Assembly (NCBI RefSeq): GCF_009176545.1
Contig: NZ_VTOJ01000001.1
Location: forward strand, 1-64,000
Direction: 5' to 3'
Length of the DNA stretch: 64,000 bases
Origin: Salinigranum salinum
GTDB lineage: Archaea; Halobacteriota; Halobacteria; Halobacteriales; Haloferacaceae
Part shown: piece by piece, positions 1 through 64,000 of the stretch
How positions within the stretch are numbered: position 1 is the stretch's first letter
Layout: each line of letters starts with the position of its first letter
The notes under the pieces: generated by a model
Seen by the model: the letters and a program-made list of their open reading frames with translations, nothing else
Told to the model about the DNA's origin: nothing
The model's database searches: none
Translations under genes and position numbers: made by a program

Positions 1-500
1 CCCCGGTGGGTGGTCCGAACGCGAGCGCGGATCGGAGGTGACCGAGCCGCAGTCGCAGTGTGTCGTTCGCGTTCCATCGAAACGCCGTGTCGTACTTAAG
101 CCCGTCGGAGTGCGACGGGGGTCGAGTGGGCGGCGTGGATGGAGACACACCCGGAGTGACCCGGGTGCGTTCGTCGCATTAGCTGGAAAGCCGGGGGAAC
201 ATAAAAGGCCGTCGAACGAGAGCGGCTACGGCAGTCGGTTTCACGGTACACCGACGCATAAACCCGTGCAAACACGTCGCACGGGTAGAGAGCCACCTGT
301 AGTGTTCGGCACGCGAAGACAGAGGAGATTCACCAGCGAACGGCGAGTGGTGTGTCGCGCGGCTGGAGGTCGGCCGGTCATCCCGCGCGTCGCGCGTGAG
401 GTCGGACCGAGTGGTGGCCGCGCGTGCGTGGGTGCCCACGCGAGAGATATAAGCCCACGCGTTCCCCGTCGGCGACGGACGGGGCCGCGCGTGCGCGAAA
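1..500 (-). promoter_or_regulatory. Probable rRNA operon multi-promoter region (transcribing leftward)
   Basis: No convincing ORF lies here. Read on the minus strand there are at least four promoter-like boxes: TTATAT at 447-452, TTTAT at 258-262, TTTTAT at 201-206 and CTTAAG at 95-100. The last is followed by a segment rich in GCGAACG-type motifs. The boxes carry the look of haloarchaeal rRNA promoters as remembered: TTCGACGG just upstream of TTTTATGT near 201, and CTTAAGTACGAC near 92-100 followed by GGAACGCGAACGAC. Several tandem promoters ahead of a 16S gene are known for haloarchaeal rrn operons. The inference is that the 16S rRNA gene begins beyond the left edge. Alternatives are unrelated AT-rich boxes or a non-coding RNA promoter. 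Confidence 0.55.
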
Positions 501-723
501 CGGACACGGAATCGAGACGACGAACGGGACGAACCCACGACGGGAAGTTCGCACGCGGCCGCGCGACCCGTCTCGAAGGCGGTCACGGTCGGGAAACAGT
601 AACCAGGTAGGTACCAGTCGGCCGCCAGTCCGGCCCGGGACGCAGTATGAGATGGCCGTTCGGCACCCCGTGTAGACAACACTTATGTATATCCTATGTC
701 GAAGCATCGGGTAGACACCCCCG

Positions 724-921
724 ATGGTCCGGAAAAAGAAGCTCAGCCCGAGTGGCGCAAAAGACGAGAACGGTGAGTACCACAACGTTCACGTCAACCT
801 CCACGAGGACGAACTCACGGTCGCGGGCATGGAGATCGGCGACGAGGTGTTCGTCCGAGTTCGAGACGGGAAGATCATCATCCAGAAAGCGGATCCGGAC
901 GACGTGGAACACGACTTCTGA
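724..921 (+). CDS. Small AbrB/SpoVT-like beta-strand protein
   Basis: This 65-residue acidic protein starts MVRKKKLSP and contains a short swapped-hairpin-like core (VHVNLHEDELTVAGMEIGDEVFVRVRDGKIIIQKA). That pattern of alternating strands with GDEV and a terminal KIIIQKA strand is typical of AbrB/SpoVT/MazE-type DNA-binding domains found alone in haloarchaea. A TATA-like stretch (TTATGTATAT, about 682-692) lies roughly 35 nt upstream of the ATG. The gene is divergent from the putative rRNA promoters at 1-500, so the intervening DNA may serve both directions. The specific target is unknown. Confidence 0.8.
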   Translation: MVRKKKLSPSGAKDENGEYHNVHVNLHEDELTVAGMEIGDEVFVRVRDGKIIIQKADPDDVEHDF

Positions 922-993
922 CCCGGTGGTGAGACGACACGATCGGACCAGGAGCGGAAAGCCCCGTCACGGCCGCACGGTGGCGGGAGTGCG

Positions 994-2049
994 ATGAGTC
1001 TCTACGACCTCGTACGTCCAGCCCTGTTCTCGCTCCCCGCCGAGACGGCACACGAGACGGGGATGACGGCGTTGCGCGCGGCACAGGGGACCCCGATCGA
1101 GCGACTCGCACGACGCCGGCTCCGCGTCGACGACGAACGCCTCTCGGTGGCGGCGTTCGGCCGGTCGTTCCCGAACCCCATCGGCGTCGCGGCGGGATTC
1201 GACAAGAACGCCACGGTGCCGAGGATGCTCGCCGCGCTGGGCTTCGGTCACGTGGAGATCGGTGGTGTGACCGCCGAACGACAGGCAGGAAACCCCAGAC
1301 CACGGATGTTTCGTCTCCGTGCGGATCGTGCGATCGTTAACCGAATGGGGTTCAACAACCACGGAGCCGAGGCGGTGGGCGAACGACTCGCGACCGCTCG
1401 ACTCCCGGACGTCCCGGTCGGCCTCAACGTCGGGAAGTCGAAGTCGACACCTCTCGAAGCGGCCGCCGGCGACTACGAGTACACCTTCGAGCGCTGTGGT
1501 GACGCCGTCGACTACACGGTCGTAAACGTCTCCAGCCCGAACACACCCGGCCTCCGCGAACTCCAGCACCGCGACGCGCTCGAATCGATACTCGGGACGC
1601 TCCTCGACGCGGGTGCCCGCCCGCTCCTCGTGAAGCTCTCGCCGGACCTGGCGGCGGAAGCGGTCGACGAGGCGCTCACCGTCGTCGACGATCTCGACCT
1701 CGACGGCGTCGTCGCGACGAACACGACCACGGCACGACCACGGAGCCTCCGGTCGCCCGAACAGGCCGAACGCGGCGGCCTCTCGGGGAAGCCGCTCGAA
1801 CCCGTGGCGACCGACTTCGTCGCGCGCGTCGCCCGGCAGACGGACGTGCCCATCGTCGGCGTCGGCGGCGTCTCCGACGCGCAGGGTGCGTACGCGAAGA
1901 TCAGAGCGGGGGCGAGCCTCGTCCAACTTTACACGGCGCTCGTCTACGAGGGGCCGACCGTCGCCCGGGAGATCAACCGCGGACTCCTGGAACTGCTCGA
2001 AGACGACGGGTTCGATCACGTCTCCGAGGCGGTCGGCGTCGACTGCTGA
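994..2049 (+). CDS. pyrD: Dihydroorotate dehydrogenase (quinone), class 2
   Basis: The 351-residue protein would oxidise dihydroorotate to orotate with FMN and pass electrons to membrane quinone, the fourth step of UMP synthesis. It shows the family landmarks: AAGFDKNA for FMN/phosphate contacts near residue 70, GFNNHG near 120, NVSSPNTPGL near 180, KLSPDL near 215, NTT near 245, and GVGGVSDAQ with a C-terminal QLYTAL. The N-terminal segment (LYDLVRPALFSLPAETAHETGM) matches the membrane-associating helices of class 2 enzymes. A GGCGGGAG stretch lies just upstream of the ATG. Length is normal for the class. Confidence 0.95.
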   Translation: MSLYDLVRPALFSLPAETAHETGMTALRAAQGTPIERLARRRLRVDDERLSVAAFGRSFPNPIGVAAGFDKNATVPRMLAALGFGHVEIGGVTAERQAGNPRPRMFRLRADRAIVNRMGFNNHGAEAVGERLATARLPDVPVGLNVGKSKSTPLEAAAGDYEYTFERCGDAVDYTVVNVSSPNTPGLRELQHRDALESILGTLLDAGARPLLVKLSPDLAAEAVDEALTVVDDLDLDGVVATNTTTARPRSLRSPEQAERGGLSGKPLEPVATDFVARVARQTDVPIVGVGGVSDAQGAYAKIRAGASLVQLYTALVYEGPTVAREINRGLLELLEDDGFDHVSEAVGVDC

Positions 2050-2322
2050 GTCGAGACCGCCGAGACGTCACCGGACGCTCCGGAGCGTACTCGAAGGGGG
2101 AAGGGAAAGGGGGGATTCGGGCCGGTGGGGATGCCTGGGAGGTTCCGTGGCCCGGACGTGAAACCTCCGTGGTGTGTCCCTCAATGTTGGGACGACATAC
2201 TGTATCATCAGGAGTGACCTATCTCTTGTCCCGACGCTGTGAGGTCGTTCAAATGGGGGCGATAATCTTGGACGAAAACCGGAGAATCGTCCGGTCGAGA
2301 CGGTCGGAGAACGAGAGACAAC

Positions 2323-4947
2323 TCAGTTCCGAACGATGACGACGGCGTCGTCCGCCTCGACCATCTCGCCCGCGCCGGTGTATCGGCGCTCCTCTTCGAC
2401 GGAGAACATCTCGTCGGTGAGTTCGACGCCCGCCACACGGAGAGTCCCGTCGACGATCTCGTAGTCGCCCGTCTCGATGGCGGCGTCGATCTCCGAGACC
2501 GTGTTCCCGAATTCGGGCCCGACGAGGGCGTAGTCGAGGTCGATCCCCGTCACCACGGACTCGATGGGCGGCTCCTCGTCGGTCGTCTCCAGGTCACCGA
2601 CGTGCATCACCCGCTGGATGTCCGCTTCGAAGCCGGTGACGTCCCCGTACACCGTGACGCCGTCGAGGTCGGCGTTCATCGACAGCTGGTTGTCGGACTT
2701 GTACCGGCGGAGGGCACTCACGACCGAGAGCGCGGTCTCGCCCGCCGCGACGTCGGCGTCGAGCCCCAGCGGATCGGGCCACGAGGTGCGGTGGACGCTC
2801 CCGTCGCCGTGCATGTCCCGCCAGAGCTCCTCCGTGATGTGTGCGAGGAACGGCGCGAACAGCTGGAGGAACCGGCGGTGGGCGACCTGGAGCGTGTACG
2901 CGGCGGACGGATCGTCACCCTCCCGGAGCCGCTGTTTCGCGATCTCGAGGTAGTCGTCGCAGAACGTGTGCCAGAAGAAGCTCCGGAGGCGGTCGCGGGC
3001 CTTCGAGAACTCGTACGCCGCCATCCGCGCCGTGACGGTCTCGATCTCGTCGTCGAGCGACGCGAGCAGCCAGCGGTCCAGTTCCTGGAGGTCGTCGTGG
3101 TCGACGTCGACCGGGTCGTCGGGGGTGAGCGAGTCGACCAGTTTCGAGGCGTTCCAGAGCTTGCGGAGCAGCTTCTCGCCCGCGCGGAGCCCCTTCTCCT
3201 TGTACGGGAGGTCGTCCCCCACGGCGCTGCCGGCGGCCCAGTAGCGGGCGGCGTCGACGGGGAACTTCGCGACGACCTCGTCGGGTGCGACGATGTTACC
3301 CTTGGATTTGGACATCTTCTCGCGGTTCTCGTCCAGCACCATCCCGTTGATCATCACGCTGTCGAACGGCACCTCGCCGGTGTGTTCGTAACACTTGACC
3401 ACCGTGTGGAAGAGCCAGAAGGAGATGATGTCGTGGCCCTGTGGCCGGAGATTCACGGGGTACAGTTCCCCGCGCTCGACGGCCATCTCTTCGGATTCGG
3501 GATCCCACTCCCAGCCCGCGTTAATCAAAGGCGTGAGCGACGAGGTAGCCCAGGTGTCGAAGACGTCGTCCTCGGGGACGAACGCGGTGTGACCGCAGTC
3601 GGGGCAGGCGTCGACCGGCGGCTCGTCCTGCAGCGGATCCACCGGCAGCTGGTCGCGCTCGGCCATCACGGCGTGGTCGCACTCGGCGCAGTACCAGACC
3701 GGGAACGGGATCCCCGACGACCGCTGTCGGGAGATCGACCAGTCCCACTGGAGCCCCTCGATCCAGTTTCGATAGCGAGTGAACATCTTCTCGGGGTACC
3801 AGTCCATCTCCCTCCCCGCGTCGAGATACTCATCCTTCTTGTCGAGGAGTTTGATGTACCACTGCTCTGCGACGAGGAACTCGATGCTCGTCCCACAGCG
3901 TTCGTGGACGTTCACCGTGTGCGTGATGGCGCGCGTGTCGAGGAGCGCGCCGACGTCGTCGAGGTCGGCGACGATAGCCTCGCGAGCCTCGTCGGCGGAG
4001 AGGCCCGCGTACTCGTCGGCCTCGTCGGTCATCGTCCCGGACTCGTCGATGGCGATCCGGAGGTCGAGGTCGTGCGCCTGGTACCACTCGATGTCGGTCT
4101 GGTCGCCGAACGTACAGCACATGACGACCCCCGACCCGGTCTCCATGTCGACGCGTTCGTCCGCGAGGATGGGCACCTCCTGCCCGAAGAGCGGGATCCG
4201 TGCGTGGTTGCCCACGAGGTGCTGGTTCGCGTCGTCGTCGGGGTGGACGAACACCGAGACGCAAGCGGGCAGCAGTTCGGGCCGCGTCGTCGAGATGGTG
4301 AACGTCTCCGGGAGCGCCTCGCCCTCGTCCGCTTCGACGACCTCGAACGCGATGTCGTGGAAGTGACTGGGCTGTTCGTCGTCCTCGGTCTCGACCTGTG
4401 AGATGGCGGTCTCGCACTCCGGGCACCAGATGGTCGGGGCGCGCTGGCGGTACTCACGGCCCTGCTCGTAGAGGTCGAGGAACGACAGCTGCGAGATGCG
4501 CTGGACCTCGGGCGAGATGGTCTGGTACGTCTCCGACCAGTCGATCGAGATCCCCAGGTTCTGCATCTTCTCCGTGAACTCGGCCTCGTACTCCTGACAG
4601 ACCTCGCGGCACATCCGCTGGAACTCGCGACGGTCGTACTCCTGGTGGCGGACGCCGAGTTCGTCCTCGGTCAGGCGCTCGGAGGCGATCCCGTTGTCGT
4701 CGTAGCCGAACGGGAAGAAGACGTCGTCGCCGCGCATCCGATTGAACCGGGCGACGAAGTCCTGGAGCGTAAAGCCGTAGACGTGTCCCCAGTGGAGGCT
4801 CCCCGACACCGTCGGCGGCGGCGAGTCGATGGAGAAGACGGTGTTCGGATCTACCGCCTCGCCGTCGTAGGCGTAGGTGTCCTCGCGGACCCACTGGTCT
4901 TGCCACTTGGCCTCGACGGTGTCCGGGTCGTATTCTCCGCTCGGCAT
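2323..4947 (-). CDS. valS: Valyl-tRNA synthetase
   Basis: The 874-residue class I synthetase charges tRNA-Val. The HIGH-type motif appears as LHWGH near residue 52, inside PPPTVSGSLHWGHVYG. The KMSKS motif is in ENREKMSKSKGN near residue 545. The editing domain is present between them, with TTRPELLPA near residue 220, and a tRNA-anticodon-binding helical region follows. Cysteine pairs such as CPEC near 175 and CAEC/CPDC near 420-450 suggest zinc-binding knuckles, as in archaeal ValS. A TATA-like TTTAACA at about 4975-4981 sits ~28 nt ahead of the ATG. The gene is convergent with pyrD. Confidence 0.96.
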   Translation of the reverse strand: MPSGEYDPDTVEAKWQDQWVREDTYAYDGEAVDPNTVFSIDSPPPTVSGSLHWGHVYGFTLQDFVARFNRMRGDDVFFPFGYDDNGIASERLTEDELGVRHQEYDRREFQRMCREVCQEYEAEFTEKMQNLGISIDWSETYQTISPEVQRISQLSFLDLYEQGREYRQRAPTIWCPECETAISQVETEDDEQPSHFHDIAFEVVEADEGEALPETFTISTTRPELLPACVSVFVHPDDDANQHLVGNHARIPLFGQEVPILADERVDMETGSGVVMCCTFGDQTDIEWYQAHDLDLRIAIDESGTMTDEADEYAGLSADEAREAIVADLDDVGALLDTRAITHTVNVHERCGTSIEFLVAEQWYIKLLDKKDEYLDAGREMDWYPEKMFTRYRNWIEGLQWDWSISRQRSSGIPFPVWYCAECDHAVMAERDQLPVDPLQDEPPVDACPDCGHTAFVPEDDVFDTWATSSLTPLINAGWEWDPESEEMAVERGELYPVNLRPQGHDIISFWLFHTVVKCYEHTGEVPFDSVMINGMVLDENREKMSKSKGNIVAPDEVVAKFPVDAARYWAAGSAVGDDLPYKEKGLRAGEKLLRKLWNASKLVDSLTPDDPVDVDHDDLQELDRWLLASLDDEIETVTARMAAYEFSKARDRLRSFFWHTFCDDYLEIAKQRLREGDDPSAAYTLQVAHRRFLQLFAPFLAHITEELWRDMHGDGSVHRTSWPDPLGLDADVAAGETALSVVSALRRYKSDNQLSMNADLDGVTVYGDVTGFEADIQRVMHVGDLETTDEEPPIESVVTGIDLDYALVGPEFGNTVSEIDAAIETGDYEIVDGTLRVAGVELTDEMFSVEEERRYTGAGEMVEADDAVVIVRN

Positions 4948-5051
4948 TCTCGCGTGGGTCTACCACGTGCGCGCCTGTTAAACGACTCGATTGTGCCGTC
5001 ACGGTCGTTCCAAGGCGTCTGGGGCGAAGCGCGAGCCAGCGGGCGACCGAC

Positions 5052-6251
5052 TCACCGGAGCGCGGCGAGCCCGGTGTCGAGATCGGCGATCAGGTCCTCG
5101 ACGTTCTCGACGCCGACCGAGAGCCGGACCAGCGCGTCCGTGATGCCGAGCGCGGCACGGTCGTCGGGAGAGAGCGGCGAGTGCGTCATCGTCGCGGGGT
5201 GTTCGACGAGGCTCTCGACCCCGCCGAGGCTCACGGCCAGCGGGAACGCCGAGAGCGACCCGAGGAACGTCGTAACTCCCTCAAGGTCGGCGTCGACCTC
5301 GAACGAGAGCATCCCGCCGAAGCCGTCCATCTGCCGGGCCGCGAGGTCGTGCTGCGGGTGCGAGGGGAGTCCCGGATAGTGGACGTCGGTCACGCGGGGA
5401 TGGTCGGCGAGGAACGCCGCGATGGCCCGGGCGTTGGCCTCGTGGCGCTCCATTCGAAGGGGAAGCGTCTTGATCCCGCGGAGGGTGAGAAACGAGTCGA
5501 ACGGCGAGAGGACGTTCCCCATCCCGACCTGCTGGAGGAAGCCGATCTCGTCGGCGAGACAGGCGTCGTCGGTGACGACGGCGCCGCCGACCGAGTCCGA
5601 GTGGCCGTTGAGGTACTTCGTCGTTGAGTGGACCACCAGGTCGGCACCGAGTTCGAGCGGGCGCTGGAGGACGGGGCTGGCGAACGTGTTGTCGACGCCG
5701 AGCACCGCGCCCGCGTCGTGGGCGAGCTCCGCGATCGCCTCGACGTCACAGAGGCGCATCAGCGGGTTGGTGGGCGTCTCCATCCAGACGAGGCTCGTCT
5801 CCGCGGAGAGCGCAGACGCGACGGCCGCGGGGTCGCGGGCGTCGACGAACGAGACGTCGACGCCGAGCCGTGCTTCGAACAGGCGCGTGAGCATCGTCTT
5901 CGTCCCGCCGTAGAGGTCCTCGAACGCGACGACGTGGCCGCCGGGTTCGACACAGGCCATCACGGTAGCCACGATGGCCGACGTCCCCGAGGCGAACGCC
6001 ATCGCGTGCTGGCCGCCCTCGAGCGACGCCAGCCTGTGTTCGAGCGCGTTGCGCGTGGGGTTCGACAGCCGCGAGTAGAGGTACTCCCCGGCGTCGGGAT
6101 CGAGGTCCTCGAGGCTCGCGTCGGGGTCGATATCGTCGACCGCGTACGTGGAGGTGAGGTGGATCGGGACGACGACGTCCTCGGCGACCATCGGCTGTCT
6201 CCCGCCGCCGTGCGTCACCGAACGCGTATCGAAGTGCGAGTCGGGGGGCAT
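5052..6251 (-). CDS. Cystathionine gamma-synthase/lyase family PLP enzyme
   Basis: The 399-residue trans-sulfuration-type PLP enzyme starts MPPDSHFDTRSVTHGG. Conserved features are YSRLSNPTRNALE near residue 75, GMAFASG-type phosphate loop (HAMAFASGTSA) near 90, and the PLP lysine in HSTTKYLNGHSD near residue 200. The C-terminal SLGGVESLVEHPATMTHS is diagnostic for the Cys/Met metabolism family. Activity could be cystathionine gamma-synthase, O-acetyl/succinylhomoserine sulfhydrylase or cystathionine gamma-lyase; sequence alone does not separate them. The ATG at 6251 is preferred over an upstream in-frame ATG at 6302 because family members start near FDTRSVTHG. An AT-rich tract at 6300-6340 is the likely promoter area. 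Confidence 0.92.
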   Translation of the reverse strand: MPPDSHFDTRSVTHGGGRQPMVAEDVVVPIHLTSTYAVDDIDPDASLEDLDPDAGEYLYSRLSNPTRNALEHRLASLEGGQHAMAFASGTSAIVATVMACVEPGGHVVAFEDLYGGTKTMLTRLFEARLGVDVSFVDARDPAAVASALSAETSLVWMETPTNPLMRLCDVEAIAELAHDAGAVLGVDNTFASPVLQRPLELGADLVVHSTTKYLNGHSDSVGGAVVTDDACLADEIGFLQQVGMGNVLSPFDSFLTLRGIKTLPLRMERHEANARAIAAFLADHPRVTDVHYPGLPSHPQHDLAARQMDGFGGMLSFEVDADLEGVTTFLGSLSAFPLAVSLGGVESLVEHPATMTHSPLSPDDRAALGITDALVRLSVGVENVEDLIADLDTGLAALR

Positions 6252-6389
6252 CGATCGAAATACGCCACCATACCCCGTAACTGTTTTGTCGTTGTTCAAC
6301 AAAATTGCATTATAATATTAAAATATGAGATTATTACCCTTGTGAATAAGAGGGCGTCGGGGGCCCGGAGCCGTCGCGGTCGGGGGCCG

Positions 6390-6821
6390 TCAGATCCGGA
6401 GGTGTGCCGGCGGATCGACGGCCTCGAGCTGTTCGAGCAGTCCCAGGCGGTTCTCCTCGAGCCAGATCTCCGCGATCCGGCCGTCTTCGATCCGGTACAT
6501 CGCCATCCCGGTCCACTCGACCGTGTGGCCGGTCGGGTCGACGTCGCGGTACTCCTCCGAGTGTGTCCCGCTGACGCGGTACCGGACTGCGACAGTGTCG
6601 CCCTCGGCGACCATCGCTTCGGTCGTGCCCGAGTAGTCCGGGAACACCTCGAAGTGTGCCTGGAGGAAGTCGACGATCTCGTCGACGCCGTGCAGCTCGT
6701 CGTGGACGCCGTGCTCGACGACGTCCTCGGCGAGGAGTTCCGCGAGCGTCTCGTGATCCCGGTCGTTGAACGCGTTCAGATACCGTCGGACGAGGTCCTT
6801 GTGTTCGGCTGGTGTCGTCAT
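6390..6821 (-). CDS. SnoaL-like / ester cyclase family protein
   Basis: The 143-residue protein begins MTTPAEHKDLVRRYLNAFND. It has the cone-shaped alpha+beta barrel pattern of SnoaL/NTF2-like proteins: YLNAFNDRDHETLAELLAEDVVEHG, then DFLQAHFEVFPDY and a C-terminal GRIAEIWLEEN. Family members act as polyketide cyclases or bind small ligands, but the substrate here is unknown. The ATG at 6821 is preceded by GGGGAGAG six nt upstream, a good Shine-Dalgarno. A GTG at 6884 in the same frame lies ~26 nt below a TATA-like AATTAA (6907-6913), so a longer leaderless form is possible. Confidence 0.85.
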   Translation of the reverse strand: MTTPAEHKDLVRRYLNAFNDRDHETLAELLAEDVVEHGVHDELHGVDEIVDFLQAHFEVFPDYSGTTEAMVAEGDTVAVRYRVSGTHSEEYRDVDPTGHTVEWTGMAMYRIEDGRIAEIWLEENRLGLLEQLEAVDPPAHLRI

Positions 6822-7029
6822 GATCTCTCCCCGTACGGGCGCTCCGGTGGCTGTCGTGGCCGTCCGGGTCGTCGGGAGCGCCACTCGAAAATGTCTACTC
6901 GGAAGACGTTAATTGTTACCACGACTCGCGGGTGAGGGTTCCGAGGCACGGGAGTGCCGACGTCGGCGTGTTCGCGTCGCTCGCACAGCCTCGAGCGAAA
7001 TCGCAGGGCAGGAACCCGACCACACTCGC

Positions 7030-8763
7030 TCAGTCGAGCGCCTCGAGCGCGAACTCGAACGCCGCCACCGGCAGTTCGAGGTCGTGTTCGACCAGCACCG
7101 CGGGGTGGACCTCGCCGACGACCCCGACCTCGGTGCCATCGATCACGACGCTCGCGGCGCGGCCGGGGATGAACGTCGGATGCTCCGTGTGGGGCGTCTC
7201 CAGACCGACGTCGAAGTCGCGGCAGATCGCCGCGAGCCGCGCCTTCGCGTCCTCGTACGTCGCGTCGTGTCGGGCGAGGACGCCCGCGACGTGTCTGGAC
7301 TCGGCGACGCCGGTCGACTCGGTCTCGTCCGCGTGGGCGACGAGGCCGATCTCCGCGAGGTCCTGCGGGTACGACCGGTGGGTGTTGTTCTCCAGCACCA
7401 TCAGGAGCGAGGGTAGGGCCCACGTCCGGAGCATCGTGTAGTCCTCGCTGTACGGTTCGGTGATGGTGACGGCCTCGCTCCCACCGAGCGCCGCGTCGCC
7501 CTCGGTGAGGCGCATCCGGTCGTAGTTTTCGGCTTCGGAGATCATGTGGAAGTTCAGGAGATCTTCGAAGCCCAGCCCCACCAGGGAAGCGCGGGCCGCG
7601 TTCTCCAGTCGCGACCGCCCGTGGCGGCCGCCGACGGTGGAGACGTCGGGGTATCGGGGGTCGAGGTCGTTGAAGCCGTACGCCCGACCCACGTCGTCGA
7701 TCAGGTCGAGCGGGTGGAGCACGTCCACGCGGTACGGGGGGATCTCCACCTCGTACGTGATCGGATCGTCGAGGGTGTACGTCGCGTCAAGGCCCGAACG
7801 CTCGAAGAGGTCGACCACCTCCTCGCGGTCGAGGGCGACGCCCAGCATCGACTCGATGCGGTCGTGTGACACCGTCTTCTGATCGACCGAGAAGTCCGGA
7901 CGCACGAGGCTGGCACCGTCGTCGGGGACCGTGGTCCCGTCGGCGTACTCGACGTGCACCTCCTCGATGGTCGCACCCCTTGCGGAGAGGGCGTAGCAGA
8001 TGATGGTGCACATCCGGTCGATCGTCCACTGGTCCGTCCCCGTGAGTTCGACGAGGAGTTCGCGCGAGTCGGTGTCGACCTCGGTCCGGCGGCCGTTGAT
8101 GACCGGCGGGAACGAGAACAGCCCGAGTTCGTCGTAGATGGCCGGGTAGCGGTCGTAGTCGGCGACGAGATCGGCGTACTGCGTCCCCGTCTGATGCTGT
8201 TCGAGCACCTCGGCGGGCGTCAGTTCGGCGTTCGAGTCCAGCGGGACGAAGCGGTCGCCGTCGGGAGCGACTCCCCGATAGGTGATCGTGTTGTTACCGC
8301 CCTCGTCGGAGAGGACTTCCCCCTTGATCATCGCGAGGTCGTGGATCCCGATAGCTCCCTTCGCCCGTTTGCGACCCATCGTCGCGTGCAGTTTCTCCTG
8401 GAGCTGGATGAGCGACTCGAGGCCCGCCTCGTCGAGATCTACCCCCCGAACGATGGCGCCCGTGACGTACGGCCGCTCGTCGGGGACCGACTCGTCGACC
8501 TCGATGGTCCAGTCGGGGTCGTTCGTCTTCGGGACCGCGACGCCCCGGTCCGACCCGTACTGGTAGCGGAGCGAGCGGGCGACGCCCTCGACGGAGAGGC
8601 GGTCGAGACGGTCGGGGCCGAACTCCAGCTGCATCTTGCCGTCCTCCGTTTCGCCCTCGTACTCCAGCCCGAGCGCGAACAGGTCCTCTTTGAACGCCTC
8701 TTCGGACTTGCCCTCGCCCGTGAGCCGCCGCAGTTCGTCGACCGAAACGTCGACGACGGGCAT
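7030..8763 (-). CDS. pheT: Phenylalanyl-tRNA synthetase beta subunit
   Basis: The 577-residue beta chain of the alpha2-beta2 PheRS pairs with PheS. It begins MPVVDVSVDELRRLTG, typical of the archaeal/eukaryotic short-type beta subunit. It contains the B3/B4 region (GRKRAKGAIGIHDL, TYRGVAPDG) associated with editing of mischarged tRNA, B5 folds and a catalytic-like core domain in the C-terminal third (RHVAGVLARHDATYEDAK). Its ATG overlaps the pheS stop (TGATG), so translation is coupled. It is the distal gene of the pheST operon. Confidence 0.95.
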   Translation of the reverse strand: MPVVDVSVDELRRLTGEGKSEEAFKEDLFALGLEYEGETEDGKMQLEFGPDRLDRLSVEGVARSLRYQYGSDRGVAVPKTNDPDWTIEVDESVPDERPYVTGAIVRGVDLDEAGLESLIQLQEKLHATMGRKRAKGAIGIHDLAMIKGEVLSDEGGNNTITYRGVAPDGDRFVPLDSNAELTPAEVLEQHQTGTQYADLVADYDRYPAIYDELGLFSFPPVINGRRTEVDTDSRELLVELTGTDQWTIDRMCTIICYALSARGATIEEVHVEYADGTTVPDDGASLVRPDFSVDQKTVSHDRIESMLGVALDREEVVDLFERSGLDATYTLDDPITYEVEIPPYRVDVLHPLDLIDDVGRAYGFNDLDPRYPDVSTVGGRHGRSRLENAARASLVGLGFEDLLNFHMISEAENYDRMRLTEGDAALGGSEAVTITEPYSEDYTMLRTWALPSLLMVLENNTHRSYPQDLAEIGLVAHADETESTGVAESRHVAGVLARHDATYEDAKARLAAICRDFDVGLETPHTEHPTFIPGRAASVVIDGTEVGVVGEVHPAVLVEHDLELPVAAFEFALEALD

Positions 8764-10274
8764 CAGTGCAACACCTCCGTCTCCCGCAGGAGGTCCAGAT
8801 CACACAGCGTCCCGTGGACGTCGCGGATGTCGTCGAAGCCGTAGATGAGCATCAGCAGGCGTTCGAGCGCGAGCCCCCACGCCATCACGTCGCACTCGAC
8901 GCCCAGCGGCCGCAGCACCTCGTCGCGGAACATTCCCGAGTTCCCGATCTCGATGAGTTCCCCCGTCTCCGGATGGCTGCCGAACAGCTCGAACGACGGC
9001 TCGGTGTAGGGGTTGTAGTGGGGTTTGAACTGGATGTCCGTGATGCCGAACTGGCTGTAGAACTCGGTGAACGTGCCCATCAGGTCCCTGACCGAGAGGT
9101 CCTCGGCCATCACCCACCCCTCGATCTGGAAGAACTCCAGCAGATGCGTCGGGTCGAGCGTGTCGTTGCGGTACACCTTCTCGACCGAGAAGTACCGCTG
9201 CGGTGGCTCGAGGTCGCCGACCTCGTGCCCCGAGAGGTACCGCATCGACAGCGAGGTGGTGTGGCCGCGGAGGTCGACCTCTCTGGCGACCGCCTCGGTC
9301 CACGGCGAGTGGTAGCCGTCGCCGTCCTCGCCTTCACCCTCGCGGTGGGCGTCCGCGACGCGGGCGACCAGGTCTTCGGGGAGGTCCTTCATCGGCGGGA
9401 CGTCCAGCGCGAACTGGTCCCAGTGGGTCCGGGCGGGGTGGTCCTGTGGCATGAACAGGCAGTCGTTGATCCAGAACTCCGCGTCGGCGTGTGGCCCGTC
9501 CATCTCCTGAAACCCCATCCCGACGAGCACGTCCTTGACGCGCTCGGCGGTCTGCCGGAGGATGTGCGTCTTCCCGCCTCGCAGCCGGGGAGCGTCCGCC
9601 TCGACGTTGTACTCGGTGAACTCGACGTCGCGCCACTCGCCGGAGGTCAGGAGGTCGGGGGTGAGCCGATCGACGGTCTCCGCGGCCTCGACCCCCTCGA
9701 GCATGACGGTGTCGACGCCCGCGTCGGTCAGGACGACGGAACGGATCGTGTGCTCGTGCCGCTCGACGAGGTTGCGGGACGCGAGCTGGTCGAGGACGGA
9801 GTCGTCGAGGTCGGCGTCACCCGCCGCGAGCGCCGCGAGCGCCGCCGCCTCGAGGTCCGAATCGGGGTCGGCGTCCGCCGCCGAGAGCTGGCCCGCGTCG
9901 ATGGTGCCGTACCCTTTCCGGGCGAGGTTCGCGAGCGCCACGTCGACCTCGTCGCCGTCGAGGTCGGCCGCCCCGAGGACCGCCCCCAGAGAGACGGGGT
10001 CGTCGCGCGCGCCGGCGTCGACCGCGGCGCGGTACAGCCGGAGTTCGGGGAGCCCGGCGTCGACGTACCGTTCCCCTTCGTCGGTGAGGTCGTAGTCGAC
10101 GGCGGTCTCCTCGGTGACGGTGACGAGCCCCTCGTCTTCGAGGTCGAACGCCGCGCCGGTGACCGTCTCGGGTTTGAGCCCCGTTTCGGCGGCGAGGTCG
10201 TCGATGGTCTGTGCGTCGTCGGCCGAGACGGTCGTGATGACCGCGTGCTGGGCTTCCGGGAGTGTGCGTGTCAT
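8763..10274 (-). CDS. pheS: Phenylalanyl-tRNA synthetase alpha subunit
   Basis: The 503-residue catalytic alpha chain charges tRNA-Phe. Winged-helix modules that bind tRNA occupy the N-terminal ~200 residues. Class II motif 2 is in RYFSVEKVYRNDTLDPTHLLEFFQIEGWV near residue 365, and motif 3 is in ECDVMAWGLALERLLMLIYG near 475. The ATG at 10274 lies about 155 nt downstream of a small Phe-rich ORF (10429-10506), and the likely promoter is further upstream near 10530. The gene therefore has a long structured leader, unlike most genes in this window. Confidence 0.96.
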   Translation of the reverse strand: MTRTLPEAQHAVITTVSADDAQTIDDLAAETGLKPETVTGAAFDLEDEGLVTVTEETAVDYDLTDEGERYVDAGLPELRLYRAAVDAGARDDPVSLGAVLGAADLDGDEVDVALANLARKGYGTIDAGQLSAADADPDSDLEAAALAALAAGDADLDDSVLDQLASRNLVERHEHTIRSVVLTDAGVDTVMLEGVEAAETVDRLTPDLLTSGEWRDVEFTEYNVEADAPRLRGGKTHILRQTAERVKDVLVGMGFQEMDGPHADAEFWINDCLFMPQDHPARTHWDQFALDVPPMKDLPEDLVARVADAHREGEGEDGDGYHSPWTEAVAREVDLRGHTTSLSMRYLSGHEVGDLEPPQRYFSVEKVYRNDTLDPTHLLEFFQIEGWVMAEDLSVRDLMGTFTEFYSQFGITDIQFKPHYNPYTEPSFELFGSHPETGELIEIGNSGMFRDEVLRPLGVECDVMAWGLALERLLMLIYGFDDIRDVHGTLCDLDLLRETEVLH

Positions 10275-10373
10275 GTGTCGGATCGCGTGGGTGGCGTGAG
10301 GTTCGCTGGATGGTGGAGCGTCCGGTCGTCAGTTAGCCGTTGCGGGTTTCGGTCGCGTGAAATGCGCCGTCGA

Positions 10374-10410
10374 GGGCGTCGGTTTCGCCCGGCGCGTCCC
10401 CTCGGACGCG
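10374..10410 (-). promoter_or_regulatory. Tandem hairpins between Phe leader ORF and pheS
   Basis: Two stem-loops lie 3' of the leader stop on the minus strand. The first, at 10393-10410, has a perfect 7-bp stem (CGCGTCC/GGACGCG) and a 4-nt loop. The second, at 10374-10390, has a 5-bp GGGCG/CGCCC stem. A sequence beginning at the leader stop (CCGTCG, 10423-10428) could instead pair with CGACGG at 10367-10372, which overlaps hairpin 2's flank. There is no strong U-run, so a classical intrinsic terminator is not evident. A translational or RNA-stability switch is equally possible. Confidence 0.4.
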
Positions 10411-10428
10411 AGCGGGGTCCGCCGACGG

Positions 10429-10506
10429 TCAGCCCGCGAAGAAGAAGCCGAACCCCGGAGCCAGTGGCTGGGGAGCGGTACGCCGCGTGTGGGGTTCGGA
10501 CACCAT
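10429..10506 (-). CDS. Phe-rich leader peptide of pheST (25 codons)
   Basis: On the minus strand an ATG at 10506 opens a 25-codon ORF that starts MVSEPHTRR and ends GFGFFFAG before a TGA. Four of its last seven codons are TTC (Phe). A T-rich box (GTTTTTG, about 10531-10537) lies ~27 nt upstream of the ATG, the spacing of a leaderless haloarchaeal transcript. The stop is followed by two hairpins and then by pheS, which encodes PheRS. The arrangement mirrors bacterial Phe-attenuator leaders. Function is inferred. Chance occurrence is unlikely but not excluded. Confidence 0.6.
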   Translation of the reverse strand: MVSEPHTRRTAPQPLAPGFGFFFAG

Positions 10507-10847
10507 GTGTTGTGTGAGTCGCTCGCGCGAACAAAAACGTTGTGAGTGGACGGCGCGCTACGGGATGTCCAGCGTCGGGCAGCGCTCCGGTATCGTGCAG
10601 GCGAGTGCCAGGGACGAGCGAGCAGTCACGGGCCGTGGTCGAACCGGGGACGACAGCCGCCTCCGACCCCCTCGATTCGTCGGCGCTCCGCTCGGCCGCC
10701 ACGCGTGGGTGAGGAAGAGCCGACCGATCCGAGGGAAACGTCTCGAGTATCGAGTGTCGAGTGTCGAACGGCCGAAGAAGTCGAGACCGGCGAGAGAGAC
10801 CAGACCGTCGAAAGAGCCGAACGGATCGAAGGCGAGAAGCAGCGTGC
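10507..10847. other. Intergenic region upstream of the pheST leader
   Basis: This 341-bp stretch separates the pheST leader from the 3' end of the CBS gene. It contains the T-rich box at about 10531-10537 that probably drives pheST. It also contains short direct repeats of TCGAGTATCGAGTGTCGAGTG type around 10742-10768. No tRNA cloverleaf or supported ORF was found on either strand. Confidence 0.5.
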
Positions 10848-11261
10848 TCAGGGTGACTCGGCCTCGATGACGGCCGAGAGGTGCTCGAGCTCGGTCGACA
10901 GCAGTCGAACCACGTCGTCGAGCGTGACGATCCCGACGATGACGCCGCCGTCGTCGACGACGGGGATACGCCGGACGCTCGCGTCGGCCATCCGTTCCGT
11001 GAGCTCCAGCACGCCCGCGCTGGACGGCAGCGTCAGCGGCTCCGACGCCATCACGTCCGCGGCGGTGAGCGTCGCCGGGTCGGCCTCGTGAGCCACCGTC
11101 AGCGCGATGTCGCGGTCGGTGACGATCCCCACGACCCGATTCTCCTCGGTGATGACGACGCTCCCGACGCCCTTGTCGTTCATCGTGTTCGCCAGCACTT
11201 CGACGGTCGTATCCGGACCGGCCGTCTCGACGCCCCTGATTGCAATGTCCTTGAGTGTCAT
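10848..11261 (-). CDS. CBS domain pair protein
   Basis: This 137-residue protein consists of two tandem CBS motifs that form one Bateman module. CBS1 covers about residues 5-60 (IAIRGVETAGPDTTVEVLANTM, VVGIVTDRDIAL) and CBS2 about 68-125 (VMASEPLTLPSSAGVLELTERM, VRRIPVVDDGGVIVGIVTLDDVV). Such modules bind adenosine nucleotides and act as sensors. No catalytic domain is attached, so a partner or direct target is unknown. The ATG at 11261 (MTLKDI) was chosen over a GTG three codons upstream. The gene stands alone, with no operon partner evident. Confidence 0.88.
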   Translation of the reverse strand: MTLKDIAIRGVETAGPDTTVEVLANTMNDKGVGSVVITEENRVVGIVTDRDIALTVAHEADPATLTAADVMASEPLTLPSSAGVLELTERMADASVRRIPVVDDGGVIVGIVTLDDVVRLLSTELEHLSAVIEAESP

Positions 11262-11379
11262 CTCGATCACCGAGCGGGGGTTGACGCGGCGAGGGGATAG
11301 CCGTCGGTGGTCGTTCTCAGCCGTCGGGAACCCGAGAGACTCGGCGATCAGGGGGACCCCGGACGAACGAAGGGGGGAG

Positions 11380-12543
11380 TCAGGCGACGTTCTGTTCGTC
11401 CTCGCTCTCGCCGTGTTCGAACCGCTCGCCGGCGAGCCGCGAGATGTCGAGGAGCGACGCTTCCCCGTCGAGACACAGCTCGGCGACGAGTTTGCCCGTG
11501 GCGGGCGAGTGCTGGAAGCCGTGGCCCGAGAAGCCGCCTGCCGTGACGACGCCGGGTTTCGAGCGCTCGACGATCGGGTGGTGGTCGGGCGTGACGGCGT
11601 ACAGCCCAGCCCAGCCCCGGACGATGCCGCTCTCGGGGCCGAAGTAGCCCGCCGTGTCGGCCGCGCACTCGACCGCCTCCACGGCCCAGTCGAGGTCCAT
11701 ACCGGTGTCGTAGTCGTCGGGGTCGACGTCGGGGTCCTCGTCGGCGAAGTGGCCGCCGACGAGCGCCTGTCCCTCGCGTTCGGGGCGGAAGTACGACCCC
11801 GTGTCGAGGTCGATCGTGAGCGGGACCGACTCCGGGACGGGCGTCTCGGGCGCGACGACGGCCACCTGGCGACGGCGGGGGGCGATCGGGAGATCCAGCC
11901 CGACCAGCGAGCCGACGCGCCGGGCCCACGCGCCGGCGGCGTTGACGAAGACGTCGGCGTCGAGCCGTTCGTCGGGGGTGTCGACCGTCACGTCGGCCGT
12001 CACGGGGTCGCCCGTTTCCTCGATCTCGACGCCGAGGACGGGCGTCTTCGTCCTGATCTCCGCCCCGGCCTCCCGGGCGGCCCCCGAGAAGCCCTGGAGC
12101 GCGAGGTGAGGGTCGGCGAAGCCGTCGGTCGGCGAGTAGGTCGCCCCGTGGAACGCCTCGGCGTGGAGTTCGGGGCAGTGTTCGCGCGCCGCGTCGGGCG
12201 AGAGGAACTCGCTGGGGACGCCGAGGTCGTTCTGCATCCGGACCTGCTCGCGGAACCGCTCGGCCGTCTCCGCGCTCCGGGCGAGGAAGAGGTAGCCGGA
12301 GCGACGGTGCGCGATGTCGACGCCGAACGCCGTCTCGAACTCGTCCCACACCTCGAGCGAGGCGAGCGAGAGTCGGACGTTCACCTCGGTGGAGAACTGC
12401 GCGCGGATCCCGCCGGCGGAACGGTCGGTGTTGCCGCTCCCGAGCGAACCCGCCTCGCAGACGGTCACTTCGGCACCGCGACGAGCCAGGTAGTGGGCGG
12501 CGGCGAGACCGACGACCCCACCGCCGCAGACGACGACGTGCAC
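11380..12543 (-). CDS. FAD-dependent oxidoreductase (DadA/glycine oxidase-like)
   Basis: The 387-residue flavoenzyme begins with the dinucleotide-binding strand VHVVVCGGGVVGLAAAHYLARRG. SLGSGNTDRSAGGIR around residue 40 fits the DAO superfamily FAD contacts. The C-terminal GWAGLYAVTPDHHPIVE and GGFSGHGFQHSPATG are conserved in sarcosine/glycine oxidase and D-amino-acid dehydrogenase-like proteins. The likely activity is oxidation of an amino acid or N-methyl amino acid; the substrate is unresolved. The GTG at 12543 is chosen because the Rossmann strand starts immediately after it. The gene is divergent from the ornithine-cyclodeaminase-like gene, which suggests shared amino-acid metabolism. 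Confidence 0.88.
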   Translation of the reverse strand: MHVVVCGGGVVGLAAAHYLARRGAEVTVCEAGSLGSGNTDRSAGGIRAQFSTEVNVRLSLASLEVWDEFETAFGVDIAHRRSGYLFLARSAETAERFREQVRMQNDLGVPSEFLSPDAAREHCPELHAEAFHGATYSPTDGFADPHLALQGFSGAAREAGAEIRTKTPVLGVEIEETGDPVTADVTVDTPDERLDADVFVNAAGAWARRVGSLVGLDLPIAPRRRQVAVVAPETPVPESVPLTIDLDTGSYFRPEREGQALVGGHFADEDPDVDPDDYDTGMDLDWAVEAVECAADTAGYFGPESGIVRGWAGLYAVTPDHHPIVERSKPGVVTAGGFSGHGFQHSPATGKLVAELCLDGEASLLDISRLAGERFEHGESEDEQNVA

Positions 12544-12719
12544 GCTCGGTATCGAGGGGCGGAGGTGATGAAGGTTGCGCGAGCGGAGGGCGGGCTCGTG
12601 TGGCGTGACGAGCAAGTACGCCGTGCGCCGGCTCGGATCGGTCACGCGACGGGCAGCCGTCGGACCGCCCGCGGACACCGGGAGAAACGTTGACCACCCT
12701 CCCGCGTGACCCACGAGCC

Positions 12720-13679
12720 ATGCGTGTGCTCACCGAGGCAGAGGTCGAGAGGATCGTCTCGCTTCCGGACCTCCTGCCGGCCATCGAGGAGGCGTTCGTG
12801 AAGCAGGGACGCGACGAGGTCGAACGCCCGCCGCGGCCGCACTTCCCGATCGGCGAGGGCGAGACAGAGGGGACGGCGCTGGTGATGGCCGCCGCGATCC
12901 ACGGCGCGTCGACGTTCACCACGAAGGTCGCGACAGTGCACGAGTCGAATCCGGCCCGTGGCCTGCCGACCGTTCGGACGCAGGTCCACGTCACCGACGC
13001 GACGAACGGGGAGACGCGCGCGACGATGGCCGGCAACCCGATCACGAACGCCCGAACGGGCTGTATCGGTGGGCTGGCGGCTCGCGAACTCGCCGCGGGC
13101 GAACCGGTCCGGCTCGGCGTCGTCGGCGCCGGCGCGCAGGCACGGTGGCAGACGCGGGCGATCGTGGCCGCCACCGACGTCGAGCGCGTGCGGATCTACT
13201 CGCCGACGCCGGACTCTCGCCGCGAGTGCGCCGACGACCTCCGCGAGGAGGGGATCGACGCCGAGGCAGTCGACTCCGTACGGGCGGCCGTCGAAGACGC
13301 CACGGTCGTCGTGACCGCGACGACGGCCACCGAACCCGTGTTTCCCGGTGACGCGCTCGCGGCCGGGACGCTCGTCGTCGCCGTCGGCGCTTACACGGCC
13401 GAGACGTGCGAACTCGACGAGACGACGATCGGGCGGGCCGCGCGCGTCTTCGCCGACGTCCCCGAGGAGGTCGCCGAGATCGGCGACATGCGCGGTCGAC
13501 TCGACGTCGACGACCTGATCCCGCTCTCGGAGGTGTTCGAGGGGCGCGCCGGCCGGGAGTCCCCGGACGAGATCCTCGTCGTCGACAGCGTCGGGAGCGC
13601 GGTGCTCGACGCGGCGGCCGCCGAACCGCTCGTCGACCGCGCCGAACGGGAGGACGTCGGCACGGTCGTCGACGGCTGA
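12720..13679 (+). CDS. Ornithine cyclodeaminase / alanine dehydrogenase family protein
   Basis: The 319-residue protein starts MRVLTEAEVERIVSLPDLL. It belongs to the OCD/mu-crystallin family: RPPRPHFPIGEGE near residue 40, KVATVHESNPARGLPT near 75, the NAD-binding GVVGAGAQARWQTRAI near 135, and VAVGAYTAETCELDE near 225. Family activities include NAD-dependent ornithine cyclodeamination, alanine dehydrogenation and ketimine reduction, and the exact one cannot be told here. Divergent orientation to an FAD amino-acid oxidase-like gene, with 176 bp between starts, suggests they handle the same or successive imino/amino-acid intermediates. Confidence 0.9.
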   Translation: MRVLTEAEVERIVSLPDLLPAIEEAFVKQGRDEVERPPRPHFPIGEGETEGTALVMAAAIHGASTFTTKVATVHESNPARGLPTVRTQVHVTDATNGETRATMAGNPITNARTGCIGGLAARELAAGEPVRLGVVGAGAQARWQTRAIVAATDVERVRIYSPTPDSRRECADDLREEGIDAEAVDSVRAAVEDATVVVTATTATEPVFPGDALAAGTLVVAVGAYTAETCELDETTIGRAARVFADVPEEVAEIGDMRGRLDVDDLIPLSEVFEGRAGRESPDEILVVDSVGSAVLDAAAAEPLVDRAEREDVGTVVDG

Positions 13680-13825
13680 GGGGTCGACGGCTCGCGGACA
13701 CTCGCCGAGGGAACTTGGACCTGCGAACGCGGACGACGTCTACGCGCCCCGGCCGCTCGTTCTGTCGTTTCGGTCTCGACCGTCGTCCTCGGTCTGACGG
13801 TCGTCCGACCGGGGGTTCGCCAGGT

Positions 13826-15481
13826 TCAGTCGGTCGTCTCGCCCGCGACCCGTCGCCGCGGGGAGTCGAGGTCGAGGTCGAGGTCCGCGAGGAGCGCCTC
13901 GGCCTCCTCGCGTTTCTCCTGGTGGTCCTCGAGGAACTCCCGCATCAACACCGCCGCCTGTTCCTTGCAGTCGCCGCAGAGGCGTTCGCCGCCGACGCAC
14001 TCGTCGTACACCTCCTTCGCGAAGTCGTCGTCGTCGCCCGAGAGGAGGTACGCGTACAGCTCGTACACGGGGCACTTGTCGGCCTCTCCTCCTTTTTGTC
14101 GTTGCTCCTCGGCGGTGTCCCGACCCCCAGTTGTCGCCGACTTCACCTTTGCGTAGCCGTTGTCGGGGTCGTCGAGCAGCGAGATGTGACTCGCGGGGAT
14201 CGACGACGACATCTTTCCGCCCGTGAGGCCGGTCATGAAGCGGTGGTAGATCGACGAGGGCGGGTAGAAACCGTAGCCGCCGGTGTCGACCTCGACCTCG
14301 CGGGCGAGTTCCTCGGCCTCGGCGCGCGAGAGGTCGAACGCGTCGACGTGCTCGTCGTACCGGCGCTTCTCGCCGTCGACGCGTTCGACGAGTGCTTCGA
14401 AGGCGTCGTCGGAGGCGTCGCGCGAGAGGAAGCGGATTCGCGGGCGGAGCGGTTCCATGCCCGCGTTCCGGAGCTTCTCGACGGCGCTCGCGCGGGCCGG
14501 ATCGTCGATCTCGCCGACCGCGCGGTCGTCGACGGAGGGCCGGTCGGCGTCGAAGTCGACCGCGTCCGGGTCCACGAGGTACTGCGCGCCGTGGACGCAG
14601 CGGACGTCGCCGTCGTCCGCGCGGTCGACGAGCGACGCGTGCGCGTCGGCGACGAGGACGCGCTCCGCCGCCGTGAGTTCCTGGCTGAAGTACGCCTCCG
14701 TGATCTTGAAAAAGCGCATTCTGGCCGCCAGGTCGCGCGCGAGGCGGACGTGGGGGTCCTGGTCCGGGCCGACGGGGATGACGGTCGGCTTCGGCTCCTC
14801 GATCTGCGGGTAGAGGATGTCCGCCATCTGGGTGACGACGCTCTGCATGTGCGACACGGAGGTCTCGCCGTCGAAGCCGTAGATGCCCTCGAACTCCGCG
14901 AACCTGGCTTTGGAACCGAGCTCGAAGGCGAGGTCCTGCACCTCGCGGTTGCCGGACTGACGGTAGAGGGTTCCCTCGTCCGGATCGAACCCCAGCGCCA
15001 GGAGGGAGAGCAGGTAGTCGCGGGCGTGTTCGTCGATCTCGGACCACGTGAGACCGCGCGCGGAGTGCGCCTCGAGGTCGGCGATGAGCCCGTAGGCGTC
15101 GGCACCCTGTTCTTGGTGCCAGATGATCTCGTCGAACACCAGCTTGTGGCCGATGTGTGGGTCACCCGTCGGCATGAACCCCGAGAGGACGGCCACGGGG
15201 TCACCCGAGCGGAGGGCCTCGGCGACGGGCCGGTAGTCGCGGTGGCCGAAGATGACGCCGCGACGCATCAGGTAGTGCGGGTTCGGCACCTCCTCCAACA
15301 CCGAGTCGAACTCCTCGATGCCGAACTCCTCGAACAGCTTGCGGTAGTCGGCGATCGTCGACGAGCCCCACGGGTCGAGCGTCACGTCGTCGGCGCCGGT
15401 CGCGGTGCCGCCGTCGGGGCGACGCTCGGTCTCGACTCCGGGGTCGTCGGCGTCCGTCTCCGTGGGTGTGTCGTCGGTCAT
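13826..15481 (-). CDS. trpS: Tryptophanyl-tRNA synthetase
   Basis: The 551-residue archaeal/eukaryotic-type class I synthetase charges tRNA-Trp. The HIGH-type signature is FMPTGDPHIGHKLVFDEI near residue 110. The KMSKS-type signature is LTGGKMSSSIPAS near residue 420. The N-terminus carries an acidic, low-complexity extension (TPTETDADDPGVETE). A distal helical domain has CVGGERLCGDCK near 510. The ATG lies one nt after the endA stop, so the two genes are co-transcribed. No leader ORF with Trp codons was seen. Confidence 0.96.
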   Translation of the reverse strand: MTDDTPTETDADDPGVETERRPDGGTATGADDVTLDPWGSSTIADYRKLFEEFGIEEFDSVLEEVPNPHYLMRRGVIFGHRDYRPVAEALRSGDPVAVLSGFMPTGDPHIGHKLVFDEIIWHQEQGADAYGLIADLEAHSARGLTWSEIDEHARDYLLSLLALGFDPDEGTLYRQSGNREVQDLAFELGSKARFAEFEGIYGFDGETSVSHMQSVVTQMADILYPQIEEPKPTVIPVGPDQDPHVRLARDLAARMRFFKITEAYFSQELTAAERVLVADAHASLVDRADDGDVRCVHGAQYLVDPDAVDFDADRPSVDDRAVGEIDDPARASAVEKLRNAGMEPLRPRIRFLSRDASDDAFEALVERVDGEKRRYDEHVDAFDLSRAEAEELAREVEVDTGGYGFYPPSSIYHRFMTGLTGGKMSSSIPASHISLLDDPDNGYAKVKSATTGGRDTAEEQRQKGGEADKCPVYELYAYLLSGDDDDFAKEVYDECVGGERLCGDCKEQAAVLMREFLEDHQEKREEAEALLADLDLDLDSPRRRVAGETTD

Positions 15482-15482
15482 A

Positions 15483-16559
15483 TCAGGGGGTCAACCGGGC
15501 TACGGAGAGCCAGTCTACTCCACCGTTGGCGTCGGTCAGCGCAAAAACCATTCGTTTGCGAACCCCGCCGGCGAGGCGGACGTCGAGCGAGAGGTCTCTG
15601 GGCAGGACGGCGTGATCCGACCGCACCACGCGCACGAGCGAGTCGGAGTGAGAGAGGTCCGAGACGGTCGAAAAGGTCTCGTACACCCGGAAGTCGGCAC
15701 CGAACTTGAACCCCGACTTCGGGACGCCGCCGGCGGCGCGGAGCGCGGTGTACGCCCGGAGGCGGCGGTCGAACCGCTCGCCTTCGACCGCGCGACCGCG
15801 GGCGATCACCGCTCGCTCGCCGCCGTCGACGGTCCCGTCGGTGGCGGTGTCGCCGTCGCCCTCGGCGTCCGTCACCGTGAGCGCTCCCCGTCGCGCGAGG
15901 AAGGCCGCCTCGACGAGCGAGAGTTGGAGCGGTCCCTCGTTGGCGTTGCGCCCGTGGAGACGCTGGCCGTAGAAGTGCGCCTCATACGCCGCGTCGGGCG
16001 GCTCCCACACGAGCACGCGGTCGCCGAGGAACGTCCCCGTCAGCGCCGTGGGTGGGTCGTCGGCCAGCGTGCCGCCGGGAGTCTCGGTCGTCGTCTCGAA
16101 GTAGGTGAGTTCGCCGTCCTCGTCGACGACCGCGAGGACGACCGCGCCGAGTGTGTCGAGCGCGACCGACGCGCGCTCGCCGACGACGCGGATCCGGTAG
16201 GCCACCTCGTCGTCCCACGGCCCGCTGCCCCTGGGGTAGACGACGAAGTCCGCGTCCGTCGTCCCGTCCGCGCTCGCCGCGGGCGAGAGATAGAAGCCGC
16301 GGTCGCGGAGGTCCTTGTAGACGACGAACTCGAGGACGATGCCGGTCCGCGCGAGGAACGCGCGGAAGTCGAGTGCCTCGTCGTCGACGACGATCCCGTC
16401 GATGTCGCCGCGCTGGAGGAGGTGGGCGGCCTCGACGGGGGCGAGAGCTAGCCCGCCGCCCTCGGTCGGCCGGCCGTAGCCACGGGAGTCGTAGAAGCGC
16501 TGACGGGCGTCACCGGCGAGATGGACGGTGCTACCGTCGGCGTCGAGCGTCCCTTGCAT
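15483..16559 (-). CDS. endA: tRNA-splicing endonuclease
   Basis: The 358-residue protein cuts introns from pre-tRNAs at bulge-helix-bulge motifs. It is about twice the length of a single-unit enzyme, consistent with the duplicated (alpha2-type) architecture of haloarchaeal EndA. The active C-terminal repeat shows FKFGADFRVY (Tyr) near residue 270, HSDSLVRVV (His) near 285 and the Lys in GGVRKRMVFAL near 335. The N-terminal half resembles a degenerate repeat. The ATG at 16559 (MQGTLDADGS) is preferred over an upstream ATG. It is followed immediately by trpS. Confidence 0.94.
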   Translation of the reverse strand: MQGTLDADGSTVHLAGDARQRFYDSRGYGRPTEGGGLALAPVEAAHLLQRGDIDGIVVDDEALDFRAFLARTGIVLEFVVYKDLRDRGFYLSPAASADGTTDADFVVYPRGSGPWDDEVAYRIRVVGERASVALDTLGAVVLAVVDEDGELTYFETTTETPGGTLADDPPTALTGTFLGDRVLVWEPPDAAYEAHFYGQRLHGRNANEGPLQLSLVEAAFLARRGALTVTDAEGDGDTATDGTVDGGERAVIARGRAVEGERFDRRLRAYTALRAAGGVPKSGFKFGADFRVYETFSTVSDLSHSDSLVRVVRSDHAVLPRDLSLDVRLAGGVRKRMVFALTDANGGVDWLSVARLTP

Positions 16560-16647
16560 ACCGCGCACGCCGCGCGGCGGCGTCAAAGGCTCACCGATTG
16601 CACGCGCTCAGGCCGCCTCGTCGACGTCGTCTCCGCCGCCGTCGTCG

Positions 16648-17499
16648 CTACTCGTCGTCGCCGTCTGGCACGCGCCCGTCGTCGGAGGTGCTCTCGTCGG
16701 TGCTCGCGCGACCGCCGTCGCGCACGTTCTCGTCACCGACCCCACCTGCGGGAGGACTGCCCGGGGAGCGAAACAGCTCACACGTCCCGTCGAGACAGCG
16801 TCGTTTCGTGGCCGTCTCGAAGACGGGGAGCCCGCAGTCACAGCTGTCGACGACGACGCCCGCGGGGACCGAGAACGCCGTCTCGCAGGCGGGATAGTCG
16901 TCACAGCCGGCGACGAGTCGACCCGATCGCCTGAGGAGGCGGAGCGGCGACCCGCAGTCGGGGCACGACCACGCGCCGTCGAACCGCTCGCGGACCACGT
17001 CGTCGAGCGGCTCGCACGACCGGTCGACGCACACCTCGAAGACGGCCCCGCGCTCGACACGCATCAGCGGCAGACCGCAGTCGTCGCACGTCTCGTCGAG
17101 CACGGTCGCGCCCGCGACGAGCGGAAACCGGACGCCGGAGTCGACGCCGAGGACGCCGCCGCCAGCGCGAACGAGCGGTTCGCCCGTTTCGGGATGGTGG
17201 CCGACGGGGACGCCCGCCTCCGTGACCGGGTAGGTCGCCCGTCCGGTCACCTCGTGAGCGACGACGCGGAGCGTCTGGTCGCCGGCCCGCGCAGTGAGAC
17301 CGAAGCCCGACGCGTCCTCCTCGACGGCGAGCGAATCCGGGCGCGTGAGCCACGCCACGGGCTGGTAGCCGTCCGCGTCGTGGACGAGGACGGTGCGGTC
17401 GGGTTTGACGAGGACGACGACACGACCCCGGGTGGTACGGTCGCGGGTTCCCTCGAACGTCGTGGTACAGTCACCGGCGAAGACGCGGGCCGAGTCCAT
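16648..17499 (-). CDS. NucS N-terminal-like domain fused to topoisomerase zinc fingers
   Basis: The 283-residue protein has two parts. Residues 1-90 (VFAGDCTTTFEG, GRVVVLVKPDRTVLVHDADG, QPVAWLTRPDS) resemble the N-terminal beta domain of the mismatch endonuclease NucS. No RecB-like nuclease domain follows. Instead, residues 130-245 carry three C4 zinc-finger units: CDDCG..CVDRSC, CPDCG..CDDYPAC and CDCG..CLDGTC. These match the zinc fingers of DNA topoisomerase I. The tail is Asp/Ser-rich. A DNA- or RNA-binding role is likely; no catalytic activity is evident. It lies 88 nt upstream of endA in the same direction. Confidence 0.75.
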   Translation of the reverse strand: MDSARVFAGDCTTTFEGTRDRTTRGRVVVLVKPDRTVLVHDADGYQPVAWLTRPDSLAVEEDASGFGLTARAGDQTLRVVAHEVTGRATYPVTEAGVPVGHHPETGEPLVRAGGGVLGVDSGVRFPLVAGATVLDETCDDCGLPLMRVERGAVFEVCVDRSCEPLDDVVRERFDGAWSCPDCGSPLRLLRRSGRLVAGCDDYPACETAFSVPAGVVVDSCDCGLPVFETATKRRCLDGTCELFRSPGSPPAGGVGDENVRDGGRASTDESTSDDGRVPDGDDE

Positions 17500-17568
17500 G
17501 CGACCCCGTGGCCGCCCGTTCCGGTTTGAACGTTCGCCCGAAAGGTTTCGTACCAGGAGGAGCGGGTG

Positions 17569-19563
17569 TCAGCGCCGTCGAGCGCGGCGCACCCCGAAGA
17601 CGAGAGCGAGAGCGAGCGCGAGGACGACGGCGACCGGCTCGAATCCGGGGAACGTCGTCGATGTCGTCGGCTGCGGGGACGGCGTCTCGCCGGGTTCGAG
17701 GACGCGGAGCGTCGCGGTTTCGCCGTCGACCCGCGCCGTGTACGTCCCCGGCGCGACGATGTTGTGCTCGAAGCGGACCGTCGTCTCCCCGTCCGCCGGG
17801 ACGGTGACCTCCCGCGAGTTGATAACCTCCCCGAACATCTCCAGTTCGACCACGTGCGTGTCCGGCGTCTCGTGGGGGTTCTGGACCGTCACGACGACGA
17901 TCGCGGCCTCCGACGTCGGGATCGTCTCCTGCTCGAAGGAGACGTCGACGACCGCGGTGTCGTCGAGTCGGGCCGGGGTCGCACCGTCGCCCGTCGTCGC
18001 TTCGGGGGTTGGTGTCGCGGTCGCCGTCGGCGGTTCGGTCGTCCGGGACGCGCTGCTGGCACCACTGGCACCGCCGCCGCTGGCACCGTCGTCGCTGTCG
18101 TCAGCAACCCCGGCTCCGCCACCACCCCCGCCCCCGCTGCTGCTGTCGTTGTCGTCGTCGCTATCGCTGCTGCTGTCGTCGTTGTCATCGTCGTCGCTGC
18201 TGCTGCCGTCGTTGTCGTTGTCGTCGTTGCTATCGCTACTGCTGTCGTTGTCGTCGTCGCTATCGCTGCTGCTGTCGTCGTTGTCGCTACTCCCACCGCC
18301 AGTGTTTCCGTCGTCCGGTGTCGAGGTCGGGGTCGGCGTCGTGGACAGCTGGACGTCGTGCGAGTAGGCGAGGCCGACGCCTGGTTCGGGTCCGTCCGCC
18401 GACGCTTCGCCACCGACCGTGACCGTCACCTGGTTCGTGCCGCGACGGATCCAGGAGGGGTCCGTCGTGAGCGACACCGTCTCACCGTCGGCGAGCCGTC
18501 CCGTGTACCCCGTCGCGTGGCCGTTGACCGAGACGGTGGGGTCGACGGTCCCCGCTCGCGCTCGCAGGTGGAGCGTGTAGTCGTACACGCCGCCCGTCGC
18601 CGAGAAGTCGAGCCGGGAGGCGTTCGTCGAGATCGGAAACGCCGCCGTCTTGGTCTCGCCGTCACGGAACGTACCGAACGTGTGGTTCGTCCCGTCGTCC
18701 GAACTGATCGAGAGACCCGTCGGCTCCGAGCGGAGTTCGGCGTTCGGAGTCTCCCGGTAGCTCACACCGCCAGCCACGAATCGGACCTCGTGGTGGTCCA
18801 TCGTGGCGACGTTCCGGAAGCCGGAGCCGCCTCGTGCGACGAGTTCGACGGTGATCCAGTCCGACGTGTGGCCGTACCCGTCGAGGTCGAACGTGTCGCT
18901 CCCCGACGACAGGCTCACGTTGCTGGCGATCAGGGTCCCTTCGCCCGCGGTTCCGTCCGGTCTCTCCTCGACCACGCGAACGTCGACGACCGGGGTCCCT
19001 CTCGCGAACGCGTAGGAGACGGTGAAGGAGGTGAGGTTGTTCGGAGGGTCCTCGAAGCCGAACTCCGCCGACTCGCCCGCGGTGAACTGTCTGATCTCGT
19101 CGCGGTCGCTGAACGGCGCGTTCGTGCGCGTCGAGCCGGTCACCACCAGTTCAGGGGCACCGTCGGCCGGTCCACCCGGATCGACGTTCCCCGCCGGTGC
19201 GATCTCGGTCGTCGAGCCGGGTTCGACGTTCACCCCCGTCTCGTTGTCCCACTCGCTCGTCGTGGTACCCGTCACGTCGATCCGAAAGTCCGTCACGGTC
19301 TCGAAGGCGGCTACCTCGTACTCGTACGTCGAGCCGTTCGTTGCGTTCGGCGCGGTGAACGAGACGCCCGGACCCGTCGCGTTCTCGTCCTCGTCGACCT
19401 GAGCGACGACGTCACCGTCGGACGGCGACCGCTCGTGGAGTGGACCCGTCCGCTCCGTCTCTGCCGTGGGAGCCGGGCTGAACGCGTCCACCGCACCGAC
19501 GGACGCCGGCGTGACGACCAGCAGTACCGTCAGGACGAGAACCGTGAGTGAGCGCCCGTTCAT
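17569..19563 (-). CDS. PGF-CTERM surface protein with CARDB-like domain (paralogue 1)
   Basis: The 664-residue secreted protein begins with a Sec-type signal (hydrophobic residues 5-22, then VGAVDAFSP). Residues ~60-390 look like beta-sandwich extracellular domains. A linker of Asp/Ser/Asn/Gly repeats (DDDNDSSSDS-type) spans about 395-480. A CARDB-like domain follows (DTAVVDVSFEQETIPTSE, PGTYTARVDGET). The end is TTFPGFEPVAVV, a hydrophobic helix and VRRARRR, the PGF-CTERM motif cleaved by archaeosortase A for lipid anchoring. The last 126 bp of the CARDB region are 98% identical to the same region of the next gene. Confidence 0.9.
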   Translation of the reverse strand: MNGRSLTVLVLTVLLVVTPASVGAVDAFSPAPTAETERTGPLHERSPSDGDVVAQVDEDENATGPGVSFTAPNATNGSTYEYEVAAFETVTDFRIDVTGTTTSEWDNETGVNVEPGSTTEIAPAGNVDPGGPADGAPELVVTGSTRTNAPFSDRDEIRQFTAGESAEFGFEDPPNNLTSFTVSYAFARGTPVVDVRVVEERPDGTAGEGTLIASNVSLSSGSDTFDLDGYGHTSDWITVELVARGGSGFRNVATMDHHEVRFVAGGVSYRETPNAELRSEPTGLSISSDDGTNHTFGTFRDGETKTAAFPISTNASRLDFSATGGVYDYTLHLRARAGTVDPTVSVNGHATGYTGRLADGETVSLTTDPSWIRRGTNQVTVTVGGEASADGPEPGVGLAYSHDVQLSTTPTPTSTPDDGNTGGGSSDNDDSSSDSDDDNDSSSDSNDDNDNDGSSSDDDDNDDSSSDSDDDNDSSSGGGGGGGAGVADDSDDGASGGGASGASSASRTTEPPTATATPTPEATTGDGATPARLDDTAVVDVSFEQETIPTSEAAIVVVTVQNPHETPDTHVVELEMFGEVINSREVTVPADGETTVRFEHNIVAPGTYTARVDGETATLRVLEPGETPSPQPTTSTTFPGFEPVAVVLALALALVFGVRRARRR
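17641..17766 (-). repeat. Near-identical C-terminal coding segment shared with 19831-19956
   Basis: This 126-bp block matches 19831-19956 with only three mismatches (at 17653, 17662 and 17716 by direct comparison). The surrounding coding sequence is more diverged. It encodes the end of the CARDB-like domain and the linker to PGF-CTERM in paralogues 1 and 2. A recent duplication or gene conversion restricted to this block would explain the pattern. Confidence 0.85.
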
Positions 19564-19767
19564 GATGCGGCGGGATCCGACCAGGAGACACCTGGCGCGA
19601 ACCCGGGTCGTCCACTACGGGGAGGTCCCGCAGTATAAGTGTTGTCCGGAGGTGGCAGACGGCGGTCCGACGCGCGAACGACGCGACAGCGTCGACGGTG
19701 CCAGCGACGGCGGTGACACACACCGTGTCGACGGGGGTGACGTCGGGAGCGGACGTGTGCGGCGGAC

Positions 19768-21703
19768 TCAGTCGCGGCGAGCGAGTGCGAGCGCCGCGAG
19801 CACCAGCGCGACGAGCGCGACGGCCGGGCCGAATCCGGGGAAGGTCGTCGACGTCGTCGGCTGCGGGGACGGCGTCTCGCCGGGTTCGAGGACGCGGAGC
19901 GTCGCAGTTTCGCCGTCGACCCGCGCCGTGTACGTCCCCGGCGCGACGATGTTGTGGACGAACTCGAGCGTGGTCTCTCCCCGAGCGGGAACGGTGACCT
20001 CCCGCGCGTTGACGACCTGGCCGAACAGTTCGAGTTCGACGGTGTGCGTGTCGGCCGTCTCCTGGGGGTTCCGCACCGTCACGACGACCGTGGCCTCCTC
20101 GTCCGTCCGGATCCGCTCGGAGCGGAACGAGACGTCCGTGACGACCGTGTCGTCGCTGTCCACCATCGCGGCCTCCTCGTCGCCCGTCGAGACGTTCGCC
20201 CGTTCGGTGAGGACCGTGACGGGACCGGGAGTTCCGAGGGGTGTCGCCGTCGTCGTCACCGTCGTGGTCGTCTCCTCGTCGTCTTCGGGGTCGTACGGGA
20301 CGGCGTTCGCGCCGCCTCCGGTGTCGTCATCATCGTCGTTGTGGCGATCCGATCCGTCCGTGTCGTCGGCCGACGAGTCGCTCTCGTCCGTCGAATCTGA
20401 TGAATCTGCCTCGTCTGTCGGGTCGTTCGTGTCGGGCGAACCGTTCGATCTCGACGAGTCGCTCGTGTCGGAGGTACCCGAGGTATCGTTCTCGTCGCTC
20501 TCGTCTGGCGTGGTGCTGGACGAGTCACTCGTCTCTGAACTGTCTGAACTGTCCGAGGTGTCGCCTTCTTCGGTGGTGTCGGACGACTCACTCTCTGAGT
20601 CGTCCGGTGCTCCTTCGTCGGCCGGCCGTTCGGACTGGTCCTCTGAAGCGTCATCGTTCGAGCCATCGGTTCGATCCTCGGAGGCATTGGACGGCTCGTC
20701 ACCGGTCTCGTCCTCAGTTCCCGACGTACTGTCGTCCTGGTTTTCTTTCTCCGGTTCCTTCTCGCCGCCCTCTTCTTCTTCGTCCTCTGGCGTCTCTGTC
20801 TCCTCGTCCTCGGGTGTCTCTGTCTCTTCACCTTCCGGCGTTTCTGTCTCCTCGTCCTCGGGTGTCTCTGTCTCTTCACCTTCCGGCGTTTCTGTCTCCT
20901 CGTCCGCTGGCGGTTCCGTCTCCTCGTCCTCTGAGGTGGCTGTCTCCTCGCCCTCGGGTGTCTCTGTCTCTTCGTCCTCTGGCTTCTCTGTCTCTTCGTC
21001 TTCCGGCGTCTCCGTCTCTTCGTCTTCCGGCGTCTCCGTCTCTTCGTCTTCCGGCGTCTCCGCCTCCTCGTCTTCGGAATCCGACTTCTCCTGTCCTTCG
21101 TCGGGAGCGTTTGCGTTCCCACTGGCGCCGTCGGAGTCGTCAGTGTCGTCTGAGTCGTCGCTGTCACCGTGGCCGTCCGACTCGTCGGACCTGTCGTTCG
21201 AACCTCCCTCGCCACGATCCCCCGGGTCGTCTGAGTCGTTGTCGTCCGAGTTCTCGTCCTCGTCGTCTTCCGCGTCTCTCTCGTCCTCGTCGTCTTCCGC
21301 GTCTCTCTCGTCCTCGTCGTCTTCCGCGTCTCTCTCGTCCTCGTCGTCTTCCGCGTCTCTCTCGTCCTCGTCGTCTTCTCTCGTCCTCGTCGTCTTCCGC
21401 GTCTCTCTCGTCCTCGTCGTCTTCCGCGTCTCTCTCGTCCTCGTCGTCTTCCGCGTCTCTCTCGTCCTCGTCGTCTTCCGCGTCTCTCTCGTCCTCGTCG
21501 TCTTCCGCGTCTCTCTCGTCCTCGTCGTCTTCCTCTTCTCTCTCGTCTTCCACGTCGTCAAACAGGATCTGACTCGTTACCGAGTCGGGTTCTTCCTGAA
21601 CGAAGGTAGGAGACGTCTGCACCGCACCGACAGAGACAGCGGAGAGCGGTGCTACGAGCAGGAGAAGGCACAGACCGAGAACAGGGAGTAGTCGGGTGTT
21701 CAT
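19768..21703 (-). CDS. PGF-CTERM surface protein (paralogue 2), frameshifted in a 27-bp repeat
   Basis: The start at 21703 (MNTRLLPVLGLCLLLLV) encodes a signal peptide followed by acidic DEDERDAED repeats in one frame. Past about 21380 the frame continues as basic nonsense. From about 21380 onward a second frame continues the same acidic repeats, then EDEETETPE-type repeats, a Thr/Ser stalk, a CARDB-like domain and the PGF-CTERM tail (TTFPGFGPAVAL, ending LARRD). One repeat unit at 21362-21380 is 19 bp rather than 27; restoring the missing 8 bp puts both parts in one frame of about 645 codons. Possible causes are phase variation, an inactivating mutation or an assembly error. Confidence 0.8.
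19831..19956 (-). repeat. Near-identical segment shared with 17641-17766
   Basis: This is the copy in paralogue 2 of the 126-bp C-terminal coding block (three mismatches). The third paralogue shares a shorter part of it (around 22131-22168). This block is the most conserved DNA between the three proteins. Confidence 0.85.
20775..21065 (-). repeat. Acidic TETPEDEE-type coding repeats
   Basis: A run of about a dozen 18- to 21-bp units encodes ETPEDEET-type repeats, with variants (ETPEGEE, EPPADEE, EKPEDEE). Units are degenerate at third positions, so the run is older than the near-perfect 27-bp array upstream. It forms a stalk-like, disordered segment in paralogue 2. Confidence 0.8.
21254..21542 (-). 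repeat. 27-bp near-perfect tandem repeat array, with one 19-bp unit
   Basis: Ten units of 27 bp encode DEDERDAED on the minus strand. Units 1-4 (21254-21361) and 6-10 (21381-21515) are identical at the DNA level, with a degenerate unit at 21516-21542. The fifth unit (21362-21380) is missing 8 bp (CGCGTCTC). The array is a strong substrate for slipped-strand or recombination changes in copy number. The 8-bp loss shifts the frame of paralogue 2. Confidence 0.9.
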
Positions 21704-21917
21704 AGTTTGATGTGTAGGGATCGTCCAGAAGTGGACTCGCCACTGGTCCGGGTGTCGTTCCGATACTAGAACTCACCACGTAAATGTCAGTCGGAAGTTG
21801 GATAAAAATAATTAATTCAGAGAGTGTTCTTATCTAGTGAAATTCGCGCAAGAGAACTACTCGGAGGCGAGCTCGGAGGTGACGCGTCGGCCCTCCGCAC
21901 CGTGAGTCGGGGGTGAT

Positions 21918-22013
21918 CGAGAGCAGACGGACGCCGTCAGTGTCGTCGAGCGAGGAGGACACTACCGAGAGCAGACGGACGCCGTCAGTGTCGTCGAGCG
22001 AGGAGGACACTAC
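21918..22013. repeat. 48-bp tandem duplication spanning the stop of paralogue 3
   Basis: The segments 21918-21965 and 21966-22013 are identical. The functional stop of paralogue 3 (21985-21987) lies in the second copy. Read from the gene, the last codons and stop are repeated once more in the 3' untranslated region. It is a recent, exact duplication, since no base differs. Confidence 0.9.
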
Positions 22014-23460
22014 CGAGAACGACGGCGAGGAACACGGCGACCACTCCGAACCCGGGGAACGTCGTCGACGTCGTGGTCGGGGACGGCGTCTCGCTCGATC
22101 TGACGACGTCGACGGTGTCGGTCTCGCCGTCGACCCGCGCCGTGTACGTCCCCGACGCGACGATGTTGTGGGCGAACCGTACCGTCGCTGTTCCCCCTGC
22201 GGGGACCGTGACCTTCCGCGAATTGACCACTTGGTCGAACAGTTCCAGATCGATCGTGTGGGTGTCGGTCGCCGATTGTGGGTTCATCACGGTCACCACC
22301 ACGACCGCTTGCTCGTTCGTGGTGATCTGCTCCGACTCGAACGAGACGTCCGTCACGACCGTGTCGTCCACGTCAGCCATGGTCATCGTTGCGTTCGTCG
22401 CCGCCGAAACGCTCGACTGCTCAGTCGAAACCGTGACCGGACCGGGCGTCGAGGGCGGAGCAGTCGTCGCTGTCGATGTCGTCGTCGGATCGTCGTTCTC
22501 CGGCTCGTCCGATTCGTCCGAGTTGCCGACGTAGGGCACGGCGTTCGCGCCGCCTCCGGTGTCGTCATCGTCGGACCTCGAGGAACTGGTCGAGTCTGTC
22601 TCGGTATCGTCCGGGGTTTCGGTGTCGTCTGGCGTTTCGGTGTCGTCCGGCGTTTCGGTGTCGTCCGGCGTTTCGGTGTCGTCCGGCGTTTCGGTGTCGT
22701 CCGGCGTTTCGGTGTCGTCCGGCGTTTCGGTGTCGTCCGGCGTTTCGGTGTCGTCCGGCGTTTCGGTGTCGTCCGGCGTTTCGGTATCGTCTGGCGTCTC
22801 CGTGTCGTCCGGTGTCTCTGTGTCTTCCGGTGTTTCGGTATCGTCCGGTGTCTCCGTGTCGTCCGGTGTTTCGGTATCGTCCGGTGTCTCCGTGTCGTCC
22901 GGTGTCTCTGTGTCTTCCGGTGTTTCGGTATCGTCCGGTGTCTCTGTGTCTTCCGGTGTTTCGGTATCGTCCGGTGTCTCTGTGTCTTCCGGTGTTTCGG
23001 TGTCGTCTGGGGTTTCGGTGTCGTCTGGTGTCTCCGTGCTGTCGGTAGAATCGTCAGTAGAATCGTCGGTAGAGTCGGTCGAGTCGTCGGTAGAATCGTC
23101 GGTGGAGTCAGTAGAGTCAGTAGAGTCGTCGGTAGAATCGTCGGTGGAGTCAGTAGAGTCAGTAGAGTCGTCGGTAGAATCGTCGGTGGAGTCAGTAGAG
23201 TCAGTAGAGTCGTCGGTAGAATCGTCGGTGGAGTCAGTAGAGTCAGTAGAGTCGTCGGTAGAATCGTCGGTAGAGTCTGTGGAGTCGTCGGTAGAATCGT
23301 CAGTGGAGTCAGTGGAGTCTGTGGAATCGCCACTATCCACCTGCGCCGGCCCATCCAGAGGCCCGGTCGCGGCGATCCCCGGAACGCTGAACGCGACACT
23401 GACGAGCAGGAGGGCGACGACGAGTCCGGCAGCAGTAGTGGTGCGCTGGGTCATGGTCAT
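21985..23460 (-). CDS. PGF-CTERM surface protein with CARDB-like domain (paralogue 3)
   Basis: The 491-residue protein has a signal peptide at residues 1-30 (GLVVALLLVSVAFSV). A DSTDDSTDSTDST-type segment (about 40-140) and about two dozen TPDDTE/TPEDTE units (about 140-285) follow. A CARDB-like domain (DTVVTDVSFESEQIT, SGTYTARVDGET) and a PGF-CTERM tail (TTTSTTFPGFGVV, helix, LLARRH) close the protein. The first repeat is Ser/Thr-rich, as in glycosylated stalks. An AT-rich region at 23541-23600 lies upstream and contains a 17-bp palindrome. The 3' end lies inside a 48-bp tandem duplication. Confidence 0.92.
   Translation of the reverse strand: MTMTQRTTTAAGLVVALLLVSVAFSVPGIAATGPLDGPAQVDSGDSTDSTDSTDDSTDDSTDSTDDSTDDSTDSTDSTDDSTDDSTDSTDSTDDSTDDSTDSTDSTDDSTDDSTDSTDSTDDSTDDSTDSTDDSTDDSTDSTETPDDTETPDDTETPEDTETPDDTETPEDTETPDDTETPEDTETPDDTETPDDTETPDDTETPDDTETPEDTETPDDTETPDDTETPDDTETPDDTETPDDTETPDDTETPDDTETPDDTETPDDTETPDDTETPDDTETPDDTETDSTSSSRSDDDDTGGGANAVPYVGNSDESDEPENDDPTTTSTATTAPPSTPGPVTVSTEQSSVSAATNATMTMADVDDTVVTDVSFESEQITTNEQAVVVVTVMNPQSATDTHTIDLELFDQVVNSRKVTVPAGGTATVRFAHNIVASGTYTARVDGETDTVDVVRSSETPSPTTTSTTFPGFGVVAVFLAVVLGSVLLARRH
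22605..23036 (-). repeat. 18-bp tandem repeats encoding TPDDTE
   Basis: About 24 units of 18 bp encode TPDDTE or TPEDTE on the minus strand. The central block (22620-22780) is nearly perfect in DNA (units reading GTCGTCCGGCGTTTCG on the plus strand). The 3' half (22800-23036) alternates TGT, GTC and TTC forms. The copy number is likely to vary between strains. Confidence 0.9.
23041..23335 (-). repeat. 42-bp repeats encoding DDSTDDSTDSTDST
   Basis: A second array in paralogue 3 uses a 14-residue unit of Asp, Ser and Thr, repeated about four or more times with shorter flanking units. Several 42-bp units are identical at the DNA level. It adjoins the 18-bp array directly, giving one long disordered stalk. 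Confidence 0.85.
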
Positions 23461-23580
23461 TGGGGTGGCCGTCTTCGTGCAGGGGCCGTTCGAGACGCGG
23501 GTGGTCTGCAGGCGGCCATGGCGTGGACTCGCTCGTGGAACCTTATATTACTCACGTATTGCTCGAAATTAAAACACTAT

Positions 23581-23597
23581 TTTCTGAATTTCAGAAA
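23581..23597. promoter_or_regulatory. 17-bp palindrome in the paralogue 3 / HAD intergenic region
   Basis: TTTCTGAA-T-TTCAGAAA is a perfect inverted repeat with a 1-nt centre. It lies in the AT-rich segment between paralogue 3 (minus) and the HAD hydrolase (plus), close to possible TATA boxes. It could be an operator for a dimeric regulator. A palindrome of this length is uncommon in such GC-rich DNA. Confidence 0.4.
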
Positions 23598-23672
23598 TTG
23601 TTGACTGTCTTCGAAGATGTACGGACACGTGGGCGTCAGCAGAGCTTTGAGGCAGGGCGTCCGACTCGGACC

Positions 23673-24323
23673 GTGGACGCTGTACTCTTCGACATGGACG
23701 GGGTGTTGGTCGACTCCGAACGGTTCTGGCACGCGTTCGAGGACGAATGGGTGTTCGCCGAGGCGACCCTGGGGACGCCCACGAGAGCCGAGATCACGGG
23801 TCGGAACTACCGCGAGATATACGACTACCTCACGGAGACGTACGGGACGACGGTCTCGAAAGAGGAGTTCGTCCGCCGGTACGACGAGTACGCGATGGAC
23901 GTCGTCTACGGCGACGGGGTCGTCCTGATGGACGGAGCGACGGAGCTGTTCGACGCCCTCCGCGAACGGGTGCGCGTGGGGATCGTCTCCTCCGCGCCAC
24001 AGCCGTGGATCACGGTGGTCCGCGACCGGTTCGGACTCGACCCGCTCGACCTCGTCCTGAGCGCCGAGGACATCGACGGACCGGGGAAACCCGAGCCCGA
24101 CGTCTACGAACACGCTGCCGCCGAACTCGGCGTCGCCCCGGGCGAGTGCGTCGTCGTCGAGGACTCGTACAACGGCGTACTGGCGGCCTCGCGAGCGGGG
24201 GCGTACACCGTCGCGTATCGGACACCACAAAACGAAGACGTCGACCACAGCGCCGCGGACGAGGTGGCAGAGGGACCCGAGGAGCTGCGGGCGACGCTCG
24301 CGCGACTGGTCGGGCTGGAGTGA
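23673..24323 (+). CDS. HAD superfamily hydrolase (beta-phosphoglucomutase-like)
   Basis: The 216-residue protein begins VDAVLFDMDGVLVDSERFW, with the nucleophile Asp7 and Asp9 of HAD enzymes. A helical cap follows (TGRNYREIYDYLTETYG). Motif II Ser is in VGIVSSAPQPW near residue 110, Lys in GKPEPDVYEHAA near 140, and motif IV in CVVVEDSYNGVLAA near 165. The arrangement is that of phosphatases/phosphomutases of the beta-PGM subgroup. The substrate is unknown. GTG at 23673 is chosen since the catalytic strand begins right after it; in-frame upstream codons do not resemble the family. Confidence 0.9.
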   Translation: MDAVLFDMDGVLVDSERFWHAFEDEWVFAEATLGTPTRAEITGRNYREIYDYLTETYGTTVSKEEFVRRYDEYAMDVVYGDGVVLMDGATELFDALRERVRVGIVSSAPQPWITVVRDRFGLDPLDLVLSAEDIDGPGKPEPDVYEHAAAELGVAPGECVVVEDSYNGVLAASRAGAYTVAYRTPQNEDVDHSAADEVAEGPEELRATLARLVGLE

Positions 24324-24453
24324 GCGTGCGGTCTCGTGACGGCACCGGGACGGCGGCACTCGGCGTCGAGAGTCCCGGAACGTCGTCCGAACGCGTCGAG
24401 GACGAACGCGCGGACTGGTGCTCGCGGCTGTGCTGTCGGGGAGAGTGAGACCC

Positions 24454-25098
24454 GTGTCGTACGAGGTCGATCACGTGTTCGTCATGACCGCCCCTGGTGC
24501 GCCCGCCGCCGACGGGCTCGTCGAGGCGGGTCTCACGGAGGGGGCGTCGCGGACGCACCCCGGACAGGGGACGACGAACCGCCGGTTCTTCTTCGAGAAC
24601 GCGATGCTCGAGTTCCTGTGGGTGCACGACAGGGACGAGGCGGAGAGCGAGGCGATGCGACCGACGCATCTGCTGGAGCGCTGGACCCGGCGCGACGGCG
24701 ACGCCTCCCCGTTCGGACTGTGCTTCCGGCCAGCCGACACAGCTGTCGAGACGCCACCGTTCCCCGCGTGGGACTACGAGCCGCCGTACCTCCCGGCCGA
24801 CCGCGACATCCAGGTGGGCGACAATGCGGGAGTCGTCTCCGAGCCGTTCCTATTCTACCTGTCGTGGGGGTGCTCCCCGAGCGACCCGCCCGAACACGAC
24901 GCGGGACTGACCGCGCTGACGTCGGTCACGCTCCACACGCCGACGGCCGACACGCCCTCCGACGCGCTGAGCGCGGTGAGCCGACTGGTCGACATCGAGC
25001 CAGCGGAGACGCATCGCATGACGCTCGTGTTCGACGACGGCGGACGAGGAGAGACGCTCGACATTCGGCCGGACGCACCGCTCGTGATGCGGTACTGA
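24454..25098 (+). CDS. VOC/glyoxalase-like domain protein
   Basis: The 214-residue protein starts VSYEVDHVFVMTAPGAPAA. The beginning (DHVFVM) and the metal-site-like NRRFFFENAMLEFLWVHD near residue 45 fit glyoxalase-like proteins of the vicinal-oxygen-chelate fold. The remainder (FYLSWGCSPSDPPEHD, VTLHTPTADTPSDAL) is less conserved. The activity is unknown. A GTG at 24454 replaces the longer ATG at 24418 because the fold starts at YEVDHVF. It follows the HAD gene in the same direction, so co-transcription is possible. Confidence 0.75.
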   Translation: MSYEVDHVFVMTAPGAPAADGLVEAGLTEGASRTHPGQGTTNRRFFFENAMLEFLWVHDRDEAESEAMRPTHLLERWTRRDGDASPFGLCFRPADTAVETPPFPAWDYEPPYLPADRDIQVGDNAGVVSEPFLFYLSWGCSPSDPPEHDAGLTALTSVTLHTPTADTPSDALSAVSRLVDIEPAETHRMTLVFDDGGRGETLDIRPDAPLVMRY

Positions 25099-25141
25099 AC
25101 AGCGGTGTGGACGCCGGCGGGCCGACCCCGCCGACGGGACC

Positions 25142-27481
25142 TCAGTCGACGACGCGCACCGTCCGTTCCTCCGAGACGGGGAGCAACGGCAGGTCGGGGA
25201 ACGTCACCTCGATACGGAAGGTGAGCTCGTCGTCGGTCGCGCCGAAGACGCCGACTGGGACCCGCGTGGCGTCCGAGAGGTAGGTCGTCTTCGTCGTCAT
25301 CTCCACGCCGTTGACCGTCACGCGCACGCCGGTCCGTGCACCCCCGCCCGTGTTCGCGACCGTCACCTCCTGGACGGCGCTGGTGCCTCTCGTCACGGTG
25401 TCGGGAAACGCCCCCCAGTCGAGTTCGATGGCCGGCAACGACGTCGCGGAGTCGACCACCCGCTCGGCCACTCCCTCAGAGAGGTCCGCTCGCGTCAGCG
25501 TCTCGATGCCGGCGGCGACGAGGTCTGCGGGCGTCCGAAGCCCGGCAGAGGAGAGCCGACCCGCACGGCGGGAGCCGACCCCGTCGACCGCGGTGAGTCC
25601 GACCGCGTCCCGGGAGACACCGTGTTCGACCCGCGCCTCGACGCGCCGGGCGAGGTTGGCCGCACGCGGTCCGGAGAAGGTGTCGAGGAACTCGCGGAGC
25701 GCCGCCAGCAGTCGCAACGCGTTCTGTCGGATGACCCAGGCGTCGCTCCGGAGCTCGGTCGGGGTCGAACCGGCCATCGCCGCCCGACAGATGGCGAGCA
25801 CCTTGCGGTTTCCACCCTCCAGTGTCGTGTCGAACCCGGCGAGGACGGAGTCGACGGCGTCGTGTTCGGCGGCGCGACAGGAGACGGAGTCGAACTCCGA
25901 GGCGCTCGCGACCGCCTCGAGTACGGCGTCGACGTCGACGTACGCCCGGTCGGAGAGGTCGTGGAACCGCCGGGCGGTGGCGAGGTCGAGGTAGTACTTC
26001 GACGCCAGTCGGCCCAGCGACGTGGGCTCGACAGACAGGTCGTCCATCTCGACGAAGCCGCGGTCGACGAGCGACTCGAGCGTCTCACGGACGCGTTCGC
26101 GCAGCCCGTCGAAGCCGTACTCGTCCGGTTTCGACCGTGCACGGACGTAGTAGAACGTCGTCTCCAGCCACGAGAGGACGTCGTCGAGGTCGTCGATCGT
26201 GCCCATGGCGATCTCGGCGTTGAGGTGCGAATCGAGTTCCTCGGCGAGATGTGACTCGATGTCCTTGCCCTCGCGGATGAGCGTCCGGTAGCGGTCGGCG
26301 TCGGCGCTGTCACAGATCACCCAGCCGTAGCCGACGTCGTCGTAGCCGGGTCGGCCGGCGCGGCCGAGCATCTGCATCACGTCCAGCGGTGAGATGTCGA
26401 CGTCGCCCTCGAGCGGGTCGTGGTACTTCGTGTCGCGGATGACGACACACCGGGCGGGGAGGTTCACGCCCCACGCGAGCGTCGACGTCGAGAAGAGCAA
26501 CTGGACCGTCCCCTCGCGGAACCATTGCTCGACCAGGTCGCGGTCCGTCTTCCCCAGCCCCGCGTGGTGGAAGCCGACACCGTCGACCACGGACTGTCGG
26601 AGGGTGTCGTTCGACAGCTCTCTGGCGTCGTTGTGGAAGTCGTAGTCGCCGCGCGCGCCCATCGGGACGTCGCGTTCGGCGAACTCGTCGCGCGCCTTGC
26701 GGGCGGCCTGGACGGTGTCCTGCCGCGAGGAGACGAAGACGAGCGCCTGCCCGTCGTCGCGGATGTGCGGCTCGGCGAGGTCGAACGCTCTGTAGAGGCG
26801 GCGGTACTTGTCGGCGAAGCTGTTCTCGCCGTGGCTGTACGTCTTCACGCCCGCGTGGAGCTTCACGGGTCGGTAGTCGTCGCCGAACTCGAACGTCGTC
26901 TCGGGGACCGCGTCGAGCCACGCGGCGACGTCCGCGACGTTCCGCATCGTCGCCGACAGCGCGATCACGCGGGGAGCACAGAGCCGCCGGAGGCGGGAGA
27001 CAGTCACCTCGAGCACGCCTCCTCTCGAATCCGAGTCGAGGAGGTGTACCTCGTCGATGACGACGCAGTCGACGTCCGTGACGAAGCCGTATCTGGGAGA
27101 GTCGTGTTTCCGCGTCGCCGAGTCGGTCTTCTCGGGCGTCATCACGAGGATGTCCGCCCGCTCCGCCCGGCGTGGATTGAGGTCGCGCTCACCCGTCACG
27201 ACGTACACCGAGTAGCCCAGGTCCTCGAACCGCTCCCACTCGGCTTCCTTCTCGTTGGTCAGCGCGCGCAGCGGCGCGATGAACAGCGCGGTCCCGCCCT
27301 CCCGCAGCGTCTTGCAGATCGCCAGTTCGGCGAGGGCGGTCTTGCCCGACGCGGTCGGGGCGGCCGCGACCACGTTCTCGTCGCGCTCCATGATCGCCGG
27401 GAGCGCCTCGCGCTGCATCCGGTTGAACTCCTCGAAGCCGAACGCGTCGGCGAACTCGGGGAGGGCCTCGGCCACTTTCAC
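25142..27481 (-). CDS. Ski2-like DEAD/DEAH-box helicase
   Basis: The 779-residue protein starts VKVAEALPEFADAFGFEEFN. Helicase motifs in order: APTASGKTALAE (I), APLRALTNEKEAEW (Ia), TPEKTDS (Ib), VVIDEVHLLDS (II, DEVH), ALSATMRN (III), STLAWGVNLPAR (V) and MLGRAGRPGYDD (VI). After a winged-helix and ratchet-like region, a helix-hairpin-helix (AVDGVGSRRAGRLSSAGLRT) and a beta-rich C-terminal domain follow. It is in the Hel308/Ski2 family, but the C-terminal domain and the Q-motif region differ from Hel308 proper. A DNA repair or replication-fork role is plausible. The GTG start overlaps the TGA of a 15-codon ORF (GTGA). Confidence 0.92.
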   Translation of the reverse strand: MKVAEALPEFADAFGFEEFNRMQREALPAIMERDENVVAAAPTASGKTALAELAICKTLREGGTALFIAPLRALTNEKEAEWERFEDLGYSVYVVTGERDLNPRRAERADILVMTPEKTDSATRKHDSPRYGFVTDVDCVVIDEVHLLDSDSRGGVLEVTVSRLRRLCAPRVIALSATMRNVADVAAWLDAVPETTFEFGDDYRPVKLHAGVKTYSHGENSFADKYRRLYRAFDLAEPHIRDDGQALVFVSSRQDTVQAARKARDEFAERDVPMGARGDYDFHNDARELSNDTLRQSVVDGVGFHHAGLGKTDRDLVEQWFREGTVQLLFSTSTLAWGVNLPARCVVIRDTKYHDPLEGDVDISPLDVMQMLGRAGRPGYDDVGYGWVICDSADADRYRTLIREGKDIESHLAEELDSHLNAEIAMGTIDDLDDVLSWLETTFYYVRARSKPDEYGFDGLRERVRETLESLVDRGFVEMDDLSVEPTSLGRLASKYYLDLATARRFHDLSDRAYVDVDAVLEAVASASEFDSVSCRAAEHDAVDSVLAGFDTTLEGGNRKVLAICRAAMAGSTPTELRSDAWVIRQNALRLLAALREFLDTFSGPRAANLARRVEARVEHGVSRDAVGLTAVDGVGSRRAGRLSSAGLRTPADLVAAGIETLTRADLSEGVAERVVDSATSLPAIELDWGAFPDTVTRGTSAVQEVTVANTGGGARTGVRVTVNGVEMTTKTTYLSDATRVPVGVFGATDDELTFRIEVTFPDLPLLPVSEERTVRVVD

Positions 27482-27525
27482 TCGCGGACGCCTCCCTCTC
27501 GCAGCGGGGTCCCGGGGGTAGCCAT
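27478..27525 (-). other. Leaderless mini-ORF coupled to helicase start
   Basis: ATG at 27525 begins a 15-codon ORF (MATPGTPL...GGVRE) ending TGA at 27478-27480. Its TGA overlaps the helicase GTG (GTGA). A T-rich box (AGTTTTTGG, about 27548-27556) lies ~27 nt upstream, so this ATG could be the 5' end of the transcript. Translation of the helicase would then depend on reinitiation. The ORF may be accidental. Confidence 0.35.
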
Positions 27526-27650
27526 GGTCGGAGGGGGGTGCCCGTTCGACCAAAAACTTGCGGTGGCCGCGGGGAGGACCGGCGGGGATATCGATTCTCG
27601 GGGTTTGGTTTTGTGCATAGAGTACAATATACCAGAGACCGAATGACTGG

Positions 27651-27884
27651 ATGGTGAAACTGATGCAAAAAAACGTCGGTGGAATGGACCGAAAAGCGCG
27701 ACTCGTCGTCGGACCGATCCTGCTCCTCGTGGGCCTCGCTGCGGTCGTAGGGGCGATTCCGCTGGGGACGGTCGGCGCCATCGCCGCTCTCGTCGTCGGC
27801 GCGATCCTCGCGGTGACGGGCGCGGTCCAGCGGTGCCCCCTGAACGCGCTGCTCGGTGTAGACACCTGTCCGATCGACGGCTGA
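27651..27884 (+). CDS. Small two-helix membrane protein, DUF2892/YgaP-type
   Basis: The 77-residue protein has the pattern QKNVGGMDRKARLVVGPILLL, with two hydrophobic helices (residues ~20-37 and 42-60). The terminal CPLNALLGVDTCPI motif holds two Cys. This is the DUF2892 family, also found as the membrane part of YgaP. Some homologues lie near sulfur or rhodanese genes, which is not the case here. A TATA-like ACAATATA at 27624-27631 lies ~24 nt upstream of ATG 27651, favouring a leaderless start there. A second in-frame ATG at 27663 fits the usual family N-terminus. Confidence 0.85.
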   Translation: MVKLMQKNVGGMDRKARLVVGPILLLVGLAAVVGAIPLGTVGAIAALVVGAILAVTGAVQRCPLNALLGVDTCPIDG

Positions 27885-28297
27885 GACGGGGTCACGGTCC
27901 CCTCGTCGAGTCGCCGAACAGGGAACCGGACACCGACCGCGGCGCGGTCGTGTCTCTCCGGTCGCTCGTCACTCGATACGTGTCGTTTCGTCCTCGTCAC
28001 TCCCTCCTGATCGTCGCTCGGCACCCCACTCGGTGCTCGGTCGATGTCGCGGTCCGGTGAACGACTCGCACGCGCGCACGCCGCGACGTCCGGCGTGTAC
28101 TGTCGCGGCCCGTGTACCGCTCGACGACTGGTACGAACAGGCGACCGGCACGAACAGGCGACCGACGGGAACACGAGCGGTGACTCGGGTCCGGGTGCCC
28201 GGGCCACGCGTTCGAACAACGTGACCTGCACGACGTCCGAAACCTCCCGAGGGCCGCCCCCGTCGCGCTTATCCGCTGCCCGTCCCTACACTCGCCG
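27885..28297. other. Intergenic region without a gene
   Basis: This 413-bp stretch lies between the DUF2892 gene and the small zinc-ribbon gene. Six-frame reading gives only basic, low-complexity translations with poor codon use. A short direct repeat CGAACAGGCGACCG occurs at 28133-28146 and 28152-28165. CGCTTATCC at about 28267-28275 is a good TATA candidate for the next gene. Nothing else was recognised. Confidence 0.5.
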
Positions 28298-28588
28298 ATG
28301 GCCTCGCAACGGTGTGACGGATGCGGCTCGAAGGTCCGGATCGGCGGGGGTATCGGCGACTTCTGGACGTTCGCCACCGAGTCCTCCGGAGGGATCGACC
28401 TCGAACTCGCCGACGGCACCGACCACTTCCTCTGCTTCGACTGTATCGAGCGGCTCCCGGACGATCACGACGTCACGGCCGAAGACGTCGCCGCCCTCTC
28501 CGTCGAGGACGACCACGATCTCTCGGTCGACGACGACCCCGGCCCCTCGGCCGAGGACGGTTCGGGCGGCCCCGACGACGAGCGATAG
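28298..28588 (+). CDS. Small zinc-ribbon-like protein
   Basis: The 96-residue acidic protein has two CXXC pairs, CDGCG near residue 6 and CFDCI near residue 47, which could chelate zinc. Residues 12-45 (VRIGGGIGDFWTFATESSGGIDLELADGTDHFLCFDC) form a compact domain. The final 30 residues are Asp/Glu-rich and probably disordered. A TATA-like CTTATCC about 27 nt upstream supports a leaderless transcript. The function is unknown. It precedes an XPD/Rad3-like helicase on the same strand, 70 nt away. Confidence 0.8.
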   Translation: MASQRCDGCGSKVRIGGGIGDFWTFATESSGGIDLELADGTDHFLCFDCIERLPDDHDVTAEDVAALSVEDDHDLSVDDDPGPSAEDGSGGPDDER

Positions 28589-28658
28589 ACGGCGAACGGA
28601 GACGACGAACGAGAACGGCGAGCGCTAGATTTACCCGCCACAGCCACCATCCTCGCGT

Positions 28659-30557
28659 GTGGACCCTGCCCGCATCGTCGACGAGTTCCCCGCGCCCTCC
28701 TACCGTGGCGCCCAGGAGCAGGCCCTGCACGACATCCGCGACGCCTTCGCCGCCGGCAACGAGGTCGTCCTCGTGCGCGCGCCGACCGGGAGCGGGAAGT
28801 CACTCCTGGCACGGGCCATCTGCGGGGCGGCGGCGACCGTCGAGGCGTCGCGGCCGCGGGACGCGACGGACGCGTACTACACCACCCCGCAGGTGTCGCA
28901 GCTCGACGACGTCGCCGCCGACCCCCTCTTGGAGGACTTCCAGGTCATCCGCGGCAAGCGCAACTACGACTGCATCCTCGACGGGGAGGAGAACACTCCC
29001 GTCAACCGGGCACCGTGTGCCCGCCAGCGAGGGTTCGACTGTTCGGTCAAACACCGCTGTCCGTACTACTCCGCGCGCGCCATCGCCTCGAACCGCCGGA
29101 TCGCCGCGATGACGCTCGCGTACTTCATGCAGACCGCCGGCTCCGACGTCTTCCGCAAGCGCGACGTCGTCGTGATCGACGAGGCGCACGGTCTCGCGGA
29201 GTGGGCGGAGATGTACGCGACGATCGACCTCGGCCCCCGGACGGTCCCCATCTGGGACGACCTCCGCGTGCCCGCCGTCGACGAGGCCGACGACCCACTC
29301 GAACGGACCGTGAGGTTCGCCGACGCCCTCGTCGGGGCGTGTACGCGCGCGAAAGACGACCTCCTGGCGAAACCCGAACTGTCGCCCGACGACGCGGCGC
29401 GCCGCGACCGGCTGCAGGAGCTCGTCTCGGAGCTCAAGTGGTTCGTCGAGGACGCGCGCGACCCCACCTCGCCGACGACGTGGGTCGTCGACCAGCCCGA
29501 CGGTGCTGGCTCGCGCCTGCAGATCAAACCACTCGACCCCGCGCGCTACCTGAAACACACCGTCTGGGACCGCGGCAACCGCTTCGCCCTGCTGTCGGCG
29601 ACCATCCTCGACAAGCACTCGTTCTGCCGCGGCGTCGGCCTCGACCCCGACCGGGTCGCGCTCGTCGACGTCCCGCACACCTTTCCGCTGGAACACCGCC
29701 CGCTGTACGACGTCACGCAGGGGAAGATGACGTTCGACCACCGCGACGAGACGATCCCGAAGATCGCCCGCCTCCTCGTCCGCCTCATGGCCGAACACCC
29801 CGACGAGAAGGGACTCGTCCACTGTCACTCCTACAGCATCCAGGAACGACTCCACGAACGGCTCGCCGGCATGGGCGTCGCGCCGCGCGTCCGCGCCCAC
29901 TCGCGGGAAGACCGCGACGCGGCGCTGGAGGCGTGGAAGGCGTCTACCGACCCGGACCTGTTCCTCTCGGTGAAGATGGAGGAGGCGCTCGACCTCCGGG
30001 GCGACCTGTGTCGGTGGCAGGTCCTCTGCAAGGCGCCGTACCTCAACACGTCCGACTCGCGGGTCGCGCGCCGGCTCGAAGAGGGACAGTGGGCGTGGTA
30101 CCACCGCGCCGCGCTCCGGACGGTGATCCAGGCGTGTGGGCGCGTCGTCCGCGCCCCCGACGACTACGGCGCGACGTACCTCGCGGATTCGAGTCTCCTC
30201 GACCTGTTCGACCGCGCCAGCGCGGACCTCCCGCCGTGGTTCCGCGAGCAGGTCGACGCGATGTCGACGCCCGCGTTACCCGACTTCGACCCCGCGGCGG
30301 CCCTCGAAGGGGTGGACGCTGCGCCGACACCGGGCCGCGTCGACGACAGCTCGCGGACGTCCGCCAGCGACGGCACGGACGCGTCGTCCGCCAGTCCGTC
30401 CCGCTCCACCGCGGCCACGTCTGACGCACCATCGCGATCCGGTTCGTCGTCCCGCCGCTCGTCCAGGGACGCGTCTTCCTCCACCTCGTCCTCGTCCGAG
30501 ACCGACGCCGCCGACGGGGGGCGACGCCACCCACTGTCGGACGTGTGGGGCGAGTGA
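28659..30557 (+). CDS. XPD/Rad3/DinG-like Fe-S helicase
   Basis: The 632-residue superfamily 2 helicase starts with GTG. Motif I is APTGSGKS near residue 41 (Lys47) and motif II is VVIDEAHGLAE. Four Cys between them (RNYDC, APCARQRGFDC, HRCPYY) match the XPD-type iron-sulfur cluster. The helicase C-terminal motifs include AYLADSSLLD-like and QACGRVVRAPDDYG (VI). The last ~90 residues are Ser/Thr/Asp/Ala low complexity. Family enzymes unwind 5'-to-3' in repair or transcription. A TATA-like ATTTACC about 26 nt upstream of the GTG indicates a leaderless start. Confidence 0.92.
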   Translation: MDPARIVDEFPAPSYRGAQEQALHDIRDAFAAGNEVVLVRAPTGSGKSLLARAICGAAATVEASRPRDATDAYYTTPQVSQLDDVAADPLLEDFQVIRGKRNYDCILDGEENTPVNRAPCARQRGFDCSVKHRCPYYSARAIASNRRIAAMTLAYFMQTAGSDVFRKRDVVVIDEAHGLAEWAEMYATIDLGPRTVPIWDDLRVPAVDEADDPLERTVRFADALVGACTRAKDDLLAKPELSPDDAARRDRLQELVSELKWFVEDARDPTSPTTWVVDQPDGAGSRLQIKPLDPARYLKHTVWDRGNRFALLSATILDKHSFCRGVGLDPDRVALVDVPHTFPLEHRPLYDVTQGKMTFDHRDETIPKIARLLVRLMAEHPDEKGLVHCHSYSIQERLHERLAGMGVAPRVRAHSREDRDAALEAWKASTDPDLFLSVKMEEALDLRGDLCRWQVLCKAPYLNTSDSRVARRLEEGQWAWYHRAALRTVIQACGRVVRAPDDYGATYLADSSLLDLFDRASADLPPWFREQVDAMSTPALPDFDPAAALEGVDAAPTPGRVDDSSRTSASDGTDASSASPSRSTAATSDAPSRSGSSSRRSSRDASSSTSSSSETDAADGGRRHPLSDVWGE

Positions 30558-30881
30558 GGCGGCCCCGCACCCCGACGGACGAGTCGCGAGCGGCCGTCTC
30601 GCGTCCCCGGACACTCGTCGCCACCGTCGTCCGTTCCTCGCCCATCCACCGTCCACTTCGCGACCCAGTTCCGCCCTGTGTCACCACACCACATAGGTGA
30701 CAAAGAGAACGAACTTCGATCGAAGACGACTCTCTGCTATCGTATTAAACATGATCGTTTATTATGGTGATTGTTTGTCGACCGATTACCGGACAAAAGT
30801 GGTCATAAACGTAAATTAGTCCGCAAGTAACTGCGCGACTGACACGGTATCTCACGATATACTTAACAACCAGGGATCTGT
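30558..30881. other. AT-rich intergenic region with inverted repeats
   Basis: The 324-bp gap is much more AT-rich than its surroundings from about 30690. It contains TGTCACC-N10-GGTGACA at 30679-30702 and the 12-bp palindrome CTTCGATCGAAG at 30714-30725. Only very short ORFs of about 22 codons appear on either strand. The promoter of the next gene (ATATACTTAAC, about 30857-30867) lies at the end. A regulator binding site or a transcription terminator for the helicase is possible. Confidence 0.5.
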
Positions 30882-31091
30882 ATGAACAATCGTACGACGA
30901 TGCACACCCACGCCCTCACCACGGCGCTGACCCTGTACCGGAGCGGAACACTCTCGCTGACACAGGCCGCACACCGGGCGGGCTGCTCGGAGCGCGAGAT
31001 GATCCACGTGCTCGGCAAGCACGGCATCGCGATTCGGGAGTCGTTCGCCTCCCACACGTCGCCGGACAACACCCCCGCTCGCGCCGACTGA
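30882..31091 (+). CDS. Small HTH-like protein (UPF0175/DUF7317-type)
   Basis: The 69-residue protein contains a compact helix-turn-helix region: LTTALTLYRSGTLSLTQAAHRAGCSEREMIHVL (residues ~12-45). The sequence resembles UPF0175-type antitoxin or resolvase-like DNA-binding domains, but no toxin is adjacent. ATG 30882 is used. An alternative ATG at 30900 gives MHTHALTTAL. A TATA-like ATATACTTAAC ends about 15-20 nt upstream of 30882, which fits 30900 slightly better. It is followed by nmd3 in the convergent direction. Confidence 0.75.
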   Translation: MNNRTTMHTHALTTALTLYRSGTLSLTQAAHRAGCSEREMIHVLGKHGIAIRESFASHTSPDNTPARAD

Positions 31092-31255
31092 CCGGCACGG
31101 CTCACGGTCTCGACCGACCACCGACTCCCGGCTCGTCACGTCATACGCCCCGCCGATGGGCGCGTTCGCTCGCCGGACGTCCCCGTCTCTGCAACCGTCT
31201 CTATCGGAGCGCCCGGTTCCGCTCCCGGCCCACTCTCCGTGCTCGCGTCCCCGCC

Positions 31256-32389
31256 TCAGCGATCGTCGTCTCCCGGCCCGTTCTCGGGCAGGATGTGCAG
31301 TCCCGCACGGCTCTTGAGCACCGGCACCGTCTCGGCCGACGGATCGAAGTAGTCCGGGCGCGGGATCGTCTTCGCTTCGTACGTCTCCGGATCGAGCACC
31401 TGCACCGCGTGGTCGTCCTCGACCGTCACGACGGTGGTCTCCGCGGCGTCGTCGCGCGTGCCGAGGCGTCGCGCGTCGGGTGCGATCCCCTCGTCGTACG
31501 CCGCCTCGTAACTCGCGCCCGTCGCCAGTCGCACGCCCTTGAGCCGGCGGCGTGCGCTTCGGACGAGCACCGGCCCGTCGCCGTCGCCGGGATCGACGAC
31601 GGTCCCCGGCGGGTAGCGCGGGAGCCGCACGGCGAACGTGACCCTGTACACCTCGTTGCCGTCGCCGTCCTCGGTCACGAGCGTCGGGTACTCCTCGACG
31701 CTGCCGCCGAGTTCGCGCGTGATGCGTCGGGCGATGCCGCCGCCCATCTGGTTCGTCGAGATCTTCAGGTCGACCCCGTCGTCGGTTCCGGTGACGTCGG
31801 AGATGAACGCGTTGCGGTCCCCCGTGGCCTCGCGCTCGGCGATGTACGCCTCGGCGATCTCCACGGCGCGCGTCCGCTCCTCGGTCGTCGGCGTTCGATC
31901 GTCGGCACGGACCTGGATCTCGGCGGCGTAGTAGCCGCCTGCGATGCGGCCACAGCGATCGCACGTGCCGCGCGCGATCAACACCGGGACCGTGACCCGT
32001 TCCTCGACGTACGTCCCCCGAACGACGCCCGAAAAGTGACAGTGCATCCGGATGGTGTTCTGGTCGACCTGTTCGGCCTCGATCCCCCACTCGACCCCTT
32101 CGGCCTCGAGGTGGACGCCGAGCGCCGACGACACCTCGTCGACGGCGATGTCGGTGTAGTCCTCCGCGCCGACGTCGACCCACCGGTTCCCCCGATGGAC
32201 CGCCCCACAGCCCGAACACACCTGCACCTCGATGCGGTCGGGCGCGTCGACGAGGTCGAAGTCGGCGAAGTAACACGCGTTACAGAGCACCGCGTCCCGG
32301 TCGCGCGGCTGACCCGGGAGGGGTTCGGACCGCTCGGGGACCGGGTCGCCACAGCGGGGACAGAACTCGCGCGACGCCGCGTCAGTCAT
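31256..32389 (-). CDS. NMD3-related ribosome-associated protein
   Basis: The 377-residue protein starts MTDAASREFCPRCGDPVPE. The N-terminal treble of zinc-binding CXXC pairs (CPRCG, CNACY, CSGCG, CDRCG) followed by EYDL-free repeats matches archaeal NMD3. Eukaryotic NMD3 is the adaptor for nuclear export of the 60S subunit. Archaea lack a nucleus, so the role here is probably in late large-subunit assembly. FCVRF-type C-terminal residues are not seen. A TATA-like CTTAACCA lies 24-30 nt ahead of the ATG. Confidence 0.9.
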   Translation of the reverse strand: MTDAASREFCPRCGDPVPERSEPLPGQPRDRDAVLCNACYFADFDLVDAPDRIEVQVCSGCGAVHRGNRWVDVGAEDYTDIAVDEVSSALGVHLEAEGVEWGIEAEQVDQNTIRMHCHFSGVVRGTYVEERVTVPVLIARGTCDRCGRIAGGYYAAEIQVRADDRTPTTEERTRAVEIAEAYIAEREATGDRNAFISDVTGTDDGVDLKISTNQMGGGIARRITRELGGSVEEYPTLVTEDGDGNEVYRVTFAVRLPRYPPGTVVDPGDGDGPVLVRSARRRLKGVRLATGASYEAAYDEGIAPDARRLGTRDDAAETTVVTVEDDHAVQVLDPETYEAKTIPRPDYFDPSAETVPVLKSRAGLHILPENGPGDDDR

Positions 32390-32460
32390 ACGCGAAGGTA
32401 GCAGCCGAGCGTGGTTAAGCCCCGCGAACCCGACGTCGGATCGATCGGATCAGGCCTCGT

Positions 32461-32497
32461 CGCCAGAGTCCGCCAGAGTCCGCCAGAGTCCGCCAGG
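32461..32497. repeat. 10-bp tandem repeat (CGCCAGAGTC, 3.7 copies)
   Basis: CGCCAGAGTC occurs three times end to end, followed by CGCCAGG. It lies in the 120-bp gap between nmd3 and the phosphoribosyltransferase. It is noncoding in both directions and may act as a transcript end or binding site; nothing supports one role over another. Confidence 0.8.
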
Positions 32498-32513
32498 CCG
32501 CCCGTGCTGTCTT

Positions 32514-33227
32514 TCACGTCTCCCCGTCCCCGTCGTCACCGTGCTCACCCTCCGGATCGTTCCCGCCGCCGTCTTCGTCCGAGGCGTCGCTCCCGGTCGC
32601 ACCCGCACCGTCGAGGTACGTGAGCGCCTCCGCGTCGCGGACCTGCCGGAAGTCGCGGTAGTACTGCCCGACGGCACCGAACATCTCGGGCGTCTCGACG
32701 GCGACCACCCGGGCCCCGGCGTCGCGGACGCGTGCCGCGGACTCCGGGGCGGCGACCGGCACCGCGAGCGTCACCTGCTCTGCGCCGGCGGCCTGGACCT
32801 GTCTGACGCACGCGAGCGCCGTCGCCCCCGTCGCGAGGCCGTCGTCGACGATCACGACGTGTCGCCCGTCGAGCCGTGGCAGGGGGTCGCCGCCGCGGTA
32901 CTGGCGGACCTTCTCCGAGGCGGCCGCCTGCCCGCGCGCTCGTTCCTCCTGGAGGTAGTCGTCGCGCACGCCGAGCCGCGAGACGAGGTCGTCGTTCGTC
33001 CAGACGCTCCCGTCCCCGGCGACCGCGCCGACGGCGAGTTCTGGGTTGCCCGGCGCGCCGAGTTTCACCGCGACGACGACGTCCAGCGGCGCGCCCAGCC
33101 GGTCGGCGACCGCGCGACCCACGGGGAGCCCCCCGCGCGGGATGGCCAACACCAGATCGGCCTCGACGCCCTCGCTCGCCAGTCGGTCGGCGAGTCGTCC
33201 ACCCGCCTCGGTCCTGTCGGCGAACAT
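32514..33227 (-). CDS. Phosphoribosyltransferase
   Basis: The 237-residue protein begins MFADRTEAGGRLADRLASEG. The PRPP-binding loop is VVIVDDGLATGATALACVR near residue 120. The N-terminal IPRGGLPVGRAVADRLGAPLDVVVAVKLGAPGNPELAVGA is typical of the type I family found with erythromycin-esterase-like or dienelactone proteins. The substrate is unknown. The last ~35 residues are Asp/Glu/Gly-rich and probably disordered. A TATA-like ACTTTAGC (about 33250-33257) lies ~26 nt upstream of the ATG, giving a leaderless transcript. Confidence 0.9.
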   Translation of the reverse strand: MFADRTEAGGRLADRLASEGVEADLVLAIPRGGLPVGRAVADRLGAPLDVVVAVKLGAPGNPELAVGAVAGDGSVWTNDDLVSRLGVRDDYLQEERARGQAAASEKVRQYRGGDPLPRLDGRHVVIVDDGLATGATALACVRQVQAAGAEQVTLAVPVAAPESAARVRDAGARVVAVETPEMFGAVGQYYRDFRQVRDAEALTYLDGAGATGSDASDEDGGGNDPEGEHGDDGDGET

Positions 33228-33329
33228 ACCACTGATACGCCGACCGGCGCTAAAGTTCTTGGCCGCGCCTCGCGGCGGCGGGTCGCGACGGCGGTGTCGT
33301 GGGCCGTCGCGACGGTCCCCTCCTCGCAG

Positions 33330-34220
33330 TCACTCGGCCAGCAACGACGGCGTCTCGACCGACTCGTCCGCGGCCTCGCGCCACGAGTGTGCGGGCGTCC
33401 AGCCGAACAGTTCCCCCGCTCGGGCCGTCGAGAGCGCCGATTGCTCGCCGTCGACCGTGCAGTCGTCCGGCACGGAGCCGAAGAACGCCTCGACGGCCTC
33501 GCGCGTCGGTCGCCCGAGGTAGTTGTCGGCCGCGGCGGCGTGGACCGCGTGGTGACCCTCGACGCGGGAGTCGAGCGCGCTCGCGACCAGCGAGGCCACG
33601 TCACGGACGTCGACGTACGACCAGAAGTTGCCCGCGCCACCCTCGAGCCCCTCACGTGCGACGTCGCGGCAGGCGTACTCGCCGGGGTACTGGATCCACG
33701 ACGGTCGGATCGAGGTCACGGGGACGTCGTACCGTCGCGCGACCATCTTCGCCACCTCCTCGCCCGCGACCTTCGAGGTTCCGTAGGGGTCCTCGGGCCG
33801 CGTCGTGTGCGACTCGGTGACCGGGAGTTCTTCGGGGAGCGTCTTCTCGCGCGCGAACGCCCAGCCGTACGCCGACTCCGACGAGGCCCAAACGGTCCGC
33901 GCGCCCGCCCGTCCGGCCGCCACGAGGACGTTGTACGTCGTGAGGACGTTCGTCTCGAACACCTCGCCACCGGGGTGTCGCGTCGGCGACGGGATGGCCG
34001 CCCAGTGGACCACCGCGTCGGGATCGACGTCGGCGAGGAGGTCGAGCGCCGCCCCCCGATCGGCGAGGTCGGCGGCGCGGAAGTCGACGTGTGGGCGTTC
34101 GGGCACCTCGAACCCCGGCTGCTCGTAGTCGACGCAGACGACGTCGTAGTCGCCCGCGAGTCGGTCGACGATCCAGCGGCCCGACCGCCCCAGGCCGCCG
34201 GTGACGAGTGCGGTCTCCAT
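33330..34220 (-). CDS. NAD-dependent epimerase/dehydratase (extended SDR)
   Basis: The 296-residue protein starts METALVTGGLGRSGRWIVDRLAG. TGGLGRSG is the NAD(P)-binding glycine-rich loop and YGTSKVAGEE at about residue 145 gives the YxxxK catalytic pair. VHWAAIPSPT near residue 72 and RPSWIQYPGEY near 170 are common in the extended SDR family, which includes UDP-sugar epimerases and NAD-sugar dehydrogenases. No glycan genes are adjacent, so the substrate is open. It is separated from the small zinc-finger gene at 34350 by 130 bp. Confidence 0.9.
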   Translation of the reverse strand: METALVTGGLGRSGRWIVDRLAGDYDVVCVDYEQPGFEVPERPHVDFRAADLADRGAALDLLADVDPDAVVHWAAIPSPTRHPGGEVFETNVLTTYNVLVAAGRAGARTVWASSESAYGWAFAREKTLPEELPVTESHTTRPEDPYGTSKVAGEEVAKMVARRYDVPVTSIRPSWIQYPGEYACRDVAREGLEGGAGNFWSYVDVRDVASLVASALDSRVEGHHAVHAAAADNYLGRPTREAVEAFFGSVPDDCTVDGEQSALSTARAGELFGWTPAHSWREAADESVETPSLLAE

Positions 34221-34349
34221 AGCCGCGACTAGCGCGTGACGTCAGAAGAACCCGTTCGAAGCCGCGTGCCGTCGCGGCGGCGACACCGCCCCGTCAGCGC
34301 CGGGGCGTCGCCGACACCCGATCCCCGTCGGTACGGGGGCGAACCCGTA

Positions 34350-34469
34350 TCAGTACGGGGTGAATCCGTGTACCTCTCGTGCGTGTGCGAGGAGTGCCTC
34401 CGTCGTGTCGAAGGACTTCCCGCAACTGCACGTGTGGTACGCCGATTGGAGTGTTTGACCAACGGCCAT
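34350..34469 (-). CDS. C2H2-like zinc-finger micro-protein (39 aa)
   Basis: Reading the minus strand from ATG 34469 gives 39 residues: MAVGQTLQSAYHTCSCGKSF, then DTTEALLAHAREVHG and FTPY. CSCGKSF with AHAREVH forms a C2H2-type zinc-finger pattern (two Cys two residues apart, then two His five residues apart after a 17-residue segment). Single-finger proteins of this size are common in haloarchaea. TATTATAG-like bases at about 34490-34498 lie ~25 nt upstream, and GAGG lies just before the ATG. This is a well-supported gene that length filters miss. Confidence 0.8.
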   Translation of the reverse strand: MAVGQTLQSAYHTCSCGKSFDTTEALLAHAREVHGFTPY

Positions 34470-34708
34470 ATCCTCTAATCCCGTGTGGATCTATAATAAT
34501 CTTTCGTAGGTTGTGTGCGGACGGATTACACGTGAACGTATCCCCCGCCGTTCGTCACGCGATTTACTCGCTTCGTACTCGTTTGTCACGGGAAGAGAGT
34601 CGAATGTGAACACGACACAGTGTGATCGTTCGCGCCGCACGGACCGGCCGGGCGAAGGGGACGGGGTGACCCGGCAGGGTTTATGCCGTCGAGCTAGTAG
34701 ACACTCCC

Positions 34709-35593
34709 ATGCAGTGGAAACCAGATTGGGGGCTTCGGGGTCGAATGGCCCTCACCATGTTCCTGCTGTTCGCCCTCTACATCGTCTTCGTCGGCGTGTT
34801 GAGCCTGTACTTCGGACGGCTCCTCCCCGTCGTCGTGTTCATGGGACTCTTCCTGTTCGCACAGTTCTTCTTCAGCGACAAGCTCGCGCTGTACAGCATG
34901 GGCGCGACGGTCGTCGAGGAGGACGAGGCGGACGCGGAGATGCGGAAGGTCCACCGGATGGTCTCCCGACTGTCCCAGCAGGCCGACCTCCCGAAACCGA
35001 AGGTCGCGGTCGCCGAGACCAACATCCCCAACGCGTTCGCCGCCGGACGATCCCGGAAGCACTCCACGGTGTGTGTCACCCGCGGCATCCTCCGGAGCCT
35101 CGACGACGACGAACTCGAGGGCGTCCTCGCACACGAACTCGCCCACATCAAGAACCGCGACGTCATGGTGATGACGGTCGCGTCGTTCCTCTCGACGCTG
35201 GCGTTCCTCATCGTCCGCTGGGGCTGGTTCCTCGGCGGCAACAGGGAACGAGGCGGCGCGCCCGTCATCGTCGCCATCCTGGTGTCGCTCGTGGTGTGGA
35301 TCGTCTCGTTCCTGCTGATCCGGGCGCTGTCGCGCTACCGCGAGTTCGCCGCCGACCGCGGCGGAGCCGTCATCACGGGCAAGCCATCGGCGCTCGCCTC
35401 CGCCCTGGTGACGATCGAGGGACGGATGGAGCGGGTCCCGAAGAAAGACCTCCGTGAGCAGTCAGAGATGAACGCCTTCTTCGTCATCCCGATCAAGGGC
35501 GACTTCATCGGCCGGGTGTTCTCGACGCACCCCTCGACCGACAGGCGCGTCGAACGCCTGCGCGAGCTGGAGCGGGAGATGGAGTCACGGTAG
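34709..35593 (+). CDS. htpX: M48 family membrane metalloprotease, HtpX-type
   Basis: The 294-residue protein begins MQWKPDWGLRGRMALT, with a first pair of transmembrane helices (about 14-36 and 39-55). The zinc site is HELAH at residues 142-146 and the third ligand is in YREFAADRGG near residue 207. Two further hydrophobic segments follow (about 158-175, 185-205). Bacterial HtpX is a stress-induced protease that degrades misfolded membrane proteins. The leaderless TATA-like GGTTTATG (34677-34684) is 27 nt ahead. It forms an operon with pspAB, 6 bp downstream. Confidence 0.95.
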   Translation: MQWKPDWGLRGRMALTMFLLFALYIVFVGVLSLYFGRLLPVVVFMGLFLFAQFFFSDKLALYSMGATVVEEDEADAEMRKVHRMVSRLSQQADLPKPKVAVAETNIPNAFAAGRSRKHSTVCVTRGILRSLDDDELEGVLAHELAHIKNRDVMVMTVASFLSTLAFLIVRWGWFLGGNRERGGAPVIVAILVSLVVWIVSFLLIRALSRYREFAADRGGAVITGKPSALASALVTIEGRMERVPKKDLREQSEMNAFFVIPIKGDFIGRVFSTHPSTDRRVERLRELEREMESR

Positions 35594-35599
35594 AACCGC

Positions 35600-36226
35600 A
35601 TGGGCCTGTTCGACTCCATTCGGTCGATCTTCGGCACCAGCGCCGAGGCCGACGCGACCCGCGCGGCCGACCCAGAGGACCTCTTCGGGATGTCGACAGC
35701 GTACCTCACGATGGCGGCCGACCTCGGCTGTCCCTCGGCCGGTGAGGCCGCGCTCTGCTTCTCCAACGTCGACTCGACCGACTTCGCATCCACGGTAGAG
35801 GAGGTCGAGACCATCCTCGATGCGGGGAAGGAAGAGACCGGCACCGATCACTGGCGTCACAGCGACGACTACGGCTACCACTGGTTCGTTCTTCACGACG
35901 AGGACCCCGAGGATCTCGTCACGTCGGTGCACTTCGCCGCCGACGAGTTCGTCGAGCGCGGCTACGGCTCTCGGCTGCTGGCCGCGCTGTTCGCCTTCGA
36001 ACGCGACGGCGACGACGGCGGCGGTCGGGACGGCTACGTCTACTGGGTGTACTCCTTCCGTCGGGGGGCGTACTACCCGTTCGTCCCCACCGGAACGAGT
36101 TCGCGCGACTCGAAACGGGAGTTCAAGCTCCAGGCCGTCCTCGACGGGGAGCTCACGGTCGAGGACGACGAGGGGTACTGGTACCCGCTCTGGCCCGACC
36201 GCGCCGGACAGCATCCCTGGGAGTGA
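35600..36226 (+). CDS. pspAB: PspA-associated protein PspAB
   Basis: The 208-residue soluble protein starts MGLFDSIRSIFGTSAEADAT. It matches the haloarchaeal PspAB family, which is encoded next to HtpX and functions in the membrane-stress (phage shock-like) response. The sequence shows an acidic alpha/beta fold (STAYLTMAADLGC, YGYHWFVLHDEDPEDLV, REFKLQAVLDGELTVEDDEGYWYPLW) and no membrane segment. The start follows htpX by 6 bp, so it is co-translated. PspA itself is not in this window. Confidence 0.92.
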   Translation: MGLFDSIRSIFGTSAEADATRAADPEDLFGMSTAYLTMAADLGCPSAGEAALCFSNVDSTDFASTVEEVETILDAGKEETGTDHWRHSDDYGYHWFVLHDEDPEDLVTSVHFAADEFVERGYGSRLLAALFAFERDGDDGGGRDGYVYWVYSFRRGAYYPFVPTGTSSRDSKREFKLQAVLDGELTVEDDEGYWYPLWPDRAGQHPWE

Positions 36227-36459
36227 GCTGGTTCCAGTCGAGTGGTCGTGAATCGACGAGCGAACGGTAGAACGATCGGGGCGGCGGCTCTCGACGACTC
36301 GCTGTCGGGCGAGAGCGATCGGCGAACGGTCCGTCGACCGGGCGGCGGACGCAGGTCCCGCCCACGTTCGCGGCACGCCGCGGCTCTCACTGCGACGGAT
36401 CGGTCGGCTGCCCGCCCGTCGCCGCAACGCCTATTTCGTCCGATTCGCTATCCAACGCT

Positions 36460-36915
36460 GTGTCACGCGTCGACGTCTCTCCTCACTGGGCCTACCTGCT
36501 CGTCGCCGTCCAGTTCTCCTTCTTCGGCGCGCTCGGCGCGATCGCCGTCAGCCACTACACGGCGATGGAGACGCTGTTCGCCGTCGTCGCCGCGCTCCTC
36601 TACGTCCCCGTGGGGGCGCTCGGGATCGTCGGCCTGTACATGGACACCGACGCCATCCTCGCGTCGACCTGCGGGGCCGACTGGGCACCTGACCCGCTGC
36701 GGTATCTCCTCTGGGGGGGACTCCCCGCGTTCGTCGCGCTCTCGGCGCTCCTGTTCCCCGGCGCGTCCACGCCCTCCGTGGTGATGACCCGCTTCGTCTT
36801 CGTCCTGATCGGGAGCCTCGTGCTCTCGCCCGTCGCCTTCGGACCCGTCTACCTCTACCATCGGTTCCGCCGCGTCGGCCAGCCGTGGAGCCCCGCAGCT
36901 CACCTCCGGATCTGA
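36460..36915 (+). CDS. Conserved multi-pass membrane protein, unknown function
   Basis: The 151-residue protein starts with GTG as MSRVDVSPHWAYLLVAV. Four hydrophobic helices are visible (about residues 11-32, 40-60, 84-101, 108-130). No known catalytic or transport motif is seen. CGADW lies in the first extracellular loop. A TATA-like CCTATTTCG (36426-36434) lies 27 nt upstream of the GTG, so the start is supported as leaderless. It is not obviously part of an operon. Confidence 0.7.
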   Translation: MSRVDVSPHWAYLLVAVQFSFFGALGAIAVSHYTAMETLFAVVAALLYVPVGALGIVGLYMDTDAILASTCGADWAPDPLRYLLWGGLPAFVALSALLFPGASTPSVVMTRFVFVLIGSLVLSPVAFGPVYLYHRFRRVGQPWSPAAHLRI

Positions 36916-37109
36916 GTCGGCTCCGGCTCGACGGAGCAGCCACTGAACTGACCTCGCGGGGCACGCGCTGACTCCACAGGGCTGTCCCGTGCCCGTTCCC
37001 CTTTGAACCCAGTGATCCCTCGCCAGTCGTCCCGTCGGAGTCGTTCGTTTTCACTTTCACATTGCTGTTAACGAGGCTTTATGTGCGATCGGGCGGAAGG
37101 GACGTGTAC

Positions 37110-38141
37110 ATGCCAGACGACGACCTCGAGTCCCTCCCCGGCGTGGGACCGGCGACGGCGGACAAACTAGTCGAAGCGGGCTTCGAGAGCTACCAGTCGA
37201 TCGCGGTCGCGAGCCCCGCCGAGCTGTCGAACACGGCGGACATCGGCGACTCCACCGCGTCGGACATCATCAACGCCGCGCGGAAGACGGCGGACATCGG
37301 CGGCTTCGAGACCGGCGCGGCCGTACTCGAACGGCGCAAGCAGATCGGCAAGCTCTCGTGGCACGTCGACGAGGTCGACGACCTGCTCGGTGGCGGGCTC
37401 GAGACGCAGTCGATCACCGAGGTGTACGGCGAGTTCGGCGCGGGCAAGTCGCAGGTGACACACCAGATGGCGGTCAACGTCCAGCTCCCGACCGACGTCG
37501 GCGGCCTCCGGGGGAGCTGTATCTTCATCGACTCCGAGGACACGTTCCGTCCCGAGCGGATCGACGACATGGTCCGCGGGCTCGACGACGACGCGATCCA
37601 GGCGACGCTCGACGACCGCGAGATCGAGGGGTCGCCCGGCGACGAGGAGACGATGGAGGAACTGGTCAACAGCTTCCTCGACAGGATCCACGTCGCGAAG
37701 GCGTTCAACTCCAACCACCAGATCCTCCTCGCGCAGAAGGCCAAGGAGATCGCCTCCGAGCACGAGGACAGCGAGTGGCCCGTCCGGCTCCTGTGTGTGG
37801 ACTCGCTGACGGCGCACTTCCGCGCCGAGTACGTCGGCCGTGGCCAGCTCGCGGACAGGCAGCAGAAGCTCAACAAACACCTCCACGACCTGATGCGCGT
37901 GGGCAACCTCTACAACAGCGTCGTCCTCGTCACCAACCAGGTCGCCTCCAACCCCGACTCGTACTTCGGCGACCCCACTCAGCCGATCGGCGGCAACATT
38001 CTCGGCCACACCTCCACGTTCAGAATGTACCTCCGCAAGTCGAAGGGCGACAAGCGGATCGTCCGGCTCGTCGACGCCCCCAACCTCCCCGACGGCGAGG
38101 CAGTCATGCGCGTCCAGGACGGCGGGCTCAAACCCGAGTGA
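37110..38141 (+). CDS. radA: DNA repair and recombination protein RadA
   Basis: The 343-residue archaeal RecA/Rad51 homologue starts [20 protein letters not shown]. An N-terminal helix-hairpin-helix (about residues 8-60) precedes the ATPase core. Walker A is GEFGAGKS (Lys113) and Walker B is [16 protein letters not shown]1/L2-type residues and the C-terminal [11 protein letters not shown] are present. It forms filaments on ssDNA and performs strand exchange. An ATG 48 nt upstream is in frame but does not fit the family start. A TATA-like GCTTTATG (37076-37083) lies ~28 nt ahead. Confidence 0.97.
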
Positions 38142-38171
38142 CGCGAACCTAGCCGCCGACAGCGCTCGGGC

Positions 38172-38873
38172 TCAGACCGAGTCGGTGAGACCCCCGTCGA
38201 CCCGGATGTTCTGTCCCGTGACGTAGCTCGCCGCCGGCGAACACAGGTAGGCGACGGTGTCAGCGATCTCGTCCGTCCGCGCCGGTCGCTCCATCGGGAT
38301 CTGCTCCCGGGTCTCGTCGTCCACCTCGTAGCTGTCGACGAACCCCGGGAGGACGGCGTTCATCCGGATCTCCGGTGCATAGCGGTCGGCGTAGAGCTTG
38401 GTGAACGCTCCGAGTCCGGCACGGAGCACCGACGAGACGGGGAAGTCCAGGCTCGGCTCGTACGCCGAGAACGTCGAGATGTTGACGAAGCTCCCCCCGT
38501 CGCCGTCGCGCATGACCGGCGTGACCAGTCGTGCCAGCCGGACGACGTTCAGCAGGACCAGATCCAACCCCGCGTGCCACTCCTCGTCGGCGATGTCGAG
38601 CAGGTCGCCCTTGGGGGGGTGGCCCGTGTTGTTCACCACGGCGTCGATGCGTCCGTACCGGTCGCGTGCGGCCTCGACCAGCGCGGCGAGGTCGTCGGCG
38701 TCCGTGACCGACCCCGCGAAGCCGACCCCGCCGAGCTCCTCGGCGACGTCGACCGCCGCCCCCGACTTCGACAACAGCACGGGGACGTAGCCGTCGGCCG
38801 CCAGTCGTCGCGCGCACGCCTCGCCGATCCCGCGTCCTGCCGCCGTCACGATGGCGACCTTCTCTGGGTCCAT
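38172..38873 (-). CDS. SDR family protein with degenerate catalytic motif
   Basis: The 233-residue protein starts [20 protein letters not shown]. The nucleotide-binding AAGRGIGEA fits the short-chain dehydrogenase family, and [19 protein letters not shown] near residue 83 fits the NNAG position. The usual YxxxK catalytic motif is replaced by FPVSS in [20 protein letters not shown] near residue 160. It may therefore be a non-canonical or inactive dehydrogenase. The C-terminal [18 protein letters not shown] is normal. A TATA-like GATTTATGA (38898-38906) lies 28 nt ahead of the ATG. Confidence 0.88.
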
Positions 38874-39069
38874 GATCGACGCTCGGTGGCGGCTCTCATA
38901 AATCGTCGGAACCCCGTCGAGGATCCGACGGTCGGGATTCGTGTCGCCGGTGTCGCCGGTTTCGTGATCTCGGTTTCGTGGTCGCCGGGTTCGTCGAGTG
39001 CTGTTTCCCAGTATCTTGGAACCTTTGCACAATATTATCTCCCGTCGGCGAGTTACTCCATCTGTAGTC

Positions 39070-39306
39070 ATGAGCACACTCACTCCCGATACCACGATCG
39101 ACTCGCGCGGTGCCGGCTGCCCCGGTCCTCTGATGGACCTCATCGGCAAGATCAAGAAGGCCGACTCGGGGACCGTCATCGAACTCCAGACCTCCGAGCG
39201 GAACTCGACGAACGACGTGCCCGAGTGGCTCGACAAGGCGGGCCACGAACTCCTCGACATCGTCGAACACGACGACTACTGGAGCATCTACGTCGAGGTC
39301 GCCTGA
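39070..39306 (+). CDS. TusA-family sulfurtransferase-like protein
   Basis: The 78-residue protein begins [35 protein letters not shown] is the TusA signature with the active cysteine Cys17, and the domain ends DYWSIYVEV. TusA-type proteins carry sulfane sulfur between donors. The gene is followed after 33 bp by the SQR-like flavoprotein and then DUF1641, a grouping seen in haloarchaea. It likely forms part of a sulfur-trafficking or quinone-linked redox system. Confidence 0.9.
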
Positions 39307-39339
39307 CAGTTTCGTCGTCCCACCCATCCATCCACACAT

Positions 39340-40482
39340 ATGACACAAAACATCGTCATCGTCGGCGCTGGCACTGGCGGCTCGGTGCTGGCGAACCGGC
39401 TCGCGGACCGACTCGCCCCCGACATCGACGCGGGCGACGTCGAGGTAACGCTCGTCAACGAGAGCGAGAACCACGTGTACAAGCCGATCTGGCTGTACGT
39501 CGCCTTCGGCAAGCGCGACCCCGAAGACGGCGTGCGCCCGATCACAAAGCTCGTCGACCGTCGGGTCTCGCTGCGCTTCTCGCGCGTCGAGGCGATCGAC
39601 ACGGATCGAAAACGGCTCTCGCTGAACGGCGGCGACACGCTCGGATACGACTACCTCGTCCTGGCGACGGGCGCGCGCATCGTCCCCGACGAGGTCCCCG
39701 GCCTCGCCGAGGCGGGCCACGACTTCTACAGCGAGGAGGGCGCGCTCGCGCTCCGCGACGCACTGGCCGACTTCACCGAGGGGCACCTCGTGCTCTCGGT
39801 CGTGGGCACCCCCCACATGTGCCCCGCGGCACCGCTGGAGTTCGTCTTCATGGCCGACGACTGGTTCCGCCAGCGTGGCGTTCGAGAGCAGGTCGACATC
39901 ACGTACACGTACCCGATCCAGCGCGTCCACGGCAAACCCACCATCGCCGAGTGGGCCGCCCCGCGGATGGACGAGCGCGACATCCGCGCCGAGACGTTCT
40001 TCAACGTCGAATCGGTCGACGTCGACGCACAGGTACTGCAGTCGATGGAGGGCGAAGAACTCGACTACGACCTGCTCGTCACCATCCCGCCGCACGACGG
40101 CGTGCCGATGATCCGCGAGGCGGGCCTCGGCGACGACGGCTGGGTCGCGGTCGACAGGAACACGCTCGAGGCGAAAGGCGCCGACGACGTCTTCGCGCTC
40201 GGTGACGCGACGGACGTGCCCGCGCCGAAGGCCGGCAGCGCCGCACACTACCAGGCGGGCGTCGTCGCCGACCGGCTCACCGCGCTGGTCCACGGCGGCG
40301 TCCCAACGGCGACGTACGACGGCAAGGTCGTCTGCTTCCTCGAGGCCGGTATGGACGAGGCGACGTTCGTCTCGTTCGACTACGCCAACGAACCGTACAT
40401 GCGGCCGGAGTCGCGCCCGGTCCACTGGGCGAAGCTCGCGTACAACGAGTCGTACTGGCTCACGGCCAGGGGGCTCCTCTGA
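39340..40482 (+). CDS. Sulfide:quinone oxidoreductase-like flavoprotein
   Basis: The 380-residue pyridine nucleotide-disulphide-like enzyme starts MTQNIVIVGAGTGGSVLANR. The FAD-binding GAGTGGSVLA is at residues 9-18. Cys161 in GTPHMCPAAPLEF and Cys332 in GKVVCFLEAG correspond to the redox-active cysteines of SQR-type proteins. DDVFALGDATDVPAPKAGS near residue 283 is the second FAD motif. Sequence cannot decide between sulfide oxidation and a related role. The gene lies between TusA and DUF1641. Confidence 0.9.
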   Translation: MTQNIVIVGAGTGGSVLANRLADRLAPDIDAGDVEVTLVNESENHVYKPIWLYVAFGKRDPEDGVRPITKLVDRRVSLRFSRVEAIDTDRKRLSLNGGDTLGYDYLVLATGARIVPDEVPGLAEAGHDFYSEEGALALRDALADFTEGHLVLSVVGTPHMCPAAPLEFVFMADDWFRQRGVREQVDITYTYPIQRVHGKPTIAEWAAPRMDERDIRAETFFNVESVDVDAQVLQSMEGEELDYDLLVTIPPHDGVPMIREAGLGDDGWVAVDRNTLEAKGADDVFALGDATDVPAPKAGSAAHYQAGVVADRLTALVHGGVPTATYDGKVVCFLEAGMDEATFVSFDYANEPYMRPESRPVHWAKLAYNESYWLTARGLL

Positions 40483-40496
40483 GGGGGTGACGGTGT

Positions 40497-41129
40497 ATGA
40501 GTGAATCATCCGAGACCACGCGGGAGGCGCTCGACGCCTCCGCGTACGACTCGCTCGAGGCAGCCATCGCGGAGAACCCCGACGCCGTCGCCGCGTTCGT
40601 CCGCCACCTCGACGCGGTGAACGAACTGCTCGACGTGGTCGCCCTGGGGACGTCGGCACTGGAAGACGACATGGTGGCCGAACTCGCGGGGACGGCCGCG
40701 ACGCTCGCCGAGGCGGGCGACGGCCTCGCCACCGACGAGACCGTCAGACTCGCCACGCTCGTCGGCGAGAACGGCGACGAACTCGCCGATGCGTTAGAGA
40801 CGCTGGTCACGTTCCAGCGCGCGGGGACGCTCGACGAACTCGTCGGGCTCGCCGACGCCCTGACGCTCCTGACGGCGGCGCTGGAGGACGACATGGTGGC
40901 CGAACTCGCCCGGACGGGGTCGCGGCTGGGCGAGGTCGCCGACGAGGCGGCCGATCCCGAGGCGGTTCGCGGACTCACGCGGCTGGTTCGGGCGGTCGGC
41001 GACGCCGAGACCGTCGAACACGACCGCGTCGGTGCCGTCGGTCTCCTGCGGGCGACGCGGGACCCCGAGGTGCAGGCGGGACTGGGCTACCTGCTGGCGC
41101 TCGCGCGCGCCGTCGGCCGCCAGCCCTGA
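40497..41129 (+). CDS. DUF1641 family protein
   Basis: The 210-residue acidic, alpha-helical protein begins MSESSETTREALDASAYDSL. It has an internal repeat: ALEDDMVAELAGTAATLAEAGD near residue 55 and ALEDDMVAELARTGSRLGEVAD near residue 125. Residues 165-210 (VRGLTRLVRAVGDAETVEHDR) match DUF1641. In archaea such proteins sit next to SQR-like flavoproteins, as here, and may be an assembly or electron-transfer partner. GAGGGGGTGA before the ATG is a good Shine-Dalgarno. It is the last gene of the cluster. Confidence 0.88.
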   Translation: MSESSETTREALDASAYDSLEAAIAENPDAVAAFVRHLDAVNELLDVVALGTSALEDDMVAELAGTAATLAEAGDGLATDETVRLATLVGENGDELADALETLVTFQRAGTLDELVGLADALTLLTAALEDDMVAELARTGSRLGEVADEAADPEAVRGLTRLVRAVGDAETVEHDRVGAVGLLRATRDPEVQAGLGYLLALARAVGRQP

Positions 41130-41173
41130 CCCGTCCGCGCGACCTTTACCGGTCGAGTACGTCCGGTCGAGCG

Positions 41174-41341
41174 ATGCCCGCGACCGCCTCGGCGTCGGCG
41201 ACGGCGTCGACGCCGACGATTGCACCGCTACCGTCCGGGGGACAGCCACGGCGGTCACCACCCGTTGACCCCACCGTGTCATCCAATCGATCCGACAGTT
41301 ACGCCGACTGCCTGCCTCCCGTCGCCGCCCCCGTCACATGA
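41174..41341 (+). other. Leaderless 55-codon mini-ORF overlapping the DUF457 start
   Basis: ATG at 41174 opens an ORF of 55 codons whose TGA overlaps the ATG of the membrane hydrolase gene (ATGA). A TATA-like CTTTACC at 41142-41148 lies ~28 nt upstream. The peptide is low complexity (MPATASASATASTPTIA at the start) with poor codon use in its second half. It is more likely a 5' leader than a functional protein, but the geometry matches other leaderless mini-ORFs in this window. Confidence 0.3.
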
Positions 41342-41892
41342 TGGTCACCACCCACGCCGTCGTCGGCGTCGCCGTGACGGCACCGCTGCTCGTCGTCGCC
41401 CCGGAGTTCGCTCCCGTCGCCGCGCTCGCGGGGTTCGCTGGCGGCGTCTTCCCCGACCTCGACCTCCTCGTCGGGACCCACCGGAAGACGCTCCACTTCC
41501 CCGTCGTCGGCTGGATCGTCGCGCTCCCCGCAGTCGCCCTCGCCACGCTCGCGCCGTCGTCGGCGACCGTCGCGGTCGCGGCGTTTCTCGTCGCGGGCGC
41601 CGTCCACGCGGGGATGGACGCGTTCGGGGCCGGCGAGGAGATGCGTCCGTGGGAGCGAACCAGCACGGACGCGGTGTACTTCCACCTCCGGAGACGGTGG
41701 TTCCGTGCGCGCTACTGGGTGCCATACGACGGCTCCGCTCGCGACCTCGGCCTGACGCTCGTCGGCGCGCTCCCGGGACTCGTCCTCTTCTCGGGGAGCG
41801 TCCGACTGCTCTGTGCGGCCGCGGTCGCCGTCGCAGTCCCCTACACCCTGCTCAGAAAACGGCTCCCGCCGTACTTCGAACGGATCGTCTGA
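41338..41892 (+). CDS. Membrane-bound metal-dependent hydrolase, DUF457/YdjM-type
   Basis: The 184-residue protein starts MMVTTHAVVGVAVTAPLLV. THAVVG near the start and FPDLDLLVGTHRKTLHF near residue 38 hold the conserved His/Asp residues of this family. Several hydrophobic helices follow (about 20-35, 55-75, 80-95, 135-160). Homologues in bacteria (YdjM) are LexA-regulated; no such evidence exists here. A second ATG follows directly at 41341. The function is unknown beyond the family. Confidence 0.88.
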   Translation: MMVTTHAVVGVAVTAPLLVVAPEFAPVAALAGFAGGVFPDLDLLVGTHRKTLHFPVVGWIVALPAVALATLAPSSATVAVAAFLVAGAVHAGMDAFGAGEEMRPWERTSTDAVYFHLRRRWFRARYWVPYDGSARDLGLTLVGALPGLVLFSGSVRLLCAAAVAVAVPYTLLRKRLPPYFERIV

Positions 41893-42011
41893 GCCGCGTC
41901 CGCGTCGCGTCCGCGTCGCGTCGTGATCCCGGCTCCGACCGCCGCGACGGTCGTGCCCGTGACGTTCACACCGCGCGACAGCTTTACCCCGAACCACCCC
42001 TACGTGCGGTT

Positions 42012-42050
42012 ATGCACGTGCAGACCGTGGTTTCGGAGGGTCGTCGGTGA
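42012..42050 (+). other. Leaderless 12-codon mini-ORF coupled to the MDR gene
   Basis: ATG at 42012 lies 27 nt after a TATA-like GCTTTACC (41981-41988), so it would be at the transcript's 5' end. It encodes MHVQTVVSEGRR and stops in TGA overlapping the next GTG (GTGA). GGAGG at 42035-42039 sits about 8 nt upstream of that GTG. The layout suggests coupled translation of the MDR protein. It could also be chance. Confidence 0.35.
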
Positions 42051-43090
42051 CCGCCGAGAGCGGAGCCGAGGCCGGTCGCGGGAGCGATCACTCGGGCCGG
42101 CAGGTCCGGTTCGTCGCCCCGGGTCGTGTGGAGGTCACTCGCATGCCGGTCGAGACTCCCGACGACGACGAGGTGCGGGTCGAGACGACGCTGTCGGCCA
42201 TCAGCCCGGGGACCGAACTCCTCGTCTACCGCGACCAGGTCCCCGACGACATGCCGATCGACGAGACCATCGACTCGCTCAACGGCGCCGCCACCTACCC
42301 GCTCTCGTACGGCTACGCCACCGTGGGCACGGTCACGGCCGCGGGCGGGGGCGTCGACGACGAGTGGATCGGTCGCCGCGTCTTCGCCTTTCACCCCCAC
42401 GCCAGTCACTTCTGCGTCCCACCGGAGGCGCTCGTCCGCGTCCCGCCGGGCGTCGCCGACGAGGACGCCGTCCTCCTCGCGATGGTCGAGACCGCCGTGA
42501 GCCTCGTCATGGACGGCGATCCCAACATCGGCGAGCGCGTGGCGGTGTTCGGCCAGGGCGTCGTCGGCCTCCTCACGACCGCACTGCTCGCGCGCTTTCC
42601 GCTCTCTCGACTGGTCACGTTCGACCACTGCGAGAGCCGCCGAGAGCGCTCGCGGGCGCTCGGTGCCGACGCGAGTCGCCCACCCGACGACGCCGGGGAG
42701 GCCTTCGAGACGGGTGACGGCCGCGCCGACCTCGCGTACGAGGTGTCGGGGAACCCGGCGGCGCTCGACGCGGCCATCGCCACCACCGGCGACGACGGCC
42801 GGGTCGTCGTCGGCTCGTGGTACGGCTCCAAACGGACCACGCTCGACCTCGGCGGACGCTTCCACCGGAGCCACATCCGCCTGCAGTCCAGTCAGGTCTC
42901 GCGGGTCGACACCGACCACGCGGGCCGGTGGGACAAGGAGCGCCGGCTGGATCTCGTGGTCGACCTCCTCTCGGAGCTCGGCCCTTCGGAGCTGGTGACC
43001 CACCGCTTGCCCGTCGAAGACGCCCCCCGGGCGTACCGGCTCCTCGATCAGACGCCCGAGGAGGCGTTGCAGGTGCTCCTGGAGTACTGA
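42047..43090 (+). CDS. Zinc-type alcohol dehydrogenase-like (MDR) protein
   Basis: The 347-residue protein starts with GTG as MTAESGAEAGRGSDHSGRQ. It belongs to the medium-chain dehydrogenase/reductase superfamily: ETTLSAISPGTELLVYRDQ near residue 50, SYGYATVGTVTAAGGG near 90, and VAVFGQGVVGLLTTALLARF near 165. Typical catalytic Cys/His zinc ligands are absent, so it may be a zinc-free reductase. The neighbour downstream is serB. The substrate is unknown. Confidence 0.85.
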   Translation: MTAESGAEAGRGSDHSGRQVRFVAPGRVEVTRMPVETPDDDEVRVETTLSAISPGTELLVYRDQVPDDMPIDETIDSLNGAATYPLSYGYATVGTVTAAGGGVDDEWIGRRVFAFHPHASHFCVPPEALVRVPPGVADEDAVLLAMVETAVSLVMDGDPNIGERVAVFGQGVVGLLTTALLARFPLSRLVTFDHCESRRERSRALGADASRPPDDAGEAFETGDGRADLAYEVSGNPAALDAAIATTGDDGRVVVGSWYGSKRTTLDLGGRFHRSHIRLQSSQVSRVDTDHAGRWDKERRLDLVVDLLSELGPSELVTHRLPVEDAPRAYRLLDQTPEEALQVLLEY

Positions 43091-43204
43091 GACGCGGCGG
43101 ACCGACGCACAACGGACGGGATCCGACAGCACCCCACAGCCCACCGGTTCCGTGAGCAGTGGCGAGACCTAAGCTTTCAAATCGCGCACCCGCCTCTACC
43201 CGGT

Positions 43205-43867
43205 ATGAAGCTGATCGCGTTCGACTTCGACGGGACGCTCTCCGAGTCGGAGATGACGGTGTTGCTCGGCGAACGGGAGGGAGTCGCCGACGAGATGGCA
43301 CGGATCACGGAGCGGGCGATGAACGACGAACTCTCGTACGCGGCGAGCCTGCGCGAACGGGCGTCGTTGCTGGAGGGTCTGGAGGAAGAGCGCGCCGAGG
43401 AGGCGTACGGCGAGGTCACGCTCCGGCCCGGAGCCGCGGATCTCCTCCGCCGACTCGACGACTACGGCCACCACGTCGCGATCCTGACCGGCGGGTTCGA
43501 GCGAGGTGTCGTACGCGCACTGGAACGGGAGGGCGTCCGCGACGCGGTCGACACCATCGTCTCGAACCGTCTCCCGGTCCGGGGCGGGCGGCTCACCGGC
43601 GACGTGGAGGGACCACTCGTCGAGGGAACGAAGGACCGCGAACTCGAACGGTTGTCCGAAGAACTCGGCGTGAAGCCGGGCAAGACCGTCGCCGTCGGTG
43701 ACGGCGCCAACGACCTCCCGATGCTCGAGGTGGCCGGTCTCGCCGTCGGCTACCTCCCCAAACCGGCCGTCCGCCCACACTGCGACGTCGTCGTCGCGTC
43801 GATGGACCGCCTCGCGCAGGTGTTCGAAGAGCGCGGGCTCCTGCGAGCCACGGCGACCGAGGAGTGA
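43205..43867 (+). CDS. serB: Phosphoserine phosphatase
   Basis: The 220-residue HAD phosphatase starts MKLIAFDFDGTLSESEMTVL. Asp7 and Asp9 are the nucleophile and acid/base. LTGGFERGVVRALEREGV carries motif II, and VAVGDGANDLPMLEVAGLAVGY is motif IV with the GDGANDL signature typical of SerB. The cap (LGEREGVADEMARIT) fits phosphoserine phosphatase, the last step of serine synthesis. A close relative with another phosphate ester as substrate is possible. Confidence 0.9.
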   Translation: MKLIAFDFDGTLSESEMTVLLGEREGVADEMARITERAMNDELSYAASLRERASLLEGLEEERAEEAYGEVTLRPGAADLLRRLDDYGHHVAILTGGFERGVVRALEREGVRDAVDTIVSNRLPVRGGRLTGDVEGPLVEGTKDRELERLSEELGVKPGKTVAVGDGANDLPMLEVAGLAVGYLPKPAVRPHCDVVVASMDRLAQVFEERGLLRATATEE

Positions 43868-43925
43868 GGGACGTCACCGCCGACGTCGGGACGTGGGGGC
43901 CAGGGGGGCCAGCGTCGCTGCCGGC

Positions 43926-43970
43926 GTCGTCACCACCGCCGTCGTCACCACCGCCGTCGTCACCACCGCC
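43926..43970. repeat. 15-bp tandem repeat (three exact copies)
   Basis: GTCGTCACCACCGCC occurs three times in tandem. It lies directly after the stop of the following minus-strand gene (43975) and before serB's end region. On the minus strand it reads as Val-Val-Thr-Thr-Ala repeats, which do not continue the gene. It may be noncoding slippage. Confidence 0.8.
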
Positions 43971-43974
43971 GCCG

Positions 43975-44592
43975 TCACGACGTCCGGCCCCGTGCCACGT
44001 CCCGACTGAGCCGCTGGAGGTGGAGGTAGCCGACGCCGCTGATGACGAGCAAAACGACGGTGAGGGTGGCGTAGCCGACGAGCAGGACGTCGACCGACAC
44101 CGGCGGAGCGAGGCCGGGTGCCCCGTCGGGCGTCGTGTTCCACGTCCGCACCGCGAGGACGACGAGGCCGACGTAGCCGGCGGCGACCGAGACGACGAGC
44201 GCGATGGTCGGGATCTCGTTCAGGTCGAAGTCGGCGACCTCGATCCGCGGGATGTCGCCGAACACCCCGTGACGCGACGCCCAGTCGTACAGCGGCTCCT
44301 CTTCACCGAGTCCGCTTTCGACCCGGACGAGGTGGTGGTTGAGGTAGAGGATCTTCACCGTCGATTTGAGGCCGTCCATCGCCACGACGCCGTACAGGAG
44401 CGGCGTGAGCGCGATGAATCGCAGGTCGCCGGAGACGATCGCGAAGCCGAAGACGACCGCGACCAGGAGACCGCCGCGCGTCGCCCGTGTCATGCGTGCG
44501 GTTCGCTCGCGTTCGAGTTTCCGGTGCAGGAGTTCGTACAGCCGGACACGAAGCTCCACCGCCTCCCCTGTGGCTCGGGTCTCACCCGCCAT
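43975..44592 (-). CDS. Membrane protein of unknown function
   Basis: The 205-residue protein starts MAGETRATGEAVELRVRLYE. It has at least four transmembrane helices (about residues 42-60, 62-80, 130-152, 167-190). The N-terminal 35 residues are charged (RLYELLHRKLERERTARM). A longer ATG at 44727 is in frame but is preceded by unconserved residues, and a TATA-like ATACTTAAC (44619-44627) lies ~30 nt ahead of 44592. No motif identifies a function. Confidence 0.8.
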   Translation of the reverse strand: MAGETRATGEAVELRVRLYELLHRKLERERTARMTRATRGGLLVAVVFGFAIVSGDLRFIALTPLLYGVVAMDGLKSTVKILYLNHHLVRVESGLGEEEPLYDWASRHGVFGDIPRIEVADFDLNEIPTIALVVSVAAGYVGLVVLAVRTWNTTPDGAPGLAPPVSVDVLLVGYATLTVVLLVISGVGYLHLQRLSRDVARGRTS

Positions 44593-45039
44593 GGCCACGG
44601 GTTCTCCGCGCAGGGGTGTTAAGTATCGGGGCCGTCGCCGTCCGGCGAGAACCGGACCGGCGTCGACGTCGACGCCCTCGATCCTGACGTTTGGTCGACA
44701 CGACGGACCCTCATATGTCCGTGTCAACGCTCAAGCACACACCCGCCTTCACCACAGTCGAGGCACCGCCGACCCCTCTCCCCCCCCCATCGTACTACCG
44801 GGGTACGCGGTTCCTCGTAAGGGAACTCCCCCCTTTTGTGGATAGACACCCACGACGACGGAGACCGACGGGTCTCCGGTCCCTGGTCCCCGGTCTCCGG
44901 TAGACGGATCACGGGCAGCGCCAGTCAGCGCGGCGACGGTAGTTCGGCAGCCCCACCGACCGTTCGGCAGCCCACTCGACGGCTCGCCAGTCCAGTCGAC
45001 CGTTCGGGGGGGCGGGGGCGGGAGATCAGCCGGAGGGCG
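44593..45039. other. Intergenic region downstream of lpdA
   Basis: This 447-bp stretch contains the promoter of the membrane protein (about 44619-44627). It has a C9 run at 44781-44789, a small inverted repeat GTTCC/GGAAC around 44811-44826 and short repeats of CGGTCTCCGGT type near 44870-44900. No supported ORF, tRNA or clear terminator was seen. Confidence 0.5.
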
Positions 45040-46467
<1,428 letters not shown>

Positions 46468-46958
46468 GGTCCGGTCTTCCCGCCCACCGAGTTAAAATGA
46501 CGCCACGCGGCAGGGTTCGCTCTCGGCGTCGACTGCGCCGGACAGGTCGGCCGTGACTCGGCTGTCTCCGTCGAGTATCCACGCGAGAAGTTCGTGCCCA
46601 TCACGCTACTCGGCGTGCGGTGGCGCGCGGCGTCGCGTGGGCTCGTCCGCGCGGCCCGCGAGCGAGGGACGAGCGACCGAACGAGCACCGCGAACGAGGG
46701 AATCGAATCGGCTTGGGGAGGGCCGTGGCTTCAGCGCCCCGGCGACCGTCTCTGTGCGCTGTTCGTCCCGCTCGCAGACACCGTGTCTCCGGAACAGCGT
46801 GACTCCGTCCTCGTCGGTCAGCCGAAACCTCGCCGCCGCCACCGACCGGAGTGTCTGGCAGCCGATTGTGAGGACGGTCGTTGCTGAATGCAGGGTGCGT
46901 ACCGGCACGTCAGGACCGGTGGATCCGTTTTATTTAGCTGGTACACTGACGTCTCGGT
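46468..46958. other. Intergenic region between lpdA and a small ORF
   Basis: This 491-bp stretch is flanked by two divergent promoters: ATTTTAACTC at 46491-46500 for lpdA and TTTTATTTAG at about 46928-46937 for the small gene. Between them no ORF has plausible length or codon use. A 100-residue minus ORF at 46606-46908 has no recognisable motif. No RNA gene was recognised. Confidence 0.5.
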
Positions 46959-47177
46959 ATGGTGATCTCGACGGAGTCCGCGTGGGGAGAAATCGCCGAG
47001 GAGTTCGCCAAGGAGTATCCGGATGCAGTGGTCTACGCCGACCGGGAACAGGAGGTCGTGCTACACGACGGAGCGCTGCGACTGCTGATGAACGGGTGGG
47101 TCGAACTGCCGTCCGGGCGTCTTCTCTCCCCTGACGCCGTCCATCACATCGATCCAACCCCCGGGCGAGATCGATAG
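46959..47177 (+). CDS. Hypothetical small acidic protein
   Basis: The 72-residue protein begins MVISTESAWGEIAEEFAKEY. A TATA-like TTTTATTTAG (about 46928-46937) lies ~26 nt before the ATG, so the transcript is leaderless. No family is recognised. It sits between lpdA and pdhC and runs opposite to both. A role in the oxoacid dehydrogenase system is suggested only by position. Confidence 0.7.
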   Translation: MVISTESAWGEIAEEFAKEYPDAVVYADREQEVVLHDGALRLLMNGWVELPSGRLLSPDAVHHIDPTPGRDR

Positions 47178-47237
47178 CGCATCGTCATCTGCTGCAGACG
47201 TTCTCCGTGCTCACGACGCTGCTCCCCCCGGCTGTCG

Positions 47238-47262
47238 AAAAAACCGGCAGAACGAGGTGAGA
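47238..47262 (-). terminator. T6 terminator after pdhC
   Basis: On the minus strand, about 12-30 nt past the pdhC stop, CTGCCGG is followed by six T and then CGACAGCCGG. A T-run after GC-rich sequence is the usual haloarchaeal transcript end. No other strong T-run lies nearby. Confidence 0.5.
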
Positions 47263-47273
47263 GACTCACCCGG

Positions 47274-48923
47274 TCACAACAGCAACAGCCGCGGGTTCTC
47301 CAGATACTCGATGACGCGGTTGGTGAACCGGGCGGCCTCCGCGCCGTCGACGACGCGGTGGTCGATCGACAGCGACAGCGGCAGGGTGTGCCGGGCGACG
47401 ACCTCGCCGTCCTCCACCACCGGCCGCTGTTCGATCGCGCCCAGCCCCAGAATCGCCACCTCGGGGTAGTTGATGATCGGCGTGGCGTACTCGCCGCCGA
47501 TGGCGCCGAAGTTGGTGAGCGTGAACGTGCTCCCCTGCATCTCCGTGCGCGAGATCGACCGATCGCGGGCCCGCTCGACCAGTCCTCCGAGGTCGGAGGC
47601 GATCTCGACCGCACCCTTCCTGTCGACGTCGCGGACGACGGGGACCATCAGCCCCGCGTCGGTGGCGACGGCGACGCCGAAGTGGTACTCCTTGCGGTAG
47701 ACGATCTCCTCCGCCTCCTCGTCGAGCGTCGCGTTCAGCATCGGGAACTCCTGCAGCGCCTTGAGCACGGCTTTCATTACGAACGGCATGTAGGTGAGCG
47801 AGACGCCACGCTCCTCGGCGTGGGGTTTCAGCTCCGCGCGCAGGGCGACGAGGTCGTCCACGACAGCCGTGTCGTGGTGGGCGACGTGCGGCGCGGTGAA
47901 CTTCGAGCGCTGCATCTGCTCGCCGATCGTCCGGCGGACGCCGCGGTACGGGATCCGCTCGTCCGCGTCCCCTTCGGCGGCTCCAGCGTCCGTCGTCGCG
48001 GGCGGTTCCGCGCCCGTTCCCGTCTCGGATACGGGTTCGACGGCGGTGACGGTCTCCCCGTCCCCGGTCGCGTCCGCGGAGACGGCGGCCGCGTCGGCCG
48101 CCTGCGCCGCCCGCTGAGCGTCGGCGTACGCCCGGACGTCGTCGGGGGTGACGAACGCCTCGCCGTCGCGCTGCTCGGACGCGGGGACGTCGTCGAGGTC
48201 GACGCCCTCCTCGTCGGCGAGCTTTCGGGTCGCGGGTGCGGCCAGCGTCCGGTCGCGGTCCGCGGGCTCCGGACCCATCGTCGTCCCGGCAGCGGTGTCG
48301 GCGTCGGTCGGTTCGGTCGCGTCCGTCTCGTCACTCTCGTTGCCCCGCGACGTCGCCGAGCGACCGCTGAAACTCACCGCGGCGGGGCCCGTACCCGCGC
48401 CGTCGCCGTCGGCGGTCTCGTCCGTCTCGTCGGCCGCTGCCGCCGCTCGCACGTCGCCCTCGGTGATCCGTCCGCCGGGACCGCTCCCGTCGACCGTCGC
48501 GAGGTCGATCCCCTCCTCGCGCGCCAGGCGGCGAACGCTCGGCGGGGCGAACACCCGTGCGGCCGGTTCGGGCTCGTCGGCGTCTCCGTCTCCATCTCCG
48601 GTCTCGGCCTCGGTCTCGATCTCGGGCGTCGCCGCGCCCGCGTCGGCGTCGCTGTCCTCACGCTCGGCGTCGTCCTCGTCCTCGTCGGGGACGTCGAACG
48701 TGATGAGAACCGCGCCGACCGGGACGATCTCGCCTTCCTCGGCCCGCAGTTCCGCCACGGTTCCGTCGTACGGCGACGGCACCTCGACGAGCGCCTTGTC
48801 GGTCTCGACCTCGGCGACGACCTGGTCCTCGGTCACGCTGTCCCCGGGTTCGACGTGCCACGCGACCAGTTCGCCCTCTGCGACTCCTTCGCCGACGTCG
48901 GGTAGTTTGAACTCCTGGATCAT
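47274..48923 (-). CDS. pdhC: 2-oxoacid dehydrogenase E2 (dihydrolipoyl acyltransferase) with two PSBD domains
   Basis: The 549-residue protein starts MIQEFKLPDVGEGVAEGEL. The lipoyl domain (residues 1-78) has the attachment Lys43 in ETDKA. It is followed by an acidic linker, a peripheral-subunit-binding domain (about 125-160), a second PSBD-like domain (about 228-266) and a catalytic domain from ~320. The catalytic motif is IDHRVVDGAEA. Most archaeal E2 enzymes have one PSBD, so the second is unusual. The ATG overlaps the pdhB stop (ATGA). Confidence 0.94.
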   Translation of the reverse strand: MIQEFKLPDVGEGVAEGELVAWHVEPGDSVTEDQVVAEVETDKALVEVPSPYDGTVAELRAEEGEIVPVGAVLITFDVPDEDEDDAEREDSDADAGAATPEIETEAETGDGDGDADEPEPAARVFAPPSVRRLAREEGIDLATVDGSGPGGRITEGDVRAAAAADETDETADGDGAGTGPAAVSFSGRSATSRGNESDETDATEPTDADTAAGTTMGPEPADRDRTLAAPATRKLADEEGVDLDDVPASEQRDGEAFVTPDDVRAYADAQRAAQAADAAAVSADATGDGETVTAVEPVSETGTGAEPPATTDAGAAEGDADERIPYRGVRRTIGEQMQRSKFTAPHVAHHDTAVVDDLVALRAELKPHAEERGVSLTYMPFVMKAVLKALQEFPMLNATLDEEAEEIVYRKEYHFGVAVATDAGLMVPVVRDVDRKGAVEIASDLGGLVERARDRSISRTEMQGSTFTLTNFGAIGGEYATPIINYPEVAILGLGAIEQRPVVEDGEVVARHTLPLSLSIDHRVVDGAEAARFTNRVIEYLENPRLLLL

Positions 48924-49921
48924 GAGAACTCGACCGCCTCCCTGATGCCGTCCTCGATGCGAGCCACCGACGGCAGGTAGTAGTCCTCCAGCGCGTACAG
49001 CGGGTAGGGGACGTCGTAGCCGGTCACCCGGACGACGGGCGCCTCCTGGTAGACGAGCGCCTCCTCCTGGATGGTGGCGGTGATCTCCCCCGCGAGGCCG
49101 CCCGACCGCGGTGCCTCGTGGACCACGCACGCCCGGCCCGTCTTCTTGAACGAGTCGACGATCGCCTCGCGGTCGAGTGGGGAGACCGTCCGGAGGTCGA
49201 CCACCTCGCAGTCGATTCCCGCCTCCTCCGAGAGATTCTCCGCCGCCTCCAGCGTGCGGGGCGTCATCGCCCCGTAGACGAAGACGGAGACGTCGGTCCC
49301 CTCCCGTCGGATCTGCGCCTCGCCGATCGGCACCGTGTACGCCTCCTCGGGGACGTCGCCGCGGAACGCGCGGTAGATGAGCTTCGGTTCGAGGAACACG
49401 ACGGGGTCGGGGTCGCGGATCGCGGAGATGAGGAGACCCTTGGTGTCGTACGGCGTCGAGGGGATTACCACCTTCAGGCCGGCCTCGTGCGCGTAGAACG
49501 CCTCCTTCGACTCGGAGTGGTGTTCGGGCGCGCGGATCCCGCCTCCGTAGGGGGCGCGGATGACGAGCGGGCAGGTGTACCGGCCCCGCGAGCGAGTGCG
49601 GAGGCGGGCGGCGTGCGAGACGATCTGATCGAACGCGGGGTACATGAAGCCGGAGAACTGGATCTCCGGGACGGGCTTGAGGCCGTAGGCGGCCATCCCG
49701 ATGGCGGTGCCGACGATGCCCGACTCGGCCAGCGGCGTGTCGATGACGCGCTCGCCGCCGAACTCGTCGTACAGGCCCTCGGTCGCGCGGAAGACGCCGC
49801 CGTTCCTCCCGACGTCCTCCCCGAGGACGATCACGTCGTCGTCGCGTTGCATCTCGGTGTAGAGACCGTCCCGTACCGCCTGGACCAGGGTGAGGTTCTG
49901 CGTCTGTGAGTTGGTGCTCAT
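48920..49921 (-). CDS. pdhB: 2-oxoacid dehydrogenase E1 beta subunit
   Basis: The 333-residue subunit begins MSTNSQTQNLTLVQAVRDGL. Family landmarks are GEDVGRNGGVFRATEG near residue 33, GMAAYGLKPVPEIQFSGFMYPAFDQI near 75, and HEAPRSGGLAGEI near 270. With the alpha subunit it forms the thiamine-diphosphate-dependent decarboxylase. The substrate (pyruvate, branched-chain or other oxoacid) cannot be read from sequence. The gene lies 6 bp after pdhA and overlaps pdhC by 4 bp. Confidence 0.95.
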   Translation of the reverse strand: MSTNSQTQNLTLVQAVRDGLYTEMQRDDDVIVLGEDVGRNGGVFRATEGLYDEFGGERVIDTPLAESGIVGTAIGMAAYGLKPVPEIQFSGFMYPAFDQIVSHAARLRTRSRGRYTCPLVIRAPYGGGIRAPEHHSESKEAFYAHEAGLKVVIPSTPYDTKGLLISAIRDPDPVVFLEPKLIYRAFRGDVPEEAYTVPIGEAQIRREGTDVSVFVYGAMTPRTLEAAENLSEEAGIDCEVVDLRTVSPLDREAIVDSFKKTGRACVVHEAPRSGGLAGEITATIQEEALVYQEAPVVRVTGYDVPYPLYALEDYYLPSVARIEDGIREAVEFS

Positions 49922-49927
49922 GATGGG

Positions 49928-51031
49928 TTACTCGGAGAGGAACTCCTCGTCGCCGAGTCGCTCGCGCAGCGCGGTGAACGACTCGTACTGTCGGTCGAGG
50001 TCGGGCGTCCGTTCGGCGTAGACGTGGTCGAACATCTCCTCGGGGTCGGGGCGGGGCGTCGACTCGGCCGTCTCGATGGCTTCGGCCACCGCCTCTTGGA
50101 CCTCGCGTTCGATCCGCTCGACGTCGTCGTCGTCGAGCCGTCCAGTGTCGCGGAGGAACGTCTCCAGCCGCGGGATGGGGTCTTTCCGCTTCCACCGTTC
50201 GACCTCGTCGCTGTCGCGGTACACCGTGGGGTCGTCGGCGGTGGTGTGGGCACCGAAGCGGTACTGGACCGCCTCGATCAGCGTCGGCCGCAGTTCGCCG
50301 GGGTCGTCGGCCTTGGCCTTCTCGACGGCGGCTCGCGTCACCTGGTACACCGCCAGGGGGTCCATCCCGTCGACCTGGACCCCCTGGAAGCCGTACGCCG
50401 TCGCCTTCTGGGCGATCGTCTCCGAGGCGGTCTGTCGCTCTCTGGGGACTGAAATCGCCCACTGGTTGTTGTTGCAGAAGAACACCGTGGGCGTGTCGAA
50501 GACGCCGGCGAAGTTCATCGCCTCGTGCGTGTCCCCCTCCGACGATCCGCCGTCACCGAAGTAGACGATGAACGCCTCGTCGTTGCCCTTCATCCGTGCG
50601 GCCCACGCCGCCCCGACCGCGTGTAGTGTCTGGGTGGCGATGGGAACTGCCGCCGGGAACGTGTTCACGTCCGGGGGTGCCTCGTTGCCGCGCTCGGTCC
50701 CCATCCAGTACAGGAGGATGCGGTCGAGCGGGAAGCCGCGGCAGTGGAGCGCCCCGTGCTCGCGGTACGACGGGAAGAGCCAGTCATCCTCGTCGAGCGC
50801 GTGGGCGCTGGCGACCTGGGCCCCTTCCTGGCCCGACAGCGGCGGGTACGTCCCCATCCGTCCCTGACGCTGGAGGCTCACCGCGCGGGTGTCGAAGTGC
50901 CGGGCGAGTTTCATCTCGCGGTAGATCGACAGCAGCGTCTCGTCGTCCACGTCGGGAACGTCGCCGACGACGGTGCCGTCTTCGTCGAGGACGCGTACCT
51001 GATCCCGCGGGTCGCGCTGTAGCACGCTCAC
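49928..51031 (-). CDS. pdhA: 2-oxoacid dehydrogenase E1 alpha subunit
   Basis: The 367-residue subunit starts with GTG as MSVLQRDPRDQVRVLDEDG. The ThDP motif GDGGSSEGDTHEAMNFAGVF near residue 165 ends in the NNNQWAIS (ThDP-Mg) segment. YREHGALHCRGFPLD near residue 85 is conserved. GGAGGGTCAG lies ~10 nt upstream of the GTG, giving a good Shine-Dalgarno. A TATA-like ACTATACG near 51080 precedes a short 5' leader. It is the first gene of the pdhABC operon. Confidence 0.95.
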   Translation of the reverse strand: MSVLQRDPRDQVRVLDEDGTVVGDVPDVDDETLLSIYREMKLARHFDTRAVSLQRQGRMGTYPPLSGQEGAQVASAHALDEDDWLFPSYREHGALHCRGFPLDRILLYWMGTERGNEAPPDVNTFPAAVPIATQTLHAVGAAWAARMKGNDEAFIVYFGDGGSSEGDTHEAMNFAGVFDTPTVFFCNNNQWAISVPRERQTASETIAQKATAYGFQGVQVDGMDPLAVYQVTRAAVEKAKADDPGELRPTLIEAVQYRFGAHTTADDPTVYRDSDEVERWKRKDPIPRLETFLRDTGRLDDDDVERIEREVQEAVAEAIETAESTPRPDPEEMFDHVYAERTPDLDRQYESFTALRERLGDEEFLSE

Positions 51032-51176
51032 GGTCTGACCCTCCTGTGCATGCGAAGTGGGTCACCTCCCTGCCGTATAGTGTTTTCGTAGATTAATCAG
51101 GCAGAATCGGGAGCCGGTCGGCTCCGACGATCCGCCCGCGGCAACCGGGGGAGTGCGCCGACCGTCTCGCGGCCTC

Positions 51177-52118
51177 TCAGTCGGCGGCGCGGGCGGTCTG
51201 CCGCGCCTCCTCGACCGTGCGTCCCTCGCGGATCAGCGCGTCGACGAACAGTTCCCCCGCCTTGTACGACGAGCGGACCATCGGCCCCGACGCGCAGTAG
51301 AGGAAGTCGAGTTCCTCCTCGGCGACCCGACGCCACGTGTCGAACGCGTCGGGGTGGACGTAGTCGTAGACGTCGAGGTGCGAACGCGAGGGCTGGAGGT
51401 ACTGGCCGAGAGTGACGACGTCGACGTCGGCCTCGCGCAGATCGGAGAGCGTCTGGTACACCTCGTGGGCGTACTCGCCCAGCCCCAGCATGATCGACGT
51501 CTTGGTGTAGATGTCGGACTCGGCGGTGACCAGTTCGAGCACCGACAGCGACTGCTCGTAGCCGGCGCGGCGGTCGCGGACGGGCCACTGGAGGCGTTCG
51601 ACTGTCTCGACGTTGTGGGCGATCACGTCGGGCTGAGCGTCGATGATCTTCCGGACCAGTTCGGGCTCCCCCTGGAAGTCCGGGATGAGCACCTCGACGA
51701 GGATCGAGGGGTCGCGCTCCTTGATCGCGCGGATCGTCCGCGCGAAGTGGGCCGCGCCCTGGTCGGGGAGGTCGTCGCGGTCGACCGAGGTGAGGACGAC
51801 GTAGTCGAGGCCGATCTCGGCGACCGCGTCGGCGACGTTCGCCGGCTCGTCGGGATCGAGCGCCTCCATTCCTCCCGTCTGGACGTCGCAGAAGTTACAC
51901 CCACGCGAGCAGCGGTCGCCCATCAACATGAACGTCGCCGTCCCGGGACCGTCGCGACCCGACCAGCACTCCCCCAGGTTGGGACAGTTCGCCTCCTCGC
52001 AGACGGTGTGGAGGTTCCGGTCCCGGAGTTCGCGTTTGATCTCGGTGAACCGCTGGCCCGACGGCGGTCGCATCTTCAGCCAGTCGGGTTTGCGGCGGTG
52101 CCCACGGTTCCCGCTCAT
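51177..52118 (-). CDS. lipA: Lipoyl synthase
   Basis: The 313-residue radical-SAM enzyme starts MSGNRGHRRKPDWLKMRPP. It inserts sulfur at C6 and C8 of octanoyl groups attached to E2. The auxiliary cluster motif CEEANCPNLGEC (residues ~38-49) and the radical SAM motif CSRGCNFC (~65-72) are intact, and the C-terminal RSSYKAGE carries the Ser ligand. A TATA-like ACGTTTTTC (52140-52148) lies ~28 nt upstream. No lipoate ligase or octanoyltransferase lies in the window. Confidence 0.96.
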   Translation of the reverse strand: MSGNRGHRRKPDWLKMRPPSGQRFTEIKRELRDRNLHTVCEEANCPNLGECWSGRDGPGTATFMLMGDRCSRGCNFCDVQTGGMEALDPDEPANVADAVAEIGLDYVVLTSVDRDDLPDQGAAHFARTIRAIKERDPSILVEVLIPDFQGEPELVRKIIDAQPDVIAHNVETVERLQWPVRDRRAGYEQSLSVLELVTAESDIYTKTSIMLGLGEYAHEVYQTLSDLREADVDVVTLGQYLQPSRSHLDVYDYVHPDAFDTWRRVAEEELDFLYCASGPMVRSSYKAGELFVDALIREGRTVEEARQTARAAD

Positions 52119-52212
52119 ACCACTCGGTTGGACCGGGTGGTGAAAAACGTGCGGTCCCACCACGGCGAACGAGAGACGCAGAGGCTATGTCACACGACAC
52201 CAAGGAACACGT

Positions 52213-53091
52213 ATGGAGGTGAACTGTGAGGGCTGTGCCGGCTGCTGCGTCGACTGGCGACCCGTCTCGCCCGAACCGCTCGACCACGAGCGCCGGCGGG
52301 GACGCGTCCCACTGGACGACGCCTACAACCTCGTGCCACTGGCGCGCGAGGAGATCGGTCGGTTCGTCGACGCGGGGTACGGCGACGCGCTCGTGCCGCG
52401 GCTCTGGCACCCCGAGACACGGGACGACCGCGTGACCGTCGACGGCCACGCCGTGGCCGCCATCGAGGGGCGACCGGCGTTCGTCGTCGGCCTCCGGAAC
52501 GTGCCGAAGCCGGTGGCTCCGTTCGGGCTCGACCGCCGGTGGCTGCGGACGTGCGTCTTCCTCGACCCGACGACGCTGCAGTGTCGGATTCACGACGACC
52601 GGCTCTACCCCGGCGAGTGTGCCGACTACCCCGGACACAACCTCGCGCTCGAGGTGGAGACGGAGTGCGAACGGGTCGAACGCGTCCACGGGGGGACGCG
52701 CCTGCGAGACCGAAGCGATCCGCCGACGGGCCATCTGAGGCTTGGACCCGAGGCACTCGGGACGAGGGTGTTCGCCCACCCCGAACCGGCGCGTCTCGAC
52801 GGGGTCGTCGCCCGACTCGTCGCCCGCGACCTCCGACCCGCGGATCGGGCGGAGTTCGTCGGCTGTGCGGTGGGGTCGACGCCGGGGTCGCTCGCGGTCG
52901 ACGACGAGCGTGCGGCGACGGCCAGGCGACGAACGCGACACGCGTCGTCGTGGGTTGGCCGCTCGGTCGACGACTGGACCGCGGTGGCGGGGCGCGTCGA
53001 CGAGCACGCGCCGGACGCGAACGGGCGGATCGAGGAGTCGAACGGCGCACCCCCGACGCCAGGATGGGGCGCCGACGGCGGCAAGGATTAA
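52213..53091 (+). CDS. YkgJ-family cysteine-cluster protein
   Basis: The 292-residue protein starts MEVNCEGCAGCCVDWRPVS. CEGCAGCC at residues 5-12 and CVFLD...CRIHDDRLYPGECADYP near 120-145 are the metal-binding cysteine motif of YkgJ-like (zinc/iron-chelating) proteins. The remaining C-terminal half (150-292) has no recognised domain and ends in an acidic, low-complexity tail. The function is unknown. A TATA-like GCTATGTCAC (52183-52192) lies ~28 nt ahead of the ATG. Confidence 0.85.
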   Translation: MEVNCEGCAGCCVDWRPVSPEPLDHERRRGRVPLDDAYNLVPLAREEIGRFVDAGYGDALVPRLWHPETRDDRVTVDGHAVAAIEGRPAFVVGLRNVPKPVAPFGLDRRWLRTCVFLDPTTLQCRIHDDRLYPGECADYPGHNLALEVETECERVERVHGGTRLRDRSDPPTGHLRLGPEALGTRVFAHPEPARLDGVVARLVARDLRPADRAEFVGCAVGSTPGSLAVDDERAATARRRTRHASSWVGRSVDDWTAVAGRVDEHAPDANGRIEESNGAPPTPGWGADGGKD

Positions 53092-53116
53092 TTCGTTTCG
53101 GACCCTCGACAGACGC

Positions 53117-54280
53117 ATGAAGGTTTTCGTCACGGGTGCGACCGGGTTCATCGGAGGGCGGCTCGTTCCCGCACTGCAGGAGGCGGGGCACGAGGTGAGT
53201 GTCCTCACCCGGGACGCCACGCGGTACGCGGGGCCCCCGGACGTGCACGTGATCGAGGGCGACCTCCTGGAGCCGGAGTCGTTCCGGCTCGTCGGCCGGG
53301 CCGACGAAGTGTCGGCGGGGAAGGCGACGGAGACGTCGGCAGGGAAGGCGACAGAGACGTCGGCAGGGAAGGCGACAGAGACGTCGGCAGGGAAGGCGAC
53401 GGAGACGACGACGGGGACGAACGCCGAAACCGGGCCACTCGGCGACGTGCTGGCGTCGCTCGGCGTGGAGGCGGCGTACTACCTCGTCCACTCGATGGGC
53501 ACAGGTGGGGACTTCGAGTCGCGGGACCGGACGGCGGCGCGGACGTTCACCCGCGGCACCTCGGCGGCGGGCGTCGAGCGCGTGATCTACCTCGGGGGGC
53601 TGGGTGCGGACCGCGACAGCCTGTCGCCACACCTCCGCTCGCGGCGAGAGGTCGAACGGGTCCTCGGCGAGGGCGAGGCGGCGGTGACGACGCTCCGGGC
53701 GGCCATCATCGTTGGCGCGGGGAGCGCGAGTTTCGAGCTGGTCCGGCAACTCTCCTCGCGACTGCCGGTGATGGTGACGCCGCGGTGGGTCGAGACGCCG
53801 TGTCAGCCCATCGCGGTCGACGACGTCGTCGCCTACCTCGTCGGCGTCCTCGACGTCCCGGAGACGGCGGGCGAGACGTACGAGATCGGCGGGCCCGAGG
53901 TGCTCACGTACCGCGAGATCATGCGCCGGACGGGCCGACAGCTGGGCCAGGAGCCGTACATCATCTCCGTCCCCGTCCTCACGCCGCGGCTGTCGGCGTA
54001 CTGGCTCGACCTCGTGACCGACGTTCCAGGGGAGGTGGCCCACCCGCTCATCGAGGGGCTGAAGAACCCCGTCGTCGCGAACGACACTCGCATCCAGCAG
54101 CTCGTCGACGTCGACCTGACGCCGTTCGACGTGGCCGTCGCCCGGGCACTCGGTCGCGAGCCGGCGACCGAGGAGGCGGTGTCCATCGAGGTCCGACCGA
54201 CGACGGATGCCGACGACCGAGGCACCGACACGGTCACCGGCACCGACTCCGGAACGGAAGCGGGGACGGAGATACGGTGA
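53117..54280 (+). CDS. NmrA/extended SDR-like NAD(P)-binding protein with 24-bp repeat
   Basis: The 387-residue protein begins MKVFVTGATGFIGGRLVPALQ. TGATGFIGG binds the nucleotide, and YYLVHSMGTGGDFESRD near residue 118 and SRREVERVLGEGEAAVTTLRAA near 178 fit the NDUFA9-like/NmrA group. A 32-residue insert after residue 65 consists of four SAGKATET repeats at 53312-53407. The C-terminal ~50 residues are polar and disordered. It overlaps the next gene by 4 nt (GTGA), so the two are coupled. Confidence 0.88.
   Translation: MKVFVTGATGFIGGRLVPALQEAGHEVSVLTRDATRYAGPPDVHVIEGDLLEPESFRLVGRADEVSAGKATETSAGKATETSAGKATETSAGKATETTTGTNAETGPLGDVLASLGVEAAYYLVHSMGTGGDFESRDRTAARTFTRGTSAAGVERVIYLGGLGADRDSLSPHLRSRREVERVLGEGEAAVTTLRAAIIVGAGSASFELVRQLSSRLPVMVTPRWVETPCQPIAVDDVVAYLVGVLDVPETAGETYEIGGPEVLTYREIMRRTGRQLGQEPYIISVPVLTPRLSAYWLDLVTDVPGEVAHPLIEGLKNPVVANDTRIQQLVDVDLTPFDVAVARALGREPATEEAVSIEVRPTTDADDRGTDTVTGTDSGTEAGTEIR
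53312..53407 (+). repeat. 24-bp coding tandem repeat (four units)
   Basis: Four units of 24 bp encode SAGKATET. The first differs in two bases from the other three (third-position changes). They lie in the NmrA-like gene after the nucleotide-binding domain. The array can change length without breaking the frame. Confidence 0.95.
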
Positions 54281-55005
54281 CGCGGACGGAGACGAGCACG
54301 ACACCGCCGGACGACGCGCCGCAGTACGGCGAGACGTGGGTGTACGAGAGCATCGTCGGTGCGCTCCCCGGCGCGTCGCTGTCCGAACGGACGGCGGTCG
54401 CCCTCCAGGTCGCGATCTTCCAGGCGAGCCTGTTCGTCCTCGCGTGGGTGTACGACCTCTGGCCCGTCGTGCCCGCGGGCACGGCGGCGATCGGCGTCGC
54501 CGCGGTCGGGAGCGTCCTCATGCTGCGGTTCAGCACGGCCACCCGCCGGCTGGCGCTCCCGTCGACGTACCACAGGTTCCTGTTCTCGTCGGGGATCGAG
54601 GTCGTACTCGGCGTCCTCGCGTTCGTCGCGCTCGTCACGCACCTGTTCGTCTTCGACCCGCGGGCGGAGGGACCGGCGCTCCTGACGACGCTGTTCGGTC
54701 CCGATCCGCCGGTGATCGTCGTCTACCTGATGCTCCTCGTGCTGTGGGACCTCTGTTACCGCATCGGGACGTCGTGGTGGGCGGCCGTCGTCGCGGCGTG
54801 GCGTTCGTACCGGTACACGTTCGACGGCGAGACGGCCGCGGCGCTCCGGCGAACTGACGCGACCAACATCACGTTCGGACTGATCCAGGTGGCGCTACTG
54901 CCGTTCCTCCGCGACCAGCCCGTCCTGTTCGCGGCGGTGCTGGGACACGTCGTCGCCGTGACCCTCGTCTCGGCGCTCGCGCTCGCGACGATCCAAACGG
55001 AGTGA
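54277..55005 (+). CDS. Multi-pass membrane protein
   Basis: The 242-residue protein starts with GTG as MTRTETSTTPPDDAPQYGE. At least five hydrophobic helices occur (about residues 40-58, 62-80, 98-118, 132-150, 205-225), with FDGETAAALRR in a cytoplasmic-like loop. No transport or catalytic motif was recognised. GTG at 54277 overlaps the stop of the NmrA-like gene (GTGA), which indicates translational coupling. The pair may act together at the membrane. Confidence 0.82.
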   Translation: MTRTETSTTPPDDAPQYGETWVYESIVGALPGASLSERTAVALQVAIFQASLFVLAWVYDLWPVVPAGTAAIGVAAVGSVLMLRFSTATRRLALPSTYHRFLFSSGIEVVLGVLAFVALVTHLFVFDPRAEGPALLTTLFGPDPPVIVVYLMLLVLWDLCYRIGTSWWAAVVAAWRSYRYTFDGETAAALRRTDATNITFGLIQVALLPFLRDQPVLFAAVLGHVVAVTLVSALALATIQTE

Positions 55006-55032
55006 GCCTCCTTCTACCCGAACAGGGAGCCG

Positions 55033-55206
55033 TTACTGCTCTTTGATCCGCTTGAACTGGTCGAGAAGTGCCTCGGCAGAGTCACCGGAGTCGTACTCGA
55101 TCGTTCCCTGGTAGACGACGCGCTCGTCGTCGAACGCGGCGTCCACCTGCGAGGTCTTCTGTTCGCGGCGCTCGTGCTCGTCCTCGTCATAGGCACCCAT
55201 TGACAT
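55033..55206 (-). CDS. Small haloarchaeal protein, DUF5786-type (57 aa)
   Basis: On the minus strand ATG at 55206 gives MSMGAYDEDEHERREQKTSQ, continuing VDAAFDDERVVYQGTIEYD and SGDSAEALLDQFKRIKEQ. It is a charged, short protein with the size and pattern of the haloarchaeal DUF5786 family, recalled from memory. An alternative ATG at 55200 is two codons inside. A TATA-like TTATATATTA (about 55230-55239) lies ~28 nt upstream. The function is unknown. Confidence 0.85.
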   Translation of the reverse strand: MSMGAYDEDEHERREQKTSQVDAAFDDERVVYQGTIEYDSGDSAEALLDQFKRIKEQ

Positions 55207-55510
55207 GGTATACGTTATCTTGGAAAGTTGCTAATATATAATTTCCGGTGAACGGCCCACCAGGGGCACGAAAACCATCTGCCTGCGGAGGGGGTGGGAT
55301 CCACAAGGGAGGTGACACCACCGCTGCGATGCGACGCGGTCGTCCCGGCGAACTGACGAGTTCCCCCGTAATACGGTCCCAGACGTGGTCGGGACGGACG
55401 ACGGGGGCGCGTGGCGTGGACGGTGATGCAGGTCGGACACGCGTCGGGTCGTACAACTCCAACCGGCCCGACGACGGACAGTATAAACATCCCCACCGAG
55501 TACGTCGACC
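55207..55510. other. Intergenic region between two divergent leaderless genes
   Basis: This 304-bp segment carries TTATATATTA near 55235 on the minus strand and GTATAAAC near 55478-55486 on the plus strand as divergent promoters. The middle is GC-rich. No supported ORF or RNA gene lies in between. Confidence 0.5.
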
Positions 55511-56500
55511 GTGGCACGACCACTCCGCTTCCGACACGCCCCCGGTCGATGGACGCTCGATCGGGTCCGGCGTGACGTCTACGCCGACCTCGACGCCAAC
55601 CTCGGGGCGACGATGTCCCACCCGTGGTACCGACAGCCCGACGGCTACGACGCCCGGCGATTCGACATGGACAACGGCGACACGGCCCTGCTCGCGTGGA
55701 CCGACGACGTCGCCTACTGGGTCGGTAACACCGAGACGCCCTCGGCACTCTGGCGGACGGACAAGATCGCGCTCGACGAGGCCCCGCCCGAACTGACGGA
55801 GTGGGTCGAACGGGAACTCCTCGCCGAACTCCACGAGGAGTCGCCGTGGCTGAAGCCCTACCCGACGCTGTCGTGGTTCTTCCTCCCCGTGTTCTGCTCG
55901 AAGGACGGCCGCGAGACGACCAGGGCGTTCTTCGCCGAACACGCCGCCGGCTTTCCGGACGCCTCGCGCGACGAGGCGCTCGACTTCTACGAGTCGTTCC
56001 TCGCGACGGGCGTCTTCGACCCCTACCGCGAGCTGATGGCGGGGAAGCTCGGCACGTCGACGTCGCTCGATCTCGTGCGGATGAGCGCCGCGATGGGCGA
56101 GTTCAACGCCGCGAAATTCCTCCACGACGCCGGCTACGCGATCGAACCCGAGGCCGAAGTGACGACCGGCCACTCGCTCGACTTCCGGGTCGAGAAGGAC
56201 GGACGGGTGACGCTCGTCGAGGTGACGCGGCCGCTCCCCCCGAACAGACGGGCGGCGAACACGCCCGTGGCCGCCGTGCGCGACACGGCGCAGACGAAGA
56301 CCGACGGCCAGCTAGAACGACACGCGGGCGGTGCGGTGCTGTTCGTCGACTGCTCGTCGTTCCCCGACGACGACTGGCGGGCGGTGCTCGGCGAGAAGCC
56401 GGAGCTCCGACACCGGCCGGCCGTCGCCTTTCGCGTCCGGCCCGACGGCCGCGTCGAGGGGTACACCAAGGGGAGCGTTCCCCTGGACCTGCCGTTCTGA
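55511..56500 (+). CDS. Conserved haloarchaeal protein with PD-(D/E)xK-like region (DUF5784-type)
   Basis: The 329-residue protein starts with GTG as MARPLRFRHAPGRWTLDRV. The C-terminal third (residues ~195-290) looks like a restriction-endonuclease-like fold: AAKFLHDAGYAIEPEAEV, then LDF with Asp224 and VEVTRP with Glu237, and QTKTDGQLERH near 263. The lysine normally in the ExK motif is replaced by Thr239, so catalysis may be lost. The N-terminal part (FFLPVFCSKDGR) is conserved but unassigned. A TATA-like GTATAAAC lies 27 nt ahead of the GTG. Confidence 0.75.
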   Translation: MARPLRFRHAPGRWTLDRVRRDVYADLDANLGATMSHPWYRQPDGYDARRFDMDNGDTALLAWTDDVAYWVGNTETPSALWRTDKIALDEAPPELTEWVERELLAELHEESPWLKPYPTLSWFFLPVFCSKDGRETTRAFFAEHAAGFPDASRDEALDFYESFLATGVFDPYRELMAGKLGTSTSLDLVRMSAAMGEFNAAKFLHDAGYAIEPEAEVTTGHSLDFRVEKDGRVTLVEVTRPLPPNRRAANTPVAAVRDTAQTKTDGQLERHAGGAVLFVDCSSFPDDDWRAVLGEKPELRHRPAVAFRVRPDGRVEGYTKGSVPLDLPF

Positions 56501-56533
56501 ACCGGACGGGCTCACCGTCGCGATCCGGGCCGA

Positions 56534-56779
56534 TCACGACCACAGACGTCGGTCGCGGGGCGACGCCGCGGCGTGGAGCGCGAGGCCGACGACGCCGGGG
56601 CCGAAGACGGCGACGACCGCCGCGAGGGCGACGCTTCCGGCGAGCGGCGCGGGGATGCCACAGAAGTCGACGAGACAGACCTGCGTGCCCCCGAGGTCAA
56701 GGACGGTCCCGCCACCGACGCCGCCGGGTGCGACGAAGACCCCGAACACGACGAGTATTGCGACCGGCCAGCCGTCCAC
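56534..56779 (-). CDS. Possible two-helix membrane protein
   Basis: A GTG at 56779 gives 81 residues with two hydrophobic helices (about residues 5-22 and 47-66). A loop has QVCLVDFCGIPAP with two Cys, and the tail is LHAAASPRDRRLWS. The frame stays open upstream to 57064, but that part has the composition of noncoding DNA. No Shine-Dalgarno or TATA box is visible. It is convergent with the DUF5784-like gene. Confidence 0.4.
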   Translation of the reverse strand: MDGWPVAILVVFGVFVAPGGVGGGTVLDLGGTQVCLVDFCGIPAPLAGSVALAAVVAVFGPGVVGLALHAAASPRDRRLWS

Positions 56780-56939
56780 CGTGAAGCGCAGTGCGGTCTC
56801 CGCCGAGGTCGCTCGGGCGAGAGGTGTCCAGACAGCGTCTGCCGCGAGCTCCGGGTTGGCACGCGGCCGGAGACGGTTCGAGCGTTGCTCGATCGAGGTG
56901 AGCGACGAAGCGAAAAGAGACCGACCGTCGGCGGGGTGT

Positions 56940-57224
56940 TCAGAAGGACTGCGGGGTCGGACCGTTCTCGCCGAGCGTGTACGCGTCGCGGTCGCTGTAG
57001 AAGCGTCGACCGATGGCACCGTGGGAGACCGCCGTGTACAGCGCGGTCGTGATGTCGTCCGCACAGGTGTAGGTCTCGGGCCCCATCCGACCGAGCACCT
57101 CGGCGACCGTCTCGCTCCCGTTCGCGTGCTCGATGACGTGGTCGCCGTGTTCGGAGACGAACTCCTCGCTGCTCAGTGGGTACTCGGTCGCGTCAATGAT
57201 GGCCTGGGTGCCGTTGAATCGCAT
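56940..57224 (-). CDS. Small haloarchaeal protein, DUF5789-type
   Basis: The 94-residue protein starts MRFNGTQAIIDATEYPLSSE. It matches the haloarchaeal DUF5789 pattern: a start near NGTQ..LEYP, the TVAEVLGRMG stretch near residue 40, and the C-terminal YSDRDAYTLGENGPTPQSF. The family resembles DUF2795-like proteins. The function is unknown. TATTATAG-like bases on the minus strand (about 57253-57260) lie ~30 nt upstream. Confidence 0.85.
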   Translation of the reverse strand: MRFNGTQAIIDATEYPLSSEEFVSEHGDHVIEHANGSETVAEVLGRMGPETYTCADDITTALYTAVSHGAIGRRFYSDRDAYTLGENGPTPQSF

Positions 57225-57380
57225 TGTATTCGTCCGAAATCCCCGCTCAACTATAATGGTTTTCCATGTATGACCTTAGTCCGTGGGGTGCCCCTTATCG
57301 TCTTAAAATGTCATGGACTGTCATGATGTAGTTTCTCTCACCGAGTGGAGACGTGAGATATTCGTCTCGGCCGACCGACA

Positions 57381-57392
57381 CAAAGCGCTTTG
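57381..57392. promoter_or_regulatory. 12-bp palindrome in the PHP gene promoter
   Basis: CAAAGCGCTTTG is a perfect inverted repeat. It covers the position expected for the TATA box of the PHP phosphoesterase gene (24-35 nt before ATG 57416). It could be both promoter and operator; only the palindrome is seen directly. Confidence 0.35.
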
Positions 57393-57415
57393 CGTGCCGA
57401 CGCCGGACGGTCGGC

Positions 57416-58210
57416 ATGAACACGGCAGGAGGGCCGGAGCTGGACCTCCACGTCCACACGACCGCGTCGGACGGAACGCTCGACCTCGACGAGGTGCCGG
57501 CCGCGGCGCGGCGGGCGGGCGTGACGACGGTCGCGGTGACCGACCACGACCGGCTCCACCCGGGGATCGACACGCCCGTGACGACCCGCGACGGCATCCG
57601 TCTGATCCGGGGTGTCGAACTCCGCGTCGACGCCGGCGACCAGCGCGTCGACCTGCTCGGCTACGCCGTCGAGACGGGAACGGGACTCGACGACGAACTC
57701 GCCCGCCTCCAGCGGAACCGGATCGAGCGTGGTCGCGCCATCGTCGACTGCGTCGAGGACGAGACGGGTGTGACCCTCGACGTCGACCTCGCCGACGGGA
57801 TCGGCCGACCCCACGTCGCCCGCGCGGTCGAGGCGAGCGAGGCACCGTACGACTACCAGGGCGCGTTCGACCACCTCATCGGGAACGACTGTCCGTGTTA
57901 CCGCGCCCGCGACCTTCCGACGTTCGAGTACGGTCACGAGCTTCTCGCCGAGGCGTGCGCCGTCGTCGCGCTCGCCCACCCGTTCCGGTACCCGGACGTC
58001 GCCGGCGCGCTCGACCTCGCGCGCGCCGTCGGGGGCGTCGAACGATACTACCCGTACGACCGGCCGGTCGCGACCGAGCGCGTCGAGCGGGTGGCACGCG
58101 AGGCGGGGCTGGTGCGGACCGGCGGGAGCGACGCACACGACCGGGTGCTCGGTCGCGCGGGGCTCGACGGGGAGGAGGCGCGGACGTTCCTCGCACGGCT
58201 CGACGAGTGA
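57416..58210 (+). CDS. PHP-domain metal-dependent phosphoesterase
   Basis: The 264-residue protein begins MNTAGGPELDLHVHTTASDG. LHVHTTASDGTLD (His ligands near residues 12-14), VAVTDHDRLHPG near 44, RGVELRVD near 70, and the C-terminal GGSDAHDRV carry the four conserved metal-ligand motifs of the PHP fold. Such proteins hydrolyse phosphate esters, for example histidinol-phosphate or nucleotides; the substrate is unknown. A longer ATG at 57353 is not supported. Confidence 0.9.
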   Translation: MNTAGGPELDLHVHTTASDGTLDLDEVPAAARRAGVTTVAVTDHDRLHPGIDTPVTTRDGIRLIRGVELRVDAGDQRVDLLGYAVETGTGLDDELARLQRNRIERGRAIVDCVEDETGVTLDVDLADGIGRPHVARAVEASEAPYDYQGAFDHLIGNDCPCYRARDLPTFEYGHELLAEACAVVALAHPFRYPDVAGALDLARAVGGVERYYPYDRPVATERVERVAREAGLVRTGGSDAHDRVLGRAGLDGEEARTFLARLDE

Positions 58211-58297
58211 GCCGGGAGCACCAGCCTCGCGCGCCCGCCGGACGAGGGAAGTGCCGGAGAAGGCAGACTTATCTTTCGTCGGGTCCGACGTGAAAGT

Positions 58298-58462
58298 ATG
58301 CGCTGTCACTACTGCGACCGCGAGGCCGCATACGCCGCCGAGAAAGACGGTGTGAAGGTCGGCCTCTGCGAGGAACACTTCCGCGAGCGGCTCGAGACGC
58401 TCGCGGAGTCCGACGAGCTCTCCGCCCTCCAGGAGCAGCTCGACATCGACCGGACCGAGTGA
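58298..58462 (+). CDS. Small zinc-binding haloarchaeal protein, DUF6757-type (54 aa)
   Basis: ATG at 58298 opens 54 residues: MRCHYCDREAAYAAEKDG, then VKVGLCEEHFRERLETLAE, ending LDIDRTE. CHYC with C..H in LCEEH could bind zinc. Size and pattern match the haloarchaeal DUF6757 family (recalled, not searched). A TATA-like ACTTATCTT (about 58267-58275) lies ~27 nt ahead. The function is unknown. Confidence 0.85.
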   Translation: MRCHYCDREAAYAAEKDGVKVGLCEEHFRERLETLAESDELSALQEQLDIDRTE

Positions 58463-58619
58463 AGGGTCGCGGTCCCGTTCGCCGGCGACGTACTGTCCCA
58501 CCCCGCTCTCTCCCCCCGTTCCGAGCGTCTCTCCGTCCGCCGTCCCACCGTGTGATCGTGCGACGTCGCCCGGCGTCACGTACGAACGTTTTACACGCTG
58601 GCCGGTGTGTACCCTGCCA

Positions 58620-58742
58620 ATGTGTCCAGGCAACGCCGGTGAACCCCCGACCATCGGACGGAGACGGCCGGACCGCGGCGACCGCCAGGAGCCACCTGGA
58701 GACGGTCGGACCGACCACGGGGCGCTGGTGTCGCCGTGGTAG
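58620..58742 (+). other. Leaderless 40-codon mini-ORF overlapping the PiT start
   Basis: TTTTACA-type bases (58588-58595) lie ~28 nt before ATG 58620. The ORF (starting MCPGNAGEPP) ends with TAG at 58740-58742, overlapping the PiT GTG (58736) by 7 nt in another frame. Its second half is Arg/Pro/Asp-rich and looks non-conserved. It may be a leader with a regulatory effect on the permease, or chance. Confidence 0.3.
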
Positions 58743-59944
58743 CCGTCACGTTCTGGGCGCTGGTCGTGCTCGCGACGCTGACGGGACTCGCGACGGCGTG
58801 GGCGCTGGGAGCGAACAGCAACTCCCCACCCTTCGCGCCCGCCATCGGCGCGAACGCGATCTCGACGATGCGAGCCGCGTTCCTCATCGGGATCCTGGCC
58901 GCGCTGGGCGCGCTTACACAGGGTGGCAGCATCTCCGAGACGGTCGGTGCGGGGCTCATCAACGGCGTCTCGATCTCGTCGCTCGCCGCCACGGCGGGGC
59001 TGTTGAGCGCGACGGCGTTCATGGCGTTCGGCGTCTACACGGGCTACCCGGTGCCCGCCGCGTTCGCGACCACGGGTGCGATGGTCGGCGTGGGTCTCTC
59101 GCTCGGCGGCGACCCGGCGTTCGACACCTACCGTCGGATCGCGACCTTCTGGGTGCTGGTGCCGCCGGTCTCCGGGGGACTGGCGTACCTCACCGCGACG
59201 CTCTTGCGGCGCGACGACATCCCCGAGACGGTCGGCGTGCCCCTCCTGGCCGCGGTCGTCGGCGGGATCGTCGCGAACGTCCAGCTGGGGGTGATCCCGT
59301 CACCCAGTGGTGGTGAACAGGGCTCTCTCGCGGCGTTCTTCGGAGGGTTCGTCGAGACCCCCGTCGTCGCCGCCGGGTTCGAACTCGACCACGTGCTGGT
59401 GACGCTCGTCGTCGCCGCCGTGAGCTTCCAGTTCATCCGCCGACGAACCCAGGAGTCCGTCGACCGCGGCGTCCGGACCTTTCTCGTGTTGCTCGGGAGC
59501 GTCGTCGCCTTCTCCAGCGGGGGGAGTCAGGTCGGCCTAGCGACCGGGCCGCTCGAGAACCTCTACCGGGCCGAACTCGGACTCCCCGGGATCGCGCTGC
59601 TCGCCGTGGGCGCGACCGGAATCCTCGGCGGGGCGTGGATGGGTGCGCCGCGGCTCCTCCAGGCCACGTCGAGGGAGTACGCCCAGTTGGGCGTTCGGCG
59701 GTCGATCGCCGCGCTCGTCCCCGGCTTTATCATCGCCCAGACCGCCATCGCGCTCGGCATCCCCATCTCGTTCAACAACATCATCATCTCGGGGGTCATC
59801 GGCGGGGGGCTCGCCGGTGGATCGGCAGGCGTGTCGCGCCGGAAGATCGGGGTGACGCTCCTGTTCTGGGTGCTCACGCTCGTCACGTCCGTGGGCGTGG
59901 GGTTCGGCCTCTACCGGCTGTTCGCGACGCTACTCGGCGTCTGA
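58736..59944 (+). CDS. PiT-family inorganic phosphate permease
   Basis: The 402-residue membrane protein starts with GTG as MVAVTFWALVVLATLTGLATA. It has about 10 hydrophobic helices. The two PiT signature halves are present: GANSNSPPFAPAIGANAIST at residues ~25-45 and SFNNIIISGVIGGGLAGGS near residue 340. GGVFFGF-type residues between them fit phosphate/anion permeases coupled to Na+ or H+. No Pho-type operon partner lies beside it. The start overlaps a leaderless mini-ORF. Confidence 0.92.
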   Translation: MVAVTFWALVVLATLTGLATAWALGANSNSPPFAPAIGANAISTMRAAFLIGILAALGALTQGGSISETVGAGLINGVSISSLAATAGLLSATAFMAFGVYTGYPVPAAFATTGAMVGVGLSLGGDPAFDTYRRIATFWVLVPPVSGGLAYLTATLLRRDDIPETVGVPLLAAVVGGIVANVQLGVIPSPSGGEQGSLAAFFGGFVETPVVAAGFELDHVLVTLVVAAVSFQFIRRRTQESVDRGVRTFLVLLGSVVAFSSGGSQVGLATGPLENLYRAELGLPGIALLAVGATGILGGAWMGAPRLLQATSREYAQLGVRRSIAALVPGFIIAQTAIALGIPISFNNIIISGVIGGGLAGGSAGVSRRKIGVTLLFWVLTLVTSVGVGFGLYRLFATLLGV

Positions 59945-60059
59945 GTCGGGGTCGGACCCGGCGTGCGACGACCGTCGTCGCCCGAACACGCACTTCGCCG
60001 ACGGTGGACGCTGTTCTCCCGAGTTCAGGCGTTGTGGACGTTGATGCGGGCGGGGAGTT

Positions 60060-60093
60060 GTCTACGTGTGGATGGGAAACCGTCTACGTGTGG
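60060..60093 (+). promoter_or_regulatory. 12-bp direct repeat, 22-bp period, ahead of the histidine kinase
   Basis: GTCTACGTGTGG occurs at 60060-60071 and again at 60082-60093, exactly 22 bp apart (about two helical turns). It lies ~95-125 bp upstream of the kinase ATG. A hairpin GCCGT/ACGGC follows at 60109-60123, and the likely TATA at about 60151-60163 is further down. This is a plausible activator or repressor site. Confidence 0.4.
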
Positions 60094-60184
60094 GTGACCG
60101 CTCTGATGCCGTCGGAAACGGCACGTGGTATGTATGTAGTATCTAAAGAAGCGGTTATTATTACGTAGATTATGTTTTCGGACG

Positions 60185-61945
60185 ATGGAGGACCCTTCTG
60201 ATCTACACCGGCGCGCACGGACGTCCACCGGCGAGAGTCCCGGTGATCCGGAGGGGCTGACGCGTCTCTTCGAGGCCGCGATCGAAGAGGTGGACGACGT
60301 CTTCCTCGTCCTCGACCGGAACGGGGAGCTCGTGGTGTGGAACGCCCGGACCGTGGCGGCGACCGGCTACTCGGACGAGGAACTAGCCAGCATGGCGCCG
60401 GCCGACCTCTTCGTCGGGGACGGGTACGCCCGAATCGAGGAAGTGATCCGGGGAACACGCACGGACGGCACCGGGTTCGTGCAGGCCGACCTTCGGAGGA
60501 AAGACGGGGCGTCGGTCCCCAAGGAGTTCACGCTGAGCCGGCTCGACACCGATGACTCGCACAGGGTCGTCGCGGTCGGACGGAACCTCGACAAGGGGAG
60601 TCGCTACCAGCGTCAGTACTACCGCCTGCTCGACCGAATGACCGACGGGTTCTGCGCGCTGGACGCGGAGTGGCGGGTCACCTACCTCAACGAGCAGGCG
60701 TACGCGGCGTACGGCGAGACCGACGACGATCCGATGGGACGGGTCATCTGGGAGGTGTTCCCCGACATCGTCGGCACCGAACACGAGAGCCATCTCCGGG
60801 CGGCCATGGAGGAACAGACGACCCGACAGTACGAGACCTACTACGAACCCCACGACCGGTGGTACGACATCCGTCTCTACCCCGACCGCGAGGGCGTCTC
60901 GATCATGTTCTCCGACGTCACGGAGCGCCGCGAGCGCGAGCGGGAACTCGACCGGGCGAACGAACTGCTGTCTACGCTGCTGAACGGGCTGCCGGTCGGT
61001 GTCCTCGCCGAAGACGAGAACCGACGTGTGGCCGCCGTGAACGAGGAGTTCCTCGACCTGTTCGACGTCTCCGCTGATCCGGAGGCGATCGTGGGTGCGG
61101 ACTGTGCCGTCTTCGCCGAAGAGGAGAAGGGGACGTTCGCCGACCCGGACGGGTTCGTCGCCGGCATCGATGCCAGGATCGACGCCGGCGACCACGTCGC
61201 CGGCGAACAGCTCGAACTCGCGGACGGCCGGGTGTTCGAGCGCAGCTATCTCCCCGTCGACTTCCCCGAGAGGGATGGACACCTGTGGGTGTACCAGGAG
61301 ACGAGCGAGCGGCACGAGTACGAGCGGACGCTCGAGCGGCAGAACGAGCGCCTCGAGCGGTTCGCGAGCGTCGTCAGCCACGACCTGCGGAGTCCACTGG
61401 AAGTCGCGCAGGGACGGGTCGAACTCGCCCGAGAGGAGTGCGACAGCGAGCATCTCGAGGCGGCCGAGGAGGCGCACGAGCGGATCGGACACCTCGTCGA
61501 GGATCTGCTCGTGCTGGCTCGACGGGGAGAGGCGGTCGGCGACGGGGAGTCGGTCGAGGTGGCGGAGGCCGTCCAGCAGTGCGCGAGAACGGTTGGGATC
61601 GACAGCAGTCGTCTCAGAGTCGACAGTGATCTGACGGTGCGTGCGGACAGGAGCCGGTTCCGGCAGTTGCTGGAGAACCTCCTCCGCAACAGCGTCGAGC
61701 ACGGCGGGGAGGCGGTGACGATTACGGTTGGAGACTCCGAGGGGGGGTTCTACGTCGAGGACGACGGCCCGGGAATCCCCCCGGAAGAGAGGGACCGGGT
61801 GTTCGACGCGGGATATTCGACGAACTCGGAGGGGACCGGATTCGGGTTGAGCATCGTCAGCGACGTCGCCGAGGCACACGGCTGGAACGTCACCGTGACC
61901 GAAGGCCGCAGTGGTGGGGCGCGGTTCGAGATAACCACCGAGTAG
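60185..61945 (+). CDS. PAS-domain sensor histidine kinase
   Basis: The 586-residue soluble kinase starts MEDPSDLHRRARTSTGESP. Three PAS-type modules are visible (about 30-130, 140-245, 260-370), including DGFCALDAEWRVTYLNEQA in the second. The DHp phosphoacceptor is His399 in VVSHDLRSPLEV. The ATPase core has N-box LLENLLRNSVEHGG near 495 and VEDDGPGIPPEERDRVFDAGYST, GTGFGLSIVSD near 525-555. No membrane helix or receiver partner is adjacent. The signal is unknown. Confidence 0.92.
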   Translation: MEDPSDLHRRARTSTGESPGDPEGLTRLFEAAIEEVDDVFLVLDRNGELVVWNARTVAATGYSDEELASMAPADLFVGDGYARIEEVIRGTRTDGTGFVQADLRRKDGASVPKEFTLSRLDTDDSHRVVAVGRNLDKGSRYQRQYYRLLDRMTDGFCALDAEWRVTYLNEQAYAAYGETDDDPMGRVIWEVFPDIVGTEHESHLRAAMEEQTTRQYETYYEPHDRWYDIRLYPDREGVSIMFSDVTERRERERELDRANELLSTLLNGLPVGVLAEDENRRVAAVNEEFLDLFDVSADPEAIVGADCAVFAEEEKGTFADPDGFVAGIDARIDAGDHVAGEQLELADGRVFERSYLPVDFPERDGHLWVYQETSERHEYERTLERQNERLERFASVVSHDLRSPLEVAQGRVELAREECDSEHLEAAEEAHERIGHLVEDLLVLARRGEAVGDGESVEVAEAVQQCARTVGIDSSRLRVDSDLTVRADRSRFRQLLENLLRNSVEHGGEAVTITVGDSEGGFYVEDDGPGIPPEERDRVFDAGYSTNSEGTGFGLSIVSDVAEAHGWNVTVTEGRSGGARFEITTE

Positions 61946-62008
61946 TCAGTGCCCGGAGAGACCGACGGGAGAGACGACGGTCTATCGGCCGGAGCCCGTG
62001 AGCGAGGG

Positions 62009-62440
62009 TCAGCGAACGACCGTCACCGTCACGGCCGCCTCGCCCACGACCGCGGTCGCCACCGTCCCGAGGAGCCGTCGGGCGAGTTCGCTGCGATCGC
62101 CACCGTGTCCGCCCATGACGACGTGGTCGACGTCGTGGGCGTCGACGTACGCGAGGATGACGTCGGCGGGGTCGCCCGTCTCGACGGCGGTCTCGATCCG
62201 CCGGTCGGCCTCGGCGGCACGCCGTTCCGCGCGGTCGACGAGCGTGTTCGCGCGCTCGCGGGCGTCCGCTCGCCGCGCCTCGCCGGCGTCGAGGACGCCA
62301 CCCTCGCTCATCGACGCGTCGAGCGGCTGGACCACGTTCAGCACCGTCGTCCGGCAGTCGAACGTCTCGAGCGCGTGCACCAGCGCCTCGTCCGCGAGGG
62401 GTGAGCCGTCGAGCGGGACGAGCACGTGCGAGGGAGCCAT
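62009..62440 (-). CDS. Universal stress protein family
   Basis: The 143-residue protein starts MAPSHVLVPLDGSPLADEAL. HVLVPLDGSPLAD is the UspA N-terminus. HVVMGGHGGDRSELARRLLGTVATAVV near residue 110 gives the GxGx9GS-like ATP loop (GGHGGDRSELARRLLG). The family has ATP-binding and non-binding members. The far longer frame to 63337 is not coding, since the ATG at 62440 is the family start. It follows the DedA gene on the same strand (59 bp). Confidence 0.92.
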   Translation of the reverse strand: MAPSHVLVPLDGSPLADEALVHALETFDCRTTVLNVVQPLDASMSEGGVLDAGEARRADARERANTLVDRAERRAAEADRRIETAVETGDPADVILAYVDAHDVDHVVMGGHGGDRSELARRLLGTVATAVVGEAAVTVTVVR

Positions 62441-62499
62441 GCCGGTGAATGGAGGCGCGAACACAAGGCAACACCGCTTTCGGTGGAGCCGAGAGCGAG

Positions 62500-63027
62500 T
62501 CAGAACAGGAGCGACGACCCTGCGAGGTAGAGGCCGGCGAGCGCCGCCTCGAAGACGAGCGTGCCCGTGGCGGAGTAGAGGAGAAACCGGCGGTCGTCCA
62601 TCTCGGCGAACCCCGCGGGGACGGTGAGCATCCCGCGCGTGAACAGCAGCGCGTTGCTCACCGGCACCGCGATCGGGCCCCAGCGGTCGAACCAGCGGTC
62701 GAACCGGTCGAGCCGGTCGGGCGAGATCCGGAACCACCGCTTCTCTTCGAGGTAGGCGCGGCCGCCGCGCTTCGCGGCTAGGAAGAGCGCGTACTGGCCG
62801 AGCGTCGCGCCGAGGACGGCGACGGCCAGGACGGGGACGAGCGCGTCCGTCCCGAGGAGGACGATCGAGCCGGGGACGATGAGTTCGCTCGGCATGAAGT
62901 ACATCAGCATGGCCCCCTCGAGCACGAACACCCCGAAGAGGGCGACGAGCGCCCACTCGGAGTCGAGCAGCGAGCGCAGGAGGGAGGGCATCTCGTCGAC
63001 CTGTGCGACGACCGCGACGGAGTTCAT
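62500..63027 (-). CDS. DedA family membrane protein
   Basis: The 175-residue protein starts MNSVAVVAQVDEMPSLLRSLL. It has the DedA pattern: FGVFVLEGAMLMYFMPSELIVPGSIVLLG near residue 30-60, LGATLGQYALFLAAKRGGRAYLE near 75-95 and RWGPIAVPVSNALLFTRGMLTVPAGFAEM near 115-145. The Arg in the RGM..PAG segment is the usual membrane-embedded basic residue. Bacterial DedA proteins affect membrane lipid and charge homeostasis; the archaeal role is unclear. Confidence 0.9.
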   Translation of the reverse strand: MNSVAVVAQVDEMPSLLRSLLDSEWALVALFGVFVLEGAMLMYFMPSELIVPGSIVLLGTDALVPVLAVAVLGATLGQYALFLAAKRGGRAYLEEKRWFRISPDRLDRFDRWFDRWGPIAVPVSNALLFTRGMLTVPAGFAEMDDRRFLLYSATGTLVFEAALAGLYLAGSSLLF

Positions 63028-63378
63028 CGTCGGTGGTCTGTGGGCCGAGTGGCAAATCCGTTGTGGTCCGGGACTCGGTTCTGCGAATCACGCTGGAGCC
63101 GATCGGGTGGCTCTGGGCGGTGGACGACGGCGGAGTCGAGGACGGCGTCGGCGGACGAGCGTTCACCGTGAGACGACAGCGGACGGGACGGCGGCGATCG
63201 ACGAGACGAACACGGTCGTGGCAGAACGGTCGCGGCACCGTCGCCCGGTTCGGATCGATTCGAGTGGGACGACGCGGTCGTGGGACGTCGACGTGGATCG
63301 AGGCACGTCGAAGGCGGGGGCGAACGGCGTCGCGCACGGAACGATGCGCCTTTGACGCGCTCTCTCCAATCCGAACGT
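63028..63378. other. Intergenic region between DedA and hemB
   Basis: This 351-bp stretch contains divergent promoters: GATTTGCC (minus, about 63055-63062) for DedA and CCTTTGACG (63350-63358) for hemB, ~27 nt from their starts. The middle reads as GC-rich, basic translations in all frames. No gene or RNA was recognised. Confidence 0.5.
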
Positions 63379-64000
63379 ATGAATCCGACAGACCGCCCGC
63401 GCCGGCTCCGGACGGACGGGATCCGTCCGGTCGTCTCGGAGACGAGTCTGGACGCCACGGACCTCATGGCGCCGGTGTTCGTCGATGCGACCACGGACGA
63501 ACGGGTCGCCATCGAGTCGATGCCGGGCCACGAGCGCGTCCCCGTCGAGGAGGCCGTCGCCCGCGTCACGGAGGTCCAGGAGACGGGGGTCGAGGCTGTC
63601 ATGGTGTTCGGCATCCCCGCGTCGAAGGATCCGGAAGGGAGGCGTGCGTGGGCCGAGGACGGCGTCGTCCAGGAGGCCGTCCGTCGGATCACCCGCGAGA
63701 CCGACGTCTACGTCGCCACGGACGTCTGCATGTGCGAGTACACCGACCACGGCCACTGCGGAATCCTCGAGCGGGGCGCGCGCGAGGACGCCCACCTCAC
63801 CGTGGACAACGACGCCACGCTCGACCACCTGGCGCGGATCGCGCGCTCGCACGCCGCGGCCGGCGCCGACATGGTCGCCCCCAGCGGCATGATGGACGGG
63901 ATGGTCGGGGCCATCCGCGAGGAACTCGACGCGACCGGGCACGCGGAGTGCGCGATCATGTCGTACGCCGCGAAGTACGAGTCCGCCTTCTACGGCCCGT
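63379..64000 (+). CDS. hemB: Delta-aminolevulinate dehydratase (porphobilinogen synthase), 5' part
   Basis: The protein is cut by the window edge at residue 207. It starts MNPTDRPRRLRTDGIRPVV. MAPVFVDATTDERVAIESMPG near residue 30 and VFGIPASKDPEGRRAWAEDG near 77 are typical. The zinc-site cysteines are Cys117, Cys119 and Cys127 in DVCMCEYTDHGHCG. The active-site Lys in SYAAKYESAFYGP near 200 is present. It joins two ALA molecules to porphobilinogen in haem synthesis. The C-terminal third lies beyond 64000. Confidence 0.95.
   Translation, partial: MNPTDRPRRLRTDGIRPVVSETSLDATDLMAPVFVDATTDERVAIESMPGHERVPVEEAVARVTEVQETGVEAVMVFGIPASKDPEGRRAWAEDGVVQEAVRRITRETDVYVATDVCMCEYTDHGHCGILERGAREDAHLTVDNDATLDHLARIARSHAAAGADMVAPSGMMDGMVGAIREELDATGHAECAIMSYAAKYESAFYGP

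Follow-up and report, generated by a model that had tools for sequence, protein, structure and literature searches.

A conserved leader with phenylalanine codons between two covarying RNA helices upstream of haloarchaeal pheST, a candidate ribosome-read phenylalanine sensor

Background

Bacterial pheST and pheA are preceded by Phe-rich leader peptides that act through ribosome-mediated transcription attenuation. A 25-codon, Phe-rich open reading frame (ORF) lies directly upstream of pheS in the haloarchaeon Salinigranum salinum, within the 64-kb stretch of DNA analyzed here (64,000 nucleotides, referred to as the window), and it raises the question of whether an archaeon might sense Phe in a similar way and, if so, how the position of a ribosome on such a leader could be read. 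The original prediction, made from this sequence by itself, was that the ORF is a leaderless, Phe-sensing leader that controls phenylalanyl-tRNA synthetase (PheRS). In the open-access literature that we searched, no archaeal leader peptide that senses an amino acid and exerts control through the ribosome is described, and a review of archaeal transcription-translation coupling does not mention attenuation (PMC8116511).

Results

The features of the locus are as follows.

10533..10541, minus strand: core promoter box of the leader transcript (P1), AACGTTTTT, 35 nt before the ATG here
10429..10506, minus strand: Phe leader ORF, 25 codons, MVSEPHTRRTAPQPLAPGFGFFFAG followed by the stop codon, read as leaderless and conserved in relatives
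10438..10446, minus strand: control codons TTC TTC TTC (three Phe), between helices 1 and 2, identified from the sequence and from codon use in relatives
10332..10344, minus strand: P2-like element CGCAACGGCTAAC, probably a pheS-proximal promoter, conserved upstream of pheS
8763..10274, minus strand: pheS, PheRS alpha subunit, 503 amino acids (PF01409, E 3.8e-78), the gene read as regulated
7030..8763, minus strand: pheT, PheRS beta subunit, a 577-amino-acid ORF directly after pheS, assigned by position and sequence

The distance from the leader stop to pheS is 154 nt in the window. We scanned the upstream DNA of 80 haloarchaeal pheS loci, plus further haloarchaeal genomes, for comparable elements. 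An ATG-started Phe leader occupies the same position in 64 of the 80 loci, representing several families and mostly reading M..SEP/SES...GFGFFF(A) before the stop, which bears out both the predicted ORF and the conservation of its Phe run. The typical ORF has 23-29 codons, with SEP or SES toward its start, GFGFFF toward its end and a middle that is not conserved. Phe makes up 13.7% of codons in frame, as compared with 3.3-3.4% in the other two frames, a contrast that is biased by the picking of ORFs for Phe. Because the ORFs were chosen for Phe at these positions, only the choice of codon is informative: the first Phe codon, which lies inside helix 1 (described below), is TTC in 59 of 59 leaders, and the later ones are TTC and TTT.

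On a PheS tree of the 80 loci the 16 absences are scattered and call for 9 changes, a pattern consistent with repeated loss of the leader. That these 16 loci do without it shows the leader to be dispensable and counts against the Phe-sensing reading. Four Natronomonas loci (L030, L041, L048 and L070) have neither the leader nor helix 2 and retain the P2-like element, and the same combination is seen in the Halonotius and Halohasta group (L033, L046, L056 and L063); that is, leader and hairpin appear to have been lost together in these loci. In 30 pheS loci from other classes of the phylum we found no comparable leader, only scattered FF-containing frames that we judged to be chance.

The range of the element was also approached through an RNA model of the downstream hairpin alone. 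Among its best 30 matches, 28 have a GFxFF-coding ATG ORF just upstream. At E <=0.5, a loose limit that admits chance matches, 249 of the 392 genomes in the class have a match to the model, and most of the sampled haloarchaeal families contribute strong ones (E below 1e-3). Elsewhere in the S. salinum genome the model gives two further weak matches, both in coding sequence. Four matches outside pheS leaders were inspected in other genomes; three are coding, and one (L146 1872-1924; G411:C1:188871-188923), a strong match at E 9.6e-4, is apparently intergenic and lies before an unrelated ORF.

Promoter spacing

Of the 72 loci scored, 67 have a box of the form AACG(C/T)TTTT that begins exactly 34 nt upstream of the leader ATG, and the sequence of the stretch between box and ATG is not conserved. 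This constant distance, which answers positively the question of whether the promoter spacing is kept in relatives, indicates a leaderless mRNA whose transcript would start on or beside the leader ATG. Taken together, the recurrence of the ORF at one position, the fixed distance from box to ATG, the bias in Phe codons and the GFxFF-coding ORFs next to nearly all of the best hairpin matches place the leader, on comparative grounds, beyond chance.

A further conserved element lies between the leader and pheS. Its consensus, CGnAACnGCTAAC, has 34 of its 36 matches in the 80 loci (both strands) just upstream of pheS, in most loci about 35-75 nt from the pheS ATG whether or not a leader is present, and Haloarcula, Haladaptatus and Halorussus relatives carry it in a diverged version. 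The simplest reading is that it is probably a pheS-proximal promoter; as far as the tabulated data go, the transcription start sites listed for Haloferax volcanii include none at the P2 position or directly at pheS (PMC4983044). Such a promoter, situated between sensor and pheS, could make pheST expression partly independent of the leader, and we count it against the Phe-sensing reading.

A separate ORF of 39 amino acids in the window (MAVGQTLQSAYHTCSCGKSFDTTEALLAHAREVHGFTPY; 34469-34350, minus strand) is also apparently leaderless, with a good TATA-like box and a CxC...H...H zinc-finger-like pattern.

Two covarying helices

Comparison of the leaders reveals two RNA helices, one within the ORF and one beginning after its stop.

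10491..10499, minus strand: helix 1, 5' arm CCGAACCCC (codons 3-6); covariation, swap test
10448..10456, minus strand: helix 1, 3' arm GGGGTTCGG (codons G-F-G); covariation, swap test, predicted fold
10377..10427, minus strand: helix 2 hairpin, whole, with a variable apical part; covariation, swap test
10427-10422 / 10382-10377, minus strand: helix 2, outer stem of 6 bp
10421-10417 / 10387-10383, minus strand: helix 2, internal loop CGGAC / CGAAA
10416-10413 / 10391-10388, minus strand: helix 2, inner stem

Helix 1 joins codons 3-5 (CCGAACCC) to the G-F-G codons (GGGTTCGG) just ahead of the Phe run. Over its 9 bp, 95.2% of cells are paired, and 27 two-sided changes were counted as compared with 10.5 in shuffled alignments (0 of 500 shuffles reached this level). 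The pair at its inner end switches by itself between G-C (17) and C-G (16). SES in place of SEP accompanies GGA-TTC in some lineages and GGG-TTC (a G-U wobble) in others, and in Halorubrum GAACGC pairs with GCGTTC (ERA with GCG-TTC), residues having changed on both sides.

For helix 2, an alignment of 46 sequences, whose candidates were picked partly by pairing, has 95.7% of cells paired and 98 two-sided changes, as compared with 33.7 in shuffles (0 of 500); controls slid out of register fall to 31-49% paired. When anchors were chosen blind to pairing, the outer stem was 80% paired, as compared with a shuffle maximum of 76% (2000 shuffles), and the inner stem 76%, as compared with 66%. The internal loop, YGGAC/CGAAA, is near-invariant, its conservation being far above that of the stems and of the apical loop; the first strand of this internal loop reads CGGA in 50 and UGGA in 20 of 70 loci.

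We also compared each arm with its own and with swapped partners over 13 segment pairs, and only two of these pairs co-evolve, with z -5.0 for helix 1 and -10.9 for helix 2. Both helices appear in the predicted fold of the window's leader RNA, the hairpin right after the stop being accompanied by a small second one. Folding of the single sequence does not in itself reach significance (z -0.94 for the full leader and -1.86 for the hairpin); the case for RNA structure is one of comparison among relatives. The compensatory stem changes sought in relatives were found in both helices. Of the two hairpins originally predicted after the ORF, conservation was seen for the first (10377-10427) alone; helix 1, inside the ORF (10499-10491 with 10456-10448), is as conserved as helix 2 and had been missed. 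Searches of Rfam at permissive thresholds assigned the window leader to no family (one spurious plus-strand match, to a plant-virus family, fell far below the cut-off), and 12 related loci gave no match.

Helix spacing and the ribosome

In 55 of 57 loci, helix 1 and helix 2 are separated by a spacer of 21.3 +/- 1.8 nt. The median distance is 16 nt from the end of helix 1 to the first base of the stop and 5 nt from that base to helix 2, which begins about 2 nt past the stop; the last Phe codon begins 15 nt (median) ahead of helix 2. A ribosome covers about 27-28 nt. Because the spacer is shorter than this footprint, the position of the ribosome should decide which helix is open: on the Phe codons, a ribosome would have to cover the 3' arm of helix 1 and leave helix 2 free, and at the leader stop it would have to cover the 5' arm of helix 2 and would just clear helix 1. 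In four loci (L020, L091, L096 and L099) an insertion of 66-81 nt separates the leader stop from helix 2, which is kept downstream; these insertions break the geometry and are counted against the Phe-sensing reading.

Discussion

A proposed model for Phe sensing

We consider the best reading to be that the leader is a cis-acting, ribosome-read Phe sensor for pheST that works by stalling, with a probability of roughly three in four (0.74); this figure refers to the sensing of Phe by the leader and not to the readout. Sequence comparison supports the ORF, its constant distance from the promoter, the two helices and the spacing between them, as well as the lack of both a U-tract terminator and competing pairing (see below), and the Phe-sensing interpretation originally put forward gains support with them. 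Translation of the leader in S. salinum, stalling, the direction of regulation and the control of PheRS in response to Phe are steps that we infer.

In the proposed mechanism the P1 transcript would begin on the leader ATG or beside it, and the leader would be translated by a ribosome. With ample Phe-tRNA the ribosome would get to the stop, its leading half on the 5' arm of helix 2 and its trailing half clear of helix 1, and would be released. With scarce Phe-tRNA it would stall on FFF and cover the 3' arm of helix 1, so that helix 1 would be open and helix 2 free to fold. Folded helix 2, whose GGA/GAA internal loop is near-invariant, would be the state that favors the downstream message, and a shortage of Phe-tRNA would raise pheST expression. 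The likeliest readout would be protection of the untranslated leader from premature 3'-end formation of the FttA/aCPSF1 type. The readout is a guess, in which FttA-dependent termination is ranked first at odds well short of even, followed by RNA stability and then, level with one another, by protein binding to helix 2 and by other routes. FttA/aCPSF1-dependent termination is placed first because a coupled ribosome is presumed to keep aCPSF1 away (PMC8116511) and because archaeal polarity has been attributed to FttA (PMC12548453).

Alternative explanations

Phe codons directly before pheST, where bacterial phe leaders are generally known to have them, together with a hairpin directly after the leader stop, would be expected of a bacterial-type transcription attenuator in which stalling at Phe codons toggles an antiterminator and a U-tract intrinsic terminator. 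Between helix 2 and pheS, however, the longest T run is <=3 in all 67 loci, so that the caution attached to the original prediction, that no strong U-tract is present, applies well beyond the window; moreover, the arms of the two helices show no covariation with either the spacer or the start of pheS (z -1.2 to +0.5), and no competing pairing, either as an antiterminator or as occlusion of the start, was found. Because neither a U-tract terminator nor a competing pairing turned up in these comparisons, the leader is not a textbook bacterial attenuator, and we regard attenuation of this type as highly improbable. The lack of an alternative structure and of a terminator that would link ribosome position to pheST expression also counts against the Phe-sensing reading itself. 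Translation of the leader might instead set translation of pheS, either through stalling that exposes or hides the pheS start or through ribosomes that reinitiate there, and termination-reinitiation coupling of neighboring genes is indeed known in H. volcanii. That coupling fades within 30-40 nt (PMC12548453), a range that helix 2, ending 45-166 nt before the pheS ATG in relatives, lies beyond; the 154 nt from stop to start in the window likewise exceed the distance of about 30 nt that termination-reinitiation calls for, and no pairing co-evolves with the pheS start, which makes this explanation quite improbable.

The internal loop of helix 2 is conserved above its stems and apical loop, as a recognition motif would be, and helix 2 is specific to pheS; both observations would suit a site for a putative regulator (perhaps PheRS or another RNA-binding protein) to which leader translation sets access. 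Such a site alone does not account for the Phe run and the fixed spacing. We consider this explanation unlikely, and it amounts to a variant of the main model, not to a rival. That the ORF encodes a functional microprotein and neighbors pheS by chance is a very remote prospect: both ends of the peptide are conserved, but its middle is not, RNA pairing that is kept through amino-acid changes accounts for the conserved S-E-P and G-F-G codons, and the ORF is tied to pheS. Least probable of all is a T-box-like element that binds uncharged tRNA-Phe directly. The target gene and the YGGA loop strand superficially recall the UGGN of T-boxes, and pairing to the ACCA-3' end of a tRNA would require UGGU; the loop strand instead mostly starts with C (CGGA in 50 of 70) and has A after GG, neither the window nor the 12 related loci matched Rfam, and a leaderless ORF would not be needed.

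Tryptophan leaders and Haloferax volcanii uORFs

Phe is not the only amino acid for which such leaders are seen. In the trpS2 loci of other haloarchaea (L213-L242; an example on the minus strand is L211), a leader ORF with W-x-W precedes the gene in 26 of 30, mostly as W-R-W within M.SAP.WRW..PGADS or MVST....WRW...EVDSIAV. As in the Phe leader, cognate codons stand before the synthetase gene, start-proximal codons belong to a covarying helix, and a TATA-like box lies upstream of the leader ATG (in most loci); the statistics for compensatory changes in this helix draw on only 12 distinct pairs, without a formal count. The trpS2 helix 1 encloses the control codons, whereas that of the Phe leader ends before them, and a GCTCACTCGCTTTCTC-like motif found before trpS2 in many loci differs from the downstream motif of the Phe leader. 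The genome that holds the window has no trpS2 match, and the window's own trpS has no leader, the gene directly following an upstream ORF. Because the trpS2 leaders carry a conserved Trp-x-Trp, the principle of a cognate leader is not restricted to Phe.

Both kinds of leader probably correspond to upstream ORFs (uORFs) listed in a dRNA-seq study of H. volcanii (Babski et al. 2016, PMC4983044): a 26-amino-acid uORF (pI 5.9, 2772 Da) in the long 5'-UTR of pheS (HVO_2948; Table 2 no. 12) and a 23-amino-acid uORF upstream of a Trp-tRNA ligase (HVO_A0127; Table 2 no. 13). Phe leader orthologues from several Haloferax species other than H. volcanii have 26 amino acids and a pI of 5.94; their masses (2792-2850 Da) are 20-80 Da apart from the listed value, a mismatch that we count against the Phe-sensing reading. 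The table entries give these uORFs by length, pI and mass only; cognate codons, RNA structure, conservation and any part in sensing go unmentioned (PMC4983044).

Relation to known systems and significance

The Phe leader resembles bacterial phe leaders in having a short ORF with a cognate codon run directly before the PheRS genes and conserved helices on either side of the control codons, close enough for the ribosome to reach. The mutually exclusive terminator and antiterminator pairings and the U-tract intrinsic terminator of the bacterial pheST type were not found, the mRNA is archaeal and apparently leaderless, helix 1 joins start-proximal codons to those that immediately precede the Phe run, a conserved purine internal loop is present in helix 2, and any sequence relation to the bacterial leaders would be conjectural. 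A parallel for the readout may be tnaC, a Rho-dependent, ribosome-controlled attenuator that senses free Trp through its nascent peptide. If FttA, whose role here is putative, acts as Rho does, then the two would share a terminator-free readout through protection of untranslated RNA by the ribosome; the cognate codon run of the haloarchaeal leader, unlike the sensing of free Trp by tnaC, points to sensing of charged tRNA. The structured RNA motif leuA-Halobacteria may be a related case.

We tentatively suggest, at somewhat less than even odds, that these leaders represent a haloarchaeal class of sensors unlike bacterial attenuators, in which a single ribosome on a leaderless mRNA, its footprint longer than the spacer, determines by its position which one of the two independent helices opens, the outcome being read without a terminator by FttA or by a protein that binds helix 2, and which would serve at least Phe (pheST) and Trp (trpS2). 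With no terminator at hand, the readout should be new if the regulation is confirmed. As a natural assay, the Phe leader would allow the connection of stalled ribosomes with FttA to be examined, and its conservation across haloarchaeal families, including the genetically tractable genus Haloferax, makes archaeal control of transcription or RNA fate by translation directly testable.
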